Shown one piece after another: positions 1 to 64,000 of a stretch of DNA of 64,000 bases (within the stretch, counting starts at the first letter, position 1; the number at the start of each line of letters is the position of its first letter). Below the pieces are notes generated by a model. That model did no database searches. It was not told the origin of the DNA and saw nothing but the letters and a program-made list of their open reading frames with translations. The DNA comes from Haloterrigena alkaliphila. Lineage in GTDB: Archaea; Halobacteriota; Halobacteria; Halobacteriales; Natrialbaceae. The translations under genes were made by a program, and so were the position numbers. Location: NCBI RefSeq assembly GCF_017352155.2, contig NZ_CP071462.1, positions 1 to 64,000 of the forward strand. Reading direction: 5' to 3'.

Positions 1-58
1 ACGTCCCCGTTTCCCTCTCGGCGGGTACGCTGGTCGCCACTCGAATCCACAAAGATAG

Positions 59-67
59 CTATTAACC
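59..67 (+). promoter_or_regulatory. TATA box of mvk
   Basis: The A/T-rich box CTATTAACC lies about 25-30 nt before the mvk ATG. This is the spacing expected for a leaderless haloarchaeal transcript, and it supports the ATG at 90. Confidence 0.5.
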
Positions 68-89
68 GTCGTCGTGCGAACGCCCGGGC

Positions 90-1076
90 ATGGCAGTTTC
101 GAGCGCTCCCGGCAAGGTGTACTTATTCGGGGAGCACGCGGTGGTCTACGGCGAGCCCGCGGTCCCGTGTGCCATCGAGTTACGGGCGCGGGTCGGCGTC
201 GAGCAACGGGCGGACAGCAAGCTACGCATCCACTCGGAGGACCTCAGTCTGGACGGCTTCACCGTCGAGTACGACGGGACGACGGACGAGCGACCCGACG
301 TGGACGTCGCGGAGTCGCTGCTCACCGCGGCGATGGGGTACGTCGACGAAGCGATCGAGCAGGTCAAGGACGTCACCGGCGAGGAGGACGTCGGCTTCGA
401 CGTGTCCATCGAGAGCGACATCCCGCTCGGCGCGGGACTGGGTTCGTCGGCGGCGGTCGCCGTCGCCGCCATCGACGCCGGCGCCCGCGAACTCGGGACG
501 ACGCTAGCGATCGACGAACTCGCGGAGCGAGCCTATCAGACGGAGTACGAGGTCCAGGGCGGGCAGGCCTCCCGCGCGGACACGTTCTGTTCGGCCACGG
601 GCGGGGCCGTCCGGGTCGAGGGCGACGACTGTCGATCCCTCGAGGCGCCGGATCTCCCGATCGTGATCGGCTTCGACGGCGGCGCCGGCGACACCGGCGA
701 ACTCGTCGCCGGCGTTCGCGACCTCCGCGAGGAGTACGACTTCGCTGCCGACACGGTCGAAGCGATCGGCGACATCGTGCGCAACGGGGAGGACGCGCTC
801 GCCGCTAGCGACGTCGAGGAACTCGGCCGACTGATGGACTTCAACCACGGCCTGCTCTCGGCGCTGGGCGTCTCCTCGCGGTCGCTGGACTCGATGGTCT
901 GGGCAGCCCGTGACGCCGGCGCCGAGGGAGCGAAACTGACCGGCGCCGGCGGCGGGGGCTGTATCGTCGCCCTCGACGCGAGCGACGAGACCGAGACCGC
1001 GCTGTCGTACACGCCGGGTTGCGAGGACACCTTCCGGGCCGAACTCTCCGAAGAAGGGGTGGAGCGACTCGAATGA
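90..1076 (+). CDS. mvk: Mevalonate kinase
   Basis: GHMP-family kinase of 328 aa that phosphorylates mevalonate with ATP in the archaeal mevalonate pathway in the cytoplasm. The N-terminal APGKVYLFGEHAVVYG motif is at residues 6-21. The glycine/serine-rich ATP-binding loop PLGAGLGSSAA is at 112-122. A likely catalytic Asp (D164) sits in QASRADTF, and the third GHMP motif KLTGAGGGGC is at 282-291. Length and motif order are normal for the family. The stop overlaps the start of ipk as ATGA, so the two are translationally coupled, and both act in isoprenoid-lipid synthesis. The start is backed by a TATA box about 27 nt upstream. Confidence 0.95.
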   Translation: MAVSSAPGKVYLFGEHAVVYGEPAVPCAIELRARVGVEQRADSKLRIHSEDLSLDGFTVEYDGTTDERPDVDVAESLLTAAMGYVDEAIEQVKDVTGEEDVGFDVSIESDIPLGAGLGSSAAVAVAAIDAGARELGTTLAIDELAERAYQTEYEVQGGQASRADTFCSATGGAVRVEGDDCRSLEAPDLPIVIGFDGGAGDTGELVAGVRDLREEYDFAADTVEAIGDIVRNGEDALAASDVEELGRLMDFNHGLLSALGVSSRSLDSMVWAARDAGAEGAKLTGAGGGGCIVALDASDETETALSYTPGCEDTFRAELSEEGVERLE

Positions 1077-1813
1077 TCGTCCTGAAACTCGGCGGCAGCG
1101 TCATCACGGACAAGGATCGAGCCGAAACGCTCGACGGGGAAGCCCTCGATCGGGCCGCGGACGCCGTTTCGAAAGCCCTCGAGGGCGGTGTGGAAGACCT
1201 CGTGATCGTCCACGGCGGCGGCAGTTTCGGCCACCACCACGCCAGCGAGCACGGGATCACCACGACCGCGGGCACCCGCGAGGCCGCCGCGGCGCTGGAC
1301 GTCCACGGCGCGATGAAGACGCTCAACAACTTCGTCCTGAGTCGGCTGCTCGAGCGCGACGTCGAGGCGGTGCCGGTCCACCCGTTCTCGGCGGCCCACC
1401 GGGACGCCGACGGCGGGCTCGACCTCCCGACCGGACAGGTCGAGACGCTGCTCGAGGAGGGGTTCGTCCCCGTCCTCCACGGCGATATGGTCGCCCACGC
1501 GGGCGAGGGCGCGACCGTGATCAGCGGCGACGAACTGGTGGCCGAACTCGCGCGGAAGCTCGAGGCCGATCGGATCGGCCTCTGTTCGACGGTATCCGGT
1601 GTGCTGGACGACGAAGACGCGGTGATCGACCGGATCTCGGCCTACGAGGACGTGGCGTCCGTGCTGGGGGCCAGCGACGCGACCGACGTCACCGGGGGAA
1701 TGGCCGCGAAGGTCCGGGCCCTGCTCGACCTCGAGGCCGAGGCGTCGATCTTCGGACTCGCGGACCTCGAATCGTTCCTCGACGGGGCGAATCCGGGAAC
1801 GACGATCGAGTAA
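1073..1813 (+). CDS. ipk: Isopentenyl phosphate kinase
   Basis: Amino-acid-kinase-fold enzyme of 246 aa that phosphorylates isopentenyl phosphate to isopentenyl diphosphate. It is the last kinase of the archaeal (alternative) mevalonate pathway. The N-terminus MIVLKLGGSVIT carries the phosphate-binding Lys/Gly loop. HGGGSFGHHH at residues 47-56 contains the His (about H54) that marks IPKs among amino-acid kinases. The ATG at 1073 lies inside the mvk stop (ATGA), giving a coupled mvk-ipk operon. An in-frame start 18 codons upstream exists but would lie inside mvk and adds no conserved sequence. Short tandem repeats follow the stop. Confidence 0.95.
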   Translation: MIVLKLGGSVITDKDRAETLDGEALDRAADAVSKALEGGVEDLVIVHGGGSFGHHHASEHGITTTAGTREAAAALDVHGAMKTLNNFVLSRLLERDVEAVPVHPFSAAHRDADGGLDLPTGQVETLLEEGFVPVLHGDMVAHAGEGATVISGDELVAELARKLEADRIGLCSTVSGVLDDEDAVIDRISAYEDVASVLGASDATDVTGGMAAKVRALLDLEAEASIFGLADLESFLDGANPGTTIE

Positions 1814-1827
1814 CGGCCGTCGGGACT

Positions 1828-1890
1828 GAGGTACCGATCGGCGGGATTGAGGTACCGATCGGCGGGATTGAGGTTCCGATCGACGGGATC
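1828..1890. repeat. Three tandem 21-bp repeats after ipk
   Basis: Three head-to-tail copies of a 21-bp unit (GAGGTACCGATCGGCGGG plus ATT/ATC) occupy 1828-1848, 1849-1869 and 1870-1890. The first two are identical and the third has three changes. A partial unit precedes the array and another follows it. The array starts 15 nt after the ipk stop and lies before the methyltransferase gene. No protein function is evident. Confidence 0.85.
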
Positions 1891-1964
1891 GAGTACCGAC
1901 CGCCGACACGGGACGCGACCGGTCTCACGAAACAGTGAACTGGATTGCTTCGGTGGTCTCCACC

Positions 1965-2576
1965 ATGGTCGACAGCGACGCAGTCCGCCGGGGGTACGAC
2001 GCGCTGCGGGAGACGTACGCCGCGGAACGCTCCGCCGACGGTCGCGAACGCGAGATTATCGAGTCGTTCCTCGAGTCCCTTTCGGAGCCTGCACGCGTCC
2101 TCGACGCCGGTTGCGGGCAGGGAACGCCCGTTCTCCATCGCGGACGCGAGTCGATGTCGATCGTCGGCGTCGATTTCTCCCGCGGACAACTGGAACTGGC
2201 CGCGACGGCGGTCTCCGAGGAACCCCTTGTTCAGGGCGACCTGACGGCGCTCCCGGTGGGCGACGCGGCGGTCGACGCCGTTACCGCCCTTCACTCGGTG
2301 ATCCACGTCCCCCTCGAGGAACACCGGACCGTGGTCGACGAGTTCGCGCGCGTCCTGCGGCCGGGGGGCCGAGTGCTCGTCTCGGAAGGGCCCGACGAGT
2401 GGCGGGGGAGCAACCCGGACTGGCTCGACAGCGGCGTCGAAATGCAGTGGCACGTTGCCGGCGCGGACGCGACGCGAGACCAGTTGCGGGCCGCCGGATT
2501 CGCGATCGACCGGGAGTGGACCGCCGCGGACGAGTCGGCGTGGGTGTTCGTCTCGGCGACGCTCGAGGGTTCGTGA
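1965..2576 (+). CDS. Class I SAM-dependent methyltransferase
   Basis: Predicted Rossmann-fold methyltransferase of 203 aa. Motif I VLDAGCGQGTPVL is at about residues 45-57, an acidic motif II (VGVDFS) near 67-72, and LRPGGRVLVSEG near 131-143, the pattern of the Methyltransf_11 group. The substrate cannot be told from sequence. I chose the ATG at 1965 because MVDSDAVRRGYDALRETYA is the usual start of this haloarchaeal group; an in-frame GTG at 1935 would add ten weakly conserved residues. It lies downstream of mvk-ipk in the same direction, but the repeat-containing gap argues against tight coupling. Confidence 0.85.
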   Translation: MVDSDAVRRGYDALRETYAAERSADGREREIIESFLESLSEPARVLDAGCGQGTPVLHRGRESMSIVGVDFSRGQLELAATAVSEEPLVQGDLTALPVGDAAVDAVTALHSVIHVPLEEHRTVVDEFARVLRPGGRVLVSEGPDEWRGSNPDWLDSGVEMQWHVAGADATRDQLRAAGFAIDREWTAADESAWVFVSATLEGS

Positions 2577-2704
2577 CTGGGGAACTTCCGCACGGTTGCC
2601 GATCACGAGGATGCATCAGAACGCCCGCCTGCGGCGTTCTCGAGCGGAGCGGCGACGCCGGTGAGGTGTCGAGCGCCACGGCGGCCAACCCACTGCGTTT
2701 TTAA

Positions 2705-2842
2705 CACCCCGGCGTGTATGGCCCAGTAGCGAACCCCGCGGGCAAGTGCGTGCGGATCCACGATGTCGTGGACCGGGAGGCGATCGCCTCCCCGTGCGCA
2801 TAGCGGGATGGCCGACGCGCTGTAAGACGCCGGGGCCGTACA
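2705..2842 (+). ncRNA. Structured non-coding RNA candidate upstream of rnj
   Basis: The region upstream of rnj folds into a compact nested structure. The outer helix pairs CCCCGGCGT (2707-2715) with ACGCCGGGG (2827-2835). CCCGC (2735-2739) pairs with GCGGG (2803-2807), and TGCGTGCGG (2747-2755) with CCGTGCGCA (2792-2800). These enclose two hairpins, TCCACG/CGTGGA (2757-2772, loop ATGT) and GGGAGGC/GCCTCCC (2775-2792, loop GATC). An ACA trinucleotide (2840-2842) follows the outer helix by 4 nt, and a second ACA sits at 2890-2892 just before rnj. It is not a tRNA (no T-arm) and not 5S rRNA. An H/ACA-type guide RNA or a structured mRNA leader are the main options; the three-way junction is not typical of H/ACA. 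The class is unproven. Confidence 0.5.
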
Positions 2843-2900
2843 ACCGGGAGTCCGCGGACCGTTTCGTGAGAGTCCAGCGCGGCTTTCAGTACAACGAACC

Positions 2901-4253
2901 ATGGAAATCGAAATCGCAACAATCGGCGGCTACGAGGAAGTCGGCCGGCAGATGACTGCCGTCCGCGCCGGCGACGACGTCGTTATCTTCGACATGGGTC
3001 TGAACCTCTCGCAGGTCCTGATCCACGACAACGTCGAAACCGAGCGGATGCACAGCCTCGATCTGATCGACATGGGTGCGATCCCCGACGATCGGGTCAT
3101 GAGCGACCTCGAGGGCGACGTGAAGGCCATCGTGCCGACCCACGGCCACCTCGACCACATCGGCGCCATCTCCAAGCTAGCCCACCGGTACGACGCGCCG
3201 GTCGTCGCGACACCCTTCACGATCGAACTGGTCAAACAGCAGATCGAGGGCGAGCAGAAGTTCGGCGTCGAGAACGACCTGATCAAGATGGACGCCGGCG
3301 AGACGATGTCGATCGGCGACTCCGGCAAGGTCGAACTCGAGTTCGTCAACGTGACCCACTCGATCATCGACGCGATCAACCCAGTCCTGCACACGCCGGA
3401 AGGCGCCGTCGTCTACGGTCTGGACAAACGGATGGACCACACGCCCGTCATCGGCGACCCGATCGACATGGAGCGGTTCCGCGAAATCGGTCGCGAGGGC
3501 AACGGCGTACTGTGTTACATCGAGGACTGTACGAACGCGAACAAGAAGGGGCGAACCCCCTCGGAAAACGTCGCCCGGGAACACCTCCGGGACGTCCTCT
3601 ACAGCATGGAGGACTACGACGGCGGCATCGTCGCCACCACATTCTCGAGTCACATCTCGCGCGTGACGTCGCTGGTCGAGTTCGCGAAGGACATCGGCCG
3701 TCAACCGGTCCTGCTGGGTCGCTCGATGGAGAAGTACTCGGGCACCGCGGAGCGACTGGACTTCGCCGACTTCCCCGACGACCTCGGGATGTTCGGCCAC
3801 CGCAAGTCCGTCGACCGCACGTTCAAGCGGATCATGAACGAGGGCAAGGAGAACTACCTGCCGGTCGTCACCGGCCACCAGGGCGAACCGCGCGCGATGC
3901 TCACCCGGATGGCCCGCGGCGAAACGCCCTACGAACTGGACGACGGCGACAAGGTCGTCTTCTCCGCCCGCGTCATTCCGGAGCCGACCAACGAGGGCCA
4001 GCGCTACCAGGCCGAGAAACTGCTCGGGATGCAGGGCGCCCGCGTCTACGACGACATCCACGTCTCGGGCCACCTCTGTCAGGAGGGCCACTACGAGATG
4101 TTAGACGCCCTTCAGCCCCAGCACGTCATCCCGGCCCACCAGGACATGAAAGGCTACTCCAGCTACATCAACCTCGCTGAGAATCAGGGGTACAAGCTCG
4201 GACGAGACCTGCACGTCACGCGCAACGGCAACCTCATCCAGCTCGTCGACTGA
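2901..4253 (+). CDS. rnj: Ribonuclease J (beta-CASP metallo-beta-lactamase RNase)
   Basis: Metallo-beta-lactamase/beta-CASP ribonuclease of 450 aa, the archaeal RNase J that acts as a 5'-3' exoribonuclease in RNA decay and processing. The zinc-binding HxHxDH motif (HGHLDH) is at residues 81-86. Other family His/Asp positions include H153 and D175, and the C-terminal HVIPAHQD supplies the beta-CASP terminal His motif. Length is typical. idsA starts one base after its stop, so the two are cotranscribed. A structured RNA lies directly upstream, an appropriate neighbour for an RNase, although a functional link is speculative. Confidence 0.93.
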
Positions 4254-4254
4254 T

Positions 4255-5304
4255 ATGACAAGTCCCGAGGCACGCGAAGAGGCGGTGCTCGAGGCGGTCC
4301 GCGAGCGCCGCGAGCTGGTCAACGAGGCCATCCCCGAAGAGTTGCCGATCAAGCGTCCCGAGCGGCTCTACGAGGCGTCGCGGTACCTGCTCGACGCGGG
4401 CGGGAAGCGGCTTCGACCGACCGTCCTGCTGACGACGGCGGAGGCGCTGGTGGACGTCGACACCCTGAGCGTGGATTATCGCGAGTTCCCCACGCTCGAC
4501 GGAGCAGAAATCGACATCATGGACGCCGCCGTCAGCGTCGAAGTCATCCAGTCGTTTACCCTCATCCACGACGACATCATGGACGACGACGACCTCCGTC
4601 GGGGCGTCCCCGCCGTCCACAAGGAGTACGACCTCGAGACGGCCATCCTCGCGGGTGACACGCTCTACTCGAAGGCGTTCGAGATCATGCTCGAGACCGG
4701 TGCGGAGCCCGAGCGGACCGTCGAAGCGCTGGACGTGCTCGCGACGACCTGCACGAAAATTTGCGAGGGCCAGTCGCTGGACGTCACCTTCGAGGAGCGC
4801 GGGGACGTCACCCCCGACGAGTACCTCGAGATGGTCGAGCAGAAGACCGCGGTGTTGTACGCCGCCTCCGCGTGTCTCCCGGCCGTCTTGCTTGGCGCCG
4901 ACGACGAGACGATCGACGCGCTCTACGGCTACGGGCTCGACGTCGGCCGCGCGTTCCAGATTCAGGACGACGTGCTCGATCTGACCGTCCCGAGCGAGAA
5001 ACTCGGCAAGCAGCGAGGGAGCGACCTCGTCGAGAACAAACAGACGCTGATCACCGTCCACGCCCGCGATCAGGGCGTCGACGTCGAGGGACTGGTCGAC
5101 ACCGACGACGTCGAGGCCGTCACCGAGGCCGAGATCGACGACGCCGTCGCCGAACTCGAGGCCTCCGGTTCGATCACCTACGCGAACGACAAGGCGCGGG
5201 AACTCGTCGCCCGGGGGAAGAACCGACTCGAGGTCCTGCCGGACAACGAGGCCCGCGAACTGCTCTGTCAGCTGGCGGACTACCTGATCGAACGCGGCTA
5301 CTGA
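4255..5304 (+). CDS. idsA: Geranylgeranyl/polyprenyl diphosphate synthase
   Basis: Trans-prenyltransferase of 349 aa that condenses IPP with allylic diphosphates to make geranylgeranyl diphosphate for archaeal ether lipids. GGKRLRP, the IPP-binding region, is near residues 43-49. The first Asp-rich motif is HDDIMDDDDLRRG near 104-116 and the second is IQDDVLD near 237-243. The chain length of the product cannot be fixed from motifs alone. It starts one base after the rnj stop. With mvk and ipk nearby, the region is an isoprenoid cluster interleaved with RNA-metabolism genes. Confidence 0.92.
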   Translation: MTSPEAREEAVLEAVRERRELVNEAIPEELPIKRPERLYEASRYLLDAGGKRLRPTVLLTTAEALVDVDTLSVDYREFPTLDGAEIDIMDAAVSVEVIQSFTLIHDDIMDDDDLRRGVPAVHKEYDLETAILAGDTLYSKAFEIMLETGAEPERTVEALDVLATTCTKICEGQSLDVTFEERGDVTPDEYLEMVEQKTAVLYAASACLPAVLLGADDETIDALYGYGLDVGRAFQIQDDVLDLTVPSEKLGKQRGSDLVENKQTLITVHARDQGVDVEGLVDTDDVEAVTEAEIDDAVAELEASGSITYANDKARELVARGKNRLEVLPDNEARELLCQLADYLIERGY

Positions 5305-5376
5305 GACGGCTCGTCGTCTCGGTTTCGTCTTCGGTCATCGTTTCTCGGTATAGTTGATCTATAGCGGCGAGGCTGA

Positions 5377-5525
5377 GCGTTCTGCTATCGTGGCAACAGG
5401 GAATTGCCACGCCCTCCCCAACCGATTCGCTCGTTCCTTTCAGTCACTCGCTCATCCCTCGCACGACTCCGTCGGCTGGCCTCGTTGTCACTCGGCCAAC
5501 CGCCAGCGCGCGCCACCGCACGCCG
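5377..5525 (-). repeat. Dispersed structured repeat, copy 1
   Basis: First of three copies of an element of about 145 nt; this one is inverted relative to the other two. Read on the minus strand it runs from GCGGTGGCGCGCGCTG to GCCACGATAGCAGAAC and contains GTGCGAGGGATGAGCGAGTG. The variable hairpin is GGTTGGCC / GGCCAGCC around the loop GAGTGACAACGA (plus-strand 5474-5501). The terminal hairpin is CGTGGC/GCCACG. It fills most of the 347-bp gap between idsA and gltX. Reading frames across it resemble the small ATGN(C/R)HALP-type hypothetical proteins and are not treated as genes. Confidence 0.85.
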
Positions 5526-5651
5526 GATGCCAGTTCGACGGGATATCGAATCGAACGTCGGCTCCAGTATCACGGAATTTGCGCAAAACGACCCGCGAGC
5601 GACGGCCCGACATCGCGGACGTTTTGGTCCGGGCACGAATACCCCCGCCTA

Positions 5652-7397
5652 ATGAACGACGAGTTGCGCGAGCGCGTCGAGCGCGAGGCCGAAAAGCACG
5701 CGCTGTTGAACGCCGTCAAACACGAGAGCGACGCCGACGTCGGCGCGATCATGGGCCCCCTGATGGGCGACAATCCCGAGTTCCGCGAGCACGGGGACGA
5801 GATTCCGGGCGTGGTCGGCGGCGTCGTCGGCCGGGTCAACGACCTCGAGTACGACGCAAAGCGCGAGCGCCTCGAGGAACTCGCCCCCGAGGAACTCGCC
5901 GAAATCGAGGCCGAGGACGAGGAAGACGAGCACGACCTGCCCGACCTCTCCAACGCGGAGGCGTACGACGAGGTTCGGATGCGCGTCGCGCCCAATCCCA
6001 ACGGCCCGTGGCACGTCGGCCACGCGCGGATGCCCGCCGTCATCGGCACCTACAAGGAGCGCTACGACGGCTGGTTCTGCGTCCGCTTCGACGACACCGA
6101 CCCCGAGACGAAGCGGCCAGATCTCGAGGCCTACGACGCGATTCTCGAGGACCTCGACTATCTCGGCTTCGAGCCCGACGCGACCTACCGGGCGAGCGAT
6201 CGGCTCGAGACCTACTACGACCACGCCCGCGAACTGATCGACCTGGGCGGAGCCTACACCTGCTCGTGTTCGGGCGAGGAATTCTCCGACCTGAAGAACT
6301 CGGGCGAGCCCTGTCCCCACCGCGACAAGGACGTCGAGACGGTCCGCGAGGAGTTCGAAGCGATGATCGACGGCGAGTACAGTAGCGGCGAGATGGTCCT
6401 CCGCGTGAAGACCGACATCGAGCACAAGAACCCCGCGCTGCGCGACTGGGTCGCGTTCCGCATGATCGACACGCCGCATCCGCGCAAGGAAGCCAGCGAG
6501 TACCGCTGCTGGCCGATGCTCGACTTCCAGTCGGGGGTCGACGATCACCTGCTCGAGGTCACCCACATCATCCGCGGCATCGACCTGCAGGACTCCGCGA
6601 AGCGCCAGCGGTTCGTCTACGACTACTTCGGTTGGGAGTACCCCGAAGTCGTCCACTGGGGGCACGTCCAGATCGACGCCTACGACGTGAAGATGAGCAC
6701 GTCGACCATCGCGGAACTGATCGAACAGGGGGACCTCGACGGTTGGGACGATCCGCGCGCGCCGACGATCAAGAGCCTCCGGCGGCGGGGGATCCGCGGG
6801 GCGGCCATCGTCGAGGCGATGAGCGGCCTCGGGACCTCGACCAGCGACGTCGACCTCGCGATGAGTTCGATCTACGCGAACAACCGCGACCTGATCGACG
6901 AGGAGACCGACCGGCGGTTCTTCGTTCGCGACGGCAATCAGGTCCCCCTCGGCGGCAGTCCGCCGGACGAGGCGAACCCGCCGCTCCACCCCAACCACGA
7001 AGAGCGCGGGGTCCGCGAGATTCCCGTCGGCGACTCCGTGATGCTCGAGCCCGAGGACGTCCCCGAGCGCGAGGAACGCGTCTGGCTCAAGGGACTGGGC
7101 TGTTTCCAGTTCACGCGCGGCGCGCTCCAGTACACCGGGGAGGACATCGACGTGGTCCGCGAGGGCGACGTCGACGTGATCCACTGGGCGCCGGCGAGCG
7201 AGAGCGTCGCCGTCCGGATGCGAACGCCCGACGGCGACGTCCGGGGCCACGCCGAACCCGGCGTCGGCGACCTCGAGCCGGACGAGATGGTGCAGTTCGA
7301 ACGGGTCGGATTCGCGAGAATAGATCGCCACGAGGACGAGGCCGACGACGACGGAACCGCGGACGCCGAGACGGTCGTCTACTACGCCCACCCCTGA
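5652..7397 (+). CDS. gltX: Glutamyl-tRNA synthetase
   Basis: Archaeal-type (GlxRS) class I aminoacyl-tRNA synthetase of 581 aa that attaches glutamate to tRNA. It has an acidic N-terminal extension of about 100 residues. The class I HIGH signature appears as HVGH at residues 121-124 within RVAPNPNGPWHVGHAR, and the KMSKS loop as KMSTS at 347-351. The C-terminal half is the beta-barrel anticodon-binding domain of the archaeal/eukaryotic type. In many archaea this enzyme also feeds the Glu-tRNA(Gln) transamidation route; that is family knowledge, not visible here. Monocistronic, separated from idsA by the repeat element. Confidence 0.95.
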   Translation: MNDELRERVEREAEKHALLNAVKHESDADVGAIMGPLMGDNPEFREHGDEIPGVVGGVVGRVNDLEYDAKRERLEELAPEELAEIEAEDEEDEHDLPDLSNAEAYDEVRMRVAPNPNGPWHVGHARMPAVIGTYKERYDGWFCVRFDDTDPETKRPDLEAYDAILEDLDYLGFEPDATYRASDRLETYYDHARELIDLGGAYTCSCSGEEFSDLKNSGEPCPHRDKDVETVREEFEAMIDGEYSSGEMVLRVKTDIEHKNPALRDWVAFRMIDTPHPRKEASEYRCWPMLDFQSGVDDHLLEVTHIIRGIDLQDSAKRQRFVYDYFGWEYPEVVHWGHVQIDAYDVKMSTSTIAELIEQGDLDGWDDPRAPTIKSLRRRGIRGAAIVEAMSGLGTSTSDVDLAMSSIYANNRDLIDEETDRRFFVRDGNQVPLGGSPPDEANPPLHPNHEERGVREIPVGDSVMLEPEDVPEREERVWLKGLGCFQFTRGALQYTGEDIDVVREGDVDVIHWAPASESVAVRMRTPDGDVRGHAEPGVGDLEPDEMVQFERVGFARIDRHEDEADDDGTADAETVVYYAHP

Positions 7398-7466
7398 GTC
7401 GACGACGATCGATCGGCGGATTGAGTCCGTCGCTGTCGACCGTCGGTTCGGTCTCGAGGCCGCTCC

Positions 7467-7679
7467 TCACTCCGATTCCGCATCTCGCTCCGATTCCGAC
7501 TCCGGATCCGTCGAGACCCGTTCGATCTCGCTGCTCCCACACTCGGGACACGTCTCCCGCTCGTGGTGGATCCCGGTATCGCAGTTCCGACAGCTGAACT
7601 CGGCGCTCTCCTCGCGGGCGTCCACCGCCTCCTGTTTGAACCGTTCGACCTTCTCGCCCAGCCGCTCGAACATACTCAT
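7467..7679 (-). CDS. Small zinc-ribbon protein
   Basis: Protein of 70 aa. An amphipathic N-terminal helix (residues 3-26) is followed by a two-knuckle zinc ribbon, C30-x2-C33 and C44-x2-C47 (CPECGSS), and a very acidic tail. Haloarchaea encode many such proteins, which may bind nucleic acid or partner proteins. No specific function is recognised. It is convergent with gltX, and the ATG at 7677-7679 is preceded by an A/T-rich stretch. Confidence 0.75.
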   Translation of the reverse strand: MSMFERLGEKVERFKQEAVDAREESAEFSCRNCDTGIHHERETCPECGSSEIERVSTDPESESERDAESE

Positions 7680-7746
7680 GCGAACGACATCGGTCCCCAG
7701 CCTGATAAATTGCGACGCCGGACCGAGAATCGAAATCGGCGACCCC

Positions 7747-8640
7747 CTATCGCGACTCGAGCGTCACGTCCCGCGTCGTAATCCGACCGAATCGGACGGC
7801 GACGTCCGTCTCCGCTCGTTCGTAGCCGTCGGCGTCGACGTCCATCGCGTACTGGCCGTGAGCGAGTTCCGCCTCGAACCGGCCGTCGTCGCTGCTCATC
7901 GTTATCATCGTCGACCGGTCGTCGAGAAACCGGACCACCGCGTCGGGAACGGGACGACCGTCCGCGTCCGTGATTATCCCGTCGACCCATCCGTTGCGGT
8001 GGATCTGGCGATCCTCCTCGGTGCCCTCGACGATTGCGAGGGTGGTGGCGTCGGGGTCGACGTACACCTCGGCGTACCCATCGCCGTAGCCGTCGACCGC
8101 CGAGGCGCGAACCTCCCACCAGCCCTCGGCGACGGCGAATCCTCGGTTCCAGTGGTCGCCGTCCGGAATACTCCCCGCCGGCGCGATCGTGCTGTGCTCT
8201 TCGCCGTTTCCGTAGATCGTTACCCGGGATTCGAGCGTCGATCCGCCGCCTGGCTCGACTACGGCCACCTCGAGTTCTCCCTCACCGGGTCCCCACTCGC
8301 GGTCGAGTCGGAGATCGACCCTCGTCGTCTCGTCGGCCGTAACCTCGATTTCGCGCGTCTCGTCCGCGTAGCCGTCGGCCCGCGCCGCGAGCGCGTACGT
8401 CCCGGGCCCGACGTCCAGTTCGAACGACCCGTTTTCCTCGGTTTTCGTGCCCCGTTCGCCGTCGAGCGTTACCGTGACGTCCGCGACGGGCTGGGGGCCG
8501 TACGTTATCGTTCCCGCGACGCGACCGGTCGCCGCGGACCCCGAGCGGCGCGCGTCCGCGTTCGCGGTCCCCGTAGCGGTGAGCAGGCCGGCGGTGACGA
8601 GACTCGAGCGCTGGAGGAACCGTCGACGATTGGAATTCAT
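7747..8640 (-). CDS. Tat-exported protein with carboxypeptidase-regulatory-like domains
   Basis: Extracellular protein of 297 aa. The N-terminus MNSNRRRFLQRSSLV carries a twin-arginine RRxFLQ motif, followed by a hydrophobic stretch and an Ala-x-Ala type cleavage region near residue 25, so Tat export of a folded protein is likely. Two carboxypeptidase-regulatory-like (CarboxypepD_reg) beta-sandwich repeats are visible. One spans about residues 37-110 (AGTITYGPQPVADVTVTL to VDLRLD) and the other the C-terminal 80 residues (VDGIITDADGRPVPDAVV). No catalytic domain is seen. The ATG at 8640 is chosen because it places the Tat motif at the N-terminus; an upstream in-frame ATG at 8694 adds 18 residues. 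Confidence 0.75.
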   Translation of the reverse strand: MNSNRRRFLQRSSLVTAGLLTATGTANADARRSGSAATGRVAGTITYGPQPVADVTVTLDGERGTKTEENGSFELDVGPGTYALAARADGYADETREIEVTADETTRVDLRLDREWGPGEGELEVAVVEPGGGSTLESRVTIYGNGEEHSTIAPAGSIPDGDHWNRGFAVAEGWWEVRASAVDGYGDGYAEVYVDPDATTLAIVEGTEEDRQIHRNGWVDGIITDADGRPVPDAVVRFLDDRSTMITMSSDDGRFEAELAHGQYAMDVDADGYERAETDVAVRFGRITTRDVTLESR

Positions 8641-8766
8641 GGACAAGTGGAGTGGACGAAGGCACATCCGACCATATCTCTTCTGAAACGCCACCTATAT
8701 GAAGTTGAGAGTGTAGGAAAATAGTGAGTATCGAAACCTTCGGAGAGGCGCTCAGGCCTCGAGCGC

Positions 8767-8937
8767 TCACCCGTCTTCGAGCAGTTCGTCGCCGCGGTCG
8801 GTGATGGGGTCGGCGACGACGCCGTCCTGCCGGCCGAGCACGCGAGCGTGGGCGGCACAGACCAGTCGGTTGTCGGTCCACGGGATGTGGAGTTCGACGG
8901 TGGCGGGCCGCTCGCAGTCGTCTTCGGCGCAGTCCAT
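8767..8937 (-). CDS. Small conserved cysteine-containing protein
   Basis: Protein of 56 aa starting MDCAEDDCERPATVELHIPW. The paired cysteines C3 and C8 and the later LVCAAHARVL (C27, H30) suggest a one-zinc knuckle. Longer upstream in-frame starts read through the DUF456 gene and have shadow composition, so the short ATG at 8937 is preferred. It is probably a haloarchaeal conserved hypothetical; I do not recognise a function. Confidence 0.6.
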   Translation of the reverse strand: MDCAEDDCERPATVELHIPWTDNRLVCAAHARVLGRQDGVVADPITDRGDELLEDG

Positions 8938-9014
8938 GGGCGGCCGTACGACGGCCTCGAAGTCAGTGTTTGCGTCCACCGAGGGTCGCTGGACCGACGA
9001 CCGGGGGCGCGGCG

Positions 9015-9500
9015 TCAGAGGATGAAGACCGCGACGAGGAACGCGAGCAGGATCGTCACCGTCAGCAGCACCTGGATGGCCGTCGAGGCGAGCATGCCTC
9101 CGGCCGCGTACGCCGCCGAGCGGGCGCTGCCGCCGGCGTCGCGACCCCGGACGAATTCGACGACGAAGACCGTCCCGAACAGTCCAGCGAGCAGCCCCAG
9201 CGGCCCGGTGACGATCATGAGGACGATGGCGACCACGGTGGCGATCGTCGTCGTGGTCCAGGATGCGCCGCCCGCTCGAGCGGCGATCGACCCGCCGAAG
9301 AGTTCGGCGACCACCGTCAGGACGCCCAGCAGCGTGAGGACGGCCAGCGTGAGGGTTCCAGGGTCCGCGAAGCCGGAGTGCCACCAGTAGAGGTAGAGTC
9401 CCGACAGCGAGAGCAGTCCGCCGGGGACCAGCGGGGCGACCGTGCCGACGACGCCGCCGACGAGCAGCGCAACCGCGAGGATCGTGACCACGTCGACCAT
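9015..9500 (-). CDS. DUF456 family membrane protein
   Basis: Integral membrane protein of 161 aa with about four hydrophobic segments: residues 3-20, 44-63, 77-103 and 130-160. The glycine-rich VVGTVAPLVPGGLLSLSGLYLYWW signature is that of DUF456; the function of the family is unknown. The start at 9500 (MVDVVTILAV) puts the first membrane helix right at the N-terminus. The next gene upstream, the SDR, is divergent, so the two share a 152-bp intergenic control region. Confidence 0.85.
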   Translation of the reverse strand: MVDVVTILAVALLVGGVVGTVAPLVPGGLLSLSGLYLYWWHSGFADPGTLTLAVLTLLGVLTVVAELFGGSIAARAGGASWTTTTIATVVAIVLMIVTGPLGLLAGLFGTVFVVEFVRGRDAGGSARSAAYAAGGMLASTAIQVLLTVTILLAFLVAVFIL

Positions 9501-9652
9501 ACGGTGTGCGACGACGGGCCGCGACAAAGGCGTAGGGCCTTCAGAATGGGGGCAGGCTGTCCGAGACGGAGTGAGCGGCTCGAAAACCGGACGTGCGGTG
9601 GCGGCCGCCTCGTGCCAGTATCATTACGTGCCAGCGGCCGAACGTGGGGGAT

Positions 9653-10396
9653 ATGACCGAGACACGCGGTGCGATCATCGTCGGCGCCTCGTCGGGGATC
9701 GGCGAAGCGCTGGCGCGGGAACTCGCCGACGAGGGGTATCGGATCGGACTGGCCGCCCGCCGGACGGAACGCATGCAACAGATCGGCTCCGAACTGCCGA
9801 CCAAGTCCTACGTCGCGACGATGGACGTCACCGACACCGCGGACGCCCGCGAGGGGTTCTTCGAACTCGCCGACGCGATGCAGTCGGTCGATCTCGTCGT
9901 CATCAGCGCCGGGACGGCGGCCGTGAACCACGACCTCGAGTGGGAACCCGAACGCCAAACGATCGACGTCAACGTCCGCGGATTCACCGCGATCGCGACG
10001 GCCGCGATGGAGTACTTCGAGACCGTCCCCGACCACGCCAGCGAGCGGGACGGTCACCTCGTGGGCATCTCCTCCGTCGCGGCCCACTTCGGTAACGGGG
10101 GGACGCAGGCGTACAACGCGTCGAAGGCGTTCGTCTCGACGTACCTCGAGGGCCTTCGGGACCGCCAGGCCGGCAGCGACGCCGACGTGACGATCACGAC
10201 GATCGAACCCGGCTTCGTCGACACCGACCTCTCGCTGGGCGGCTTCTGGGAGGCCTCGCCCGAGCGGGCGGCCGAACAGATCGCTCGCGCGATCCGCAAG
10301 AAGCGAAACCACGCCTACGTCACCAGACGCTGGCGACTGGTCGCGTGGTTCCTGAAAGCGACGCCCGACGCCGTGCTTCGGCGCCTGCTTTCCTAG
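9653..10396 (+). CDS. Short-chain dehydrogenase/reductase (SDR)
   Basis: Rossmann-fold oxidoreductase of 247 aa. The NAD(P)-binding glycine motif VGASSGIG is at residues 10-17. Arginines after beta-2 (AARRTER, 35-41) favour NADP(H). The catalytic Ser is at 140/141, with Y154 and K158 (YNASK). A C-terminal hydrophobic/basic tail (WFLKATPDAVLRRLL) may associate with membrane. The substrate is unknown. The ATG at 9653 is preferred over an ORF start 20 codons upstream because TETRGAIIVGASSG is the normal SDR N-terminus. It is followed by dispersed repeat copy 2. Confidence 0.85.
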   Translation: MTETRGAIIVGASSGIGEALARELADEGYRIGLAARRTERMQQIGSELPTKSYVATMDVTDTADAREGFFELADAMQSVDLVVISAGTAAVNHDLEWEPERQTIDVNVRGFTAIATAAMEYFETVPDHASERDGHLVGISSVAAHFGNGGTQAYNASKAFVSTYLEGLRDRQAGSDADVTITTIEPGFVDTDLSLGGFWEASPERAAEQIARAIRKKRNHAYVTRRWRLVAWFLKATPDAVLRRLLS

Positions 10397-10450
10397 GACG
10401 CCAGTCGCTCAGTACTGGCTGATAACATACCACGCTTGGTTGAAGAATCA

Positions 10451-10657
10451 GCGTGCGGTGGCGCGCGCTGTCTGCCGACCGAGCGATAGCGAGGTCGGCC
10501 GACGAATTCGTGCGAGGGATGAGCGAGTGAGTGGCGCGGGACCGAAGGTCCCGCGAACCATGCGAACGGGCGCATCGCGCCCGTGAGCAGACACCGCGAA
10601 CGAGTGAATCGGCTGGGGAGGGCGTGGCGATTCCCCGTTGCCACGATAGCAGAACGC
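10451..10657 (+). repeat. Dispersed structured repeat, copy 2 (with insert)
   Basis: Second copy of the dispersed element, in plus orientation. It starts GCGTGCGGTGGCGCGCGCTG and ends GCCACGATAGCAGAAC. The variable hairpin is GCCGACC (10474-10480) / GGTCGGC (10493-10499) around the loop GAGCGATAGCGA. Between the conserved GATGAGCGAGTGA and GAACGAG blocks this copy carries about 60 extra nt with two more perfect hairpins: CGCGGGACC/GGTCCCGCG at 10535-10555 and ACGGGCGC/GCGCCCGT at 10566-10584. It occupies the gap between the SDR and the zinc-ribbon gene; the remaining flanks hold nothing I recognise. Confidence 0.85.
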
Positions 10658-10708
10658 TTGTTTTCAACCACTTTCCTCCCCAATACTCCGTTTAACAAGT
10701 AATACTGG

Positions 10709-10897
10709 TTATTTGATTTTCTCCTCTCGGAGAGCGGGAGTACTCGACTCGTTCATGACTCGAAACTGCGTCGATCCACATTGACAGCACCCCCTCCCAA
10801 TCGGTTGGATCGTCCCGTCACTCCATCGTCGAGCCGCATAGATGGATTCACAGGTGCGACATTCGGCGACTGTCCGTTCGATTTCCCCCTCGGGCAT
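10709..10897 (-). CDS. Small zinc-finger protein
   Basis: Protein of 62 aa. C13-x2-C16 (ECRTCES) and CCQC at 37-40 form a probable zinc-binding site around a short beta-hairpin. I selected the ATG at 10897 because MPEGEIERTVAECRTCESIY has the character of this haloarchaeal small-protein family, while upstream codons look non-coding. It lies divergently from nothing obvious and downstream of the HTH_10 regulator on the same strand. Function unknown. Confidence 0.6.
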   Translation of the reverse strand: MPEGEIERTVAECRTCESIYAARRWSDGTIQPIGRGCCQCGSTQFRVMNESSTPALREEKIK

Positions 10898-10962
10898 AGT
10901 GTCTACTGTGGACGGCCAGCAACGTGAGCGTAGCTTCGTGCTATACAAAACCTTTTTTAGCG

Positions 10963-11622
10963 CTATCGATTTGGTCGTTCAGTATCGGGCAGTGTCCGCC
11001 CGAGAACGTGCTTGATTCCGCGCCGGAGACGAGACGCGACGGCCTGCTGGGAGATGCCGAGTTCGTCGCCGATCTCTTCCATCGTTACCTCGCGCGGAGA
11101 TTCGAAGTACCCGCGCTGGTAGGCGCGTATCAGCGCCTCTTGCTGGGTTTCGGTGAGGGCTTCCTCAGTGATCGTCTCGAGCGGCGTGAGTGCATGTACC
11201 TCCGTGAGCGTGATCGGGATGTCCTGCTCTCGACAGCGTTGCTGAAAGGCCGCGAGATCGCTTCGAGAATCGCCGCGTACGTCGAACGTCCATTGTTGGG
11301 TCGTGCCAATCGCTTTGATGAGCGGAATCTCCGTCTCGACCAGTGTACTGAGAACGCCGGAATACTCGAGGGCCCACTCGACGCGTAACAGGTACTCGTC
11401 GGCGACCGAATCGACGAGGCGAATGTCGACCACGCCGGGATGGCCGGCAAACGCGTCCTCGATGTCGTCGACCACGGTTCCTCGCACCCAGAAGTACGGT
11501 ATGACAACGTCCTGAGCCGGGATTATCCGTTCCAGTTCGACGGTCACGTCCGGCAACTGTTCGAAGATCGTTCCGAGGGGGAACTGATCGGACGGAACCG
11601 TAAAGGTGGCCTCAGTAGCCAT
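10963..11622 (-). CDS. HTH_10 (bacterio-opsin activator type) transcriptional regulator
   Basis: Predicted DNA-binding regulator of 219 aa in the bacterio-opsin-activator HTH_10 family. Residues 1-150 form the N-terminal sensor-like domain typical of the group (TEATFTVPSDQFPLGTIFE). The C-terminal LTETQQEALIRAYQRGYFESPR plus EEIGDELGISQQAVASRLRR (about 158-205) is the HTH_10 motif. The effector and targets are unknown. The ATG at 11622 is supported by a TATA-like TAAATAG about 28 nt upstream (leaderless). tmcA lies upstream on the same strand with its stop 50 nt away. Confidence 0.88.
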   Translation of the reverse strand: MATEATFTVPSDQFPLGTIFEQLPDVTVELERIIPAQDVVIPYFWVRGTVVDDIEDAFAGHPGVVDIRLVDSVADEYLLRVEWALEYSGVLSTLVETEIPLIKAIGTTQQWTFDVRGDSRSDLAAFQQRCREQDIPITLTEVHALTPLETITEEALTETQQEALIRAYQRGYFESPREVTMEEIGDELGISQQAVASRLRRGIKHVLGRTLPDTERPNR

Positions 11623-11647
11623 CAGCCGAATTGTCTCGTTCCGGCGG

Positions 11648-11654
11648 TAAATAG
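11648..11654 (-). promoter_or_regulatory. TATA-like box of the HTH_10 gene
   Basis: Minus-strand CTATTTA about 26-32 nt before the ATG at 11622, consistent with a leaderless transcript. Confidence 0.4.
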
Positions 11655-11671
11655 CCCCCAGAGAGGACTCG

Positions 11672-14029
11672 TCATTCGTCGCGGAACCGATCCCGAACCT
11701 CGAGCGCGGCCTCCGACCCGTATCGATCGACCAGCGGACAGAACGCCTCACCGAGCGCCCGCATGCACTGCCCCGTCGAGTGATACTCGAGGCGGTCGGC
11801 GACGGCCTGCCAGTCCCGGCCCTGAAGCGCGCGCAGGACGAGCAGCCGTTCCTCGCGGGGAGTCAGGTCGACGTCGCTCGGGTCCTCGACGAAGTACCGC
11901 ACGACGAGGGGGCGGAACGCGCCGGGATCGACGTCGAACAGGCCGGGGCCGTACGCCGCGCCCGCGACGACGCGCCACTCGTGGTCGGAGCGCTCGAGTT
12001 CTGGCGCCGCCGCGGCGTCGACTGACCGCAAGACGGCGCGGGCGACGTCGGGATCGAGGTCCGGCAGGGCGTCCGTACAGAGGCCGGGAAACCGGCGAGC
12101 GAACCAGTCGGCGTGGCGGTCGCACAGCGCCCGCCCCGCGGCACTCGTCGCCGCGAGCATGAGCGCCGAGTACTCGCCGCTGGCGTCGTTGCGCGTCGTC
12201 GAGACGTGGACCGTGCGATAGCCGTTCTCCCGCCAGAACTCGAGCAGGCCCGGGGTGGCGCCGAAGCCGGTGCCGAGCCAGTCGACGTCGGCCGAAAATT
12301 CGTCGCGGACGCGCTCGAGCAGCCGCGATCCCACCCCTCGAGAGCGGGCCGCGTGGTGGGTCGCGATGCGGACCACGCGCAGGCCCGCGGGGCCGCCGGC
12401 GTCCTCGTCACGTAACTGGCTGGTGAGGACGTCCGGGAGCATGTTCCCCCGGATACGGCCGCCCTCGTACATCATCGAGCGTATCTCGGGCGGGAGGTTT
12501 CCCTCGCGGGCGAGCAGGGCGACGCTGACGACGTGGCCTTCCCCTTCACTGCCGCCTTGCCCACCGTCGGCGGGGTAGACCAGCGCGCGGGCCTCGAGAT
12601 TGGGGGCGTCGAGCAGTCGCGCGAGGTCGTTCGGTTCGGTGCGGTAGTGGGCGAGTACGAGCAGGCCGAAGGCTTCCCGCAGGAGCCGTTCGTCTGCGAG
12701 CAGGTCGTCGGGCTCGAGACTGCGGTACGCGACGGTCTCCGGTGTCGCGTCGGCAACTAGCGGGTCGACCGGGGGTCGGGCGTCGAGCAACAGCGCGCGG
12801 AAGGCCCAGACCTCGACGGGGTCGCCCGCCGCGTACCGGATCGGGTCGACGAGCGTGCGGTCGACGACCGCGTGGTCGCTCTCGGCGAGTCGGTCCCGAA
12901 ATCTCACCGAGAAGCCCCGTCCCGCACCCTCGTAGCCGTGGATCGTCGTCGCGAATGCGACGCGGTCGGCAGCCAGCAGCGACTCGAGAACCGAGACGGG
13001 CAGCGCGGCCGCCTCGTCGACGAGGACGATATCCGCCGACTCGAGGCGGTCGCCGTCGACGGCTGCCGACGGCTCGAGGTATCGAATCCGACCGCCGGCG
13101 GCCGTCTCGATTCGGTGGGAATCGGCTGCGACGTCGGCGTTCGGGTGCGTCGCATCCGCGTCCCCGAGCGCCGACAGCAGTTCCTCGGCCCGCTCGAACA
13201 GTTCCGCCGCGTTCCGCGACCGGGGCGCGGTGACGAGCACGTCCAGTCCGTCGGCGGCGAAGGCGCCCGCCGCTAACCCTGCCGCGCTCGATTTCCCTCG
13301 GCCGCGGTCGGCCTCGAGGACGACGGCCCGCCGTGGAGAGTCACCATCGCCGTCGGTCTCGCCGTCCTCGAGCAGTGACTCGAACGCCGCGACGGCGTCT
13401 CGCTGGTCGTCCGTCAGACACGCCTCGTAGGTTTCGTCGGGGAACCGAGCGTCCGCCGGCGCTTCACGAACCGTCGCGTTCGACCCGTCGACCAGCCGCG
13501 GCGCCGGGTCGGTCAGTCCGTCGGCCTCGATCCGGTCGGCCTCGAGGTCGACGATCGCGATTCCGCGGTGTGCCCGAAGCGTCTCGACGAGTCGCCGCCG
13601 GAATCGGCCGGTGACGTCCGACAGCGAGAACGGCGGCACGGCCAGCGACTCGTCGAACGCACCGCGCCGGTCGGGCCAGTCCTCGAGCGTCGGCGTCAGG
13701 AGGACCAGCAGGCCGCCGCCGTCGACCGCGCCGACGACTTTCCCGAGGGCGTTCGGTCGGAGCCCCTCGTGGGCGTCGAGGGCGATCACGTCGCGGGTCG
13801 TCCCGAGGAGTTCGCTCGCGTTGGCCTGCGGCAGGTGCTCGCACCGCAGTCGGTCGTCGGGCCCGACGAGCGTGGTGGTAGTGATCGGGACGGGCAGCCC
13901 CTCGAGGACGGACTCGAGGGCCTCGTAGCCGCGTTCCGGATCGCCGGCGAGCACGAGCAGCCGTCGCTCGTTCGTCCGCGTCGCCTCGTCGAACAGCGAT
14001 GCCGCGAGTCCGACGACGTCAGCGTCCAT
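11672..14029 (-). CDS. tmcA: tRNA(Met) cytidine acetyltransferase TmcA
   Basis: Multidomain RNA acetyltransferase of 785 aa (TmcA/NAT10/Kre33 family) that forms N4-acetylcytidine using acetyl-CoA and ATP. The N-terminal DUF1726-like domain covers about residues 1-190. The RecD-like helicase/ATPase domain has Walker A in LEADRGRGKSSAAG (about 239-251) and Walker B LVDEAAALP (about 336-344). The GNAT domain includes RIATHHAARSRGVGSRLLE near 547-565. The C-terminal part is the tRNA-binding region. I start at the ATG at 14029 (MDADVVGLAASLF); the ORF extends 46 codons further but that part is proline/arginine-rich and shadow-like. Archaeal members can modify many RNA sites. Confidence 0.92.
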   Translation of the reverse strand: MDADVVGLAASLFDEATRTNERRLLVLAGDPERGYEALESVLEGLPVPITTTTLVGPDDRLRCEHLPQANASELLGTTRDVIALDAHEGLRPNALGKVVGAVDGGGLLVLLTPTLEDWPDRRGAFDESLAVPPFSLSDVTGRFRRRLVETLRAHRGIAIVDLEADRIEADGLTDPAPRLVDGSNATVREAPADARFPDETYEACLTDDQRDAVAAFESLLEDGETDGDGDSPRRAVVLEADRGRGKSSAAGLAAGAFAADGLDVLVTAPRSRNAAELFERAEELLSALGDADATHPNADVAADSHRIETAAGGRIRYLEPSAAVDGDRLESADIVLVDEAAALPVSVLESLLAADRVAFATTIHGYEGAGRGFSVRFRDRLAESDHAVVDRTLVDPIRYAAGDPVEVWAFRALLLDARPPVDPLVADATPETVAYRSLEPDDLLADERLLREAFGLLVLAHYRTEPNDLARLLDAPNLEARALVYPADGGQGGSEGEGHVVSVALLAREGNLPPEIRSMMYEGGRIRGNMLPDVLTSQLRDEDAGGPAGLRVVRIATHHAARSRGVGSRLLERVRDEFSADVDWLGTGFGATPGLLEFWRENGYRTVHVSTTRNDASGEYSALMLAATSAAGRALCDRHADWFARRFPGLCTDALPDLDPDVARAVLRSVDAAAAPELERSDHEWRVVAGAAYGPGLFDVDPGAFRPLVVRYFVEDPSDVDLTPREERLLVLRALQGRDWQAVADRLEYHSTGQCMRALGEAFCPLVDRYGSEAALEVRDRFRDE

Positions 14030-14167
14030 GGTCCGTTCCTCGGGGGGTCGGGAGTAATAGGCACCGGACCGCGACCGATCCCGGGAGGCCGGTTCGTCGG
14101 CGGTCGCGGGTCGCGGCCGCGTGAACAGACCAGTAGCGGGCGTTCGCCAGCGTGAGACTCCGGGCAC

Positions 14168-14545
14168 TCACTCCGAGATGGAATCGAGGTACTCGAGGAG
14201 GTCCTCGACTCGCTCGTGTCGTCGGTACCGCACGTCCTTCGAGCGGGCGTCGTACTCGAGGAGTCCCACGTCCGTCAACGCCGGGAGGTGAACGTGGTGG
14301 AACGCGATCTCGAGCTGATCGCGACCCGGCCGTTGGCCCGTTCGGGCGACCTCGAGGTCGCTGACGTGGTTCATGAGTTCGTCGATAGACGCGGTGTGGT
14401 CGGGCGAGTCGACGAGCACCCGCAGAATCTCGCGTCGGTGGTGGTGGGCCATCACCTCGAGTATCGCGTTCAACGACAGGTCGGCGCCGGATCCGTCCGG
14501 CACGAGCGGGTTCCCCCCGCGGTCGTCCCTCCGTTCGCCCATCAT
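14168..14545 (-). CDS. DUF7344 winged-helix regulator
   Basis: Winged-helix protein of 125 aa with an ArsR-like core. LSLNAILEVMAHHHRREILRVL (about residues 23-44) is helix 1. It is followed by TASIDELMNHV and the recognition region with the wing LLEYDARSKDVRYRRHE (about 99-115). Haloarchaeal DUF7344 proteins are presumed transcription factors. The gene begins ATG-ATG at 14545/14542, and a TATA-like box 26-33 nt upstream indicates leaderless expression. A paralogue lies at 16600-17013 on the other side of the ribosomal cluster. Confidence 0.85.
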   Translation of the reverse strand: MMGERRDDRGGNPLVPDGSGADLSLNAILEVMAHHHRREILRVLVDSPDHTASIDELMNHVSDLEVARTGQRPGRDQLEIAFHHVHLPALTDVGLLEYDARSKDVRYRRHERVEDLLEYLDSISE

Positions 14546-14570
14546 GAATTACCACACATTGCGGGAGAAG

Positions 14571-14578
14571 GTATATCC
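14571..14578 (-). promoter_or_regulatory. TATA box of the DUF7344 gene at 14168-14545
   Basis: Minus-strand GGATATAC sits 26-33 nt before the ATG at 14545. The surrounding 60 bp are markedly A/T-rich for this genome. Confidence 0.5.
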
Positions 14579-14696
14579 TTGGTAATAATTAGCAGTGATG
14601 GCGGGAGAATATAACAACGATCGTATAGATGCAGGTGCTGGCCGAGTGCGTAATCGCCGTGGGGACGTATCGCACGGCCTCGGGCGTTTGAACACG

Positions 14697-14705
14697 CTTT
14701 TAAGG
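14697..14705 (+). promoter_or_regulatory. TATA box of the rpl7ae operon
   Basis: CTTTTAAGG is the best TATA match upstream of rpl7ae. It predicts transcription start near 14727-14733, which leaves a leader of about 125 nt rather than a leaderless transcript. Confidence 0.55.
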
Positions 14706-14729
14706 GGGGCAACGCTACAGACGTAGTAC

Positions 14730-14854
14730 ACCCTATGCGGGGTTGATGATGCTCCTAGCTTCACAGGACTTCCGCCGGGATCGGCCCGGCACGGGTACCC
14801 AGTGCCCGGACGGCAGGGGAGCGCGAGCCCACGCGTAGGAGAGGTGAACAACCA
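14730..14854 (+). promoter_or_regulatory. Long structured 5' leader of rpl7ae, probable autoregulatory site
   Basis: The segment between the predicted start and the rpl7ae ATG is GC-rich and foldable. GCGG (14737 area) can pair with CCGC (14770s) around TTGATGATG, a sequence resembling box C/kink-turn strands. CCGGG/CCCGG and GGCAC/GTGCC hairpins follow. A strong Shine-Dalgarno GAGGTGA (14841-14847) lies 7 nt before the ATG. L7Ae binds kink-turns, and L7Ae binding to its own mRNA leader is reported in other archaea, so feedback control is plausible. I could not draw a complete canonical kink-turn by hand. Confidence 0.45.
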
Positions 14855-15217
14855 ATGTCAGTCTACGTCACAACCGACATCCCAGCCGACCTCGCAGACG
14901 ATGCCCTCGAGGCCCTCGAGGTCGCACGAGACACCGGACGCGTAAAGAAAGGAACGAACGAAACCACGAAAGCGATCGAGCGCGGCAACGCCGAACTCGT
15001 CTACGTCGCCGAGGACGTCTCCCCCGAGGAGATCGTCATGCACCTGCCCGACCTCGCCGAGGAGAAGGGCATTCCCGTCGTCTTCATCGAGACCCAGGAC
15101 GACGTCGGCCACGCCGCCGGCCTCGAGGTCGGCTCGGCCGCCGCGGCGATCGTCGACGCCGGCGAGGCGAGCGACGACGTCGAAGACATCGCCGACAAGG
15201 TCGAGGACCTCGACTGA
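14855..15217 (+). CDS. rpl7ae: Ribosomal protein L7Ae (eL8), kink-turn binding protein
   Basis: Protein of 120 aa in the L7Ae/L30e family. It is a large-subunit ribosomal protein and the shared core of box C/D and H/ACA guide RNPs and of archaeal RNase P. The signature region [24 protein letters not shown], with the kink-turn-contacting [17 protein letters not shown], spans about residues 32-70. The acidic C-terminus is normal in haloarchaea. It is the first gene of rpl7ae-rps28e-rpl24e-ndk, and its start has a clear Shine-Dalgarno site. Confidence 0.95.
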
Positions 15218-15228
15218 GGTGATCAGAG

Positions 15229-15453
15229 ATGAGTGCTGAAGAGGACGGAAGCGGATCAACGCCCGCCGAGGTCATCGAGATCGTCGGCAAGACCGGCATG
15301 CACGGCGAAGCCATGCAGGTCAAGTGCCGAATTCAGGAGGGCGAGAATCAGGGACGTATCATCACCCGAAACTGCCTCGGGCCGGTCCGCGAGGGAGACA
15401 TCATCCAGCTTCGCGAGACCGCCCGCGAGGCCGATTCCATCGGAGGACAATAA
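15229..15453 (+). CDS. rps28e: Ribosomal protein eS28
   Basis: Small-subunit protein of 74 aa with an OB-fold. [20 protein letters not shown] and the conserved C-terminal block [20 protein letters not shown] are hallmarks of the family. It sits 11 nt after rpl7ae, and its stop TAA shares one base with the rpl24e ATG. The operon is therefore tightly packed and translationally coupled. Confidence 0.95.
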
Positions 15454-15914
15454 TGGTCGAGAAACGAACCTGCGACTACACGGGCGAAGAGATCGAGCCC
15501 GGCACGGGCATCATGTACGTCAAGAACGACGGCAGCGTGCTCCACTTCGTCGACTCCAAGGCCGAGAAGAACTACAAGCTCGGTCGCGAACCGCGCGACC
15601 TCGAGTGGACCGAGGACGGCCGTCGCGGCAAGGGTCCCACCCAGGCCGAACAGGTCGAGGCCGACGAAGACGAGGACCTCGAGACCGAGGCCGAAGCCGT
15701 CGACGAGGACGAGGACACCGAGCCCGCCGGGGACGAGGACGTCGCCGAGGGCGAGTCCGTCGAGGGTGAGGCCGACGCGGCCGCCGAAGGCGAACCCGAC
15801 GACGTCGCCGGCGGTCAGGAGGACAGCGACGAGGCGGCGGCCGAAACGGAAGCGACCGAGGCCGACGTTGAGGAGACCGAAGCCGAACCCGAGGAAACCG
15901 AGGCCGAACAATGA
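15453..15914 (+). CDS. rpl24e: Ribosomal protein eL24 with lost zinc ligands and long acidic tail
   Basis: 153 aa, more than twice the usual archaeal eL24 (about 60-70 aa). Residues 1-60 are a clear eL24 domain ([32 protein letters not shown]). In the zinc-binding form (for example Haloarcula L24e) four cysteines form CxxC and CxxxC. Here only C7 remains; the others are T10, V and A (FVDSKAE). Residues about 68-153 are a low-complexity Asp/Glu/Ala tail with few hydrophobics. The ATG at 15453 overlaps the rps28e stop. Large-subunit location is assumed from the family; the tail may be surface-exposed. Confidence 0.92.
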
Positions 15915-16375
15915 GTGACCACGAGCGCACCTTCGTGATGGTCAAGCCAGACGCGTTCGCGCGCGGGCTCGTCGGCGAGGTCGTCTCCCGACTCGAGGAC
16001 CGCGGGCTCAAACTCGTCGGCATCAAGGTCGAGACCATGCCCCGCGAACGGGCCGAGGAACACTACAGCGAACACGAGGACAAACCGTTCTACGACGACC
16101 TCGTTGACTTCATCACCTCGGGACCGGTCGTCCCGATGGTCTGGGAGGGCCAGGACGCGACCCGTCAGGTCCGCCAGATGATCGGCGAGACCGACCCTCT
16201 CGAGGCCGAACCCGGCACGATCCGGGGCGACTACGCGCTCGACCTCGGTCGGAACGTCGTTCACGCCGCCGACCACGAGGACGAGGGCGCCAACGAACGC
16301 GAGATCGGGATCCACTTCGACGACGACGAGCTGATCGACTACGAGCAGCACGACGCCGAGTGGCTCTACGAGTAA
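15911..16375 (+). CDS. ndk: Nucleoside diphosphate kinase
   Basis: Ping-pong kinase of 154 aa that moves the gamma-phosphate of NTPs to NDPs. The N-terminal [18 protein letters not shown] is the NDK signature. The phospho-accepting His is H118 in [11 protein letters not shown], where most family members have NxxHGSDS. The start overlaps the rpl24e stop (ATGA), making it the last gene of the rpl7ae operon. This ribosomal/ndk order is widespread in haloarchaea. Confidence 0.95.
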
Positions 16376-16495
16376 CGCGGCCGCGACCCGACGGCTGACG
16401 CCGCCGGATCGATTCGATTTTCGCCGTAATCGACACCGGGCACGTTCCTCACCGAACGCCGCCGATACGTTATTACGCGCCGAATTATATTCCGG

Positions 16496-16514
16496 AGAAA
16501 ACATATATGTTTTT
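16496..16514. promoter_or_regulatory. Near-perfect A/T-rich palindrome upstream of a regulator gene
   Basis: GAAAACATATATGTTTTTC is an inverted repeat with one extra T. It lies about 85-105 nt before the DUF7344 gene at 16600 in an A/T-rich intergenic stretch. It could be an operator, possibly autoregulatory, or the arms of a terminator-like hairpin for ndk. No experimental basis. Confidence 0.35.
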
Positions 16515-16599
16515 CTAGGTAGACGTAACATCTAATGTGACCGCTGCAGTAGGGACGGTTGGTGGTTTCGAATGGTAACACACGGTAGGTGGTTCGTGG

Positions 16600-17013
16600 A
16601 TGCGTGAAACGGAGGGCGAATCAACGGGCGTTGCGGCTCCGGGAACGCCGTCGCTGGACCTGATCTTCGATATTCTCTCGAATCGACGCCGGCGGTACGT
16701 ACTCTACTATCTGCACGAACAGCCGGACGGCGTCGCGACGGCCGACGAGATTACCGACGCCGTCGTGTCGTACCAGTACGCAACCGCGAGTGCGGACGGC
16801 GACGAGACGGCGGCTGCGGACGGCGACGATTCGGAACCCGATCTCGAGCAACGACGGCTGCGGGTACAGACGGAGCTCCAGCACACCCACTTGCCGAAAC
16901 TCGAGGACGCGGGCGTGATCGAACACGACAACCGCAGCGAGGCGGTCCGCTACTGGACCCAGCCGTCCCTCGAGGAGTGGCTCGAACACGCGAAGCACAA
17001 GGAGCGCCTGTAG
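16600..17013 (+). CDS. DUF7344 winged-helix regulator
   Basis: Protein of 137 aa with the DUF7344 winged-helix layout. SLDLIFDILSNRRRRYVLYYL (about residues 18-38) is followed by an HTH (ATADEITDAVVSYQYA) and a wing region (KLEDAGVIEHDNRSEAVRYW, about 100-119). It has a low-complexity acidic insertion (ADGDETAAADGDDSEPD) in the middle. It is paralogous to the gene at 14168-14545. Target genes are unknown; the divergent palindrome upstream may be its operator. Confidence 0.85.
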   Translation: MRETEGESTGVAAPGTPSLDLIFDILSNRRRRYVLYYLHEQPDGVATADEITDAVVSYQYATASADGDETAAADGDDSEPDLEQRRLRVQTELQHTHLPKLEDAGVIEHDNRSEAVRYWTQPSLEEWLEHAKHKERL

Positions 17014-17145
17014 GGCCCCGATCGGTGCCGATACTCGGCCGCGGTGGCTGAAAGGTTTAACACGGGATTCGTCGTGGGATTACTGGCGGCGACGAATCGT
17101 CCAGGGAGCGAACGATCCAACGTGCGACATGGTATCGTTTCTCTC

Positions 17146-17157
17146 CTTAAAACTTAA
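17146..17157 (+). promoter_or_regulatory. Promoter of sod
   Basis: CTTAAAACTTAA is a TATA-like box about 40-48 nt before the sod ATG. A Shine-Dalgarno AGGTGAT (17184-17190) sits 4 nt before the ATG at 17195, so a short leader is expected rather than a leaderless mRNA. Confidence 0.45.
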
Positions 17158-17194
17158 CAGGCGAGCAGTAGATATCACGGTATAGGTGATTCCA

Positions 17195-17797
17195 ATGGCT
17201 GACCACGAACTACCACCACTTCCCTACGATTACGACGCGCTGGAACCGGCACTCTCCGAGCAGGTACTGACCTGGCACCACGACACCCACCATCAGGGCT
17301 ACGTCAACGGCCTCAACTCCGCCGAGGAGACCCTCGAGGAGAACCGCGAGTCGGGCGACTACGGTTCGACGCCCGGCGCGCTGAGCAACGTCACCCACAA
17401 CGGCTGTGGCCACTATCTCCACACGCTGTTCTGGGAGAACATGTCCCCCGACGGCGGCGGCGAACCCGAGGGCGACCTCGCCGACCGCATCGAGGAGGAC
17501 TTCGGCTCCTACGAGGGCTGGAAGGGCGAATTCAAGAAGGCCGCCAGTGCCGCCGGTGGCTGGGCCCTGCTGGTCTACGACCCGGTCGCCAAGCAACTGC
17601 GGAACCTCGCGGTCGACAAGCACGATCAGGGCGCGCTCTGGGGCGCACACCCAGTTCTCGCACTGGACGTCTGGGAACACTCCTACTACTACGACTACGG
17701 TCCGGACCGCGGCGAGTTCATCGACGCCTTCTTCGACGTCGTCAACTGGGAGAAGGCCGAGGAAGAGTACCAGACCTGCATCGACCACTTCGAGTAA
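17195..17797 (+). CDS. sod: Superoxide dismutase (Mn/Fe family)
   Basis: SodFM enzyme of 200 aa that dismutates superoxide in the cytoplasm. The four metal ligands are all visible: H28 (WHHDTHHQGYV), H76 (HYLHTLFW), D156 and H160 (DVWEHSYYYDY). Haloarchaeal members are normally manganese enzymes; metal choice is inferred. The ATG at 17195 is chosen over the ATG three codons upstream because of the Shine-Dalgarno spacing and the family N-terminus MADHELPPLPYDYDALEP. Monocistronic. Confidence 0.95.
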   Translation: MADHELPPLPYDYDALEPALSEQVLTWHHDTHHQGYVNGLNSAEETLEENRESGDYGSTPGALSNVTHNGCGHYLHTLFWENMSPDGGGEPEGDLADRIEEDFGSYEGWKGEFKKAASAAGGWALLVYDPVAKQLRNLAVDKHDQGALWGAHPVLALDVWEHSYYYDYGPDRGEFIDAFFDVVNWEKAEEEYQTCIDHFE

Positions 17798-17941
17798 CGC
17801 TGCCGGCACGCGACGAGCCAGTCAATCTCCACGTTTTTTCGCGACGCCATCGCTCGAGAGCACCGCAGCCGTCCGGCGCCGGCGCCGACATCGTGTGCGA
17901 GTGACACGCACTGTTTTGGTACTCGACGGACGAGTGCTCCC

Positions 17942-20900
17942 ATGGCAACGGACAGCGGTGGGACCGACGGCGTGCTCGATCCGTCCGCGAGTACAGCCTC
18001 CGGAGACGCGGCGGGCGACCTCGCGGCCGACCTCCGGGACGCCTGCGACGGGGACGTTCGATTCGACGAGTACACGCGCGTGCTCTACGCCACGGACGGG
18101 AGCATCTACGGGGCCCAGCCCGCGGGCGTCGTCTTCCCGCGGGACGCCGACGACGTCAGCGCGGCCGTTCGCGTGGCCGCTGAACACGGCGCCCCCGTCC
18201 TACCCCGCGGCGCCGGCTCTTCGCTAGCCGGGCAGGCGGTCGGCCCCGGCTGCGTCGTCCTCGACCTGTCCCGGCACATGGACGAGATCCGTGCGATCGA
18301 TCCCGACGAACGGACCGCAACCGTCCAACCGGGCGTCGTGCAAGACGACTTAGACGACGCCCTCGAGCCCCACGGGCTCCGCTTCGCGCCCGATCCGGCC
18401 TCCTCGAACCGGGCGACCATCGGCGGCGGGATCGGGAACAACTCGACCGGCGCCCACTCGGTGCGCTACGGGATCACGGACGCCTACGTCGAGGAGTGCG
18501 AGGTCGTCCTCGCGGACGGCTCGACGATCCGGGCGCGGGACGTCGTCCTCGACAGTCCCGAATGGGAGGAGATCGTCTCGAAGAACGACCGCGAGGCGGC
18601 GATTTACAGGACCGTCAGAGAGATCGTCGAGGACAACGCCGACGAGATCGAGGAGCGGTATCCGGACCTCAAGCGCAGCGTCAGCGGCTACAACCTGCAG
18701 AAGGTAATTCGAAAAGATGTTGAAGGGAATCGGATTCTCAACCTCTCGAAACTGCTCGTGGGCGCCGAAGGGACCCTCGGCGTCGTCGTCGAAGCGACGC
18801 TCTCGCTCGTGACTCACCCCGAGGAGACCGCGCTGATCGTCGCCTGTTACGACGACCTGCTCGAGGCCCTCGCGGCGGTACCGGAAGCGCTCGCGCTCGA
18901 GGCCAGCGCGGTCGAACTGATGGACGACGAGGTGTTTCGGCTCGCTGCGGAGTCGTCGGAGTACGCCGAGTACGCCGACCCGATCCCAGACGGGACCGCG
19001 GCGGCGCTGATGCTCGAGTTCGACTCCGAGGTCGTCGACGACCTGCCGGACGCGATCGCAGCGGCTGGGGAGCAACTCGTCGACGGCGGGGGCGCGTTCC
19101 ACTCGATCGAGGCGTTCGCGCCGGCGACGCAGGACCGGCTCTGGAAGCTCCGGAAGGCCGCCATCCCGCTCCTGATGAGCATGGAGGGCGATCCGAAGCC
19201 GTACCCGTTCGTCGAGGACGCCTCGGTCCCGCCCGCCGAACTCGCCGAGTACGTGGCGGGCTTTCAGGAGATCCTCGAGGCCCACGACACCACGGCGGCC
19301 TACTTCGCCCACGCGGGCGTCGGGACGCTCCATATCCGGCCGGTGCTGAACCTCAAGGACGGCGACGACGTCGAGAAGATGCGCGCGATCGCCGACGACG
19401 TCACCGACCTCGTCCGCGAACACCAGGGGTCGTTCTCGGGCGAGCACGGCGACGGTCTCGCCAGAACCGAGTTCAACCCGAAGCTCTACGGGCCGGATCT
19501 CTGGCAGGCGTTCAAAGACGTGAAGTCCGCGTTCGACCCGGACTGGCGGATGAACCCTGGGAAGGTCGTCTATCGCGACGAGGACCCGACTGACATCCGT
19601 GAGTACCTCCGTTACGGACCGGACTACGCCTCGCTCGAGCCGCGGACGACGCTGGACTTCGACGACCAGGGCGGCTTCTCCCACCTCGTGGAGCTGTGTA
19701 ACGGCTGTGGCACCTGTCGGCAGACCGACGGCGACGTGATGTGCCCGACCTATCGCGCGACCGAAGAGGAGATCGCCACCACGCGGGGGCGGGCTAACCT
19801 GCTCCGGGCGGCGATCAGCGGCGAGATCGATCCCGAGGAACTGTACGGCGACCGGTTCCAGCAGGACGTGCTGGACCACTGTATCGGCTGCAAGGGCTGC
19901 CAGAGCGACTGCCCGACCGGCGTCGACCTCGCGAAACTCAAGGCCGAAGTCAAACACCAGTACCACGACCGCGAGGGGACGACCCTCCGAGAGCGGCTGT
20001 TCGCGAACGTCGACCGACTCGCGGCGCTCGGGAGCGCGACCGCACCGGTGGCCAACCGCGCGACCGATCTGCCGGGTGCGCGGACCCTCCTCGAGAAGAC
20101 TGTCGGGATCGCAACCGAGCGGACGCTGCCGACGTTCCAGCGGGAGACGCTGGTCGACTGGTTCGAGTCGCGAGGCGGATCACAAGTGGCCCCCGAGACC
20201 GCGTCGGCAGGCGTCGTCCTCTACCCCGACACGGACACGAACTATTCGAACCCCGTGCCGGGGAAGGCCGCCGTCCGCGTGCTCGAGGCCGCCGATATCC
20301 GCGTCGCGATCCCCGACCTCGGCCCGACCGGTCGGGCGGCCTACTCCCAGGGGATGCTCGACGTTGCCGCCGAGCAGGGGCAGGCACTGCTCGACGACCT
20401 CGATCCCTACCTGGAGCGGGGCTGGTCGGTCCTCTTCGTCGAGCCCTCCGACGCGGCGATGATCGTCGACGAGTACCGTTCTCTGCTCGCGGACGACCGC
20501 GTCGAGGCGCTCGCATCGAACGCGTACGGCGTCTGCGAGTATCTCGACCGGTACCGGCTCGATGACGACCTACCCTTCGACGCCACGGTCACCGAGGATG
20601 AGCGGCTGACGTTCCACGGCCACTGCCACCAGAAGGCTCGCGGCGCGGACCACCACGCGGTCGGCGTCCTCCGGCGGGCGGGCTACGCCGTCGACCCGGT
20701 CGATTCGGGCTGCTGTGGCATGGCCGGCAGCTTCGGCTACGAGGCCGACCACTACGACCTCTCGCGAGCGATCGGCTCGCTGCTGCGCGATCAACTCGAG
20801 GCCAGCGTCAACCAGACTCGCGCGGCCCCCTCGAGCGCGACCGACGGCGGTGAGACGAGCGAAGCGAGTCGAACGTCGGAAGACGGCGAGTCGACAGTCG

Positions 20901-21007
20901 TCGCGCCGGGAACCTCCTGTCGAACGCAAATCGGCGATTTCGAGGGGTACGACCGACCCGTACATCCGATCGAGCTACTCGCTGAAGCGCTCGAGCAGTC
21001 ACGATAA
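17942..21007 (+). CDS. FAD-linked oxidase fused to Fe-S CCG domain (D-lactate dehydrogenase-like)
   Basis: Fusion protein of 1021 aa. The N-terminal half is a PCMH/FAD_binding_4 domain (PRGAGSSLAG near residues 90-100) plus an FAD-oxidase C-terminal domain. From about residue 580 come two [4Fe-4S] motifs, CNGCGTC and CIGCKGCQSDCP (about 646-657). CCG-type segments follow: HGHCHQKA near 893 and SGCCGMAGSFGYEADHY near 922. This architecture is that of membrane-associated D-lactate/2-hydroxyacid dehydrogenases donating electrons to the respiratory chain. The substrate is not proven. A low-complexity linker lies near 960-985. Confidence 0.85.
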   Translation: MATDSGGTDGVLDPSASTASGDAAGDLAADLRDACDGDVRFDEYTRVLYATDGSIYGAQPAGVVFPRDADDVSAAVRVAAEHGAPVLPRGAGSSLAGQAVGPGCVVLDLSRHMDEIRAIDPDERTATVQPGVVQDDLDDALEPHGLRFAPDPASSNRATIGGGIGNNSTGAHSVRYGITDAYVEECEVVLADGSTIRARDVVLDSPEWEEIVSKNDREAAIYRTVREIVEDNADEIEERYPDLKRSVSGYNLQKVIRKDVEGNRILNLSKLLVGAEGTLGVVVEATLSLVTHPEETALIVACYDDLLEALAAVPEALALEASAVELMDDEVFRLAAESSEYAEYADPIPDGTAAALMLEFDSEVVDDLPDAIAAAGEQLVDGGGAFHSIEAFAPATQDRLWKLRKAAIPLLMSMEGDPKPYPFVEDASVPPAELAEYVAGFQEILEAHDTTAAYFAHAGVGTLHIRPVLNLKDGDDVEKMRAIADDVTDLVREHQGSFSGEHGDGLARTEFNPKLYGPDLWQAFKDVKSAFDPDWRMNPGKVVYRDEDPTDIREYLRYGPDYASLEPRTTLDFDDQGGFSHLVELCNGCGTCRQTDGDVMCPTYRATEEEIATTRGRANLLRAAISGEIDPEELYGDRFQQDVLDHCIGCKGCQSDCPTGVDLAKLKAEVKHQYHDREGTTLRERLFANVDRLAALGSATAPVANRATDLPGARTLLEKTVGIATERTLPTFQRETLVDWFESRGGSQVAPETASAGVVLYPDTDTNYSNPVPGKAAVRVLEAADIRVAIPDLGPTGRAAYSQGMLDVAAEQGQALLDDLDPYLERGWSVLFVEPSDAAMIVDEYRSLLADDRVEALASNAYGVCEYLDRYRLDDDLPFDATVTEDERLTFHGHCHQKARGADHHAVGVLRRAGYAVDPVDSGCCGMAGSFGYEADHYDLSRAIGSLLRDQLEASVNQTRAAPSSATDGGETSEASRTSEDGESTVVAPGTSCRTQIGDFEGYDRPVHPIELLAEALEQSR

Positions 21008-21033
21008 CCGCGTTCGGCAGGGCGCGCCGACGA

Positions 21034-22989
21034 TCACCGCATGGGGACGTCGGCGCTCCGGTCGGAATCGTCGTTCGGGGCCTCGTCGTCGCTCGAATCC
21101 GCGACTGTCTCCGACTCCGCGTCCGGTTCGGAACCGCCCGAGTCAGTGATCGATTCGACCCCGCGGAACTCGAACCGGGCGCCGCCGGTCTCGCTCTCGG
21201 CGACGTGCACCGACCAATTGTGGGCAGCAGCGATCTCCTCGACGATGCTTAGTCCCAGTCCGGTTCCGTTCTCACCGGTCGTATACCCGCTCTCGAGAAC
21301 CTGCTCGCGGCGACAGGCCGGAATACCGATCCCGTCGTCGGCGACGAAGAACCCCTCGATCGAGCCGTCACCATCGTCGTCGATCGTTCCCACCGTGATC
21401 TCGAGGTCGGTCCCGTCTCCCGCCTCGTTCCCGTGTGGTACGGCGTTGCGCTGAGTGTGCGAAGCGGGGCTCGTAGAACCATGTTCTACGGCGTCCTGCT
21501 GAGTGTGCGAAGCGGGGCTCGTAGAACCATGTTCTACGGCGTCTTCAGAACCGCCAGGTTCTGAATGGCTCGTCGAGCCGTGTTCGACGGCGTTGCGAAA
21601 GAGATTCTCGAGCGCCCGTTGCAGGCGTTCGGGATCCGCGAGGATCGTCGCGTCGCCGTCGATCCCGATCGACGCCCCGCCGGTCTCGACGCCGTTCCAG
21701 GCGTGCCGGGCGACGCGCTCGAGCGGGACCGGTTCCGGATCGGCCACGTCGGCTCCCTCGCGGGCGAGCGTGAGCACGTCGTCGATGATCGTCTCCATGC
21801 GCTCGTGTGACTGTGCAACCTCCTCGAGGTGCGCGTCGTCGTCGGTCTCGCGAGCCATCTCGAGGTAGCCGTCGGCGACGTTCAACGGGTTGCGCAGGTC
21901 GTGAGAGACGAGACTGGCGAACCGCTGGAGACGGGAGTTCTGGCGCTCGAGTTGCTCCTCGTGGCGCTTGCGTTCGGTGACGTCGCGGGCGACGAGCAGC
22001 CAGCCGACGCGCCGATCGCGATCGTCGTCGATCGGCGTCGCCGTGATCCGAACGTGAGTCGCACCGACCGAGAGTTCGGTGGCCGTCTCCGCCCGTCCGT
22101 TCGTGACGGCCTCGTACCAGTCCCGGAGCCCCGTCTCGTCGAACAGCGACGGGAACGAGCGTCCGACGAGCGATTCGGTTTCGACATCGACCGATGCGAG
22201 CAGCCGTCGGCCCGCCGGATTGACGTCGATGAGGCGATCGTCCGTATCGACGACGAAGATGCCGTCGGCGACGGTGTCGAGGACTCGATTGCGGGCGATC
22301 GGCATGAGATCGAGGAGCCGGTACCGGCCGATCGCGACCGCGAACAGGACGCTCGAGAGGATCCCGCCGACCGGCATCGGGTCGATCGCGGTGAGATCTG
22401 CCGCGTACACCGCGTGTGCGATCCAGGGCGCCAGCGCACCGCCGAGCAGCGCGAGGCTCTGTCCGCGATACACCGCGCGGGAACGGTAGACGAACGCCAG
22501 TACCATCGCCGTCGTGACGACGTTTATCCCGTACGCGTAGACGGTATAAACCAGGGCCCCGGGCCCGAACTCGTACTCGATCGGGAGCGGGCCCGCTTCG
22601 GCCGGTTGCAGCGTCGTATAAATGAGGTCCGCCGGGTTGGTGAACGAGAGGATCACCACCGCTACGGGCGGGATCGCGAGCGCGCCAACGATCCGCGGCC
22701 GGAGCAGGTGTTCGCGGCCCGTGTACTCGAGGACGAAGACGAGTTTCAGCATCGAGACGAAGGTGATACCGACGGACGTCGTTCGGAGGGAAAGCGAGGC
22801 GACCGTCGCACTCTCGGTACTCAGGAGGAGAAGAACGGCTCCGTTCCAGATCGCCATCGCCCCCATCATCAGGAGCAACGCCAGCGCGCCGGTTCGCTCC
22901 CGGTACTGCCAGAGCATGACGATGGCCCCCACGGCAGTGAGCGTCGCGAGCGCGTAGATCGTCTGAGTACTCAGCAGGGAATACGCCAT
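21034..22989 (-). CDS. 7TM-PAS sensor histidine kinase with repeat insertion in the ATPase domain
   Basis: Membrane sensor kinase of 651 aa. Residues about 1-225 form a seven-helix HisKA_7TM-type sensor. A PAS domain covers about 230-350 (RVLDTVADGIFVVDTDDRLIDVNPAG). HisKA has the H-box SLVSHDLRNPL near 372, then HATPase_c with N-box LFRNAVEHG, G1 box DDGIGIP and G2 box GTGLGLSI. Directly after the N-box about 50 residues are inserted, made of repeated AVEHGSTSPASHTQ units. The C-terminal 50 residues are Ser/Asp/Glu-rich. An in-frame TTG lies at 23013, but the ATG at 22989 has a TATA-like box at 25-30 nt. Last of three tandem paralogues. Confidence 0.88.
   Translation of the reverse strand: MAYSLLSTQTIYALATLTAVGAIVMLWQYRERTGALALLLMMGAMAIWNGAVLLLLSTESATVASLSLRTTSVGITFVSMLKLVFVLEYTGREHLLRPRIVGALAIPPVAVVILSFTNPADLIYTTLQPAEAGPLPIEYEFGPGALVYTVYAYGINVVTTAMVLAFVYRSRAVYRGQSLALLGGALAPWIAHAVYAADLTAIDPMPVGGILSSVLFAVAIGRYRLLDLMPIARNRVLDTVADGIFVVDTDDRLIDVNPAGRRLLASVDVETESLVGRSFPSLFDETGLRDWYEAVTNGRAETATELSVGATHVRITATPIDDDRDRRVGWLLVARDVTERKRHEEQLERQNSRLQRFASLVSHDLRNPLNVADGYLEMARETDDDAHLEEVAQSHERMETIIDDVLTLAREGADVADPEPVPLERVARHAWNGVETGGASIGIDGDATILADPERLQRALENLFRNAVEHGSTSHSEPGGSEDAVEHGSTSPASHTQQDAVEHGSTSPASHTQRNAVPHGNEAGDGTDLEITVGTIDDDGDGSIEGFFVADDGIGIPACRREQVLESGYTTGENGTGLGLSIVEEIAAAHNWSVHVAESETGGARFEFRGVESITDSGGSEPDAESETVADSSDDEAPNDDSDRSADVPMR
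21441..21587 (-). repeat. Intragenic hairpin-bearing tandem repeat (2 x 48 bp + 51 bp)
   Basis: Three head-to-tail units: 21441-21488 and 21489-21536 (48 bp each, differing only near the left end) and 21537-21587 (51 bp, divergent middle). All keep the kinase frame and encode 16-17 aa variants of DAVEHGSTSPASHTQQ. The first two contain the inverted repeat GTAGAAC-CAT-GTTCTAC (21473-21489 and 21521-21537). The third contains AGAACC/GGTTCT and GGCTCG/CGAGCC hairpins. The encoded AVEHGS copies the adjacent N-box, so the unit probably arose from this gene by duplication. Confidence 0.85.
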
Positions 22990-23013
22990 CGTCTGTAACG
23001 CAGTCGGCACCAA

Positions 23014-23021
23014 GTAATAGA
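23014..23021 (-). promoter_or_regulatory. TATA-like box of the kinase gene 21034-22989
   Basis: Minus-strand TCTATTAC is 25-32 nt before the ATG at 22989. It implies that this third tandem kinase has its own leaderless promoter. Confidence 0.4.
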
Positions 23022-23094
23022 CTGCGGCCGAAAACGACAGTAGTCCGATCGATCGTCGCCCTCGAGCGGTGCGAAGGGAGCGGCGGAGAACTGA

Positions 23095-24840
23095 CTACGA
23101 GCGCCTCGACGGCGGATCGAGCGTCTCGGACGAAAGTGTCGAATCATCGATATCTGGTTCGACCCCATCGGCGCGTTCGACGCCGGTGAACTCGAACCGC
23201 GCACCGCCGGCCTCGCTCTCGGTTGCGGTGACCGACCAGCCGTGTGCCGCGGCGATCTGCTGGACGATACTCAACCCGAATCCGGTTCCCTCGTCACCGG
23301 TCGAGTAGCCGTCTTCGAAGACGCGTTCGCGCTGATCCGCCGGGATACCGTTACCGTCGTCCGCGACGGAAAACGCGATCGTGGAACGGTCCGGATCGTC
23401 CTCCACACTCACCGAGACCACGAGCGAATGGTCCTCGTCTTCGGTTCCGTGTTCCACCGAATTGCGAAAGAGGTTCTCGAACATCCGTTGCAGCCGATCG
23501 GAGTCCGCGAGAAGCCGCGCGCTCGAGTCGATCTCGAGGCTCCCATCGACCGTCTCGACGCCCGCCCAGGCCCGCTCGGCGACGGTCGCCAGATCGATCG
23601 GTTCCGGATCGGTCACGTCGGCTCCCTCGCGGGCGAGCGCGAGCACGTCGTCGATGATCGTCTCCATGCGCTCGTGGGCCTGCGCGACCTCCTCGAGGTA
23701 CTCCTCGTCGTCGTCGGTCTCGCGGGCCATCTCGAGGTAGCCGTCGGCGACGGTCAACGGATTGCGCAGGTCGTGGGAGACGAGGTCCGCGAATTGCTCG
23801 AGGCGCTCGTTCTGGCGCTCGAGTTGTTCCTCGCGGCGTTTGCGCTCGGTGATATCGCGGACGACGAACAGCCAGCCGAGGTGGCGGTCGCGACCGTCGT
23901 CGATCGGCGTCATCCGGACGAGGAAGTACTCGCCGTCGACCGCGAGTTCGCGTTCGGCCATCTCGGGAGTCGCGGTCAGCGACTGGTACTCCTCCTGCAG
24001 CTCCGGCCAGTCGGCGAACAACGAGTCGACGCCGGCGCCGATCGGCGACTCGTCGACGTCCGTCAGCAGGGCCCGTCCGACGGGATTCGCGTCGATCACC
24101 CGGTCACGATCGTCGACGACGAAGATACCGTCCGTGACGGTGTCGAGGACGCGATCGCGGGCGATCGGCGTGATGTCGGCCAGTCGGTAGCGGACGATCG
24201 CGATCGCGTACAGTACGCTGGCTCCGAGGAAGCCGATCGGCGAGGTGTCCAGTTCGTACGGGCCGAAGAGGTAGACGGCGTTGGCGACCCAGGCCATGAC
24301 GGTGCCGGTGAGCAACGCGGCGCTTTGCCCGCGGTATAGTGTCCGCGACCGGTACAGGAACCCGAGCATCAGTACCGTTGCCACGGATAGAACGACGTAG
24401 GAGTACCCGGTGTGGAGCCAGAACGCGATCCCCCAGTCGACGAGGCCGTCCTCCCGAAGGGTATAGAAGAGTTCGTTGGGGTTGACAAGCACGAACAGGA
24501 CGGCGAGAATCGGTTCGATCGAGAGCGCAGCGAGGATCGACGGCGTGACGAACCGCTCTCGACCGGTGTACTCGAGCGTAAAGACGAGCGTCATCATCGT
24601 CGCCCCTCCGGCACCGAGGAACACGGCGGCGAAACACACGAGCGCGAGTAGTCCCGGTTCGAGGTTCGTCACGACGAACAGGGAACCGGCCCACAGGCCC
24701 GTAGACAGGTTCAGGGCACACAGCGGTAGTACGGCTCGGCGGTCTCGATACCGAGACAGTACGCCGACGAGGATGAGGCTATTGACGGCCGCGACCGCGT
24801 AGATCACCTGTATGGGATCGAGTCCCGAACCCGTTGGCAT
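23095..24840 (-). CDS. 7TM-PAS sensor histidine kinase
   Basis: Kinase of 581 aa, paralogous to both neighbours. It has a seven-TM N-terminal sensor (about residues 5-225), a PAS domain (RVLDTVTDGIFVVDDRDRVIDANP, about 228-345), H-box DLVSHDLRNPL, N-box LFRNSVEHG, G1 DDGNGIP and G2 GTGFGLSI. Its N-box is followed by a short TEDEDHS loop with no repeat insertion, so it is a useful reference for the unit inserted in the downstream paralogue. The signal sensed and the cognate regulator are unknown; no receiver gene is adjacent. Confidence 0.9.
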   Translation of the reverse strand: MPTGSGLDPIQVIYAVAAVNSLILVGVLSRYRDRRAVLPLCALNLSTGLWAGSLFVVTNLEPGLLALVCFAAVFLGAGGATMMTLVFTLEYTGRERFVTPSILAALSIEPILAVLFVLVNPNELFYTLREDGLVDWGIAFWLHTGYSYVVLSVATVLMLGFLYRSRTLYRGQSAALLTGTVMAWVANAVYLFGPYELDTSPIGFLGASVLYAIAIVRYRLADITPIARDRVLDTVTDGIFVVDDRDRVIDANPVGRALLTDVDESPIGAGVDSLFADWPELQEEYQSLTATPEMAERELAVDGEYFLVRMTPIDDGRDRHLGWLFVVRDITERKRREEQLERQNERLEQFADLVSHDLRNPLTVADGYLEMARETDDDEEYLEEVAQAHERMETIIDDVLALAREGADVTDPEPIDLATVAERAWAGVETVDGSLEIDSSARLLADSDRLQRMFENLFRNSVEHGTEDEDHSLVVSVSVEDDPDRSTIAFSVADDGNGIPADQRERVFEDGYSTGDEGTGFGLSIVQQIAAAHGWSVTATESEAGGARFEFTGVERADGVEPDIDDSTLSSETLDPPSRRS

Positions 24841-24862
24841 CGTCCGTACTCGAGTGGGAACG

Positions 24863-24870
24863 ACATAAAG
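24863..24870 (-). promoter_or_regulatory. TATA box of the kinase gene 23095-24840
   Basis: Minus-strand CTTTATGT lies 23-30 nt before the ATG at 24840. The preceding CAGTGCA resembles the CAGCA before the next kinase's box. Confidence 0.5.
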
Positions 24871-24935
24871 TGCACTGGCCGTTTCGCGAGTCTGGCCCGA
24901 CGAGTCGGGCGACGACCGCCGCGTCGGGTCGCCGT

Positions 24936-26699
24936 TCAGTCAGTAGTCGCCGTGGTCGATTCCGTCCGAGCGGCCGCGTCGACGGTCTCGATACCGGTGA
25001 ACTCGAACCGAGCGCCTCCGTCCTCGCTCTCGCAGGCGTCGACGGTCCACCCGTGAGCGGTCGAAATCTCTTCGACGATGCTCAGTCCGAAGCCCGTTCC
25101 CTCCGCGTCGGTCGTGTACCCCTCTTCGAAGACGCGCTCGTGGTCGTCGGGCAACCCGCGGCCGTCGTCCGCGACGTAGAACCCGTAGTTCGGACTCGTT
25201 CCGATGACGCCGACCGAGACGGTCATGGGCGGCTCCCGCGAGTCGTCCGCTCCCCTCGGCTCGTCGACTCCCTCGGGATCGTCGACTGGACGGCCGTGTT
25301 CGATCGAATTTCGAAACAGGTTCTCGAGGAGCCGAAGCAATCGCGTCCCGTCGCCGAGGAGGGTCGTCGTTCCCTCGATCGACAGCGCTGCGTCGCCGGT
25401 GTCGACGTTCGCCCAGGCCTGCTCGGCCAGCGACCCCAGGTCGACCGGCTCCGGATCGGTCACCGCCTCCCCCTCGCGTGCGAGCGCGAGGACGTCGTCG
25501 ATGATCGTTTCCATACGCTCGTGAGCCCGCTCGACTTCCTCCAGGTGATCCGTGTCTCCGGTCTCCCGGGCCAGATCGACGTAGCCGTCGGCGACGGTCA
25601 GCGGATTGCGCAGGTCGTGGGAGACGAGGTCCGCGAACCGCTCGAGGCGCTTGTTCTGGCGCTTCAGCTTCGTCTCGCGGCGTTTGCGCTCGGTGATATC
25701 GCGGACGATGAACAGCCAGCCGACGTGGCGATCGCGGCCGTCCTCGATCGGCGTCACCTGCACGTGGAAGTGGCCGCCCATGAGCGCCAGTTCGCGTTCG
25801 GCTTCGACCGGCGCTTCGGTCAGGTCGGAATACTCCTCGCGCAACTCTGGTATGTCGGCGAACAGCGCGTCGACGCCGGTACCGATCGGCGAGTCGTCGA
25901 GTTCCGCGAGCAGTTCCCTCCCGACCGGGTTACAGTCGATAACCCGATCCTCCCTGTCGACGACGAAGACGGCGTCCGAGACGGTGTCGAGCACGCGATC
26001 TCGCGCGATCGGGACGACGTCGACCAGCTGGTAGCGGAAGATCGCGACCGTGAGCAACGCGCCGCTGACGAGGTAGCCGATCGGCATCGGATCGAACGGG
26101 AACATCTCGGTAAGATACGCCAGGTTCGCGAGCGCCGGAACGATCGTGGCCCCAAGTAAGGCGGCGGCCTGCCCGCGGTAGACCGATCGGGACCGATACA
26201 GGAACTCGAGGACCAGCACGGACGCGGTCACCAGGAGGAGATACGAGTAGAGCGTGTGAACGGCGGCCGCGGGTCCCCAGGTCACTTCGAGACCGGTGAC
26301 GGCCGCCGCATTCGGTTCGAACGCCTCGATGAACACGTTTCGTGGATTCGTGAACGCGAGTCCGACGACGACGATCGGTTCGATCGCCAGCGCGGCGATC
26401 GTCCGCCGGGTGACGAGGTGTTCGCGACCGGTGTACTCGACGAGGAACACGAACAGCGTCGCGATACTGGTCGTGATGCCGATAAACAGTACCCGGATCA
26501 TGAGCCGCGACACCGCGAAACTGTCGGCGACGCTGGCGACGAACAGCGACCCCGAGTACAGCGCCGTCGCGAACAGGCAGATGGCCAGCGGGATCGTTCC
26601 ACGTCTGTCGCGGTGTCGCCAGACGACGACACCGAGGGCGACCCCCAGGAGGGTCGCCAGCCCGTAGCCCCCCACGATCACACCGTGGCCAATTGCCAT
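24936..26699 (-). CDS. 7TM-PAS sensor histidine kinase
   Basis: Kinase of 587 aa, first gene of the tandem set by transcription order. The layout is again 7TM sensor, PAS (RVLDTVSDAVFVVDREDRVID), H-box DLVSHDLRNPL, N-box LFRNSIEHG, G1 DDGRGLP and G2 GTGFGLSI. A 25-residue acidic loop (RPVDDPEGVDEPRGADDSRE) follows the N-box, the same spot where the paralogue at 21034-22989 has its repeats, so this is a length-tolerant loop. The ATG at 26699 fits a TATA box 22-31 nt upstream; an ORF start 53 codons further upstream overlaps the neighbouring promoter region and looks non-coding. Confidence 0.9.
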   Translation of the reverse strand: MAIGHGVIVGGYGLATLLGVALGVVVWRHRDRRGTIPLAICLFATALYSGSLFVASVADSFAVSRLMIRVLFIGITTSIATLFVFLVEYTGREHLVTRRTIAALAIEPIVVVGLAFTNPRNVFIEAFEPNAAAVTGLEVTWGPAAAVHTLYSYLLLVTASVLVLEFLYRSRSVYRGQAAALLGATIVPALANLAYLTEMFPFDPMPIGYLVSGALLTVAIFRYQLVDVVPIARDRVLDTVSDAVFVVDREDRVIDCNPVGRELLAELDDSPIGTGVDALFADIPELREEYSDLTEAPVEAERELALMGGHFHVQVTPIEDGRDRHVGWLFIVRDITERKRRETKLKRQNKRLERFADLVSHDLRNPLTVADGYVDLARETGDTDHLEEVERAHERMETIIDDVLALAREGEAVTDPEPVDLGSLAEQAWANVDTGDAALSIEGTTTLLGDGTRLLRLLENLFRNSIEHGRPVDDPEGVDEPRGADDSREPPMTVSVGVIGTSPNYGFYVADDGRGLPDDHERVFEEGYTTDAEGTGFGLSIVEEISTAHGWTVDACESEDGGARFEFTGIETVDAAARTESTTATTD

Positions 26700-26720
26700 C
26701 GCCACAACTCTATCGGCAAT

Positions 26721-26730
26721 CTTATAAAGT
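26721..26730 (-). promoter_or_regulatory. TATA box of the kinase gene 24936-26699
   Basis: Minus-strand ACTTTATAAG is centred about 26 nt before the ATG at 26699, the best TATA match of the three kinases. It supports leaderless transcription and the shorter start. Confidence 0.6.
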
Positions 26731-26844
26731 GCTGTGGCGAGCGGCGTGAATCCGGAAGGGACCGGGTCGAACCGTCGCGGACGACCGGAGCGCGGTCGGT
26801 CGCGAACGAACGTTTTACGCGTCGCCCCGCAGTACGGACCACAC

Positions 26845-27111
26845 ATGCCCGTGCCCAAGGACGAGTTCGACAGTTTGCCACCCTGTGACTTCTACACCCC
26901 CGCGGAACTGCTCGAGGACGACCGGATGTACACCGTCTACGAGATCGCCCGGCTCCTGCAGGGGCTCGAGCCCGACGCGGAGATCGACGAGGGGACCGAG
27001 GACGTCCTGCTCGACTGGGCGATTCCGTGGGTCATGACCAACGCCGACGACCTCGTGGTCGCGGAACCGCGGAGCGACGACGAACCGGGCTACTACGGCC
27101 TGAAAGAATGA
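26845..27111 (+). CDS. Small conserved haloarchaeal protein
   Basis: Acidic protein of 88 aa: PPCDFYTPAELLEDDRMYTVYEIARLLQGL followed by EDVLLDWAIPWVMTNADDLVVAEP. It is mostly helical with no transmembrane segment. It resembles the haloarchaeal DUF5827-type family, an assignment from memory and not certain. The ATG at 26845 has an A/T-rich box (CGTTTTACG) about 30 nt upstream. Its stop overlaps the next start (ATGA), so it is coupled to the P-loop ATPase gene and may function with it. Confidence 0.75.
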   Translation: MPVPKDEFDSLPPCDFYTPAELLEDDRMYTVYEIARLLQGLEPDAEIDEGTEDVLLDWAIPWVMTNADDLVVAEPRSDDEPGYYGLKE

Positions 27112-27956
27112 TCCTCCTCGTGGTCGGTGCCGACCGCGTCGACGCCGGCAAGACCACGTTCTCGGTCGGCCTGCTCGAGCGGACCGGCGCGGTCGGCTAC
27201 AAGCCCCGAGCCGGCAACGACTACTGGTTCGACCACGACGACTGCCGACGAGCGTTTTCCGGCGGGAGACTCTACGGCAAGGACGCAAAGCGCCTCGCGC
27301 GCGCCGAAGCGCGGGGTCGCCAGCCGGAACGGCTCAATCCGGTTCACCGACTGTGGCAGCCGGCGCCGGGCGGCGGCACGGGGCTGCTCGGACGGGCGGA
27401 CCGGGAGTTCGTCGTCGACCGCATGGGGCGCCCGGACGGGGACGGGGACGACGAGCGGTTACCCCTGTTCGTCCGCAACGCCACCGCCGACGTTCCCGCG
27501 GTCGTCGCCGATGCGCTCCCGCTCGAGGACGCGATCTCGGTCGAGACCGTCGCGGAGTTCAACGAGGTCGCCGAGCGGCGGTACGTCCCCGCGTTCGAGG
27601 AACTCGCGACCGAAATCGAGTCGGCGGAAGTCGCCGTCGTCGAATCCTACGGCGACATCGCCCAGCCGCTGCAGTCGCTCGATCACGCGGCGATCAGCGC
27701 CGTCGCCGCCGTCGAACCGGGCCGCGCCCGGATCTATCCCGCCGACCGCTACTGCCGGGCCTGCGAAATCGCCAGTTCGAGTCCGAAAGACGGCGCCCTC
27801 GAGAAACGCGTCCCGGACGTCCTCGACTACCTCGATCCGCTCGAGCGCGTCCCACTTCCCGCGCTGGGCGGCGACGAGCGGGCGGACCCGTCACGCGTCG
27901 CGGGGGCGTACGGCGACGCCTACGACGCGTTGCTCGAGGCGGCCGGGCAGGTCTGA
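27108..27956 (+). CDS. P-loop ATPase of unknown function
   Basis: Protein of 282 aa. Walker A is at the very N-terminus: VGADRVDAGKTTFSVGLLE (residues 5-23), as in dethiobiotin-synthetase/cobyric-acid-synthase-like G3E and SIMIBI P-loop proteins. GYKPRAGNDYWFDHDD follows at switch I position. No recognised substrate-binding motif identifies the reaction. It is coupled by ATGA to the 88-aa gene upstream. Short tandem repeats begin over its stop codon. Confidence 0.8.
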   Translation: MILLVVGADRVDAGKTTFSVGLLERTGAVGYKPRAGNDYWFDHDDCRRAFSGGRLYGKDAKRLARAEARGRQPERLNPVHRLWQPAPGGGTGLLGRADREFVVDRMGRPDGDGDDERLPLFVRNATADVPAVVADALPLEDAISVETVAEFNEVAERRYVPAFEELATEIESAEVAVVESYGDIAQPLQSLDHAAISAVAAVEPGRARIYPADRYCRACEIASSSPKDGALEKRVPDVLDYLDPLERVPLPALGGDERADPSRVAGAYGDAYDALLEAAGQV

Positions 27957-28010
27957 GCGCGCGGACCAAGCCTGAGCACGACGGGCCAAGCTTGAGCACG
28001 GTGGATCGGT
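27951..28010. repeat. Three degenerate 20-bp tandem repeats over a stop codon
   Basis: Units at 27951-27970, 27971-27990 and 27991-28010 share the pattern xxTGAGCxCGxxGGxCCAAG. The first contains the TGA stop of the ATPase gene. Later units are more diverged. The remaining 180 bp to thiB hold no gene that I can support. Confidence 0.7.
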
Positions 28011-28161
28011 CTGGGACCGCTCCGTGCTTCGTCGCCGATAGCGTCTCGAGACGCTCTTCGGTCCAGCATTCTCCGCCGGCGGGGCTGATTTTTCGACCCC
28101 TCGATACTGACGAAACTCGGGGGTAACGGCAGCAATGTCCGCGATCTGTCGACCACAGGGG

Positions 28162-28178
28162 TTAAGACCACTCAGTGG
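28162..28178 (+). promoter_or_regulatory. thiB promoter with overlapping palindromic operator candidate
   Basis: TTAAG (28162-28166) lies 25-29 nt before the thiB ATG, as expected for a leaderless TATA region. Immediately downstream is the perfect inverted repeat CCACT-C-AGTGG (28168-28178), between the TATA box and the predicted start. A repressor bound there would block transcription. Control by thiamine status is an inference from the operon. Confidence 0.4.
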
Positions 28179-28190
28179 AACCACCGTGTA

Positions 28191-29285
28191 ATGAAACGAC
28201 GAACGGTCGTCGGCGCGGTCGCCGGCGGTGCGACGCTCGGCGTCGCGGGCTGTCTGACCCGGGACGGAAACGGTGACGGGAACTCGAACGAGGGCGACGG
28301 GACGCTCACCGTCGTCACCTACCCGTCGATGATCGACGAGGAGAACGCCGCCGGCCCGTGGCTCAAGGAAGCGTTCGAATCGGAGCATCCCGACGCCGAA
28401 CTCGAGTGGAAGCAGTTGCCGGATCAGCGGATCAACCACTACATCGGGCAGGCCGACGGCGGCGGTGAAATCGACGCCGACGTCTACCTCGGACTGAACG
28501 TCGACGACCTGGTGGCCGTCGACGACAACCTCGCGGACGGCGGACTCTTCCGCGAACTCGAGACGGATCGGCTCGACCGGGCCGATCGAATCCGCGACGG
28601 GCTGGATCTGGGCGATCCGCACGGTCGCGCGCTCCCCTACGACACGGGCTACATCAGCCTCGTCTACGACGAGAGCGAGGTCGACGAACCGCAGACGTTC
28701 GAGGATCTGACCGAACCCGCCTACGAGGACGCGCTGCTGGCCCAGAACGCACAGACCTCGGATCCGGGACAGGCGTTCCTCCTGTGGACGATCGACGCAT
28801 TCGGCGAGGACGGCTACCTCGACTACTGGCGGGAACTGGACGAGAACGGCGTCCGCATCCTCGACGACTGGAGCGAGTCCTACTACGGCGCGTACATGGA
28901 AGAAGAGCGGCCGATGGTCGTCTCCTACTCGACCGATCAGGTGTTCGCGAGCGCGGAAGGAAACGACCTCACGCGCCATCAGATCGCGTTCCTGAACGGA
29001 CAGGGTTACGCCAACCCCGAGGGAATGGGGATCTTCGAGGACGCCGGAGACGTCGACCTCGCCTACGACTTCTTCGACTTCGTCCTCTCGAACGAGGCGC
29101 AGGCGGAGATCGCCCAGCGCAACGTCCAGTTCCCCGCCGTCGACGAGGAGTACGTCGACCTGGACGAGGAGTTCGACAAGTACGCCCACGTGCCGCCGGA
29201 GGCGGTGACCGTCGGCTACGACAGGCTCCGGGGCAATCTCGACGGCTGGGTCGAAGACTGGGCTCGCGAGTTCGCCAGCCAGTAA
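28191..29285 (+). CDS. thiB: Thiamine ABC transporter substrate-binding lipoprotein
   Basis: Extracellular solute-binding lipoprotein of 364 aa. The N-terminus MKRRTVVGAVAGGATLGVAGC has a twin-arginine and a lipobox ending at C21, so it is exported, probably by Tat, and lipid-anchored. The mature part matches TbpA/ThiB: LTVVTYPSMIDEENAAGPWL, PYDTGYISLVYDES, and the ligand-pocket block MVVSYSTDQVFAS (about residues 240-252). A Gly/Asn/Asp linker follows the lipobox. It is the first gene of thiBPQ, with thiP 15 nt downstream. Confidence 0.9.
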   Translation: MKRRTVVGAVAGGATLGVAGCLTRDGNGDGNSNEGDGTLTVVTYPSMIDEENAAGPWLKEAFESEHPDAELEWKQLPDQRINHYIGQADGGGEIDADVYLGLNVDDLVAVDDNLADGGLFRELETDRLDRADRIRDGLDLGDPHGRALPYDTGYISLVYDESEVDEPQTFEDLTEPAYEDALLAQNAQTSDPGQAFLLWTIDAFGEDGYLDYWRELDENGVRILDDWSESYYGAYMEEERPMVVSYSTDQVFASAEGNDLTRHQIAFLNGQGYANPEGMGIFEDAGDVDLAYDFFDFVLSNEAQAEIAQRNVQFPAVDEEYVDLDEEFDKYAHVPPEAVTVGYDRLRGNLDGWVEDWAREFASQ

Positions 29286-29300
29286 CTGTCGGGCCGATCC

Positions 29301-31201
29301 ATGCCCGCCGCAGATCGCGTCGCCGCCGCCCGCGACCGCCTCGAGGGCGTCCGGTCGTGGCTCGAGCGCCACGGCCTCTCGCTCGCCGCGCTCGGGACGA
29401 CGGCCGTCCTCGCCGTCATGCTGTACCTCCCCGTCGGCGTCGTCTTCGTCGAGGCCGTTCTCGAGGAGGGGCGGCCGACGCTCGCGCACTTCGCCGAGGT
29501 CCTGACGGATCCGTTCTATTTCGGGGCCCTCGCGGACGTCTTCGCCGACCCGCTCGCGGTCGGCGACCACCTCGCCTCGCTGGCGGGGTGGCTGGGGGCG
29601 ATTTCCGTCGCCCCGACGCTCGCGTATCCGATTCCCGGCCTCGACCTGCCGGTGCCGTGGCTCGCCCTCGACGCGCCGCCCGTCCGGAAGGGGCTGTTCG
29701 GGTTCACGGCGTATCAGGCCGCGCTGTCGACCGTCGCGAGCGTCGCGATCGGACTGCCCGCCGCGTACGTGCTCGCGAACTACGAGTTCTACGGCCGGCG
29801 GACGCTCCGGTCGTTGACGATCCTCCCGTTCGTCCTGCCGGGCATCCTCGTGGCGGTCGGCTTCTACTCGATGTTCGGGCGGACGGGGACGCTCAACAGT
29901 CTGCTCGGGGCGGTCGGCCTCGGTCCGTTCGCGTTCGTCGAGACGAGTCCGCTCGCGATCGTGATCCTCGCGCACGCCTTCTACAACGCGCCGCTGGTCG
30001 CCCGACTCACCGTCGCGGCGTGGGAATCGGTCGACGCCCGGACCGTCGAGACCGCCCGCAGCCTCGGCGCGAGTCGGCGCCGGGCCTTCCGGGACGTCGT
30101 CGTCCCGCAACTGCTCCCGGCGGTGCTCACCGGCGCACTGCTGACGTTCATCTTCACGTTCATGACCTTCCCCATCGTGCTCGCGCTGGGCGGGCTCCGG
30201 CTGGCGACCGTCGAGGTCTGGATCTACGACCGCGTCCAGCGGCTGGCCTACGGCGAGGCGGCCACGCTCGCCGTCCTCGAGACGATGCTCTCGCTGGGAC
30301 TCACGTACGCATACCTCCGCTACGAGTCCGCGCAGGCGGGGTTCTCCAGGGCGCCCTCGCCCACGCCGAAAGAACCGCTCTTCCCCGACCTGCGGACGGC
30401 GCTCTCGCCGCGGCGACTCGCGGTTCTGGGCTACGGGCTCGTCGCGCTCGTCCTCTTCGTCGGACCGATGGCGAGCCTGCTCGTCGGCAGCGTCACGGAC
30501 GGCGCCGGGTTCACGCTCGACCACTACGCGTTCCTCCTCGAGCGTCAGCTCGAGGGCGCGAGCTTCCAGACGCTGCCGCTGCCCGCGATCCGGAACTCGC
30601 TGCTGTTCGGCCTCGCGACGCTGGCCGTCGCGGTGCCGATGGGGGTCGTAATCTCGGTGCTGACGGTCCGCGCTGGGCGAAGCGGCCGAATCGTCGACGC
30701 GCTCGCGATGCTTCCGCTGGCCGTCAGCGGCGTCGTGTTCGGGATCGGACTCCTACAGGGACTGGTCTTCGGCCTCTCGCTGCCCGGCGGCTGGCGGCTC
30801 CAGCTGACGGGCTCGGTCGCCATCGTCGCCGCCCACGCGGTCGCGGCCTACCCGTTCGTGACGCGGAACGTCTCGCCGCTGCTCGCGAACCTCGATCCCG
30901 CGATGGTCGAGTCGGCCCGGGCGCTCGGCGCGTCGCGAACGCGCGCGCTGCTCGACGTCGAACTCCCGCTGGTGCGAAGCGGCATCGTCGCGGGGGCCGC
31001 GTTCGCCTTCGCCATCTCGATCGGCGAGTTCTCTTCGACGGTGATTTTGGCCAGCGGGAGCGAGAGCTACACGATGCCCGTCGCCGTCGAACGCTATCTG
31101 GGTCGCCGCTCCGGCCCCGCGATCGCCATGGGATCCCTGCTGTTGCTCGTGACGGCGGCGAGTTTCGTCGTCATCGACCGCGTCGGCGGGGGTGAGCGGG
31201 C

Positions 31202-31205
<4 letters not shown>
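29301..31205 (+). CDS. thiP: Thiamine ABC transporter permease (two fused MetI-like domains)
   Basis: Membrane protein of 634 aa with about 12 hydrophobic helices in two homologous halves, as in ThiP. Each half has the EAA loop that contacts the ATPase: ETARSLGASRRRAFRDVVVP (about residues 250-270) and VESARALGASRTRALLDVEL (about 535-554). It starts 15 nt after thiB and its stop overlaps the GTG start of thiQ (GTGA), so it is an operon member. The N-terminal cytoplasmic stretch of about 30 residues is rich in Arg. Confidence 0.92.
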
Positions 31206-32308
<1,103 letters not shown>

Positions 32309-32331
32309 CCTCGATTCGCGACGGCGACGGC

Positions 32332-32910
32332 TCAGGCCTGTCGAGCCATCCGCGCGGAGAGTTCGACGTGTTCGTACGGATTGTTCGTCACGCTGGGCCC
32401 GTGGCCCGTGTGCATCGCCGCGAGGTCCTCGTCGATCCGCTCGAGGACGCGGTCGATGCTCTCGACGAGCGCCTCGCGGTCGCCTTCCTCGAGATCGGTC
32501 CGGCCGAAACTCCCGTTCTGGAAGATCAGGTCGCCCGCGAAGAGGACGTCGGCGTCGTCGCTGTAGAAGCAGAGGTGGTCGTTCTTGTGTCCCGGCGTGT
32601 GGAGCGCGACGTACTCATGGTCACCGAGTCGGACCGTCTCCTCGTCCTCGATGGCGTGGTCGACGCCGTCGATCGAGGGATCGTACCCCCACGCGTCGAC
32701 GCCGAAGGCGTCCGTGACGGCCTCGAGGTTGCCGACGTGATCCCGGTGGGTGTGCGTGAGAACGACGGCGTCGATGTCGTCGATCCGGTCGCGGATCGCG
32801 TCGACGACGTCGAAGTTCGCCCCGGTATCGATCAGCACGGTCCGCTCGCCGTCGACCAGAAAGACGTTGCTCGTAAACGCCCGTACGCCCTGCGCGAGAT
32901 TGGCGATCAT
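32332..32910 (-). CDS. Metallo-beta-lactamase fold hydrolase
   Basis: Hydrolase of 192 aa of the glyoxalase-II-like MBL type. The metal motif HxHxDH (HTHRDH) is at residues 53-58. The later motifs LHTPGHKNDHLCFY and LFAGDLIFQNGSFGRTDL (the Asp ligand) and the final HTGHGPS complete two metal sites. The substrate is probably a thioester or similar. The ATG at 32910 gives MIANLAQGVRAFTSNVFLV, a standard N-terminus; 44 additional upstream codons are arginine/proline-rich and not conserved in character. It is convergent with thiQ. Confidence 0.85.
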   Translation of the reverse strand: MIANLAQGVRAFTSNVFLVDGERTVLIDTGANFDVVDAIRDRIDDIDAVVLTHTHRDHVGNLEAVTDAFGVDAWGYDPSIDGVDHAIEDEETVRLGDHEYVALHTPGHKNDHLCFYSDDADVLFAGDLIFQNGSFGRTDLEEGDREALVESIDRVLERIDEDLAAMHTGHGPSVTNNPYEHVELSARMARQA

Positions 32911-33077
32911 GGGAGACGGTAGGTCGTCGTCCGGTTTGTGCGTGTCGACACGCCTCGAGCACCGAATCGTGGGCGTTGCCGCGCTGAGGCCGGACGTCCG
33001 GCCGGGAACCCCAGGGCCGTCTGACGGGGTGCCAGTATTCACAAGGATTTTTAGCTACGGCACGTAGTGGTAGACGA

Positions 33078-34295
33078 ATGAACCGGTCGGTCTCCGTCGG
33101 CATTATCGTTTTCGTCGTCGCGTTCGCCGCCGCAGTCGGCGCTCCGACGACGATGGCCGCCGGCACACCAACTGCCGAAGGGGACTCACCCCACACCCAG
33201 CAATCGACGACGGATCCACGGATCCAGCTCCAGTCGTCGACCAACTCGATCGCCAATACGCAGGATTTCGACCAGACGACCTTCGAGATTACCGTCCACG
33301 AGAACGGGAGCGCGACGTGGACGTTCCAGCACCAGCGCCGATTCGACAGCGAGAACGAATCCGAGGAACGCGAGGCGTTCCAGACGTTCGCCGAGGAGTT
33401 CGAATCGGAGGAAACCGACCTCTATCAGCGCTTCACGACGCTGGTCGACTCGCTCGTCGAAACCGGGATGGACCGAACCGACCGCGAAATGGAAGCGACG
33501 AACTTCCGGCGGTCAGCCCGGGTCGAAGAACAACTCGGCACGAGCCGGGGTATCGTCGAAATGTCGTTCACCTGGGAGGGGATCGCCGAGGTGGACGGCA
33601 ACACGGTCACGGTCGGCGACGTCTTCGAAGGGATCTACCTGGCGGAGGATCAGGCGATCGAAATCTCGGCCGGAGACGGGCTCACGTTCGAACGGGTCGA
33701 ACCCACCGGGGAGGCCCGGTACACGGGCGAATCGGTCAAGTCGACGAACGAGGTGGTCTGGCGGGGCGAACACCAGTTCCTCGACGGCCAGCCCCAGGCG
33801 GTGCTCGTCACGGAGGCCAGCGACAGCGCATCGTGGCCGTTCGCTGCCGGCGGCCTGCTCTTGCTCGTGATCGCCGTCGGCGCCGTCTGGTATGGCCGCC
33901 GGTGGTGGCCCGACGCCGGCGCCGATGAAGGGTCGGAGCCCGAGACACCGGCGCAGACGGAGGACGCGACGGCCGAGACCGCCGCCGCGGGAACGGCAGC
34001 GGCAGCGGCGGGTACCGACGACCGGACTGAGGCCGCCGCGGCGTCGGAGCCGCTCACCGACGACGAACTGCTCACCGACGAGGACCGGGTCGTCAAACTG
34101 ATCCGCGAGAACGGCGGTCGGATGAAACAGGTCAACATCGTCGAGGAAACCGGCTGGTCGAAGTCCAAGGTCAGCATGCTCCTCTCGGACATGGAGGAAG
34201 ACGGCACCATCAGCAAACTCCGCGTCGGTCGCGAGAACATCATCAGCCTCGACGGGTTCGAACCCGAGGCGACGAAGTCGCCCTTCGAGGAGTAG
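33078..34295 (+). CDS. Membrane-anchored winged-helix protein
   Basis: Protein of 405 aa. A signal peptide (about residues 1-28) is followed by an extracellular beta-rich domain of about 220 residues, one TM helix (AAGGLLLLVIAVGAVWYG, about 256-273), an Ala/Glu/Thr low-complexity linker, and a cytoplasmic winged helix (LLTDEDRVVKLIRENGGRMK, VNIVEETGWSKSKVSMLLSDM, about 330-385). The layout matches the haloarchaeal DUF7343/DUF7345 family of membrane-tethered regulators. A role linking an external signal to gene control is inferred; targets are unknown. An A/T-rich box precedes it (AGGATTTTTAGC, 33041-33052). Confidence 0.85.
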   Translation: MNRSVSVGIIVFVVAFAAAVGAPTTMAAGTPTAEGDSPHTQQSTTDPRIQLQSSTNSIANTQDFDQTTFEITVHENGSATWTFQHQRRFDSENESEEREAFQTFAEEFESEETDLYQRFTTLVDSLVETGMDRTDREMEATNFRRSARVEEQLGTSRGIVEMSFTWEGIAEVDGNTVTVGDVFEGIYLAEDQAIEISAGDGLTFERVEPTGEARYTGESVKSTNEVVWRGEHQFLDGQPQAVLVTEASDSASWPFAAGGLLLLVIAVGAVWYGRRWWPDAGADEGSEPETPAQTEDATAETAAAGTAAAAAGTDDRTEAAAASEPLTDDELLTDEDRVVKLIRENGGRMKQVNIVEETGWSKSKVSMLLSDMEEDGTISKLRVGRENIISLDGFEPEATKSPFEE

Positions 34296-34456
34296 GTCCG
34301 GCGCTCGAGGGAAACGTGGTACGACGCGACACTCTCGAATCGAAACGGAATGCTTAAACATCGTACCGCGCAACGAATGCATGCAGAGGAAGGCCGAACG
34401 CTCCGTTGCCGAGATGGACGACGTCCGTCGAGGCTCGGTGCGAGAACGCAGTGAAC

Positions 34457-34531
34457 GCTCCGTTGGTGTAGTCCGGCCAATCATATTGCCCTCTCACGGC
34501 AATGACCAGGGTTCGAATCCCTGACGGAGCA
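34457..34531 (+). tRNA. tRNA-Glu (CUC anticodon)
   Basis: 75-nt gene without intron. The acceptor stem pairs GCTCCGT (34457-34463) with ACGGAGC (34524-34530), and the discriminator is A34531. The anticodon stem TTGCC/GGCAA encloses the loop CTCTCAC, giving anticodon CTC, which reads GAG (Glu). The T-arm is CAGGGTTCGAATCCCTG. CCA is not encoded. Fragments of its 3' end recur within 110 bp downstream. Confidence 0.95.
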
Positions 34532-34574
34532 CTACAGCGAGCGAGTTTTTACGAGTGAGCGAAGCGCGGACGGA

Positions 34575-34642
34575 AGGGATTCGAATTAGAGAAACGCGAG
34601 CGATCGCGAGCGTTTCGTGTCGTTCGAACCCCTGACGGAGCA
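34575..34642 (+). repeat. tRNA-Glu 3'-end fragments: inverted 11-mer and direct 21-mer
   Basis: AGGGATTCGAA at 34575-34585 is the reverse complement of the T-arm segment of the adjacent tRNA-Glu. At 34622-34642 the last 21 nt of the tRNA recur in direct orientation with one mismatch (TTCGAACCCCTGACGGAGCA). Between them, 34591-34616 is an inverted repeat (GAAACGC ... GCGTTTC around GCGATCGC) with GA opposite GA mismatches. Direct copies of tRNA 3' ends mark integrase attachment sites, but no integrase is seen here. Confidence 0.75.
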
Positions 34643-34728
34643 TTTTCCGACGACTACAGTCGCGAGTCGTAACGGCGTTTCTGGATCCAACGGGACCACT
34701 GGTTTCCGGGGGTTGAGAACGCAACGTC

Positions 34729-34974
34729 TCAGTCGATGTGTTCGAGAAATTCGTTCAAGGAGGCGGAGCGTTCGTCGGACCAGTCGTCACCGTCGGGGGG
34801 TAAGAAGCGAATGACGACCGTCTCTTGTTCGTCGCCGTCACGCACCGTCTCGACCCACCGCGTCTTTTGCCAGATACCGGTGACCTCGACTGGACCGTGG
34901 TGGGCGTGGTCGTACGTCCGACCGTGCTCGATAGGGCGGTCAGACGCAGATGTTAGCTTCTGCTCCTCGTTCAT
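34729..34974 (-). CDS. Small hypothetical protein
   Basis: Acidic protein of 81 aa (MNEEQKLTSASDRPIEHGRT ... ETVVIRFLPPDGDDWSDE). It has a predicted beta-rich core around HGPVEVTGIWQKTRWVETV and no Cys or TM segment. The ATG at 34974 is preferred; the reading frame continues 41 codons upstream without a recognisable extension. It looks like a haloarchaeal small conserved protein, but I cannot name the family. It is the first gene after the tRNA-Glu fragments. Confidence 0.6.
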   Translation of the reverse strand: MNEEQKLTSASDRPIEHGRTYDHAHHGPVEVTGIWQKTRWVETVRDGDEQETVVIRFLPPDGDDWSDERSASLNEFLEHID

Positions 34975-35111
34975 AGTGTGCGCTTCTGTCCCCTCCTTCG
35001 TTTCTTGATTGCTTGCGATTGGAAGGATCTGACCCGGCCGAATACTAATTCGCCCGTAAAACGGCACGAGAACCCACTCATCCGGTGTACGCACCATCCG
35101 ACACCGAGCGA

Positions 35112-35567
35112 CTACAGCGTCGTCACGAGGTCGTCCGGATTGAGGGGTTTCGTGAGAGACGCGTCCGCCTGTGGATGCTCTCGCTCGAGGCGCTCGATCG
35201 CGGCGCCCGACCCGGAGAGCACGACCAGCGGGACGTTCTCGAGAGCGCGATTACCCTCCAGTTCAGCCAGAATCTTCCGCCCGGTTGTCCGAGGCAGGTG
35301 CCAATCGAGCAGGATCAGCTCGGAGCGCGGTGCGTCGGTGTACTCGCCGCGTCGGTGGAGGAAGTCCAACGCCTCGTCGCCGTCGGTCGTGATGTGGACC
35401 GTCGAGTTCCAGCCCAGTTCTCGAAGAATTTCTACCGTGAGGCGAGCGTCACCCGGATTATCTTCGACCAGGAGGATGTCGTCGAGCGAACCCGGGTCAC
35501 TCAGTACCGGTTCGATGAACCGGGGCCGGCTAACTGATTCGGATGGGATGCGAGTGGGGTCGTCCAC
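35112..35567 (-). CDS. Response regulator receiver (REC) protein
   Basis: Single-domain CheY-like receiver. The phosphorylation pocket is visible: acidic DDILLVEDNPGD near the start, the phospho-accepting Asp in ELILLDWHLPRTTGRKIL, the Thr/Ser in VVLSGSG and the Lys in SLTKPLNPDD. There is no output domain, so it probably works in a phosphorelay or through protein contact; the orphan kinases at 21-26.7 kb are candidates only. I start at the GTG at 35567 (151 aa). The frame stays open to an ATG at 35870 (252 aa), but that 100-residue extension is low in conserved features. Confidence 0.8.
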   Translation of the reverse strand: MDDPTRIPSESVSRPRFIEPVLSDPGSLDDILLVEDNPGDARLTVEILRELGWNSTVHITTDGDEALDFLHRRGEYTDAPRSELILLDWHLPRTTGRKILAELEGNRALENVPLVVLSGSGAAIERLEREHPQADASLTKPLNPDDLVTTL

Positions 35568-36024
35568 CGGAGCCGGTGCAGAGCACTCGCTGCCAACGGA
35601 TCGGGTCACACGTTGGATCGAGCGGCTCGGATGAAGCAGGATTCGTCCAAGAGGGCCGAAGGTCGCGTTCTCCTCGTCTTCGCCGTGAACCAGCCAGCGA
35701 GAACCGTCGGAGAACGACTCGGGACCGGTGCTGGCAGAACGGCCGACCGATTCCCGACGGATGGGGGTGGGATGAGTCACCACGAACGGGACGTCTGCCT
35801 CTGACACGGGGAGCGGTGGAACCCGTCCTGCTCTAATATATCGGATCGGATGAAATAGTCGTTCGTCCAATACGATTTGGTATCCGGACGGCGCTCGAGG
35901 CTCGGCGGCCGCGTCTCACGCGGGCCATCGGCGCCGGGGAGACGGATGGAACGGTGCCTCGGACTTCAACGACTTGAACGTGTAACGCGACGGAAAAACC
36001 CCGGCCGGAGCAAAGAGGCGATAG
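35568..36024. other. Intergenic region between divergent genes
   Basis: About 455 bp between the receiver gene and the LEA-type gene. Part may encode an N-terminal extension of the receiver ORF (open to 35870). Around 35826-35880 there is an A/T-rich block (TCTAATATATCGG) that could be the receiver promoter. No other gene is supported. Confidence 0.4.
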
Positions 36025-36987
36025 ATGGGACGTCGCAGAACGGGGGGTGCGATACTCGTCGCAGCCGTCCTGATCGTATCGACTGCCGCCTACGGCGTGA
36101 TCGCGGCGGACCGACCGCGGATCGAATCCGTCGAGAACGAGTGGGGGACCGTCACGGACGAGCGGACGGAAATCGAAACGCGAATCGCCGTCGACAATCC
36201 GCTGGTCCTCCGCGTCGGCGACGCCGCGGCGGACGTCTCGTACACCGTCTCGGCGAACGACATCGTGATCGCCTCGGAGCGGGAGAACAGCGTCCGACTC
36301 GCCGGTGACGAGAGTACCGTCGCCGTCTCCACGTGGCTCGACAACGACGAGATTCCGGCGTGGTGGGTCTCCCACGTGAACGGGAACGAGACGACGACGG
36401 TGCGCGTCGAACCGGACGTCGTCGCCACCCGGGGTGTCGTTGAGCTCTCGTCGGAGGAGTGGACGCAGGAACGGACCGTCCAGACGAACCTGCTCGAGCC
36501 GTTACGAACGAATCAGAGCCAGCGAGTTCAGGCGTACGAACGGACCGTGTTCGTCGTCGAGGAGACGGACGCGCAGTGGGGGAACGCCACCAGTAACCGA
36601 ACGCCGATCGACGCGTCGGCGACGGTGACCAACCCGACCGGAATTCCGGTGCCGATCACGGAGATCGGGTACACGGTACGACTCAACGGAATCGTCGTCG
36701 GGGAGGGCGTGGCTGCCGACCGAACCGTCATCGAATCGGGCAGCACGCGAACGATCGACGCCAGCGCGGCCATCGACAACGCCCAGCTAGACGACTGGTG
36801 GGTCACGCACGTTCGGAACGACGAGACGTCGAATCTGACGGTGGAGTTCGATGCGACCCTCGAGTACGCGGGGCTCCGGCGGGAGGTTCCCCTGGAGTTC
36901 CTCTCGTACGAACGGGAGTTCCAGACGGACCTGCTGGGAACGGCGAACGCGAGCGCGAACGAGTCCGCCCCCGAACGGGACGGATAG
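36025..36987 (+). CDS. LEA14-like (WHy domain) exported protein
   Basis: Protein of 320 aa with an N-terminal hydrophobic signal/anchor (about residues 8-28). Two tandem Late-Embryogenesis-Abundant type 2 (WHy) beta-sandwich domains follow, about 32-160 and 172-300. They share the repeated pattern ENEWGTVTDERTEIETRIAV / DAQWGNATSNRTPIDASATV, then DNDEIPAWWVSHVNGNE / DNAQLDDWWVTHVRNDE. LEA2 proteins are linked with desiccation or osmotic stress; a surface-stabilising role here is inference. The C-terminus is Asn/Ala/Glu-rich and hydrophilic. Confidence 0.8.
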   Translation: MGRRRTGGAILVAAVLIVSTAAYGVIAADRPRIESVENEWGTVTDERTEIETRIAVDNPLVLRVGDAAADVSYTVSANDIVIASERENSVRLAGDESTVAVSTWLDNDEIPAWWVSHVNGNETTTVRVEPDVVATRGVVELSSEEWTQERTVQTNLLEPLRTNQSQRVQAYERTVFVVEETDAQWGNATSNRTPIDASATVTNPTGIPVPITEIGYTVRLNGIVVGEGVAADRTVIESGSTRTIDASAAIDNAQLDDWWVTHVRNDETSNLTVEFDATLEYAGLRREVPLEFLSYEREFQTDLLGTANASANESAPERDG

Positions 36988-37669
36988 CGGGAACGAGTCC
37001 ACTTTCGGCGGACCGCTCCAATGGCCGGCACATTCTTCTCGAGCAACCCGGTTCCCACGCCGAGCAGATTGTCCAGTGGGTCCAGTCTCATCTCGCCGCG
37101 GCCGACTCGAGTCGGGCGCGGAACCGTCGACCAGAATGACCCTCTAGAGCATATCGGTAAGATGAGTATTCTAAGATTGTAAAAGATAATTACAAGAATT
37201 CACCGTTGTCAGCGATACTTGAATAGAATACCGATATCGGGATATGTCGGGACTTTAGCCCGCTCAATCCCGATACCGAATCGGTAGTACCCTCGGCCGG
37301 CCTTCGAACATTGGAGACGTCGCTAATGGGCCGATTTCGGTCCTATGACCGCCCCATATTCCCATTCTATCGGTCGCATTCGATATATTGGATAGTGAAT
37401 AGCCATATAAAATCCGATATACATGCTATTATGATAGTTTTCCGTCTCCCTTAGCTCGAGAGCATGCCCGTCCGTCGACCGAAGCCGTGCGGCTCGTTCC
37501 GATCTCCGGACCCCCGGAACAGGAGCCAAAGAACGAAACGGGTTGCTCTCGAAGCGAGTACGATGACCGAGTCGTCTCTCGGTGACACCACCGCGGCGAT
37601 TCGGCACGCGTCACCGGTCCAGTTCCGGATAAGACTGAAGATTCAGCCCCTCGATGCTCCCGACGTTCA
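36988..37669. other. A/T-rich intergenic region with inverted repeats
   Basis: About 680 bp with no supportable gene. From about 37140 to 37460 it is strikingly A/T-rich for this genome. It contains the inverted repeat TATCGGGAT (37235-37243) / ATCCCGATA (37267-37275), flanked by palindromes CCGATATCGG and TACCGAATCGGTA. Such composition suggests a foreign remnant or a regulatory region. Confidence 0.5.
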
Positions 37670-38632
37670 ATGGATGTCTCCCTCGTGTTACCGCCGGAAC
37701 CCGACGAACGGTGGGACCTCGCCAAACAGGTCGGAGTCACCAGCGCGGTCGTACACACCCTCGAGATCGGCGACGGGAGCCGCCCGTCGGCGTACGAGAC
37801 GCTGTCGCGCTGGACGGAGCGCTTCGCCGACGCGGGGATCGACGTGGCCGTACTCGAGGGCGGCGTCCCGCTGACGGATACGACGCGGCTGGGGCGACCG
37901 GGCCGCGACGAGGAGATCGAGGAGTTCTGTACGCTCCTTCGCAACCTCGGCGAACTCGGCGTCCCGGTCGTCTGTTACGACTGGATGGCGGGCATCCGCT
38001 GGGCCAGAACCGACACGGCCGTCCCGGCCCGCGGCGGGTCGCTGACCACCGCGTACGACGACGAGGCGATGCGCGAGCGACCGGCGCCGGACGTTCCCGA
38101 TATCGCCCGCGAGGAGCTCTGGGCGAACCTCGAGTACTTCCTCGAGCGGGTCGTCCCCGTCGCCGAGGAGGCGGGCGTCAAACTGGGACTCCACCCCGAC
38201 GATCCGCCGCGGGAGGACGTCCACGGGGTCCCGCGGATCGTCAACAGCGTCGAGGCCTACGACCGCGTCCTCGAGATCGTCGACAGCGAGCACAACGGGG
38301 TCACGTTCTGTCAGGGGAACTTCGCGGCGATGGGCGTCGACATCCCCGAGACGATCCGCCACTTCGGCGATCGGATCAACTTCGTCCACTTTCGGGACGT
38401 CGACGGCGACGCCGACGCGTTCGTCGAGACCTGGCACGACGCGGGGTCCACCGATATGCGGGCTGCCATGGCGGCCTACCGCGATATCGGCTTCGACGGC
38501 CCGATCCGTCCGGACCACGTGCCGACGATGGCCGGCGAGGAAAACGACAACCCCGGCTACGAGACGAAGGGGCGGCTGTTCGCCGTCGGCTACATGCGAG
38601 GGCTGCTCGACGGGATCGACGGCGCGGAGTGA
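37670..38632 (+). CDS. Mannonate dehydratase family protein (UxuA-like)
   Basis: TIM-barrel protein of 320 aa in the mannonate dehydratase/xylose-isomerase-like superfamily. Family blocks are VPVVCYDWMAGIRWARTDT, GVKLGLHPDDPP, GVTFCQGNFAAMG and the C-terminal GPIRPDHVPTMAGE. UxuA dehydrates D-mannonate to 2-keto-3-deoxygluconate, which would feed hexuronate breakdown. No kdgK or uronate isomerase is adjacent, so the substrate is tentative. The ATG at 37670 precedes DVSLVLPPEPDERWDLAKQ, a usual start. The next gene is an F420-type oxidoreductase in the same direction. Confidence 0.82.
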   Translation: MDVSLVLPPEPDERWDLAKQVGVTSAVVHTLEIGDGSRPSAYETLSRWTERFADAGIDVAVLEGGVPLTDTTRLGRPGRDEEIEEFCTLLRNLGELGVPVVCYDWMAGIRWARTDTAVPARGGSLTTAYDDEAMRERPAPDVPDIAREELWANLEYFLERVVPVAEEAGVKLGLHPDDPPREDVHGVPRIVNSVEAYDRVLEIVDSEHNGVTFCQGNFAAMGVDIPETIRHFGDRINFVHFRDVDGDADAFVETWHDAGSTDMRAAMAAYRDIGFDGPIRPDHVPTMAGEENDNPGYETKGRLFAVGYMRGLLDGIDGAE

Positions 38633-38698
38633 GAGCCGTCTCGAAGCGGACTCGAGAGCGCGTCCGCCGCGACGGGTAGGTTTAGAAGTCGTCGGGGC

Positions 38699-39739
38699 AT
38701 GGCGGAACACATGGTCCGATTCGGATGGTTCGCCTCGCTCGAGGAGTTCTCACCCGCCGAGTGTCTCCGGCAGGTCGAACTCGCCGAGGAGACCGGCTTC
38801 GACACCGCGTGGGTCAACGACCACTTCCACCCCTGGTTCGACCACTTGCAGGACGGCTCGCCGGCCAACGGGGGCAACTGCTGGACGTGGCTTCCCGCCG
38901 CGCTCGAGCGCACCGACGAACTCGTGATCGGCACGGGGGTCAGCGCTATCGTTCACCGGTACCATCCCGCCAACGTCGCCCACCAGCTGGCGACGCTGGC
39001 CGAACTGTATCCCGACCGGACCTTCCTCGGGCTGGGGTCGGGCGAGGCGCTCAACGAGAGTCCGCTGGGCCTGCCCATGCCCGAGTTCGGCGAGTGTGCA
39101 CGGCGAACTGCGGAGGCGATCCGGATGATCCGAGCGCTGTTCGAGGACGAGTTCGTCGACTACGACGGGCAGTTCTGGTCGCTCGAGGACGCGACCCTCT
39201 ACACGGGTCCCGACGAGGCCCCGCCGATCTACGTCGCGAGCAACGGCCCGACGTTCGCCCGGATGGCCGGCGACCTCGGCGACGGCTACGTCACCGTCTA
39301 CGAGTCCCCCGAGCGCGTCCGCGAGGAGCTATTCCCGTCCGTCGAGCGCGGCATCGAGAAGTCCGACCGGAACGACTCGCTGTCGGATCTCGATCGCTCG
39401 ATCCACCTGCACGTCTCCTACGACCCCGACAGCGAGACCGCCGCCCTCGAGCCGTGTCTCCCGTGGCGGGGGACGATGCTCGACATCTTCTTCGAGGCCG
39501 ACGTCGCCGACCCGCGGACGATCCAGCGCCACGGCGACGTGGTCGACCCCGACCACCTCGCCGAGCAGATGACGATCACGACGGACCCGCAGGACATCGT
39601 CGACGTGACCGGCGCGTACGTCGACGCCGGCTTCGACCACATCGTCTACCAGAGCCACAGCCCCGATCAGGCGGCGTTCTGCGAGGTGCTCCGCGAGGAA
39701 GTGTTCCCGAGTTTCTCGGACGCGAACGTCTCTACCTGA
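38699..39739 (+). CDS. F420-dependent LLM-class oxidoreductase (G6PDH-like, TIGR03557 type)
   Basis: Luciferase-like monooxygenase-fold enzyme of 346 aa resembling F420-dependent glucose-6-phosphate dehydrogenase. Diagnostic blocks are GFDTAWVNDHFHPW (about residues 32-45), GTGVSAIVHRYHPANVAHQLATL, GLGSGEALNESPLG and PIYVASNGPTFARMAGDLGDGYVT. The substrate is unproven; many haloarchaeal homologues act on other sugars or alcohols. It lies 66 nt after the UxuA-like gene, so a shared role in sugar-acid metabolism is possible. A start four codons later (MVRFGWFAS) is equally plausible. Confidence 0.82.
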   Translation: MAEHMVRFGWFASLEEFSPAECLRQVELAEETGFDTAWVNDHFHPWFDHLQDGSPANGGNCWTWLPAALERTDELVIGTGVSAIVHRYHPANVAHQLATLAELYPDRTFLGLGSGEALNESPLGLPMPEFGECARRTAEAIRMIRALFEDEFVDYDGQFWSLEDATLYTGPDEAPPIYVASNGPTFARMAGDLGDGYVTVYESPERVREELFPSVERGIEKSDRNDSLSDLDRSIHLHVSYDPDSETAALEPCLPWRGTMLDIFFEADVADPRTIQRHGDVVDPDHLAEQMTITTDPQDIVDVTGAYVDAGFDHIVYQSHSPDQAAFCEVLREEVFPSFSDANVST

Positions 39740-39745
39740 GGCGGT

Positions 39746-40885
39746 TCAGTCGCTCCCGTTGCCGTTTTCACTGCCGTCGTCTCTGCCATCGGTATCTTCA
39801 CCGCCGTCGTTGCCGCCGGCTTCGTCACCGTTACCCTCGTCGCTCTCCTCGAGCGAGAGCGTGGCGTACGCCTCGGCGTTCGCCGGCGACGGCTCCTCGG
39901 GAACGTCGCCCGGATACAGGAGCCAGACGATTCGCGCCGTTTCGTTCGACGACTCGTCGGTCGCCGGATCGATCGTCTGCTCGATTTCGTCGCTCTCACC
40001 GTGCTCGAGTTCCGTCTCGAACCGCGCGAGTTCCCGCTGCGTTTCGACCGCGAGGTCCCCGGAGTCGTCCGTCGCGAGCTCCTGCTCGACGGCGACGACG
40101 GTGTAGGAGACCGTCCGGTGTTCCCCGTTCTCGATTCCGACGGTGACCGTCGAGTTGTTCCCGGCCTCGAGCGTCGCCGACTCGTTGGCGAGGAGGTCGC
40201 CGGAGTCGTCGAGGAGGTAGATCGCCGAGAACCCGTCGTCCCCGGCGGTGCTGGTGCCGTCGAGTCCGGGACCGGCGACCGCGAATCCGACGCTCGCGAC
40301 GGCCACGCCGACGGCGACGACCAGCAGGCCGTTCAACAGCACGTCCCCTCGAGTTTCGTTGGGTAGCAGTGACCGGCGGACTCGCGCCGCCCACGGGCGG
40401 ACGGGGGTGGCAAACCTCGCGGACGGAGCGACGGCCGCGCGCCGTCGAGCAGCGACGACCGTCAGGAGCACCGTCACGACGGAGACGGCGGCGACGACGG
40501 GTCCGGGTCGGATCCCCCAGGGCGTGTAATTCATCGCGAGTCCGACCGTCGGGACGAGGATCGCACTGAGGACGATCGACAGGGCGAACCGATCGATGCC
40601 GTCGATCCCGCCTCCGGTTCCGAGCCAGCGTTCCCGCCCGCTCTCGTCACCTCCCTGGTCGACGGAACGGTCGCGCTCCGGGAACAGCGCGGCGACGAGG
40701 GCGTAGCCGGGGACGAAGAGGACGAAGGCGATCGCGACCGGGACGTGCAGCGGCGTCCCTCGAAGGACCGGTGCGAACGCCACGACGACGGCGAGACCGG
40801 TCGCGACGAGGACGGCGGCGAGATCCGTCGGGAGCCACCCGTCGTTCCGTGCGGGGCTGTCCTGAGTCGCGCGTCTGTCAGCCAT
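39746..40885 (-). CDS. DUF1616 domain membrane protein
   Basis: Protein of 379 aa. There are four hydrophobic helices in the first 215 residues (about 22-42, 46-68, 105-145 and 185-205). A C-terminal extracellular-type beta domain follows (VTVGIENGEHRTVSYTVVAV, about 245-330), then an Asp/Gly/Glu/Asn tail. N-terminal LAAVLVATGLAVVVAFAPVL and VPGYALVAALFPE are the DUF1616 pattern, seen in archaeal cell-surface loci. The function is unknown. It is convergent with the F420-dependent gene, with only six bases between stops. Confidence 0.8.
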   Translation of the reverse strand: MADRRATQDSPARNDGWLPTDLAAVLVATGLAVVVAFAPVLRGTPLHVPVAIAFVLFVPGYALVAALFPERDRSVDQGGDESGRERWLGTGGGIDGIDRFALSIVLSAILVPTVGLAMNYTPWGIRPGPVVAAVSVVTVLLTVVAARRRAAVAPSARFATPVRPWAARVRRSLLPNETRGDVLLNGLLVVAVGVAVASVGFAVAGPGLDGTSTAGDDGFSAIYLLDDSGDLLANESATLEAGNNSTVTVGIENGEHRTVSYTVVAVEQELATDDSGDLAVETQRELARFETELEHGESDEIEQTIDPATDESSNETARIVWLLYPGDVPEEPSPANAEAYATLSLEESDEGNGDEAGGNDGGEDTDGRDDGSENGNGSD

Positions 40886-41216
40886 TTCCCTGCCCTTCCA
40901 TGTCCGTCAAGTAAATTGGATGGTCGGTTACGCAGATTTTCAGGAATTTTAGAGTGTCTACCGACGGTAGCGTCCGTCTCGGGAGTCGATTCGAATCGCG
41001 TCGCCGCGGCGTTCTGCGGACCGAACCGAGCGTAGCGTACCCATTACTTTCACCCGAATCGTCACTAGAACCGGGACGAATGCGCCGTTCGCGCCAGTCG
41101 TGGGCCGGTCGTTCGTCGCCCCAGCGGTGGGCCAGTGTCGCTCGGCTCGAGCCGACTCCGTCTCTCGGCAGTAGATGGCGGCCGCTCCTGCAGGTGAACG
41201 CGAACAACACACAGTC
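40886..41216. other. Intergenic region
   Basis: About 330 bp between divergent genes. The block near 40905-40960 (AAGTAAATTGG, TTTTAGAGTG) is A/T-rich and probably carries the DUF1616 promoter. I see no gene and no repeat here. Confidence 0.4.
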
Positions 41217-42092
41217 ATGAAGGCGAACGAACCCAACGAAGACGTCGATCGGAGCATCGCCGAAACCGAACGACCGCCGGACGTGACGCGGGCCGAACTC
41301 GCCGACCTTCGGAATCGGGTCGACCGGCTGACGACGCGAAACGAGCGGCTCCGCGAACAGGTCGATCGATCGCGCCAGTCCGGGACGCGACGGATGACGT
41401 ACGGGCTCGTCGGGCTGGCGATACTGAGCGTCGGAGCCGGGTTCGTCGTCTCGAGCGCACAGCCCGTACTGTTCGCTCTCGCCGGGGTCGCGCTCGTCGG
41501 GGCACTGCTCACCAGCACGCTCTCGCTGGGACGGTTCATCGAACGCGGCGATGCGACCGAGGTGTACGCGACGTGTGCTGCCAATTACGAGGCGATCGTC
41601 GCGGCGTCCGGACTCTCCGACGAGCGCCACTACGTTCCGTCCGACGACGACCGTATCAGACTGGTCGTCCCGCGCGATCCGGATGCCGCCCCGGAGACGG
41701 TCGAGGCATCCGTCGACGCCGACCCCGGCGGGCAGGGGCTCGTTCTCGAGCCGATCGGCACCGGCTTCGTCCGGGAACTCGAGGAAACGCTCTCCGAGGC
41801 CGTGACGCCGACGGCGGCCGCGACCGTCGATCAGCTCACCGACGCGCTCGAGGATCGATTCGAGTTCGTCGCCGCGGCCAACTCGACCGTCGACGAGGGG
41901 CGGGCCGAGATCGCCGTCACCGCCAGCGCCTTCGGCCCCGTCGACCGGTTCGACCACCCCGTCGCCTCGATCCTCGCGGTCGGCCTCGTGGCGCACCTCG
42001 AGCGACCGGTCCGACTCGAGGTGACCGAGGACGCGGAGCGCGGCCAGTGGCTCGTCACCTACCGCTGGGACGTGGCGCCGACGAACGACTGA
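41217..42092 (+). CDS. Coiled-coil membrane protein of unknown function
   Basis: Protein of 291 aa. An N-terminal coiled coil (RAELADLRNRVDRLTTRNER, about residues 24-50) is followed by two close TM helices (TYGLVGLAILSVGAGFVVSS and VLFALAGVALVGALLTSTL, about 60-100). A cytoplasmic or extracellular alpha/beta domain of about 180 residues follows (IRLVVPRDPDAAPE, GLVAHLERPVRLEV). It seems to be a haloarchaeal conserved protein, but I do not recognise a named domain. The ATG at 41217 is preferred over the ATG at 41175, because MKANEPNEDVDRSI starts a typical acidic N-terminus. Confidence 0.75.
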   Translation: MKANEPNEDVDRSIAETERPPDVTRAELADLRNRVDRLTTRNERLREQVDRSRQSGTRRMTYGLVGLAILSVGAGFVVSSAQPVLFALAGVALVGALLTSTLSLGRFIERGDATEVYATCAANYEAIVAASGLSDERHYVPSDDDRIRLVVPRDPDAAPETVEASVDADPGGQGLVLEPIGTGFVRELEETLSEAVTPTAAATVDQLTDALEDRFEFVAAANSTVDEGRAEIAVTASAFGPVDRFDHPVASILAVGLVAHLERPVRLEVTEDAERGQWLVTYRWDVAPTND

Positions 42093-42223
42093 CGCGACCG
42101 TCGCGAGCGGGCTGCTCGAGGGCGGAATCCGAACGTCACCTCCTGCCGAACGGTGTCTCGTCCGGGAGAAACGGATCGATAGCGATCGCGTCGCGTCCCG
42201 CAACATCGAGCCCCGTTCGCCCG

Positions 42224-42271
42224 TATCGTCGACCGCCTCGTTCGACGCATCGTCGACCGCTTCGATCGACG
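42224..42271. repeat. Two 24-bp tandem repeats in a convergent gap
   Basis: Units TATCGTCGACCGCCTCGTTC... (42224-42247) and CATCGTCGACCGCTTCGATC... (42248-42271) match at 21 of 24 positions. They lie between two convergent genes. The rest of this 276-bp gap holds nothing I recognise. Confidence 0.7.
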
Positions 42272-42368
42272 TATTGCCGTGGTGGCTCGTTCCGTACCGG
42301 TCTCGTCGTCACCGATCCTCAATGCTGTCATCGGTCGTCGACGCAGTCCCGACGGCCTCGAGGGACGC

Positions 42369-42647
42369 TCACGGGAGTACCCCGGGCGCGAACAACTGGA
42401 GAACGCGGACGCCCGCGGCGATCACGGCGGCGACGAGCGCGAGCGTCACGAACACGTCGAGGTCACCGTCCCAGCGCGGGGTGACGTCGACCGGCGTCAG
42501 GAGCTCGGCGATCGTGACGAACCCGATGACGGCCAGCAGGACGAACAGCGGGTACGAGAACGCGCCCGCGAGGACGAGCGCGAGCAACAGGCCGAGCAGC
42601 CAGGCGAGCTGGACGCGGACGAACCGGAGACGGAACGGAGTCGGCAT
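42369..42647 (-). CDS. Small membrane protein
   Basis: Protein of 92 aa with a basic N-terminus (MPTPFRLRFVRVQ) and three hydrophobic segments at about residues 14-30, 31-48 and 68-88. It has no recognised domain. Composition and codon use are normal for the genome, and the ATG at 42647 is followed by positive-inside residues. It may belong to a haloarchaeal conserved membrane family; function unknown. Confidence 0.7.
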   Translation of the reverse strand: MPTPFRLRFVRVQLAWLLGLLLALVLAGAFSYPLFVLLAVIGFVTIAELLTPVDVTPRWDGDLDVFVTLALVAAVIAAGVRVLQLFAPGVLP

Positions 42648-42825
42648 CGCCGCCGATCTAGTACGAAGGGAGAGATAAAGCTATTCGACGATAATCGCGC
42701 CGAACAGACGGTAATCGGTTCGTACGGACCGCAGCATTCGTCGGCCGCGAGACGAGCGGTGGTCGACTCCGACGCGATCGGTCATCGATTCTCCGCCGAT
42801 CGACGACTGTGGTCGAGACGGCCCA

Positions 42826-43416
42826 CTACTCCGGCATCGGCGGGTGCTCGGCGTGTCGATTCCACCGCCCCCACTTCCAGAGCGGGGTTCCCGGGAGTTC
42901 GACCCTGAACAGGGACATCGTCCCGTACGGTTCGAACTCCGAGGACTCGATCCCGTATCGGGCGACGTTGTCTACGCCGGTGTCCGTGTAGATCGGCGCC
43001 GCCGGATCGCGCTCGAGGATCCACTCGGTGCGAACGCGGTTGATCTCCTTGAACAGTCCCAGTCCTCTGTACTCGGGTTCCGTCCCCGCGTCGAACAGCC
43101 AGTAACACTCCTCGTCGCAGATGGAGTCGGGCAACGCGCGCGGCGCGCGTTTCGATTCCGGAGTCAGGATCCAGCCGTAACTCATGAGGTCGCCGTCGTC
43201 GTGGAGCGCCATCCCGACGTAGCCGTCGTTCAGGTACTCGAAGTACCGGTCGCGCCACTCGGAGTCGTCCCCGAAAAACCGCCGGACGGCGTCCGTCTCG
43301 TCGACGAGACTCAGTTCGTACTCCGTCGACGCGTACGATTCCGCCGGCAGGTCGCCCGCGAACCGGTAGACGGCGAGGTCGAGTTTCGCCTTCTTCGCTT
43401 TACTGACGAGTGACAT
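42826..43416 (-). CDS. GNAT family acetyltransferase
   Basis: Predicted acyltransferase of 196 aa. The acetyl-CoA-binding region is YWLFDAGTEPEYRGLGLFKEI (about residues 122-142, Q/RxxGxG/A-like as YRGLGL). YTDTGVDNVARYGIESSEFEPYG is the typical end of a GNAT fold. It begins MSLVSKAKKAKLDLAVYRF at the ATG 43416; 34 more upstream codons in frame are not conserved in character. It lies next to the glycan locus and could N-acylate a surface sugar, but that is speculative. Confidence 0.78.
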   Translation of the reverse strand: MSLVSKAKKAKLDLAVYRFAGDLPAESYASTEYELSLVDETDAVRRFFGDDSEWRDRYFEYLNDGYVGMALHDDGDLMSYGWILTPESKRAPRALPDSICDEECYWLFDAGTEPEYRGLGLFKEINRVRTEWILERDPAAPIYTDTGVDNVARYGIESSEFEPYGTMSLFRVELPGTPLWKWGRWNRHAEHPPMPE

Positions 43417-43844
43417 CACGGAATGTAGACGGAATTCGCTTACATATCGATGGGTGATCGTTTTACCGGCCGGTGACACGACCCGGTTCGCCGGTGCGAC
43501 GGAATTCGGTGCATACACGCTCGAGGGGCGTTTCAGGCGGTGAGTATCGGTACTGTCACCAGTCAGTATCGTTCACGTATCCGGTAGTTACACGCATACG
43601 CTCACGAAGCTATTAGTTCGCGTCTCGCATCACCGTCGGCGTAGCTATCGCGGTGACACGGCGCCGACTGACCGCCGCACCGGCGACCGCGAGTCGAACC
43701 CACGCGGGCCGTCGGCGACTCCGTTCGCCGGCGACGCCGGCCGCGAGCATCGGTCCTCGAGTGCCGGCGGCGCGGAACGCACACCGGTGCCGAGCGGGAC
43801 TGCCGATCGATCGCCGCTGACACGATACTACCGGTCATCTCCCC
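43417..43844. other. Intergenic region before the glycan locus
   Basis: About 430 bp between divergent genes. The part near 43430-43470 (GCTTACATATCG, GTTTTACCGG) is A/T-rich and may carry promoters. No gene or clear repeat is supported; the short frames are arginine-rich shadows. Confidence 0.4.
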
Positions 43845-45305
43845 ATGGCGAACAGACTCGTATCGAACATCGTCTCCGATTTCGGCGGGCGGCTCGTTCA
43901 CGTCGCATCGACCGGGATCCTCCTGCTCGTGCTCACCCGCACGCTCGGGCCGGAGTCGTACGGCTTACTCGCGCTCGCGCTCTCGATCTTCTCGTTCTCC
44001 CGGTTCCTCAGCGAATCCGGGCTCCCGTGGGCGGCCGCGAGATTCATCGCGGCGGACAGGGAGGACGCGGACGAACGGGCCGTCGCGGCGGTCGTCGAGT
44101 CGTGGATCCTGGTCCTCGTCGCGTCCCTGATCGTCGCGGTCGCGTTGCTCGTCGGCGCCGAGTTCATCTCGACCCTGCTGGGCGAGGCCGGCCTCGCCGG
44201 CCTGTTGCTCGTCGGGTCGGGGTACGTCCTCTTCTACACCCTCTACCGGTACAACCGGGCCATCCTGCAGGGGTACGAGGCGATCACCGCCTCCGCGAAA
44301 CTCCACGGGATAAAGGGAGGGCTCACGCTCGTATTCGTCACGGTCGCCGTTTTGCTCTGGCCGTCGCCGACGGCCGCCGTCGTCGGCTACGTCGTCGCCT
44401 ACGGCGTCGCCGCGGTGCTCGGCCACTGGATGGTCTGGCGCGTCAGCGGCCTGGATCGCTCGAGCGTCGCCACCGACGGCGCGGTCAGGATGGACATCCT
44501 CCGGTACAACCTGCCGCTGAGCGTCACGCGGTTGTCCGCCGAAGTCGACGGCCATCTGGACGTCATCCTGGTGGGGTTCTTCACGAACCCGACGCAGGTC
44601 GCGTTCTACACGATCGGCAAGCAGATCAGTCAGTTCACGCGCGTCCCCGCGGCGTCGATCGGATTCGCGCTGTCGCCCTCCTACGGCGCGGAGACGTCGA
44701 AGGGCCGAACCGAGGCTGCCACCTCGGTCTATCAGGAGAGTCTGGTCAAGACGCTGTCGCTGTACGTCCCCGCCTGCGTGGGCATCCTCGTCGTCGCCGA
44801 TCCGGCCATCGTCACCGTCTTCGGCGACGGGTACGCCGGCGCGGTCCTCGTCGTGCAGGTCCTCGCGCTGTTCGTCCTCTTCGAGGCGCTCGAGAACATC
44901 TCCGGCCCCGCGCTCGACTACCTCGGACGGGCCCGCGCCCGGGCGGTCCTCAAAGCGGTCACTTCGATCGGGAACGTCGCCCTGAACGTGCTCCTGATTC
45001 CCCAGTTCGGGGCGGTCGGCGCCGCGGTCGCGACCGTGATCACGTACGGAACGTACGCGATCCTGTCGGTCGGCATCGTCTACACGGAACTGCCGTTCGA
45101 CGCCCGGACCGTCGGCCGCTGTATCGCGACGGCGGCTGGGATCTCGGTCGGGATGGCGGCCGTCGTCGTCGCGTTACTGGGCGTCTTCTCGGGGCCGGGT
45201 GGGTTGGTACTCGCCATCGCCGCGAGTGGGATCGTCTGGCTCGTCGGTTGTCACGCGTTCGACCTGATTAACGTCGAACAGGTGGCGGATCGGCTCACGG
45301 GCTGA
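43845..45305 (+). CDS. Oligosaccharide flippase (Wzx/MATE-like)
   Basis: Membrane protein of 486 aa with about 12-14 hydrophobic helices, in the polysaccharide biosynthesis/flippase family (MOP superfamily). N-terminal NIVSDFGGRLVHVASTGILLLV, with the conserved DFG, and mid-protein RYNLPLSVTRLSAEVDGHLDVILVG and GPALDYLGRARARAVLKAVT are family blocks. It would move lipid-linked glycan across the cytoplasmic membrane. It opens the glycan locus that runs to 58.1 kb and is convergent with the GT-C-like gene, with a 15-bp gap. Confidence 0.88.
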   Translation: MANRLVSNIVSDFGGRLVHVASTGILLLVLTRTLGPESYGLLALALSIFSFSRFLSESGLPWAAARFIAADREDADERAVAAVVESWILVLVASLIVAVALLVGAEFISTLLGEAGLAGLLLVGSGYVLFYTLYRYNRAILQGYEAITASAKLHGIKGGLTLVFVTVAVLLWPSPTAAVVGYVVAYGVAAVLGHWMVWRVSGLDRSSVATDGAVRMDILRYNLPLSVTRLSAEVDGHLDVILVGFFTNPTQVAFYTIGKQISQFTRVPAASIGFALSPSYGAETSKGRTEAATSVYQESLVKTLSLYVPACVGILVVADPAIVTVFGDGYAGAVLVVQVLALFVLFEALENISGPALDYLGRARARAVLKAVTSIGNVALNVLLIPQFGAVGAAVATVITYGTYAILSVGIVYTELPFDARTVGRCIATAAGISVGMAAVVVALLGVFSGPGGLVLAIAASGIVWLVGCHAFDLINVEQVADRLTG

Positions 45306-45320
45306 CCGGCGCTGCGCCGA

Positions 45321-47216
45321 TCAGCCGTAGAAGGCGACTTCGGTCGAGTCGTACACCCTGCTACGGGTCGCGAGTTCGTCTTCGGGGATCGACTCGCCGT
45401 CGACGTACTCGGAGAACTGTAACGGCCGATCGCGGTCCTGGAGTTCTCCCTCCCTGATGAGAACGCCGTCGTAACCGGCGAACACCCCTCCACCCTCCTG
45501 GGGGACGGTGACGATCGAACACGATGACGAGTGGAGCGCGACGAGATACCGACAGGACATCCTGTCGGCGCCGATCTCGCCGTCGTAGCCCGCGTCGATC
45601 GCCTCGAACGACGCCCGCTCGGTGTCGGTGAGGTAGAACGTGTAGAACTCCCGCTCGACGACCGGATTGTCGGAGGCGGTGTACTCGTTCGAGACCGCCG
45701 TGAACGCGAAGCCCGACGTGAGCACGAGAAGCGCGAGGAAGACGGCGACCCCACCGCGGTCGACCAGTTCGTACAGCCCGTAGCCCGCGGTCAGCGCGAT
45801 GAACATGAAGCTGTAGTGGCCGAATCGGCCGACGTTGACGCCGGCCAGCGAGTCGAGCAGCAGCGTCGGCCCGGGGAAGGCGACCGGAACCAGCAGGATA
45901 GTGAGAACGCCGAGCGACGTGAACAGCGGGACGTTTCGACTCGGCCAAAGGCGCCGGTGGGCCGCCGTCGCTTCGCTCGCTTCACCCGCGGCGATCCGTC
46001 GGTGCCAGAACAGGAACCCGAGGAGGACGAACAACAGCGCGAACGCGTAGGGAACGAAGTTGGCGACCTCGACCCAGGGACTCGAGAGCACGCCCGCGGT
46101 CGCTCCGGCCCCCGACCCCCCGGTCGATCCGAAGAAGCTGACGGTGATGGTATCGAGGATCCGGCCGACGATGAACTCGGCGTTGTAGAGCCAGTAGGCG
46201 GCCGTGAGTAGCACCGTCACCGAGAGGACGTAGTTGTCGACCGCTCGGACGGGGGTGTCGATCGTCAGTTCGGTCAGATAGAGGACGGCGAGGATCACGA
46301 AGACGAACGGGATCGACACCGGGTGGTAGACGACGATCCCGCCGATGAGCACGAGGCTCAGCGCGCGCATCCCGGCCGACGGGCGGTCGACGAGCGCGAG
46401 CACCAGTGCGAGGAAGAGGATCGACGTCACGCTGCGCGGAATCGAGTACATGCCGTAGAAGAGGTACAGCGGGAACGAGATCAACACCAGACACGAGAGG
46501 AGTCCGACCGCCTCGTTCGGGTAGACGCGCCGGGCGACGCCGTACATGAGACCGACGCCCGCGGCGAAGATACCGCCCGAGAGGAGGTACATCGTCGTGT
46601 GCGCCGCGACCGCGTCGCCGAACAGCTGGGTCGACACCGCGGCGTAGACGTGCCACAGCTGGAACGCCTCGTACTCCGGCACCATCACGGCCGTCCGGGC
46701 CGTCTCCACGATGGACGTCGTCAGCGCGATGTGCGTCGTCAGGTCCCCGTGACCGACGAAGAAATCGTAGTGGAGGGTGACGCTGTAGATGACGAGCGTC
46801 GCGATGGCCATCAGGTGGTACAGCCCGAGCGCGTGATGGCCGCGAGTCGACGGCGTGGTCGTTATCAACAGAAAACAGAGGACGTACGCGAGCGCGACCC
46901 CCACGTAGAAGGCGAGCGGGCGCACGTCGGTGACCAGTAGCAGTGCGACCAGCCCGCCCACCAGTAGGTGGAACGCGATCGACCACGCCCGCCAGTCGAC
47001 CCGCGGGACGTGCCAGTCGCTGCGCGCGAGGAGCGACCGATCGGTGCCGAGCGCCCGGACCAGTAGCGGCGCCGCGATCATCGGAACGGCGAAGTACAGC
47101 CCCAGAATCGCCAGACTCGTCGCTCCGAGTAGCACCGGGACGGCGATTCCGACGACGGCGACCAGCGGCAACGCGATCGACGAGGCGCCGTAGATCGCGT
47201 CGACGATCCGTCTCAC
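45321..47216 (-). CDS. Multi-TM glycosyltransferase-like membrane protein
   Basis: 631 aa, mostly membrane-embedded (about 14 hydrophobic helices over residues 10-520), followed by an extracytoplasmic C-terminal domain of about 100 residues (SNEYTASDNPVVEREFYTFY). A GT-C-type loop after early helices, HYDFFVGHGDLTTHIALTTS (about residues 149-168), has the acidic/His pattern of polyprenyl-phosphate-sugar-dependent transferases. I infer a GT-C fold or an EPS polymerase-like role; there is no exact family match. It sits within the surface-glycan locus. Confidence 0.72.
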   Translation of the reverse strand: MRRIVDAIYGASSIALPLVAVVGIAVPVLLGATSLAILGLYFAVPMIAAPLLVRALGTDRSLLARSDWHVPRVDWRAWSIAFHLLVGGLVALLLVTDVRPLAFYVGVALAYVLCFLLITTTPSTRGHHALGLYHLMAIATLVIYSVTLHYDFFVGHGDLTTHIALTTSIVETARTAVMVPEYEAFQLWHVYAAVSTQLFGDAVAAHTTMYLLSGGIFAAGVGLMYGVARRVYPNEAVGLLSCLVLISFPLYLFYGMYSIPRSVTSILFLALVLALVDRPSAGMRALSLVLIGGIVVYHPVSIPFVFVILAVLYLTELTIDTPVRAVDNYVLSVTVLLTAAYWLYNAEFIVGRILDTITVSFFGSTGGSGAGATAGVLSSPWVEVANFVPYAFALLFVLLGFLFWHRRIAAGEASEATAAHRRLWPSRNVPLFTSLGVLTILLVPVAFPGPTLLLDSLAGVNVGRFGHYSFMFIALTAGYGLYELVDRGGVAVFLALLVLTSGFAFTAVSNEYTASDNPVVEREFYTFYLTDTERASFEAIDAGYDGEIGADRMSCRYLVALHSSSCSIVTVPQEGGGVFAGYDGVLIREGELQDRDRPLQFSEYVDGESIPEDELATRSRVYDSTEVAFYG

Positions 47217-47698
47217 GGGGCATCACCGACCGATATCGGCCTCGAGACGCGACTCCGGTCCCGCGAGAGCGGATGTACGCCCTCGAGCGGGCCGTCCCGT
47301 TTCGGTTCGGTTCCCGACCAGCACCGTCGCGCAGTCGTCGGAATACGCCGCGCTGCGAGACTGCTCATCTGTCAGCGCCCTACACGACTGGCGTCGAAAA
47401 GCATTTCACATCGTTCACAGAATCTGAGAATCGGGTCGCATATGCGTCGGGAAGAGGCCTAATACGCTCGGATTTACGACACAATATTTGAGCGTAATGT
47501 GATATATACGACGCAGAAGTATGTGTCAGAAGTGTACGGTATCACCATCGAACGAGTGGGCTGCAGGGCGCTGCGCTGTAAGCCGACCGTATCGTGAATC
47601 GGTATCGCATCGCCCGGGATCCTCGTCAAACACCGGACCGGACCTCGCGGAGTCTGTGGACCGTAACTAAAGGAGTCTGTGGTAGTTGGAGAAACGAA
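47217..47698. other. Intergenic region between divergent glycan genes
   Basis: About 480 bp. The portion 47395-47540 is A/T-rich. The box AACTAAAGG (47665-47673) about 30 nt before the ATG 47699, and GGAG (47688-47691), probably belong to the downstream gene. No gene or repeat is supported. Confidence 0.4.
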
Positions 47699-48937
47699 AT
47701 GGTCGACCGACGGTCGGTGTTGAAGCTCGGCGGTGGGGCCGCCGCGCTGGGGGTAACGGGGGGAGTGATCGCGCTCGTCGCGCGCAACGGCGATGACGGG
47801 GTCGGCGACGGCGAGGCGTTCGAATCGATCGACATCGACTACGGGGAGTACGACAGCCCCGAGGCGATCTATCGCGTCTGGACGGGGTATCCCCGCCGGT
47901 TCTCGTTCGTCGACGACGGAGCGTACACGGGAGAGACGGCGTTGCGGTGTGCGATTCCGGCGAACGCGAGCGACGGAAGCAACGCGATGTTCTGGTTTCC
48001 CGACAACGGATACGACCAACCGCGCGAGGTCACCCAGCGAGCGATGGTCCGGCTGAGCGACGACTGGACGATGGCCGACGGAGACGTCTGCCGGTTCTGG
48101 TCCGCGGGGCTGAACACGGCGGCCGGCCCGCACGGCTCCGGCGGTCGCGGCAGGCCGTCGGGCGACGACGGGTGGTCGAGCATGTTCGCCGTGACGGAGA
48201 GGGAGACCGACAGCGACGCACTGTACAATCTCAGCGCGTACACGTACCACATGGATCAGGACGACGCGAGCGGCGAGTTCGAGGTCATCGACGCGCCGGT
48301 CCCCGCCGGGAAGTGGTTCCGATTCGCGACGTCCGCCCGGATGAACACGGTCTCGGACGGAGACGCGGAACCCGACGGCGAGGTCCGGTGCTGGCTGAAC
48401 GGGGACCTGGTCTACGAGCGGACCGACTTCCGCTGGACGACGACCGAGACACAGGCGATCGAGTACGCCGGGCCGCTGGTTCGCTACGGCGGGGGCGAGA
48501 CCGCGCCGACCGATCTGGCCGTCTTCTACGACGATCATCGACTCCGGGGAAACGGCGCCGCCGACGGATCGGCCCGCGACCCGGACCCGTTCGTCGCGGA
48601 TCCGTCCGAGATGGACGCCTACGAGAGTCGGATCACCGTCGCGACCGACGAGGAGACGACGTACCGGCTCTACGTTGACGGCTATGCGGTGCACACCCAG
48701 TGGAGCAACGTCGACGGCCACGAGGCCTTCCCCAACGAGACGGTCGACGTTTCGCTGGCCGGCAACACCGAGACCGGCTACGTGACGGTCGAAGCGACCG
48801 CCGAGCCGGATACCGCCGACGGCTACCTCTTCGACGGCGAACTCCTCGCCCTCGAGACGGACGCCGAACTCGCGGAGCTGTGGGTTTCCGGCCAGCGGGT
48901 CGATCCCGACGAGTATCCGTCCGCTCCCGACGAGTGA
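47699..48937 (+). CDS. Exported polysaccharide-lyase/lectin-like protein, paralogue 1
   Basis: Secreted protein of 412 aa. The N-terminus MVDRRSVLKLGGGAAALGV has a twin-arginine (RRSVLK) Tat signal. Residues about 40-290 are a ConA-like beta-sandwich of polysaccharide-lyase-14-like type: LSAYTYHMDQDDASGEFEVI, W/RFATSARMNT and EVRCWLNGDLVYERTDFRWTT. The remaining 110 residues form a beta module ending ELWVSGQRVDPDEYPS that recurs in the paralogue at 51634-53718. No catalytic residues are proven. Two further paralogues lie in the locus. The stop codon is inside a tandem duplication. Confidence 0.75.
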   Translation: MVDRRSVLKLGGGAAALGVTGGVIALVARNGDDGVGDGEAFESIDIDYGEYDSPEAIYRVWTGYPRRFSFVDDGAYTGETALRCAIPANASDGSNAMFWFPDNGYDQPREVTQRAMVRLSDDWTMADGDVCRFWSAGLNTAAGPHGSGGRGRPSGDDGWSSMFAVTERETDSDALYNLSAYTYHMDQDDASGEFEVIDAPVPAGKWFRFATSARMNTVSDGDAEPDGEVRCWLNGDLVYERTDFRWTTTETQAIEYAGPLVRYGGGETAPTDLAVFYDDHRLRGNGAADGSARDPDPFVADPSEMDAYESRITVATDEETTYRLYVDGYAVHTQWSNVDGHEAFPNETVDVSLAGNTETGYVTVEATAEPDTADGYLFDGELLALETDAELAELWVSGQRVDPDEYPSAPDE

Positions 48938-48993
48938 GGGAACGCCGCGCACCGGTCCACCCCGACGAGTGAGGGAAAGCCGCGCGCCGTCCA
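48925..48993. repeat. 34-35-bp tandem duplication carrying the stop codon
   Basis: Two consecutive units, 48925-48959 and 48960-48993, share CCCGACGAGTGAGGGAA and CCGCGCxCCG. The first includes the last codons and the TGA stop of the upstream gene; the second copies them after the stop. It lies in the gap before the convergent FemAB gene. Confidence 0.85.
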
Positions 48994-49004
48994 CTCCGAC
49001 CGAC

Positions 49005-50066
49005 TCAGAGCGACTTCTCCACGTACTTGTCTCGTCCGAACTGGTACATCGGCCACGCCAGCCGGGAGTACCCCTTCTCGACCTTGAAGACGGGGACTGC
49101 CGTCCCGCCGTACTTGTGTTTGAATCGGAAGACGGAGTTCGAGAAGTGCGAGCCGGTCTTCCCGAAGTTGTACTGGTCGTACCCCCGGTCGATCCCCCAG
49201 TTGATCGCGCGCTCGTGGAGGAGTTCGGAGGGGTAGTACTCGTAGTCGTCCGCGTCCGGAATCGCCGACAGCCAGTGGTGCAACACGCCGCCCTCCTCGT
49301 CGAGCAGATAGACGTATCGCCCGATTTCACGCCCTTCGACGATCGCCCTGAAGACGCGGATTCGGTCCTGCAGGTGGTCGGTCAGCGCCTCGAAGAACGC
49401 CTTCGGGAGCGGCGAGCCGTCGACGCGCGCGATATTCTCGACGTACCAGTCGTAGGTCGTCTCGAGGTCCTCGCCCAGCGGATCGATCTCGATCCGGTAC
49501 TCCTGTTCGTTGCCCTTCCGGACGTCCCGTCGGCGACCCTTGTCCATTCCCTCGAGGATGGCGTCCCAGCCCTCACGCAGGTCGATCAGGAACAGACACG
49601 AGTCGAACGTCGGCTCGTACCCCCGCGTCTGGAGGTACTGCCCGTACCGAATGTACTCGAGGTCGTACGTCTCGATGGCGTGGTTGACGACGCCGCGGCC
49701 GGCGGTCGCCTCGAGCGTATCGAACAGCAGGTCGAGCGAGTCGGCCTCGTCAGTGAGGACGACCGGGCCGCCGAAGCCGACCGGGATCGACACCAGTTGC
49801 TCGAGCGGCGGTGCGATGGGGAGCGTGTCGCTGATCGGGTCGGGAATCGGGAGGTCGACGGCGAAGTTCGGCATGATCGCGACCGGATTGGTCCCCTTCT
49901 CGACGACGACGTGGTGGCCGTCGTGGTCGAAGGCGTCCTCGATCGCTCGGATCCAGCCGTACCGATGGTAGACGGTTCCCCGGTCGGACTGGGTGACGAC
50001 GTGGTTCCACTGGTTCTCGTTGATCGGTTCGATGCTTCGGTACAGGGTCGGATCGAGTGATGACAC
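49005..50066 (-). CDS. FemAB/BioF2-like GNAT acyltransferase 1
   Basis: Predicted transferase of 353 aa with two GNAT-like halves of the FemAB/BioF2_C type. Blocks include QWNHVVTQSDRGTVYHRYGW, KGRRRDVRKGNEQEYRIEI, DEEGGVLHHWLSAIPDADDY and DRGYDQYNFGKTGSHFSNSV. In bacteria FemAB proteins add amino acids from aminoacyl-tRNA to peptidoglycan, and relatives act in exopolysaccharide loci. Archaea lack peptidoglycan, so here it probably modifies an amino sugar (inference). It is downstream of a second family member at 50158-51213, 91 nt apart on the same strand. Confidence 0.8.
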   Translation of the reverse strand: MSSLDPTLYRSIEPINENQWNHVVTQSDRGTVYHRYGWIRAIEDAFDHDGHHVVVEKGTNPVAIMPNFAVDLPIPDPISDTLPIAPPLEQLVSIPVGFGGPVVLTDEADSLDLLFDTLEATAGRGVVNHAIETYDLEYIRYGQYLQTRGYEPTFDSCLFLIDLREGWDAILEGMDKGRRRDVRKGNEQEYRIEIDPLGEDLETTYDWYVENIARVDGSPLPKAFFEALTDHLQDRIRVFRAIVEGREIGRYVYLLDEEGGVLHHWLSAIPDADDYEYYPSELLHERAINWGIDRGYDQYNFGKTGSHFSNSVFRFKHKYGGTAVPVFKVEKGYSRLAWPMYQFGRDKYVEKSL

Positions 50067-50157
50067 GGTTTCGAGTGCGTAGATGGGTCGTCCAACGGTG
50101 TTCGTGTGCGGACACAGGTCGCTGCCGAGAGCGCCGTCGGATCGACGGCGCGCGAGC

Positions 50158-51213
50158 CTAGTTCGCCGAGACCGGAGAGAGCCGCGAGAGTAACTCGCTG
50201 CCGTCCCGGAGGTTGACGTAGAGGCTCTCGGCCATCTCCATGCTCAGCGTCGACCGTTTCGCCGAGTAGTAGGTCCGCGTCTCGGGGCTGAACTTCGCCT
50301 TCCAGGTGGTCAGTCGGGGCGTGTTCGCTCCGATGATCTCGTAGTCGGGCACCCCGCGGTCGATGGCGTCGAGCATCTGGTGCCACTTGAGCAGTTCGTT
50401 GGCGGGGAAATCGGCGTCCGGCCGCGTCGCGCCCTGCCAGCCGCGGTACCGTTCCCCGTCGTCGAGAACGATGTTGCCCGACACCCGCTCGCCCTCGAGC
50501 GAGAGGACGTACGGTCGGACGGCGCCCTCCGGAAGCCGCTCGTACAGGTCCGTCACGAAGTCGACGGAGAGGTGGGCCTTTCGCCCTTGCTCCTCGTATC
50601 GATCGATCACCTGCCGAACGGTCCACTCGAGGTCGTCGCGGTCGCCCACTTCGACGGTGTAGGACGAATCCTGCTGCTCGCGGATCCGCTTGCGGGGACT
50701 CTGGCTGAACCGCATGATGAGTTCCTCCTCGCTCGGCGAGTCCTCGAGCGGGACGACGTAGGTGTACGCCGGCGAGACGTCGAAATCGTTCCAGGCGAAC
50801 GGGCGGCTGTCGTCGTAGTTCCAGTCGGTCTCGACGTAGGTGTACTGGGGATCGATCTCCTCGTCGACCCACTCGAGACAGCTCTCGATGAACCGACGGT
50901 GTCGTTTCTCCCGCTTTCGCTGCTTCAACTGGCCCATGTGCAACAGCGCGGGCCCCAGGCTCGGAATCCCGAGCTCGTACGGCGGCGAGAAGACCAGCGA
51001 GAACGGCCCGCTGTTCAGGACGAAGAGGGGGAAGATCCCGACCGGTTGCTCTCCCTTGTATCCCACCAGCGGGTACAGCGTCGCACCCGAGTGATCTCGC
51101 AGGCACTCGAGGGCCTCGTATCGGTGAAAGATCGTCCCCTGCGGGGACCGATCGACGTGCTCGTTCCACGTCTCCTGTGCTGACGGATCGGCTACTGAAA
51201 CTCTGATACTCAT
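50158..51213 (-). CDS. FemAB/BioF2-like GNAT acyltransferase 2
   Basis: Protein of 351 aa, paralogous in plan to its downstream neighbour: QETWNEHVDRSPQGTIFHRY at the N-terminus, RMFSQSPRKRIREQQDSSYTV-type basic segment mid-protein, and GENVSGNIVLDDGERYRGWQ-like and DYEIIGANTPRLTTWKAKFS blocks. The identity of the acyl or aminoacyl donor is unknown. It probably heads a two-gene unit with 49005-50066. A shared upstream motif (51283-51302) also occurs before the GT2 gene. Confidence 0.8.
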   Translation of the reverse strand: MSIRVSVADPSAQETWNEHVDRSPQGTIFHRYEALECLRDHSGATLYPLVGYKGEQPVGIFPLFVLNSGPFSLVFSPPYELGIPSLGPALLHMGQLKQRKREKRHRRFIESCLEWVDEEIDPQYTYVETDWNYDDSRPFAWNDFDVSPAYTYVVPLEDSPSEEELIMRFSQSPRKRIREQQDSSYTVEVGDRDDLEWTVRQVIDRYEEQGRKAHLSVDFVTDLYERLPEGAVRPYVLSLEGERVSGNIVLDDGERYRGWQGATRPDADFPANELLKWHQMLDAIDRGVPDYEIIGANTPRLTTWKAKFSPETRTYYSAKRSTLSMEMAESLYVNLRDGSELLSRLSPVSAN

Positions 51214-51633
51214 TGTTATCGGTGTCGACGAGGGGCGATGGCCGAAGGCGACACTCGCGGCCGGCTACAGTTCATGTAGGCTTTGTTATCACACTCGTAC
51301 GGCGACTGTAGTCTCACTCGACGGAACGAAGGGGACTGCTTCAGTCTCCCCCGCACCTGTCGTCCGACTCCGGCGCGTGCGGCGAGGACGATTCACGAAA
51401 TCGTCCGCTCCCTCGACAGTTGACCGAGGGTGACGAGGACCCGCCGAGCGTCCGACAGGACCGCTGACCTGCCGGTAACGCTACAATACAGTCTGGAAAA
51501 TACATATTCAATATTTCAAGTATATCCCCGATCATCACACTACAGTACCAGTCGGAATAGTTTATTATATCGTTATTTGTACGTTCTATAGGCGGAAAAG
51601 TTTATGACGGTAAAATCGGATTACTCGCTGTAT
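51214..51633. other. Divergent intergenic region with shared motif and TATA boxes
   Basis: About 420 bp. On the minus strand CCGTACGAGTGTGATAACAA (51283-51302) closely matches CTGTACGAGTGAAATAACAA upstream of the GT2 gene (58441-58460). The block 51480-51606 is A/T-rich. AAGTTTATG (51598-51606) is placed 28-36 nt before the ATG 51634. No gene is supported. Confidence 0.5.
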
Positions 51634-53718
51634 ATGGCACGCAAGACTCCGGGGTTGGACGACGCGCCGTCCGGTTCTGCAGACGATTCGGGCAGCGAGA
51701 CGGTCGGGCGACGATCCTATCTCAAACTCGCCGGTGCCGCCGCGGCGGCACTCGGCACGACCGCGGGCGTCTCGAGCGCCGCGCCCGACGGCGTCACGGA
51801 CGGCATGGACGTGATCGAACTCGATTACGCCCAGTACGGCAGTCCGTCGCAGGTGTACAACGTCAACGACAACCGAAGCGGCATCCCGCCGGAGTTCGTT
51901 TCCTCGCCGACGAACGGCACCCAGACCGCGCTTCGAACGGAGTTCTCGGGCGCCCAGAAGACGGCGAACCTCGAGTACCGGTTCGAGGAGAACGGCTACG
52001 ACAGGCCGTCGGAGGTCTACACCCGATTCGACCTGTATCCCGACGGCATTCGGCTCGGGACGAACGACACCGTCCGCATCTTCTGGCTTCCCCTGACGAA
52101 CGGGGCGGGCTCCTCGGGCGGCGGCGCGACCGACGGCACCAACGGCTGGTCGAACGCCATCGGCTTCGCCCACAGGAACGACTCGCCGGCGCCGAACGGT
52201 TACAACTTCTTCAGCTACTCCTACCACATGGATCGGGACGGGTCGGGCGACTTCGAGATGACGAGCACCCCGATCTGGATGGATCAGTGGAACGAGATCG
52301 AGGGCTACGTCCGGTGTAACACCTTCTCCAACGGACAGGCCAACCGGGACGGCGTCATGCGCTACTGGATCAACGGCGAACTCGCCTACGAGCGCACGAA
52401 CTTCCGCATGACGACCACCGAGAGCAACCTCATCGAGGGCGTCGGTCCGCTCGGCTACGTCGTCGGGTCGAACCTCTCGGGGAGCGCGCTGATCTACGAC
52501 AACCACGAGATCGCGATCGGCGGGATCCCGGAGGGACGGGACGACACGCCGCCGTACGACGAGGACCCGACCCTGGTCGAACCCGGTCAGCGGGACCAGT
52601 ACGACGAGCGATTGACCTACCGAAACGGCGACCGGGAGGCCGAGTACCGCATCTACGTCGACGGCGAGATCGTCCAGTCCGACTGGAGTCAGGCCACCTA
52701 CAACGAGACGGTCGACATCGCGACCGACGAGTACGCCGTCGTCGACGCCGTGGCGGCGCCCGGAACGGTCGACGGCTACTTCTTCGACGGCGAGATCGTC
52801 GCCATCTCCGCCGATCCCGAGCCGTCGGCGCTGTGGGTCTCGGGCGAGCGACTCGATCCCAGCGACTACCCGGACGAGCCCGCCGACAGCGGAGAAGCCG
52901 CCGGCGAGGAACCGCTCGAGAACGTGATCCTCGTCGACGGCCTCGGGACGCTCCGGACCAGCCGGTACGAGTTCGAGGTCGGCGGCGACGTCGCGAAGGC
53001 CGCCTACGGCGGGGCGTCGATCAACGCCGGCGACCGCATCGACGCCGGCCACGTCATCGGCTCGGTCGCCGGCTGGCGCGACGCGTTCCGCTTCTCCGGC
53101 GACCTCGAGCAGTTGACGGTCGACGGTCCGGCCCGCGTCCTGGTCAACGGCGAGCCCGTCGACCCGGCCGACTACGGCGACGACCTGCCCCACATCCTGA
53201 CGATCGTCGGCAACGGCTCCGAATCGAGCTACGAGGTGGCGGTCGACGGAACGATCGACACCATGGTCGGCGACGCCTCCGAGGCGGAGGCCAACCTGCT
53301 GTCGGACAGCGTCGCGTCCGGGAGCATCGAGACCGGCGTCCACCGCTTCCGGTTCTCCGGCGAACTCGCCGACTTCACGTTCATCTCCGGTGGCACCCAG
53401 GTCTACGTGGGCGATCAGCGGATCGATCCCGACGACTACAACGACGGAGTCGTCCTCCCCCACGCCATCGTCATCGACGGCACCGAGGCGGAGGGGCCCT
53501 CGGACTACTCGTTCGCGATCGACGGCGACGTGATCAAATCGAGCTACCGCGACGCGACGCTCGAGCCGACCGACGCCGTCGAGGGCGCCTCCGTCGAGGG
53601 GGTCGTCCGGGAAGACGAACTCGACGCCTACTGGTTCGACGGAAACATCGCGGACTTCACGCTCGCCGGCGACGCCGGCGTCGACATCTACCGGAACGTC
53701 CGAGACGTCGACGAATAG
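51634..53718 (+). CDS. Exported polysaccharide-lyase/lectin-like protein with tandem beta modules, paralogue 2
   Basis: Secreted protein of 694 aa. The Tat signal GRRSYLKLAGAAAAALGTTAG is at about residues 27-47. The ConA-like/PL14-like domain covers about 60-300 (VRIFWLPLTNGAGSSGGGAT, FFSYSYHMDRDGSGDFEM, DGVMRYWINGELAYERTNF). Four beta modules of about 90-100 aa follow, recognisable by their ends: LWVSGERLDPSDYP, VLVNGEPVDPADYG, VYVGDQRIDPDDYN and a final YWFDGNIADFTLAGDAG. An in-frame ATG at 51604 exists; the ATG at 51634 fits the TATA spacing. Carbohydrate binding or cleavage at the cell surface is inferred. Confidence 0.78.
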   Translation: MARKTPGLDDAPSGSADDSGSETVGRRSYLKLAGAAAAALGTTAGVSSAAPDGVTDGMDVIELDYAQYGSPSQVYNVNDNRSGIPPEFVSSPTNGTQTALRTEFSGAQKTANLEYRFEENGYDRPSEVYTRFDLYPDGIRLGTNDTVRIFWLPLTNGAGSSGGGATDGTNGWSNAIGFAHRNDSPAPNGYNFFSYSYHMDRDGSGDFEMTSTPIWMDQWNEIEGYVRCNTFSNGQANRDGVMRYWINGELAYERTNFRMTTTESNLIEGVGPLGYVVGSNLSGSALIYDNHEIAIGGIPEGRDDTPPYDEDPTLVEPGQRDQYDERLTYRNGDREAEYRIYVDGEIVQSDWSQATYNETVDIATDEYAVVDAVAAPGTVDGYFFDGEIVAISADPEPSALWVSGERLDPSDYPDEPADSGEAAGEEPLENVILVDGLGTLRTSRYEFEVGGDVAKAAYGGASINAGDRIDAGHVIGSVAGWRDAFRFSGDLEQLTVDGPARVLVNGEPVDPADYGDDLPHILTIVGNGSESSYEVAVDGTIDTMVGDASEAEANLLSDSVASGSIETGVHRFRFSGELADFTFISGGTQVYVGDQRIDPDDYNDGVVLPHAIVIDGTEAEGPSDYSFAIDGDVIKSSYRDATLEPTDAVEGASVEGVVREDELDAYWFDGNIADFTLAGDAGVDIYRNVRDVDE

Positions 53719-54028
53719 CGATCCGTCTCGGCGAGCGAGTTTCGCTCCGTCGGCTTCGTTTTTCGACTCTCCTTCCGTCCGTCACGACTCCCCCGCTCGA
53801 GCGCACCGCGGACCGGGAGGCTCGACGGTCGCCAGCGTCGATAGCCGCCCGTTCGACGCCTGATGCTGGCGGTAATCCCGTCTTTCCACGGCAGGTATGA
53901 GATGCTACGATTGTGCGAGATTCGTCCGATAGGTTAGATATAGTTGGTAAATTATATGTATAGTATAGAACTACAGAAGTTAATGAGTAATAAAGGTTTA
54001 TAATAGTATAATTCGGCTTCCCGGTCGC
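53719..54028 (+). promoter_or_regulatory. Intergenic region with TATA box of the third paralogue
   Basis: A 310-bp gap whose last 100 bp are extremely A/T-rich. TTTATAAT (53997-54004) lies 25-32 nt before the ATG at 54029, a textbook leaderless arrangement. No gene is seen in the remainder. Confidence 0.55.
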
Positions 54029-54952
54029 ATGACGAGCGATCAGCCGGCAGCCGAACGCGATCGATCGGTCGACAGCGATCAGCGTACCAGCGCCAGCACG
54101 AACCGCCTCGGGCGCCGTTCGTATCTCAAGGCAGCCGGATCAGCGACGGCCGCGCTCGGCCTCTCCGGCGCCGCGAGCGCGACGACCGCCGCGGCGGCCG
54201 GTCCGGAGCCGATACCCCTCGATTACGACGCGTATCGCGACCCGAGCGCGGTCTACGACGTCAACGACGTCCGGGGGAGCCACACGCCGCAATTCGTGGC
54301 GAACCGGGCGACGACCGGCGATCGGTCGCTCGAGCTAACGTTTACGGACGACCAGAAGATCGCCAACTGCGAGTACCGGTTTCCGGAGCACGTCGGCGGC
54401 TATCAGGACGAGGTCTACACGCGATTCAAACTGTACCCCGAGAACTTCGCCCTCGAGCCGGACGATACGATCCGAATCTTCTGGGCGCCGCTGACGAACG
54501 GGTCGGGTTCCTCGGGCGGCGGCGCGACCGACGGCACCAACGGCTGGTCGAACGCCATCGGCTTCGCCAACCGTAACGACTCGCCAGCGCCGGACGGATA
54601 CAAGTTCTTCAGCTACTCCTACCACCTCGACAACACCGGCTCCGGCGACTTCCAGATGACCGACGCCGTCGTTCGGATGGACGAGTGGAACGAGATCGAG
54701 GCCCACGTCAAGGTGAACTCCTACGAGAACGGCACGGCCAACCCGGACGGGATCATGCGCTACTGGATCAACGGCGAACTCGCGTTCGAGAACACCTCGA
54801 TGCGCTTCACGACGTCCGACGACAACCGGATCGAGGTCGTCGGCCCGCTGGGGTACGTCGTCGGCAACGGCACCGGGTCGCTCTACTACGACGAACACGA
54901 GATCTGTCTCGACGCGGACCGCGAGCAGGCGCGCGCCGCCCTCGAGAACTGA
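54029..54952 (+). CDS. Exported polysaccharide-lyase/lectin-like protein, single domain, paralogue 3
   Basis: Secreted protein of 307 aa. The Tat motif GRRSYLKAAGSATAALGLSG is at about residues 29-48. The same ConA-like domain as in its neighbour follows: DTIRIFWAPLTNGSGSSGGGA, NRNDSPAPDGYKFFSYSYH and GIMRYWINGELAFENTSMRF. It ends straight after this domain, without the C-terminal beta modules. It is highly similar to the 51634-53718 domain, including long identical blocks, so the pair arose by a fairly recent duplication. The start is supported by the TATA box at 53997-54004. Confidence 0.8.
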   Translation: MTSDQPAAERDRSVDSDQRTSASTNRLGRRSYLKAAGSATAALGLSGAASATTAAAAGPEPIPLDYDAYRDPSAVYDVNDVRGSHTPQFVANRATTGDRSLELTFTDDQKIANCEYRFPEHVGGYQDEVYTRFKLYPENFALEPDDTIRIFWAPLTNGSGSSGGGATDGTNGWSNAIGFANRNDSPAPDGYKFFSYSYHLDNTGSGDFQMTDAVVRMDEWNEIEAHVKVNSYENGTANPDGIMRYWINGELAFENTSMRFTTSDDNRIEVVGPLGYVVGNGTGSLYYDEHEICLDADREQARAALEN

Positions 54953-54955
54953 CAT

Positions 54956-55000
54956 CCGGCCGTCACGGCGCTGGCTGTCACAGAACTGGCCGTCACGTCA
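54956..55000. repeat. Three 15-bp tandem repeats between convergent genes
   Basis: Units CCGGCCGTCACGGCG, CTGGCTGTCACAGAA and CTGGCCGTCACGTCA share (C/T)GGC(C/T)GTCAC. The array starts 3 nt after one stop and ends on the stop of the convergent deacetylase gene. Confidence 0.7.
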
Positions 55001-55882
55001 CGGCGTCGCCGACACGAGCCGTTCGTAACACTCGCCCGGCGGCCCGACCCAGCCGCCCAGCGCCTTCGCTTCTCGAATCGTCCGTTCGTAGAGCGTACGG
55101 TACCCCTCGAACTCGTCGGTGTTGAAGTACCGGGGGTGCCAGAGGACGGTCATGACCGCGTTCCGTTCGCAGGCCTCCTCGAGCAGGCGGCGGCACTCGC
55201 GCCACGCCGCGTCCACCGACGGCGTGTTCGCGCGCAGCGCGATCTCCATGATCGTCAACGGGAACACGACGAAGTCGTCGCCGAACGGGCGCAGGACGTC
55301 GTACTGGCCGTCGAACCCGTACGTCGGACTCGCCCGGTAGCTGGCGTCGTACCGCAGCCCGATCGATCGGTGGTGGTCCCACGTCTCGGGCACGTTCGTG
55401 TTGAGGTAGTGCTGGCGCCCGCCGCGGATCCGATCGCCGAGCACGTCCTCGAGAACGCCCTTCTCGTAGCGGAGTCGCTGCCGGTCGTCGTACGACTCGT
55501 AGGAGCCGTGCAGGCCGACCTCCCAGCCGCCGTCGTCGAGGGCCCGGATCACGTCGACGATCTCCGGATCCCGAACGTCGTAGCGGCCGGTGTACAACAT
55601 CCAGTTGCGGGGTGCCAGCCACTCGGACGGCGACTTTTCCCGGAGACGTTTCTCGTTGAGGAAGTAGAACGCCGACCGGACGCCGAGGTCGTCCTCGAGG
55701 GCCATCAGCTCCTCGAACTGCCAGTACGGGCGCTCGTCGGTCACGAGCGATCGGAGGTGGGACGGGTCGCGCTCGGCGGCGGCGTAGTACAGCGACTGAA
55801 ACGTCTTGTAGGGCCGGTCGACGTCGTGGGTGAGACAGAGCGCGAACTCGTAGTCGTCGCCGAACGAGCGATCGGCCATCAT
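54998..55882 (-). CDS. Polysaccharide deacetylase family protein
   Basis: NodB-like carbohydrate esterase of 294 aa. FALCLTHDVDRPYKTFQSLY (about residues 13-32) holds the metal/catalytic Asp pair. GWEVGLHGSYESYDDRQRL (about 139-157) holds the second metal His motif. RYDASYRASPTYGFDGQYD and VMTVLWHPRYFN complete the active-site rim. It would remove N- or O-acetyl groups from a glycan, producing free amines. The start overlaps the upstream DUF354 stop (ATGA), so it is the last gene of GT2-DUF354-deacetylase. Confidence 0.88.
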   Translation of the reverse strand: MMADRSFGDDYEFALCLTHDVDRPYKTFQSLYYAAAERDPSHLRSLVTDERPYWQFEELMALEDDLGVRSAFYFLNEKRLREKSPSEWLAPRNWMLYTGRYDVRDPEIVDVIRALDDGGWEVGLHGSYESYDDRQRLRYEKGVLEDVLGDRIRGGRQHYLNTNVPETWDHHRSIGLRYDASYRASPTYGFDGQYDVLRPFGDDFVVFPLTIMEIALRANTPSVDAAWRECRRLLEEACERNAVMTVLWHPRYFNTDEFEGYRTLYERTIREAKALGGWVGPPGECYERLVSATP

Positions 55883-57057
55883 CCGCGAACCACCCGCTCG
55901 ACGGTGTCGACGACGAACGACGTGGTGTCGACGCTCTCCTCGAGGAGTCGCCGACGGCGCCGCTCCCAGGTCGAGTCGTCGGTCGCCAGCAGTTCTCGAG
56001 CCGCGTCGGCGACGGCGGCCGTGCCGGTTTCCTGGGGGAGCCGTCGTAACAACCCGTAGCGCGTCTCGAGTTCCTCGAGCACGCCCGCGTCGAGATCCGA
56101 GACGTACAGCGAGGGCGTGCCGAGGACGGCGCTCTCGATGGCCATCGTGGCGCTCTCCCCCAGGAACAGGTCGGCGTGGGCGAGCAGGTCGTGCATCCGC
56201 TCGGGCGGCAGGTCGAATCGGCGGTCGGCCAACGCCGGCGGCAGCTCACCTTCCGCAGAGAGGCGGACCGTCGCGCCGAAGCGCTCGAGTTCGGCGACGA
56301 GGCGCTCGATGTCGTTCATTCCGTCGCGGCCGAAGTCGTGGGCGGCGTTCCACGAGACCAGTCGCAGGACGACCAGCGGATCGTCGGTGGTCGCGTTAGG
56401 GGCGGTGCCGGTACGGGTTGCGGCCCCGGAACCGGCACCGCTGTTCGTGCCAGAACCGCTGTCGGCAGAAGGCCCGAAATCTGTACTGACGCCACCGTCT
56501 GCCCGGGGAGCGGCGGGCGCGGCCGGTCGCGCTCCAATCTCGGCGAGCACCCTCGGATCGGGCGTGAACCGGTCCGGGTGGAGGTACGCCAGTTCGTGGT
56601 AGCCGCTGTAGGCGTAGTGGCCGTCACCGAGGTCGTCCCGGAAGGCCCGCGGCGTGCAGACGAGGTCGGCGAACGGGAACGTGATGGCGTTCTGGAAGGT
56701 TGCGTGTTCGGTGTCGGTAAACAGCACGCTGTGGCCGTCGACGACCGTGGAGGCGTGTGCGACCGCCGGTTCGCCGATCGCGAGCAGCGCGTCCGGCGAG
56801 AGTTCTCGAGCGCGTTTCAGGATCCGGTACTCGTAGACCGCCTGGACTTTCGCGAGTTCGACGGTCGATTCGGCGCTGCCCGCCAGCACCTCGTATTCCA
56901 TATCGTAGGCCTCGAGGAGGTCGCAGGTCACGTCCTTGTCGCGGGCGTAGACGTGAACGTCGTAGCCCCGGTCCTCGAGGTCCGCGACGGCGTTCCTGAA
57001 GAAGTGGACGTGGGCCGGGTGCTGAATCGTGATCAGGACCCGGTCCCGCTCAGTCAT
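55879..57057 (-). CDS. DUF354 family glycosyltransferase-like protein
   Basis: Protein of 392 aa with a GT-B/UDP-GlcNAc-2-epimerase-like fold typical of DUF354. N-terminal ITIQHPAHVHFFRNAVADLEDRGYDVHVYARD and later VLGTPSLYVSDLDAGVLEELE are family blocks. About residues 190-220 a Ser/Gly/Ala/Thr low-complexity stretch (SADSGSGTNSGAGSGAATRT) interrupts the domain, probably as a loop. The exact reaction is unknown. Its start overlaps the end of the GT2 gene by 8 nt, and its stop overlaps the deacetylase start. Confidence 0.82.
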   Translation of the reverse strand: MTERDRVLITIQHPAHVHFFRNAVADLEDRGYDVHVYARDKDVTCDLLEAYDMEYEVLAGSAESTVELAKVQAVYEYRILKRARELSPDALLAIGEPAVAHASTVVDGHSVLFTDTEHATFQNAITFPFADLVCTPRAFRDDLGDGHYAYSGYHELAYLHPDRFTPDPRVLAEIGARPAAPAAPRADGGVSTDFGPSADSGSGTNSGAGSGAATRTGTAPNATTDDPLVVLRLVSWNAAHDFGRDGMNDIERLVAELERFGATVRLSAEGELPPALADRRFDLPPERMHDLLAHADLFLGESATMAIESAVLGTPSLYVSDLDAGVLEELETRYGLLRRLPQETGTAAVADAARELLATDDSTWERRRRRLLEESVDTTSFVVDTVERVVRG

Positions 57058-58072
57058 AGAACTGCACCTCGCGGGGTTCGTTGACCTGCATGTCGAACAG
57101 CATCGCGAACAGCAGGAACAGGCTCCCGGTGATGAACAGGAGGATGCTCAACGACCCGCGCACGAACAGCGGGTACGCGAGCATCAGCCAGGCGTACAGC
57201 GACCAGAGGAGGCCGCCGAGGGCCACGCCGCAGATCACCGCGCCGAAGAGGTAAAACAGCGCGAGCGGATGGAAGTCGAGGACGAGGTACCGGGTCTTGA
57301 GCCGCCAGAAGAAGTTCTTCAGGAGCATTCCGGACACCTTCCGAATGTAGGACGGGTACTTGATGCTCGACTCCTCGTCGCCGTAGACGGCCGGCATCGC
57401 GACGTCGGCGACCCGCATCCCCTTGGCGTTGAGCTTTACCAGGAGGTCGTTGCAGTAGCCGTAGTACTCGTACATCTCCTCGATCTCGACGTTCTCGAGC
57501 GCCCGCAGCGAGATGGCCGTGTACCCGTTTTGCGGGTCCATCATCTTCCAGTAGCCCGAGGCGATCTTCGTGAGGAACGTCAGGACCGAGTTCCCGAGGA
57601 ATCGCCACCGCGACATTCCCTCCCGGTACTCCCGGTCGAGCAGGCGATTCCCCTTCGTGTAGTCCACCTCGCCGTCGACGATCGGATCGAGGAACCGCGG
57701 TAGGATGTCGGGATCCATCTGGCCGTCGCCGCCCATCACCGCCGTGATGTCGACCTCGTCCTCGAGCGCCTCGAGGTAGCCGGTCTTGATCGCGCCGCCG
57801 ACGCCCCGGTTCGTCTCGTGGCGGATCGGAACGACGCGACGATCGAAGGCCGGCCCCCCGTCGGCTGCGACGGTCGGGGCCTCTTCCGCTCGCGTCTCCT
57901 CGTTGAGCTCCGCCGCGGTCTCGGTGATCTCCTCCCAGGTCTCGTCGGACGACGCGTCGTCGACGGCGTAGATCCGATCGACGTACTCCGGCATCGTCTC
58001 GAGGACCTCGCCGACGAATCCCTCCTCGTTGTACGCCGGAACCACGACGGCGACCGTGTGCTGCCTATACAT
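57050..58072 (-). CDS. Family 2 glycosyltransferase with C-terminal membrane helices
   Basis: Protein of 340 aa. The GT2 N-terminal domain has VAVVVPAYNEEGFVGEVLE (residues 7-25), nucleotide-sugar-binding DD (YAVDDASSDETW) and a catalytic AVMGGDGQMDPDIL block. Two C-terminal TM helices (about 275-300 and 305-328) place it at the membrane. Similar proteins transfer sugars to dolichyl phosphate (AglJ/DPM-like). It is the first gene of an operon with DUF354 and the deacetylase. Between the first motifs there is an acidic insertion (ELNEETRAEEAPTVAADGG). Confidence 0.88.
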   Translation of the reverse strand: MYRQHTVAVVVPAYNEEGFVGEVLETMPEYVDRIYAVDDASSDETWEEITETAAELNEETRAEEAPTVAADGGPAFDRRVVPIRHETNRGVGGAIKTGYLEALEDEVDITAVMGGDGQMDPDILPRFLDPIVDGEVDYTKGNRLLDREYREGMSRWRFLGNSVLTFLTKIASGYWKMMDPQNGYTAISLRALENVEIEEMYEYYGYCNDLLVKLNAKGMRVADVAMPAVYGDEESSIKYPSYIRKVSGMLLKNFFWRLKTRYLVLDFHPLALFYLFGAVICGVALGGLLWSLYAWLMLAYPLFVRGSLSILLFITGSLFLLFAMLFDMQVNEPREVQFYD

Positions 58073-59159
58073 CGATGTCGACCTCCGCCGGAATCGATCG
58101 GCCGCGGGGCCAACTGGTCATTCGTGAGTCCCTCCGCGCACCGGCGCTCGCTCACAATCGCTCGGGCCGCCGGCCAGAGCGCTCGAGCGCTGATGGTCGG
58201 CGGTGTCGTCAGGGGCTCGCACGCTGTCCGTGCGTAACTGTCGGAGCGCTCCCCTGCGACGTCGCCGATCGATCGCGACGCGATCGGCACCCGCTGCTTC
58301 CGTCGGCCGGCGGCCGGACAGCCGGGCTCGACTCCCGGGCGGTCGGCCGCCGGCTGCGGGTGCAGACGCGAGATATCGGTGAACGTCGGTTACACCATCC
58401 ATGACTCGAACACGCCGCTATCGTGACACCGAGTAGGGGATTGTTATTTCACTCGTACAGTTTGTTCATTCTGCGTAACATCCGGCCGGTGTGTGGCTCA
58501 CTTTCAATTTATCCTACCAAGAAGCAACGGAAACGTAGCTATGATTAAAACATTTCAATTCCAGAGACGGTGCCGATAGCGATTCCGGACGCCGCGTTCT
58601 GTCAACCCATTCGTTCATCGTCGTTGTCAGCGATCGGCCAACCAACACCGGTCGTTCACGGCTATCGTAGTGGGATCCGTGAGACCATCTTCGTAAATTC
58701 CAAGCAATATTTAGATATATAATACTCTCCTTCCTGAAGTTTGGCGGGTGTGACAACCCGCTATCCATTCCATACAGACACGAACCGTGATCCGTTCAGG
58801 CCGCCGACTATTCGACTCGGTGATAGCCCGCTTCCTACCGTGAACCGTCAGTTTTCGTACTCGTCAGTCGGTCCTTCGCTGTCGGCGCTGTGGCCAATAG
58901 CTGGTCCGTCGCGAGCGTGTCGGCGTGGAATTGGGACCGACCAGTTATCAGACCTCGTGGAGGTCAACGTCAGTGTCCCGAACCGGACCGCTAGTCGTCC
59001 GTTCCCACCGAGAGCACACTCGAGTCGCCGCCGTCAGTCGCCGTCACCCGCGATCCTCCGGTGACGATCCAGTCCATGCCACGACCGTTCACGGAACCCG
59101 AGGGCGATCACGACCCTGCTGCACGGGGGTTTTTGGGATAGCGACCGTACGATGACGCA
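58073..59159. other. Long intergenic region between the glycan locus and ppc
   Basis: About 1.09 kb with no supported gene. The left part (58073-58430) is GC-rich with arginine-rich shadow frames. 58430-58790 is A/T-rich; on the minus strand it has CTGTACGAGTGAAATAACAA (58441-58460), matching the motif at 51283-51302, so the GT2 transcript could start there and have a leader of about 350 nt. A short minus-strand frame at 58514-58768 (84 aa) has no recognisable domain. The ppc promoter is at the right edge. Confidence 0.45.
59130..59137 (+). promoter_or_regulatory. TATA-like box of ppc
   Basis: TTTTTGGG-type box about 23-30 nt before the ppc ATG at 59160. Weak match, but the spacing is right for a leaderless transcript. 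Confidence 0.3.
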
Positions 59160-61904
59160 ATGAGACTCCATAACAGAGAGATCCGGCAGGACGTTCGGGA
59201 ACTCGGCGCGTTGCTCGGCGACGTGCTCGAGGAACAGACCTCTCGGAGAGCGTTCGAGACGGTCGAATCGTCCCGACGGGCCGCGATCGACTACCGGTCG
59301 GGCGATCTCGAGTCGCGCGAGTCGCTGATCGCGGACCTCGAGGCGCTCTCACCACACCAGCAGCGGATCGTCGCGCGGGCGTTTACGACCTACTTCGAAC
59401 TGATCAACCTCGCCGAGGAACGCGAGCGTGTGCGGACGATCCGCACCGAGTCTCACGAGGAGACCCTCGAGGATAGCCTCGAGACGGCAGCCGAGGAGTT
59501 AGGGAAGCGGGACATCGACACCGTTCGGCAGGTGCTCGAGGACGTGCTGATCGAGCCGACCTTTACCGCACATCCGACCGAAGCCCGCCGGAAGACCGTC
59601 AAATCGAAGCTTCGGACCATCTCGACGCACCTCGAGACGCTCGACGAGCGACTCCTGACCGAGAAAGAAGAGAGCCAGATCTGGCGCGATATCGACGCGG
59701 AGGTGACCAGCCTCTGGCAGACGCCGCAGGTACGCAATCGTCAGCCCGAACCCGAGGACGAGGCGCGCAACGTCCAGTGGTACCTCGAGAACACGCTGTT
59801 CGACGTGGTCGGCGAGGTCTACGACGAACTGGCCGACGCCATCGACGCGGAAGTCGAACCCGGCCTCGAGATCCCGAAACTGTTCGAGTTCCGCTCGTGG
59901 GCGGGCAGCGATCGCGACGGTAACCCCTTCGTCACCCCCGAGGTGACCGCGAACACGCTCGAGCGCCAGCGCGAGGTCGTCCTCGAGAAGTACCGCGACG
60001 AACTCAAGCGCCTCTCCGGCGTCTTGAGTCAGGACGGTAGCCGGATCGAGACGGGAAGCGAGTTCGAGGCCACTCTGGAAGAAGATCGCGAGCGACTGCC
60101 CGGCAGCGCTCGCACGGCCCAGGAGCGGTATCCGGGCGAGCCCTACCGGCAGAAGCTCAAACTCATGCGCGAACGCCTCGCCCGGGTCGGCGACGTCCGA
60201 CCGGGCGGCTACGACGACGTCGACGACCTCCTCGCGGACCTCGCGGTCATCGCCCAGAGCCTGCGAAACAACGGCGCCGAGAGCGTCGTCGAGGCCCACG
60301 TCGACCCGATCCGCCGACAGGTCGCCACATTCGGCTTCTCGCTGGCCAGCCTCGACCTCCGCGAACACCAACAGAAACACACCGACGCCATCGCCGAGGC
60401 CCTCGAGAGCGAGGGAATAGACTACCACGGCCTGAGCGAGGACGAGCGCGTCGACCTGCTGACCGACGCCGTCTTGCAGGACGAACCCGTCGTCGACCTC
60501 TCGGCAACCGAGGGGTTCTCGGCGGAGTCGACACGCGTCCTCGAACTGTTCGAGGACCTCGGCGACTGGCAGACGGAGTACGGCGTCCACGCCATCGACA
60601 CCTACGCCATCTCGATGACCGACGAACCGAGTCACGTCCTCGAGGTCCTGTTCCTCGCGGATCAGGCGGGCGTGGTCTCCCTGCCCGAGCACTCGGGAAT
60701 CGACATCGTCCCGCTGCTCGAGACCGAGTACGCCCTCTCGGGGGCCCGCCGCATCATGGGCACGCTCTTCGAGAACGAAGCCTACTCGCAAGCGTTGGAG
60801 GCCCGGGGGCAGACCCAGGAGATCATGCTGGGCTACTCGGACTCGAACAAGGAGAACGGCTTTCTGGCGGCGAACTGGTCGCTCTTTAAAAATCAGCGGC
60901 GACTGGGCGAGATCTGCGACGACTACGACGTGCAGATGCGGCTGTTCCACGGCCGCGGCGGCTCGATTTCGCGGGGCGGCGGCCCGATGAACGAGGCGCT
61001 GCTGGCGCTGCCGAACAACACGATCACGGGTCAGGTCAAGTTCACCGAGCAGGGCGAGGCCATCGCCGAGAAGTACGGCAATCCCCGCATCGCCGAACGC
61101 AACATCGAACAGATGCTCAACGCGCAACTCCGCGCGCGCCTGTACGCGATGGAAGAACCCGACGAGCAGGAACTTCCCGAGGAGTGGTTCGACGCCATGG
61201 AGACGATGGCCGACGCCGCCCGGCAGGAGTATCGCGACCTCCTCGAGAGCGACGGATTCGTCAGCTACTTCGAGCAGGCGACGCCGATCACCGTCATCGA
61301 GGATCTGGACCTCGGCTCTCGGCCCGCCTCGCGCAGCGGCGAACGCACCGTCGAGGACCTGCGGGCGATCCCGTGGGTGTTCTCCTGGACCCAGTCGCGG
61401 TGTATCCTCCCCGGGTGGTACGCGCTGGCCTCCGGCGTGGATGCGTATCTGGAGGGCGAGGAGCCACGCTCCTCGGACGAGTCGAGCGGCGATGAGCCGC
61501 GAGACGACGGCGGCTCGATGGAGACTCTCCAGGAGATGTACGACGAGTGGTCGTTCTTCCGGACCACGCTCGACAACGCCGCCCTCTCGCTCTCTCGCAC
61601 CGAACTCGGGATCGCCGACCAGTACGCCGACCTGGCGGATCCCGAGCTTCGGGAACGGTTCTTCCCGCGGCTCACCGACGAGTACCAGCGGGCGACGGAG
61701 TTGATCACCGAGATCGGCCAGCGCGATGATCTCCACACCCGCGACTGGCTCGGCGAGAACCTCGCGCGGCGCAACCCGTACGTCGACCCGCTGAACCTGC
61801 TGCAGGTCTACCTGCTCGACCGGACCCACCGTACCGACATCGAGGAGCGGACGCTGCGGCTGACCGTCAAGGGAATCGCGGCCGGCATGAAGAACACCGG
61901 GTGA
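59160..61904 (+). CDS. ppc: Phosphoenolpyruvate carboxylase
   Basis: Bacterial-type PEPC of 914 aa that carboxylates phosphoenolpyruvate with bicarbonate to oxaloacetate, an anaplerotic reaction. Catalytic/ligand blocks are FTAHPTEARRKTVKSKL (His near residue 140), RSWAGSDRDGNPFVT (about 245-259), QEIMLGYSDSNKENGFLAANW (about 554-574) and the glycine loop FHGRGGSISRGGGP (about 600-613). The C-terminus is MKNTG, as usual. A charged loop (EEPRSSDESSGDEPRDDGG) is inserted near residue 770. Monocistronic. Confidence 0.95.
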   Translation: MRLHNREIRQDVRELGALLGDVLEEQTSRRAFETVESSRRAAIDYRSGDLESRESLIADLEALSPHQQRIVARAFTTYFELINLAEERERVRTIRTESHEETLEDSLETAAEELGKRDIDTVRQVLEDVLIEPTFTAHPTEARRKTVKSKLRTISTHLETLDERLLTEKEESQIWRDIDAEVTSLWQTPQVRNRQPEPEDEARNVQWYLENTLFDVVGEVYDELADAIDAEVEPGLEIPKLFEFRSWAGSDRDGNPFVTPEVTANTLERQREVVLEKYRDELKRLSGVLSQDGSRIETGSEFEATLEEDRERLPGSARTAQERYPGEPYRQKLKLMRERLARVGDVRPGGYDDVDDLLADLAVIAQSLRNNGAESVVEAHVDPIRRQVATFGFSLASLDLREHQQKHTDAIAEALESEGIDYHGLSEDERVDLLTDAVLQDEPVVDLSATEGFSAESTRVLELFEDLGDWQTEYGVHAIDTYAISMTDEPSHVLEVLFLADQAGVVSLPEHSGIDIVPLLETEYALSGARRIMGTLFENEAYSQALEARGQTQEIMLGYSDSNKENGFLAANWSLFKNQRRLGEICDDYDVQMRLFHGRGGSISRGGGPMNEALLALPNNTITGQVKFTEQGEAIAEKYGNPRIAERNIEQMLNAQLRARLYAMEEPDEQELPEEWFDAMETMADAARQEYRDLLESDGFVSYFEQATPITVIEDLDLGSRPASRSGERTVEDLRAIPWVFSWTQSRCILPGWYALASGVDAYLEGEEPRSSDESSGDEPRDDGGSMETLQEMYDEWSFFRTTLDNAALSLSRTELGIADQYADLADPELRERFFPRLTDEYQRATELITEIGQRDDLHTRDWLGENLARRNPYVDPLNLLQVYLLDRTHRTDIEERTLRLTVKGIAAGMKNTG

Positions 61905-61974
61905 CGGGCCAATTCGGTGCGGACGCCGCGCCGCCGTGACGCCACCGTGACGCCGACACCGGCGTCCGATTACG

Positions 61975-62502
61975 TCACCGCTCTTCGTCGTACCGCTCCG
62001 CCGCCGACTCGAACCCCAACTCTTCGTACTCGCGCCCGCGGCGTTCCTCGAGCGCGGCGATCGCCTCGGGATCCGGGCCCGCGTCGTCGGTGATCCGCGC
62101 CCACGAGTTGTGGACCTTGGCGTGACACCACCGACAGAGGTAGACCGTGATCTCGTGGGTGAGTTCCTCGCCGTCGCGCGCGTACGAGAGGTGATGTTCC
62201 TCGAGCAGCGGGCGCTCGTCGTCGTGGGCCATGCGCTTCTCCGCGATGCCACAGCGGACGCACTCGCGGTCCCGGTTGCGCGAACGGAAGTGCGGACAGT
62301 CGCGCCACTCCCAGTCCGATTCGGGGTCGACGACGGGACACTCGTAGTCGTCTTCGGCGCGCTGGCGGGCGAACTCCGGGTCGTGCTCGTAGTGGTCGAA
62401 GGCGTACCGGCACGTTCCCTCGCCGGTGAGGTGGTCGCAGACGCCCGCGAACTCGTAGGGGTCGTCGACGCCGACCGACGTGCCCCGCGGCGTTTTCTCC
62501 AT
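61975..62502 (-). CDS. HNH-like zinc-binding protein
   Basis: Cys/His-rich protein of 175 aa. The central region runs CVRCGIAEKRMAHDD ... LEEHHLSYARDG ... ITVYLCRWCHAKVHNSW. It has the CxxC, HH and CxxCHxxVH pattern of an HNH endonuclease-type zinc fold. Extra cysteines lie near the N-terminus (CDHLTGEGTC, ECPVVDPE). I recall haloarchaeal homologues as DUF7097-type, without assigned function. Nuclease activity is not shown. The ATG at 62502 (MEKTPRGTSVG) is preferred over an upstream in-frame start. Confidence 0.78.
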   Translation of the reverse strand: MEKTPRGTSVGVDDPYEFAGVCDHLTGEGTCRYAFDHYEHDPEFARQRAEDDYECPVVDPESDWEWRDCPHFRSRNRDRECVRCGIAEKRMAHDDERPLLEEHHLSYARDGEELTHEITVYLCRWCHAKVHNSWARITDDAGPDPEAIAALEERRGREYEELGFESAAERYDEER

Positions 62503-62646
62503 GCGCAGTCAGCGGCCATTCGCACGGCGAGCAATTGAACGTCACGGCTCGGGGGCTTTCTTCTGGACTTCGGTCGATCACTCGGATCGTGGCCCACCAG
62601 CGATCCGTCCGATGCGATTTTCGTGTCCGCGTTCGTGGGGACCGGT

Positions 62647-63015
62647 ATGCTACCGACCGACGACTCGAGCGAGACGCTGCTCGACGCGGACGAGGTTCTC
62701 GAGGCCGTCGCCGCCCTCGGCGACCGAGACCGGTTCGAGGTCGCCTACACCCTATACGCGATGGACGCCGAGGCAGCCACGCTCGAGGCCATTGCGGCCG
62801 AAACGGAACACTCTGAGACGGACGCGAACGCGAGCATCGGCGCCCTCCGTGACGCCGGCGTCGTCACCGAGCGGATGCCGTGTCTGGTCGACCCGACCGT
62901 CGACGGCCCGGAGTACGAACTGACGGAGTTCGGCCGATTGTTGCTCGAGGAGGGCGTGCTCGCACTGTTCGAAGCAGCCGAGCAAGTCGACGAGGTCGAG
63001 TTCGGGGCGCTCTGA
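62647..63015 (+). CDS. Small winged-helix-like protein
   Basis: Protein of 122 aa with a probable winged-helix core: LDADEVLEAVAALGDRDRFEVAYTLYA (about residues 12-38), the HTH TLEAIAAETEHSETDANASI (about 45-64), then a wing and ELTEFGRLLLEEGVLALFE. It is comparable to haloarchaeal ArsR-like small regulators. The ATG at 62647 is chosen; eight further upstream codons are possible. Divergent from the HNH gene. Its targets are unknown. Confidence 0.72.
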   Translation: MLPTDDSSETLLDADEVLEAVAALGDRDRFEVAYTLYAMDAEAATLEAIAAETEHSETDANASIGALRDAGVVTERMPCLVDPTVDGPEYELTEFGRLLLEEGVLALFEAAEQVDEVEFGAL

Positions 63016-63087
63016 TCGGTTCGGACCACCGCATCGATTCGGAATGGACACGCGTTTTACGTCCCGCTCGAAACATTTCGGCCGGCA

Positions 63088-63231
63088 AACGGTGGCGCGC
63101 GCTGGCGTCACGCCTGAGCACTGCGAAGGCGTGGCGGCGATTCCGTGCGAGGGATGAGCGAGTGACCGAAGGGAACGAGCGAATCGGCTGGGGAGGGCGT
63201 GGCGATTCCCCGTTGCCACGGTAGCAGAACA
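63088..63231 (+). repeat. Dispersed structured repeat, copy 3
   Basis: Third copy of the dispersed element (plus orientation), shortest and without the insert of copy 2. It runs from CGGTGGCGCGCGCTGG to GCCACGGTAGCAGAAC. The variable hairpin is CGTCACGCCT (63106-63115) / AGGCGTGGCG (63127-63136) around GAGCACTGCGA. The 3' hairpin is CGTGGC/GCCACG. Conserved blocks are GTGCGAGGGATGAGCGAGTG and GAACGAGCGAATCGGCTGGG. It lies between the winged-helix gene and DUF192. Confidence 0.85.
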
Positions 63232-63331
63232 CGTCGTTCCGTCACTAGTTCTCTCGCACCTCGTCCCGGTCGACTCTCCGGAGACGCCTCGAGCGAGAAG
63301 ACTTTTGCTACCCGCCTTCCGACTCGAGGGC

Positions 63332-63709
63332 GTGCAGTTGGTTCACGAACCGATTTCGGGCGGCGATTCGACCGACGAACGCGATGACCGACGGGTGCTT
63401 GCGACGGACGTCGACATCGCCGACTCGCTGCTGAGCCAGACCCGCGGCCTGATGTTCCGCCGCTCGATACCCGACGACTACGCGCTGGCCTTCCAATTCG
63501 ATTCCGCGGAGGTCCGCGACGTCCACATGCTGTTCGTCTTCTTCTCGATCGACGCCCTCTGGGTCGCCGACGGCGTCGTTCAGCGCGTCGAACGCCTTCG
63601 CCCGTGGCTGAGTTTCGCCCGCGCGGAGTGCGACCTGCTCGTCGAACTTCCGGCCGGCGCTGCGGACGGCGTCGAATCCGGCGATCGGGTCGTGCTCGAG
63701 GAGGCGTGA
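63332..63709 (+). CDS. DUF192 family protein
   Basis: Protein of 125 aa from a GTG start. DUF192 signature blocks are LATDVDIADSLLSQTRGLMFRRSIPDDYAL, MLFVFFSIDALWVADGVVQ and LLVELPAGAADGVESGDRVVL. The family is a small beta-barrel of unknown function, often exported; no signal peptide is present here. The GTG at 63332 lies 27-30 nt after an A/T-rich box (GACTTTTGC, 63299-63307), favouring it over a TTG at 63305. Codon use is like the neighbours. Confidence 0.85.
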   Translation: MQLVHEPISGGDSTDERDDRRVLATDVDIADSLLSQTRGLMFRRSIPDDYALAFQFDSAEVRDVHMLFVFFSIDALWVADGVVQRVERLRPWLSFARAECDLLVELPAGAADGVESGDRVVLEEA

Positions 63710-63736
63710 TCTAGAGCCGACGTACTGCTACTCGCA

Positions 63737-63919
63737 TCACTCACCGTCCGTTTCGGTCGTTCGTGCGCCCCGGCGGATCGCGTCTCTGTGCTTCCGGGCT
63801 ATCGGGTGACCGCCGTCGTCGAGCGACGACGTCTCTTCCGACCGGGGAGACGTCTCCTCGACGAGTTGCGCCATCCGTTCGATCACTCGGTCGGGATCGT
63901 CCTCCTCGCGGGTTCCCAT
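63737..63919 (-). CDS. Small hydrophilic protein
   Basis: Very hydrophilic frame of 60 aa (MGTREEDDPDRVIERMAQLV followed by EETSPRSEETSS and basic RKHRDAIRRGARTTE), convergent with DUF192. An ATG start and acidic, helix-like composition suggest a real small haloarchaeal gene, but there is no recognisable domain. The 80 bp beyond it to the window end hold nothing that I can name. Confidence 0.45.
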   Translation of the reverse strand: MGTREEDDPDRVIERMAQLVEETSPRSEETSSLDDGGHPIARKHRDAIRRGARTTETDGE

Positions 63920-64000
63920 GGTTCCAGTTTCGTCGGAAATCCGGATACCGATTGCGGTACTCGAGTCGCTATTCGAACGTCGAGTCGTCGTCCACGACCT

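Follow-up and report, generated by a model that had tools for sequence, protein, structure and literature searches.

A family of very small, probably mobile double-hairpin repeats of haloarchaea, found in frame in histidine kinase genes and in unrelated genes

Mobile palindromes that lie in frame in protein genes are known from a few bacteria. The Rickettsia palindromic elements (RPEs), about 100-150 nt in length, are small palindromic mobile repeats that occur in frame in unrelated protein genes and also in non-coding DNA. REP/REPIN elements with their RAYT, and REPs tagged with GTAG or CGTC, are short imperfect palindromes with paired hairpins that are placed intergenically and sometimes intragenically, and the CGTC REPs have no known dedicated transposase (PMC3733652, PMC3116915, PMC8266576). 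The terminal-only PATEs of Haloquadratum are described as IS605-derived elements of 52 bp with near-terminal palindromes and a 4-5 bp target, which produce no target duplication (PMC3119063). PARCELs occur in membrane-targeted ORFs and encode amphipathic repeats of 25 residues (PMC2996958).

The repeat described here was found as an array of three units in a histidine kinase gene of the window, that is, the whole 64,000-nt stretch of DNA that was analysed. The kinase was assigned by Pfam (HisKA_7TM, E = 7e-46; HATPase_c, 3e-17; HisKA, 2e-14; PAS_4, 3e-11), and the features are as follows.

21034-22989, minus strand: host kinase gene, HisKA_7TM-PAS-HisKA-HATPase_c, 651 aa (ORF and Pfam)
21589-21597, minus strand: insertion context, N-box codons CGC AAC GCC directly 5′ of unit 1 (ACGCC/GTCGA; from the sequence)
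21538-21588, minus strand: unit 1, 51-nt variant (family model R1, 25.5 bits; fold z -3.27), made up of hairpin 1 (21572-21588), GAGC, an alternative hairpin 2 (21544-21565) and GACGCC
21490-21537, minus strand: unit 2, canonical 48 nt (R1, 71.5 bits, E 6e-17), made up of hairpin 1 (21521-21537), GAGC (21517-21520), hairpin 2 (21495-21516) and ACGCC (21490-21494)
21442-21489, minus strand: unit 3, 48 nt, tandem near-identical copy of unit 2 (R1, 41.2 bits; direct repeat)
21431-21450, minus strand: N-box sequence copy CGCAACGCCGTACCACACGG at the far end of the array (repeat search, 85% identity to 21578-21597)
23095-24840, minus strand: paralogous kinase (control), N-box loop without a unit (ORF; no R1 match)
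24936-26699, minus strand: paralogous kinase, N-box loop without a unit (ORF; no R1 match)

The array occupies 21442-21588 on the minus strand in the N-box loop of the kinase, with units of 51, 48 and 48 nt, and the translated N-box region reads LFRNAVEHGSTSHSEPGGSED, AVEHGSTSPASHTQQD, AVEHGSTSPASHTQRN and AVPHG in succession. Three in-frame units of these lengths had been noticed in the first-pass annotation, and they were recovered by inspection of the sequence, by the covariance model R1 and by Tandem Repeats Finder (21439-21543, period 48, 94% matches, score 189, the top score of the 64-kb window). Since R1 gave the units 71.5, 41.2 and 25.5 bits and no other place in the 64 kb more than 16.0, the array is not a chance match. 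The palindrome GTAGAAC-CAT-GTTCTAC was found twice, as annotated, and the second hairpin of the 51-nt unit proved longer than had been given, with 9 bp (TTCAGAACC-TGGC-GGTTCTGAA). Hairpin 2 of unit 3 is degenerate in its 3′ arm (AGCGCA), and the tail of this unit, CGCAACGCC, restores the codons of the N-box residues RNA. The GTAG with which window units start is just one of several GTN variants of the first stem.

Three adjacent paralogous HisKA_7TM kinases lie at 21034-26699. The two paralogues had been annotated as lacking the unit in the loop, in agreement with R1, and their loops read VEHGTEDED... (23095-24840) and IEHGRPVDDPEG... (24936-26699). The third kinase of the trio carries an unrelated 18-nt tandem duplication (25253-25287; DDPEGVDEPRG), likewise in the N-box loop, so this loop tolerates length change by other means as well. 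No orthologue of the array-bearing kinase with more than 52% identity was found in the same-genus genomes, and the gene therefore looks like a lineage-specific duplicate or acquisition. In an AlphaFold model (window kinase and 32 other sequences), the array corresponded to fragment residues 139-188, which had pLDDT values under 50 and lay after the N-box helix (117-135) and ahead of the next strand (194-201), while the core was well predicted and matched known histidine kinases; the array peptide is thus predicted to be a disordered loop. Other repeats of the window are a 35-nt tandem repeat (2.4 copies, 48917-49000) at the ends of the convergent ORFs 47594-48937 (plus strand) and 49005-50066 (minus strand), and a 21-nt tandem repeat, CGGGATTGAGGTACCGATCGG, in nearly four copies (1804-1899) between two plus-strand genes.

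The canonical unit consists of hairpin 1 (7 bp with a 3-nt loop), GAGC, hairpin 2 (6 bp with a 10-nt loop) and ACGCC, and the element is about 45-60 nt, typically 48 nt, in size. The left flank is ACGCC, the first stem starts with GTN, GCN or GGA, the linker is GAGC, and the loop of hairpin 2 is conserved as TCGC..CTC, usually TCGCAnRCTC. The first 17 nt are almost always palindromic while their letters vary (GTCGAGC..GCTCGAC, GTGGAAC..GTTCCAC, GTAGAAC..GTTCTAC, GTTGAGC..GCTCAAC). In sense, the unit encodes a short hydrophilic linker of 16-17 residues, VEHGSTSPxSxxxxDA. In non-kinase hosts, the corresponding peptides are VEQSST, AELGSA, VEPGST and similar, which makes the earlier description of the units as re-encoding the kinase's own N-box misleading.

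The structure of the element is under strong constraint. Forty-seven units were aligned without gaps; in this alignment, 93.1% of cells were paired vs 82.0% in shuffles, and 104 cells were changed on both sides vs 42.2 in shuffles. The two best covarying stem-1 pairs of the kinase-type unit link wobble positions (Val with Ser, Glu with Gly), so the encoded peptide cannot explain these two pairs; alignment columns 3 and 15, the Val and Ser wobbles at which both changes are synonymous, were CG in 20 units, GC in 18, AU in 4 and UA in 2. Between adjacent units within arrays, 47 compensated vs 9 one-sided changes were counted in stem 1, and 49 vs 18 in stem 2. Among 23 distinct non-kinase units, Watson-Crick pairs made up 285 of 299 stem positions, whereas shuffles averaged 228 and reached 245 at most; these units include compensations that alter amino acids (GCGGAAC..GTTCCGC, AExxSA). 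For 98 distinct matches from another collection, in an alignment that was fitted to the family model and leans towards it, 204 cells were doubly changed and 14 were G-U, and this scarcity of G-U hints at pairing in DNA rather than RNA. Single units showed no folding advantage over shuffled sequences (the canonical unit of the window had a z of about -0.8); the folding energy being unremarkable, the structural claim is carried entirely by covariation.

A search of the same genome placed the unit also outside kinases, once in a methyltransferase (VGKVQ[DAVEQSSTSPDSQARQ]DAVERA) and once antisense in another gene. According to Pfam, non-kinase hosts comprise rhodanese and metallo-beta-lactamase proteins (several positions), GltX, tetrapyrrole methylase, HAD hydrolase, a VLRF1-type release factor, DUF7089, a receiver/PAS protein and ornithine cyclodeaminase (OCD), and whole-genome scans added aconitase, glutamate synthase, LeuRS, a calcineurin-like phosphoesterase and a UPF0047 gene. 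In-frame units were found in TP_methylase, GltX, LeuRS, glutamate synthase, aconitase, rhodanese/MBL, HAD, OCD and the VLRF1-type release factor, and antisense units in UPF0047, aconitase and metallophosphoesterase; intergenic copies are present as well.

Three insertions of this genome were compared with related sequences. The UPF0047 (YjbQ-type) gene (C1:3179031-3179519) is broken by an in-frame TGA that comes from an antisense 48-nt unit; removal of exactly 48 nt restored a complete ORF, and the gene is uninterrupted in five same-genus genomes at 85-89% identity. In a tetrapyrrole methylase gene (C1:2492701-2492750), one in-frame unit is present, and the site is empty in all five same-genus genomes. 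The same site carries one unit, a 48 + 51 pair or three units in other genera, and these varied counts point to recurrent insertion or exchange of alleles. The 5′ arm of hairpin 1 equals the native sequence just downstream in 4 of 5 filled TP_methylase sites, as it might if hairpin 1 were copied from the target, but most other hosts lack this likeness. In aconitase (C1:3120232-3120281), a 48-nt unit lies antisense yet in frame (GVSASEASGGSSDESD) and is absent from 16 relatives, four of them of the same genus at 92-93% identity. All three insertions lie at CC/GTCG or a close variant, and same-genus relatives lack all three units wherever the gene was recovered. What was inserted is a discrete 48-nt unit, in both orientations.

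The UPF0047 gene also contains a second species-specific in-frame extra of 45 nt (L065:1234-1280, on C1), CGYTAKRVELRSTLL, which is missing from the five same-genus relatives; it includes a 9-bp hairpin (GCGTTGAGC-TTC-GCTCAACGC), is related to hairpin 1 in reverse and scored 23 bits with the family model.

With a threshold of E <= 0.001 per genome and one genome per species, the canonical-unit model matched 285 of 391 haloarchaeal genomes and 71 of 86 genera, where lone weak matches in some genomes may be due to chance. The first-pass annotation's mention of similar units in other haloarchaeal kinases is thus supported. The exact core pattern (hairpin 2 and linker) was found in 70 stretches among 84,980 species genomes (257 Gb), all of them of Halobacteria, and had no match in the viral contigs of IMG/VR. 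By a pattern search allowing mismatches in 61 relatives, the unit was detected in 16 genomes, and the reversed control pattern gave 0 matches. Of 105 distinct units examined, 68 lie in kinase-like genes as assigned by a simple motif rule, which misses some kinases. Weaker matches form a wider family of like layout with different stem sequences; many of its members, such as GGAAGACGC-TTC-GCGTCTTCC-GAGC-CCTCGT-loop-ACGAGG-AC, lie between genes, and a wider model gave 12, 19, 10 and 39 members in four genomes, with rough E-values. In one intergenic family member (L148:656-712), the 3′ arm of hairpin 2 (CGAGGAC) joins a tRNA-like T-arm sequence, GCGGGGATTCGAACCCCGC; ARAGORN called a tRNA-Ala nearby and not the T-arm-like sequence itself.

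Y1 transposases (PF01797) are present in 267 of the 391 genomes, and their presence does not track the number of units. Genomes G001, G002, G004 and G143 hold 9-11 units each and lack PF01797, and about a third of the unit-rich genomes (counted by hand), the same as in the whole sample, are without Y1. No unit hairpins were found beside the Y1 genes at 20 Y1 loci, nor near the Y1 loci of the window's own genome. A Y1 mobiliser of the IS200/IS605 or RAYT kind is therefore not supported.

Of 100 array starts, 73 directly follow the exact letters ACGCC, with which the unit itself also ends. Since the right end repeats ACGCC, a short target duplication is indistinguishable from element sequence, and because the ends resemble the target, the boundaries between them cannot be fixed to the base. 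Kinases are probably a hot spot because the N-box codons AAC GCC/GTC GAG match the insertion context (ACGCC/G), and because this gene family has many members per genome, with a length-tolerant loop downstream of the N-box. The window kinase having no same-genus orthologue above 52%, copy number was counted in another orthologous kinase, which carries no unit in this genome, one in G003, three in G001, three in G002 and four in G004; the G001 and G002 orthologues, each with three units, are 96.6% identical. In this kinase, copy number changes between species, but not fast. Fixed copy number in all relatives, or a lack of hairpins conserved in the units of other kinases, had been named as the outcome that would speak against an amplified hairpin unit; counts of 0, 1, 3, 3 and 4 and covarying stems were found instead.

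On this evidence, the units most probably belong to a family of non-autonomous mobile elements of haloarchaea, very small in size and with the layout hairpin 1-GAGC-hairpin 2-ACGCC. This reading is supported by the structure and its covariation, by exact 48-nt insertion as compared with empty sites, by the variety of hosts, by the restriction to one clade and by the change of copy number between species. Each insertion would add one complete unit directly 3′ of an ACGCC-like site, and insertions would also occur antisense and intergenically. Within a coding sequence, units of 48 or 51 nt would preserve the frame and be read as a short hydrophilic linker, and selection would for this reason keep them where a surface loop tolerates the insert; the peptide itself may be merely tolerated. 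With ACGCC at its right end, each unit would provide a new site, so that more units could be added head to tail, and ordinary duplication could also be a route of array growth. The hairpins may work as structures of single-stranded DNA, in the manner of the single-strand transposition of REP/RAYT and IS605 elements, or they may prompt replicative template switching between ACGCC microhomologies. A broader claim is conceivable, though somewhat less likely than not: that haloarchaea carry their own minimal class of mobile DNA in the form of a 48-nt hairpin pair, and that this pair moves by some route that does not involve the known Y1 (IS200/IS605/RAYT) transposases. By virtue of its length, frame and insertion context it would be read as a benign acidic linker, and would so be a continuing source of in-frame peptide insertions in housekeeping enzymes and sensor kinases across an archaeal class.

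The first-pass annotation had favoured copying of the kinase's own N-box. Under such local amplification, slippage or unequal recombination would multiply the N-box codons at their original position and gene conversion would carry the copies from kinase to kinase, which agrees with the near identity and tandem arrangement of units 2 and 3, with the share of kinase-like hosts among the examined units and with the N-box sequence copy flanking the array. However, exact 48-nt units occur in both orientations in unrelated genes that have no N-box, and in intergenic DNA; kinases without units have no counterpart of hairpin 2 and its conserved loop; and the stems covary. Local amplification is highly improbable as the explanation of the family and is ruled out as its sole cause by the non-kinase insertions, although it may contribute to the growth of arrays after seeding. 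The annotation had also proposed a phase-like tuner, in which kinase activity would depend on the number of units and changes in that number would serve regulation. The units are always in frame, the loop comes after the N-box helix of the ATP-binding domain and the orthologues differ in copy number, as such a tuner would have it; yet two orthologues at 96.6% identity have equal numbers, an on/off switch is incompatible with lengths in multiples of 3, the prediction makes the loop disordered and places it away from the well-predicted core, and the element also resides in tRNA synthetases, aconitase, a cobalamin-pathway-type methylase and intergenic DNA, most non-kinase placements being unconnected to signalling. 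A tuner is accordingly improbable, and it is the annotation's other suggestion, a selfish intragenic repeat, that accords with conserved, covarying hairpins and mobility into unrelated genes.

Strong structural covariation would also be expected if the double hairpin were kept for a role in mRNA, such as processing, stability or protein binding. We give this RNA-level reading little credence, as the unit is placed antisense (UPF0047, aconitase, metallophosphoesterase) as well as in sense, RNA under selection should tolerate more G-U pairs than the 14 seen against 204 doubly changed cells, and no match for the unit was found among the RNA families of Rfam. As a special case of the mobile-element reading, the unit could be a terminal-only PATE: what is left of a haloarchaeal IS605-type transposon after loss of its core, dependent for movement on the TnpA of that transposon acting in trans. 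Size and layout are like those of the 52-bp Haloquadratum PATEs (PMC3119063), but an association with Y1 genes is absent, unit hairpins flank 0 of 20 Y1 loci, and the search gave no full-length parent element; we consider this origin unlikely, though by no means negligible. A simple tandem repeat (slippage VNTR) was rejected, as the unit is found at many unrelated loci and in both orientations, and a MITE was rejected, as the unit ends (GTNGARC... and ...AGGACGCC) are not mutual inverted repeats.

If the units are mobile elements, as we favour, they would explain the repeated VEHGSTSP stretches of haloarchaeal kinases, seen in many genomes, which should not be taken for conserved functional motifs or N-box duplications. 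The covarying stems may be read as a record of recognition by the mobiliser, and movement should be testable in culturable haloarchaea, since the insertions leave empty sites in close relatives. In the open-access literature searched, neither the peptide nor a REP-like haloarchaeal element was found described, and as far as that literature shows, a class-wide archaeal counterpart of in-frame palindromes has gone undescribed.

By comparison with known systems, the unit shares with PARCELs tandem coding repeats, dyad-symmetric DNA and dispersal by mobility (PMC2996958), and identity with them was rejected on its 16-17 hydrophilic residues, predicted to be disordered, in enzymes and kinases. Like REP elements, it is built of short palindromes with paired hairpins and is close to them in size; unlike them, it has a GAGC linker, a conserved hairpin-2 loop, an archaeal host and no Y1 association, and its strongest matches are mainly in-frame copies. 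The hallmark GTAG or CGTC tag of REPs at the hairpin end was not found on the unit, and membership of REP/RAYT was rejected on this ground and for want of an associated Y1 (RAYT) transposase. Terminal-only PATEs are the closest haloarchaeal elements by size (PMC3119063): like them, the unit is haloarchaeal and transposase-free, is about 50 bp as is the shortest PATE form, and has near-terminal palindromes and what may be a defined upstream target; unlike them, it yielded no IS605-type parent with its ends at the 20 Y1 loci, and conserved in-frame residence in genes is a feature of the unit that was not found described there for PATEs. In behaviour, RPEs are by analogy the closest known system, the unit likewise being a small palindromic repeat inserted in frame in unrelated functional genes, with empty orthologous sites in relatives, and present in non-coding DNA. 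It differs from these bacterial elements in its 48 nt, two hairpins, tandem arrays, restriction to haloarchaea and hot spot at the kinase N-box, and is best filed as an archaeal variant of protein-coding REP/RPE-like palindromic elements.
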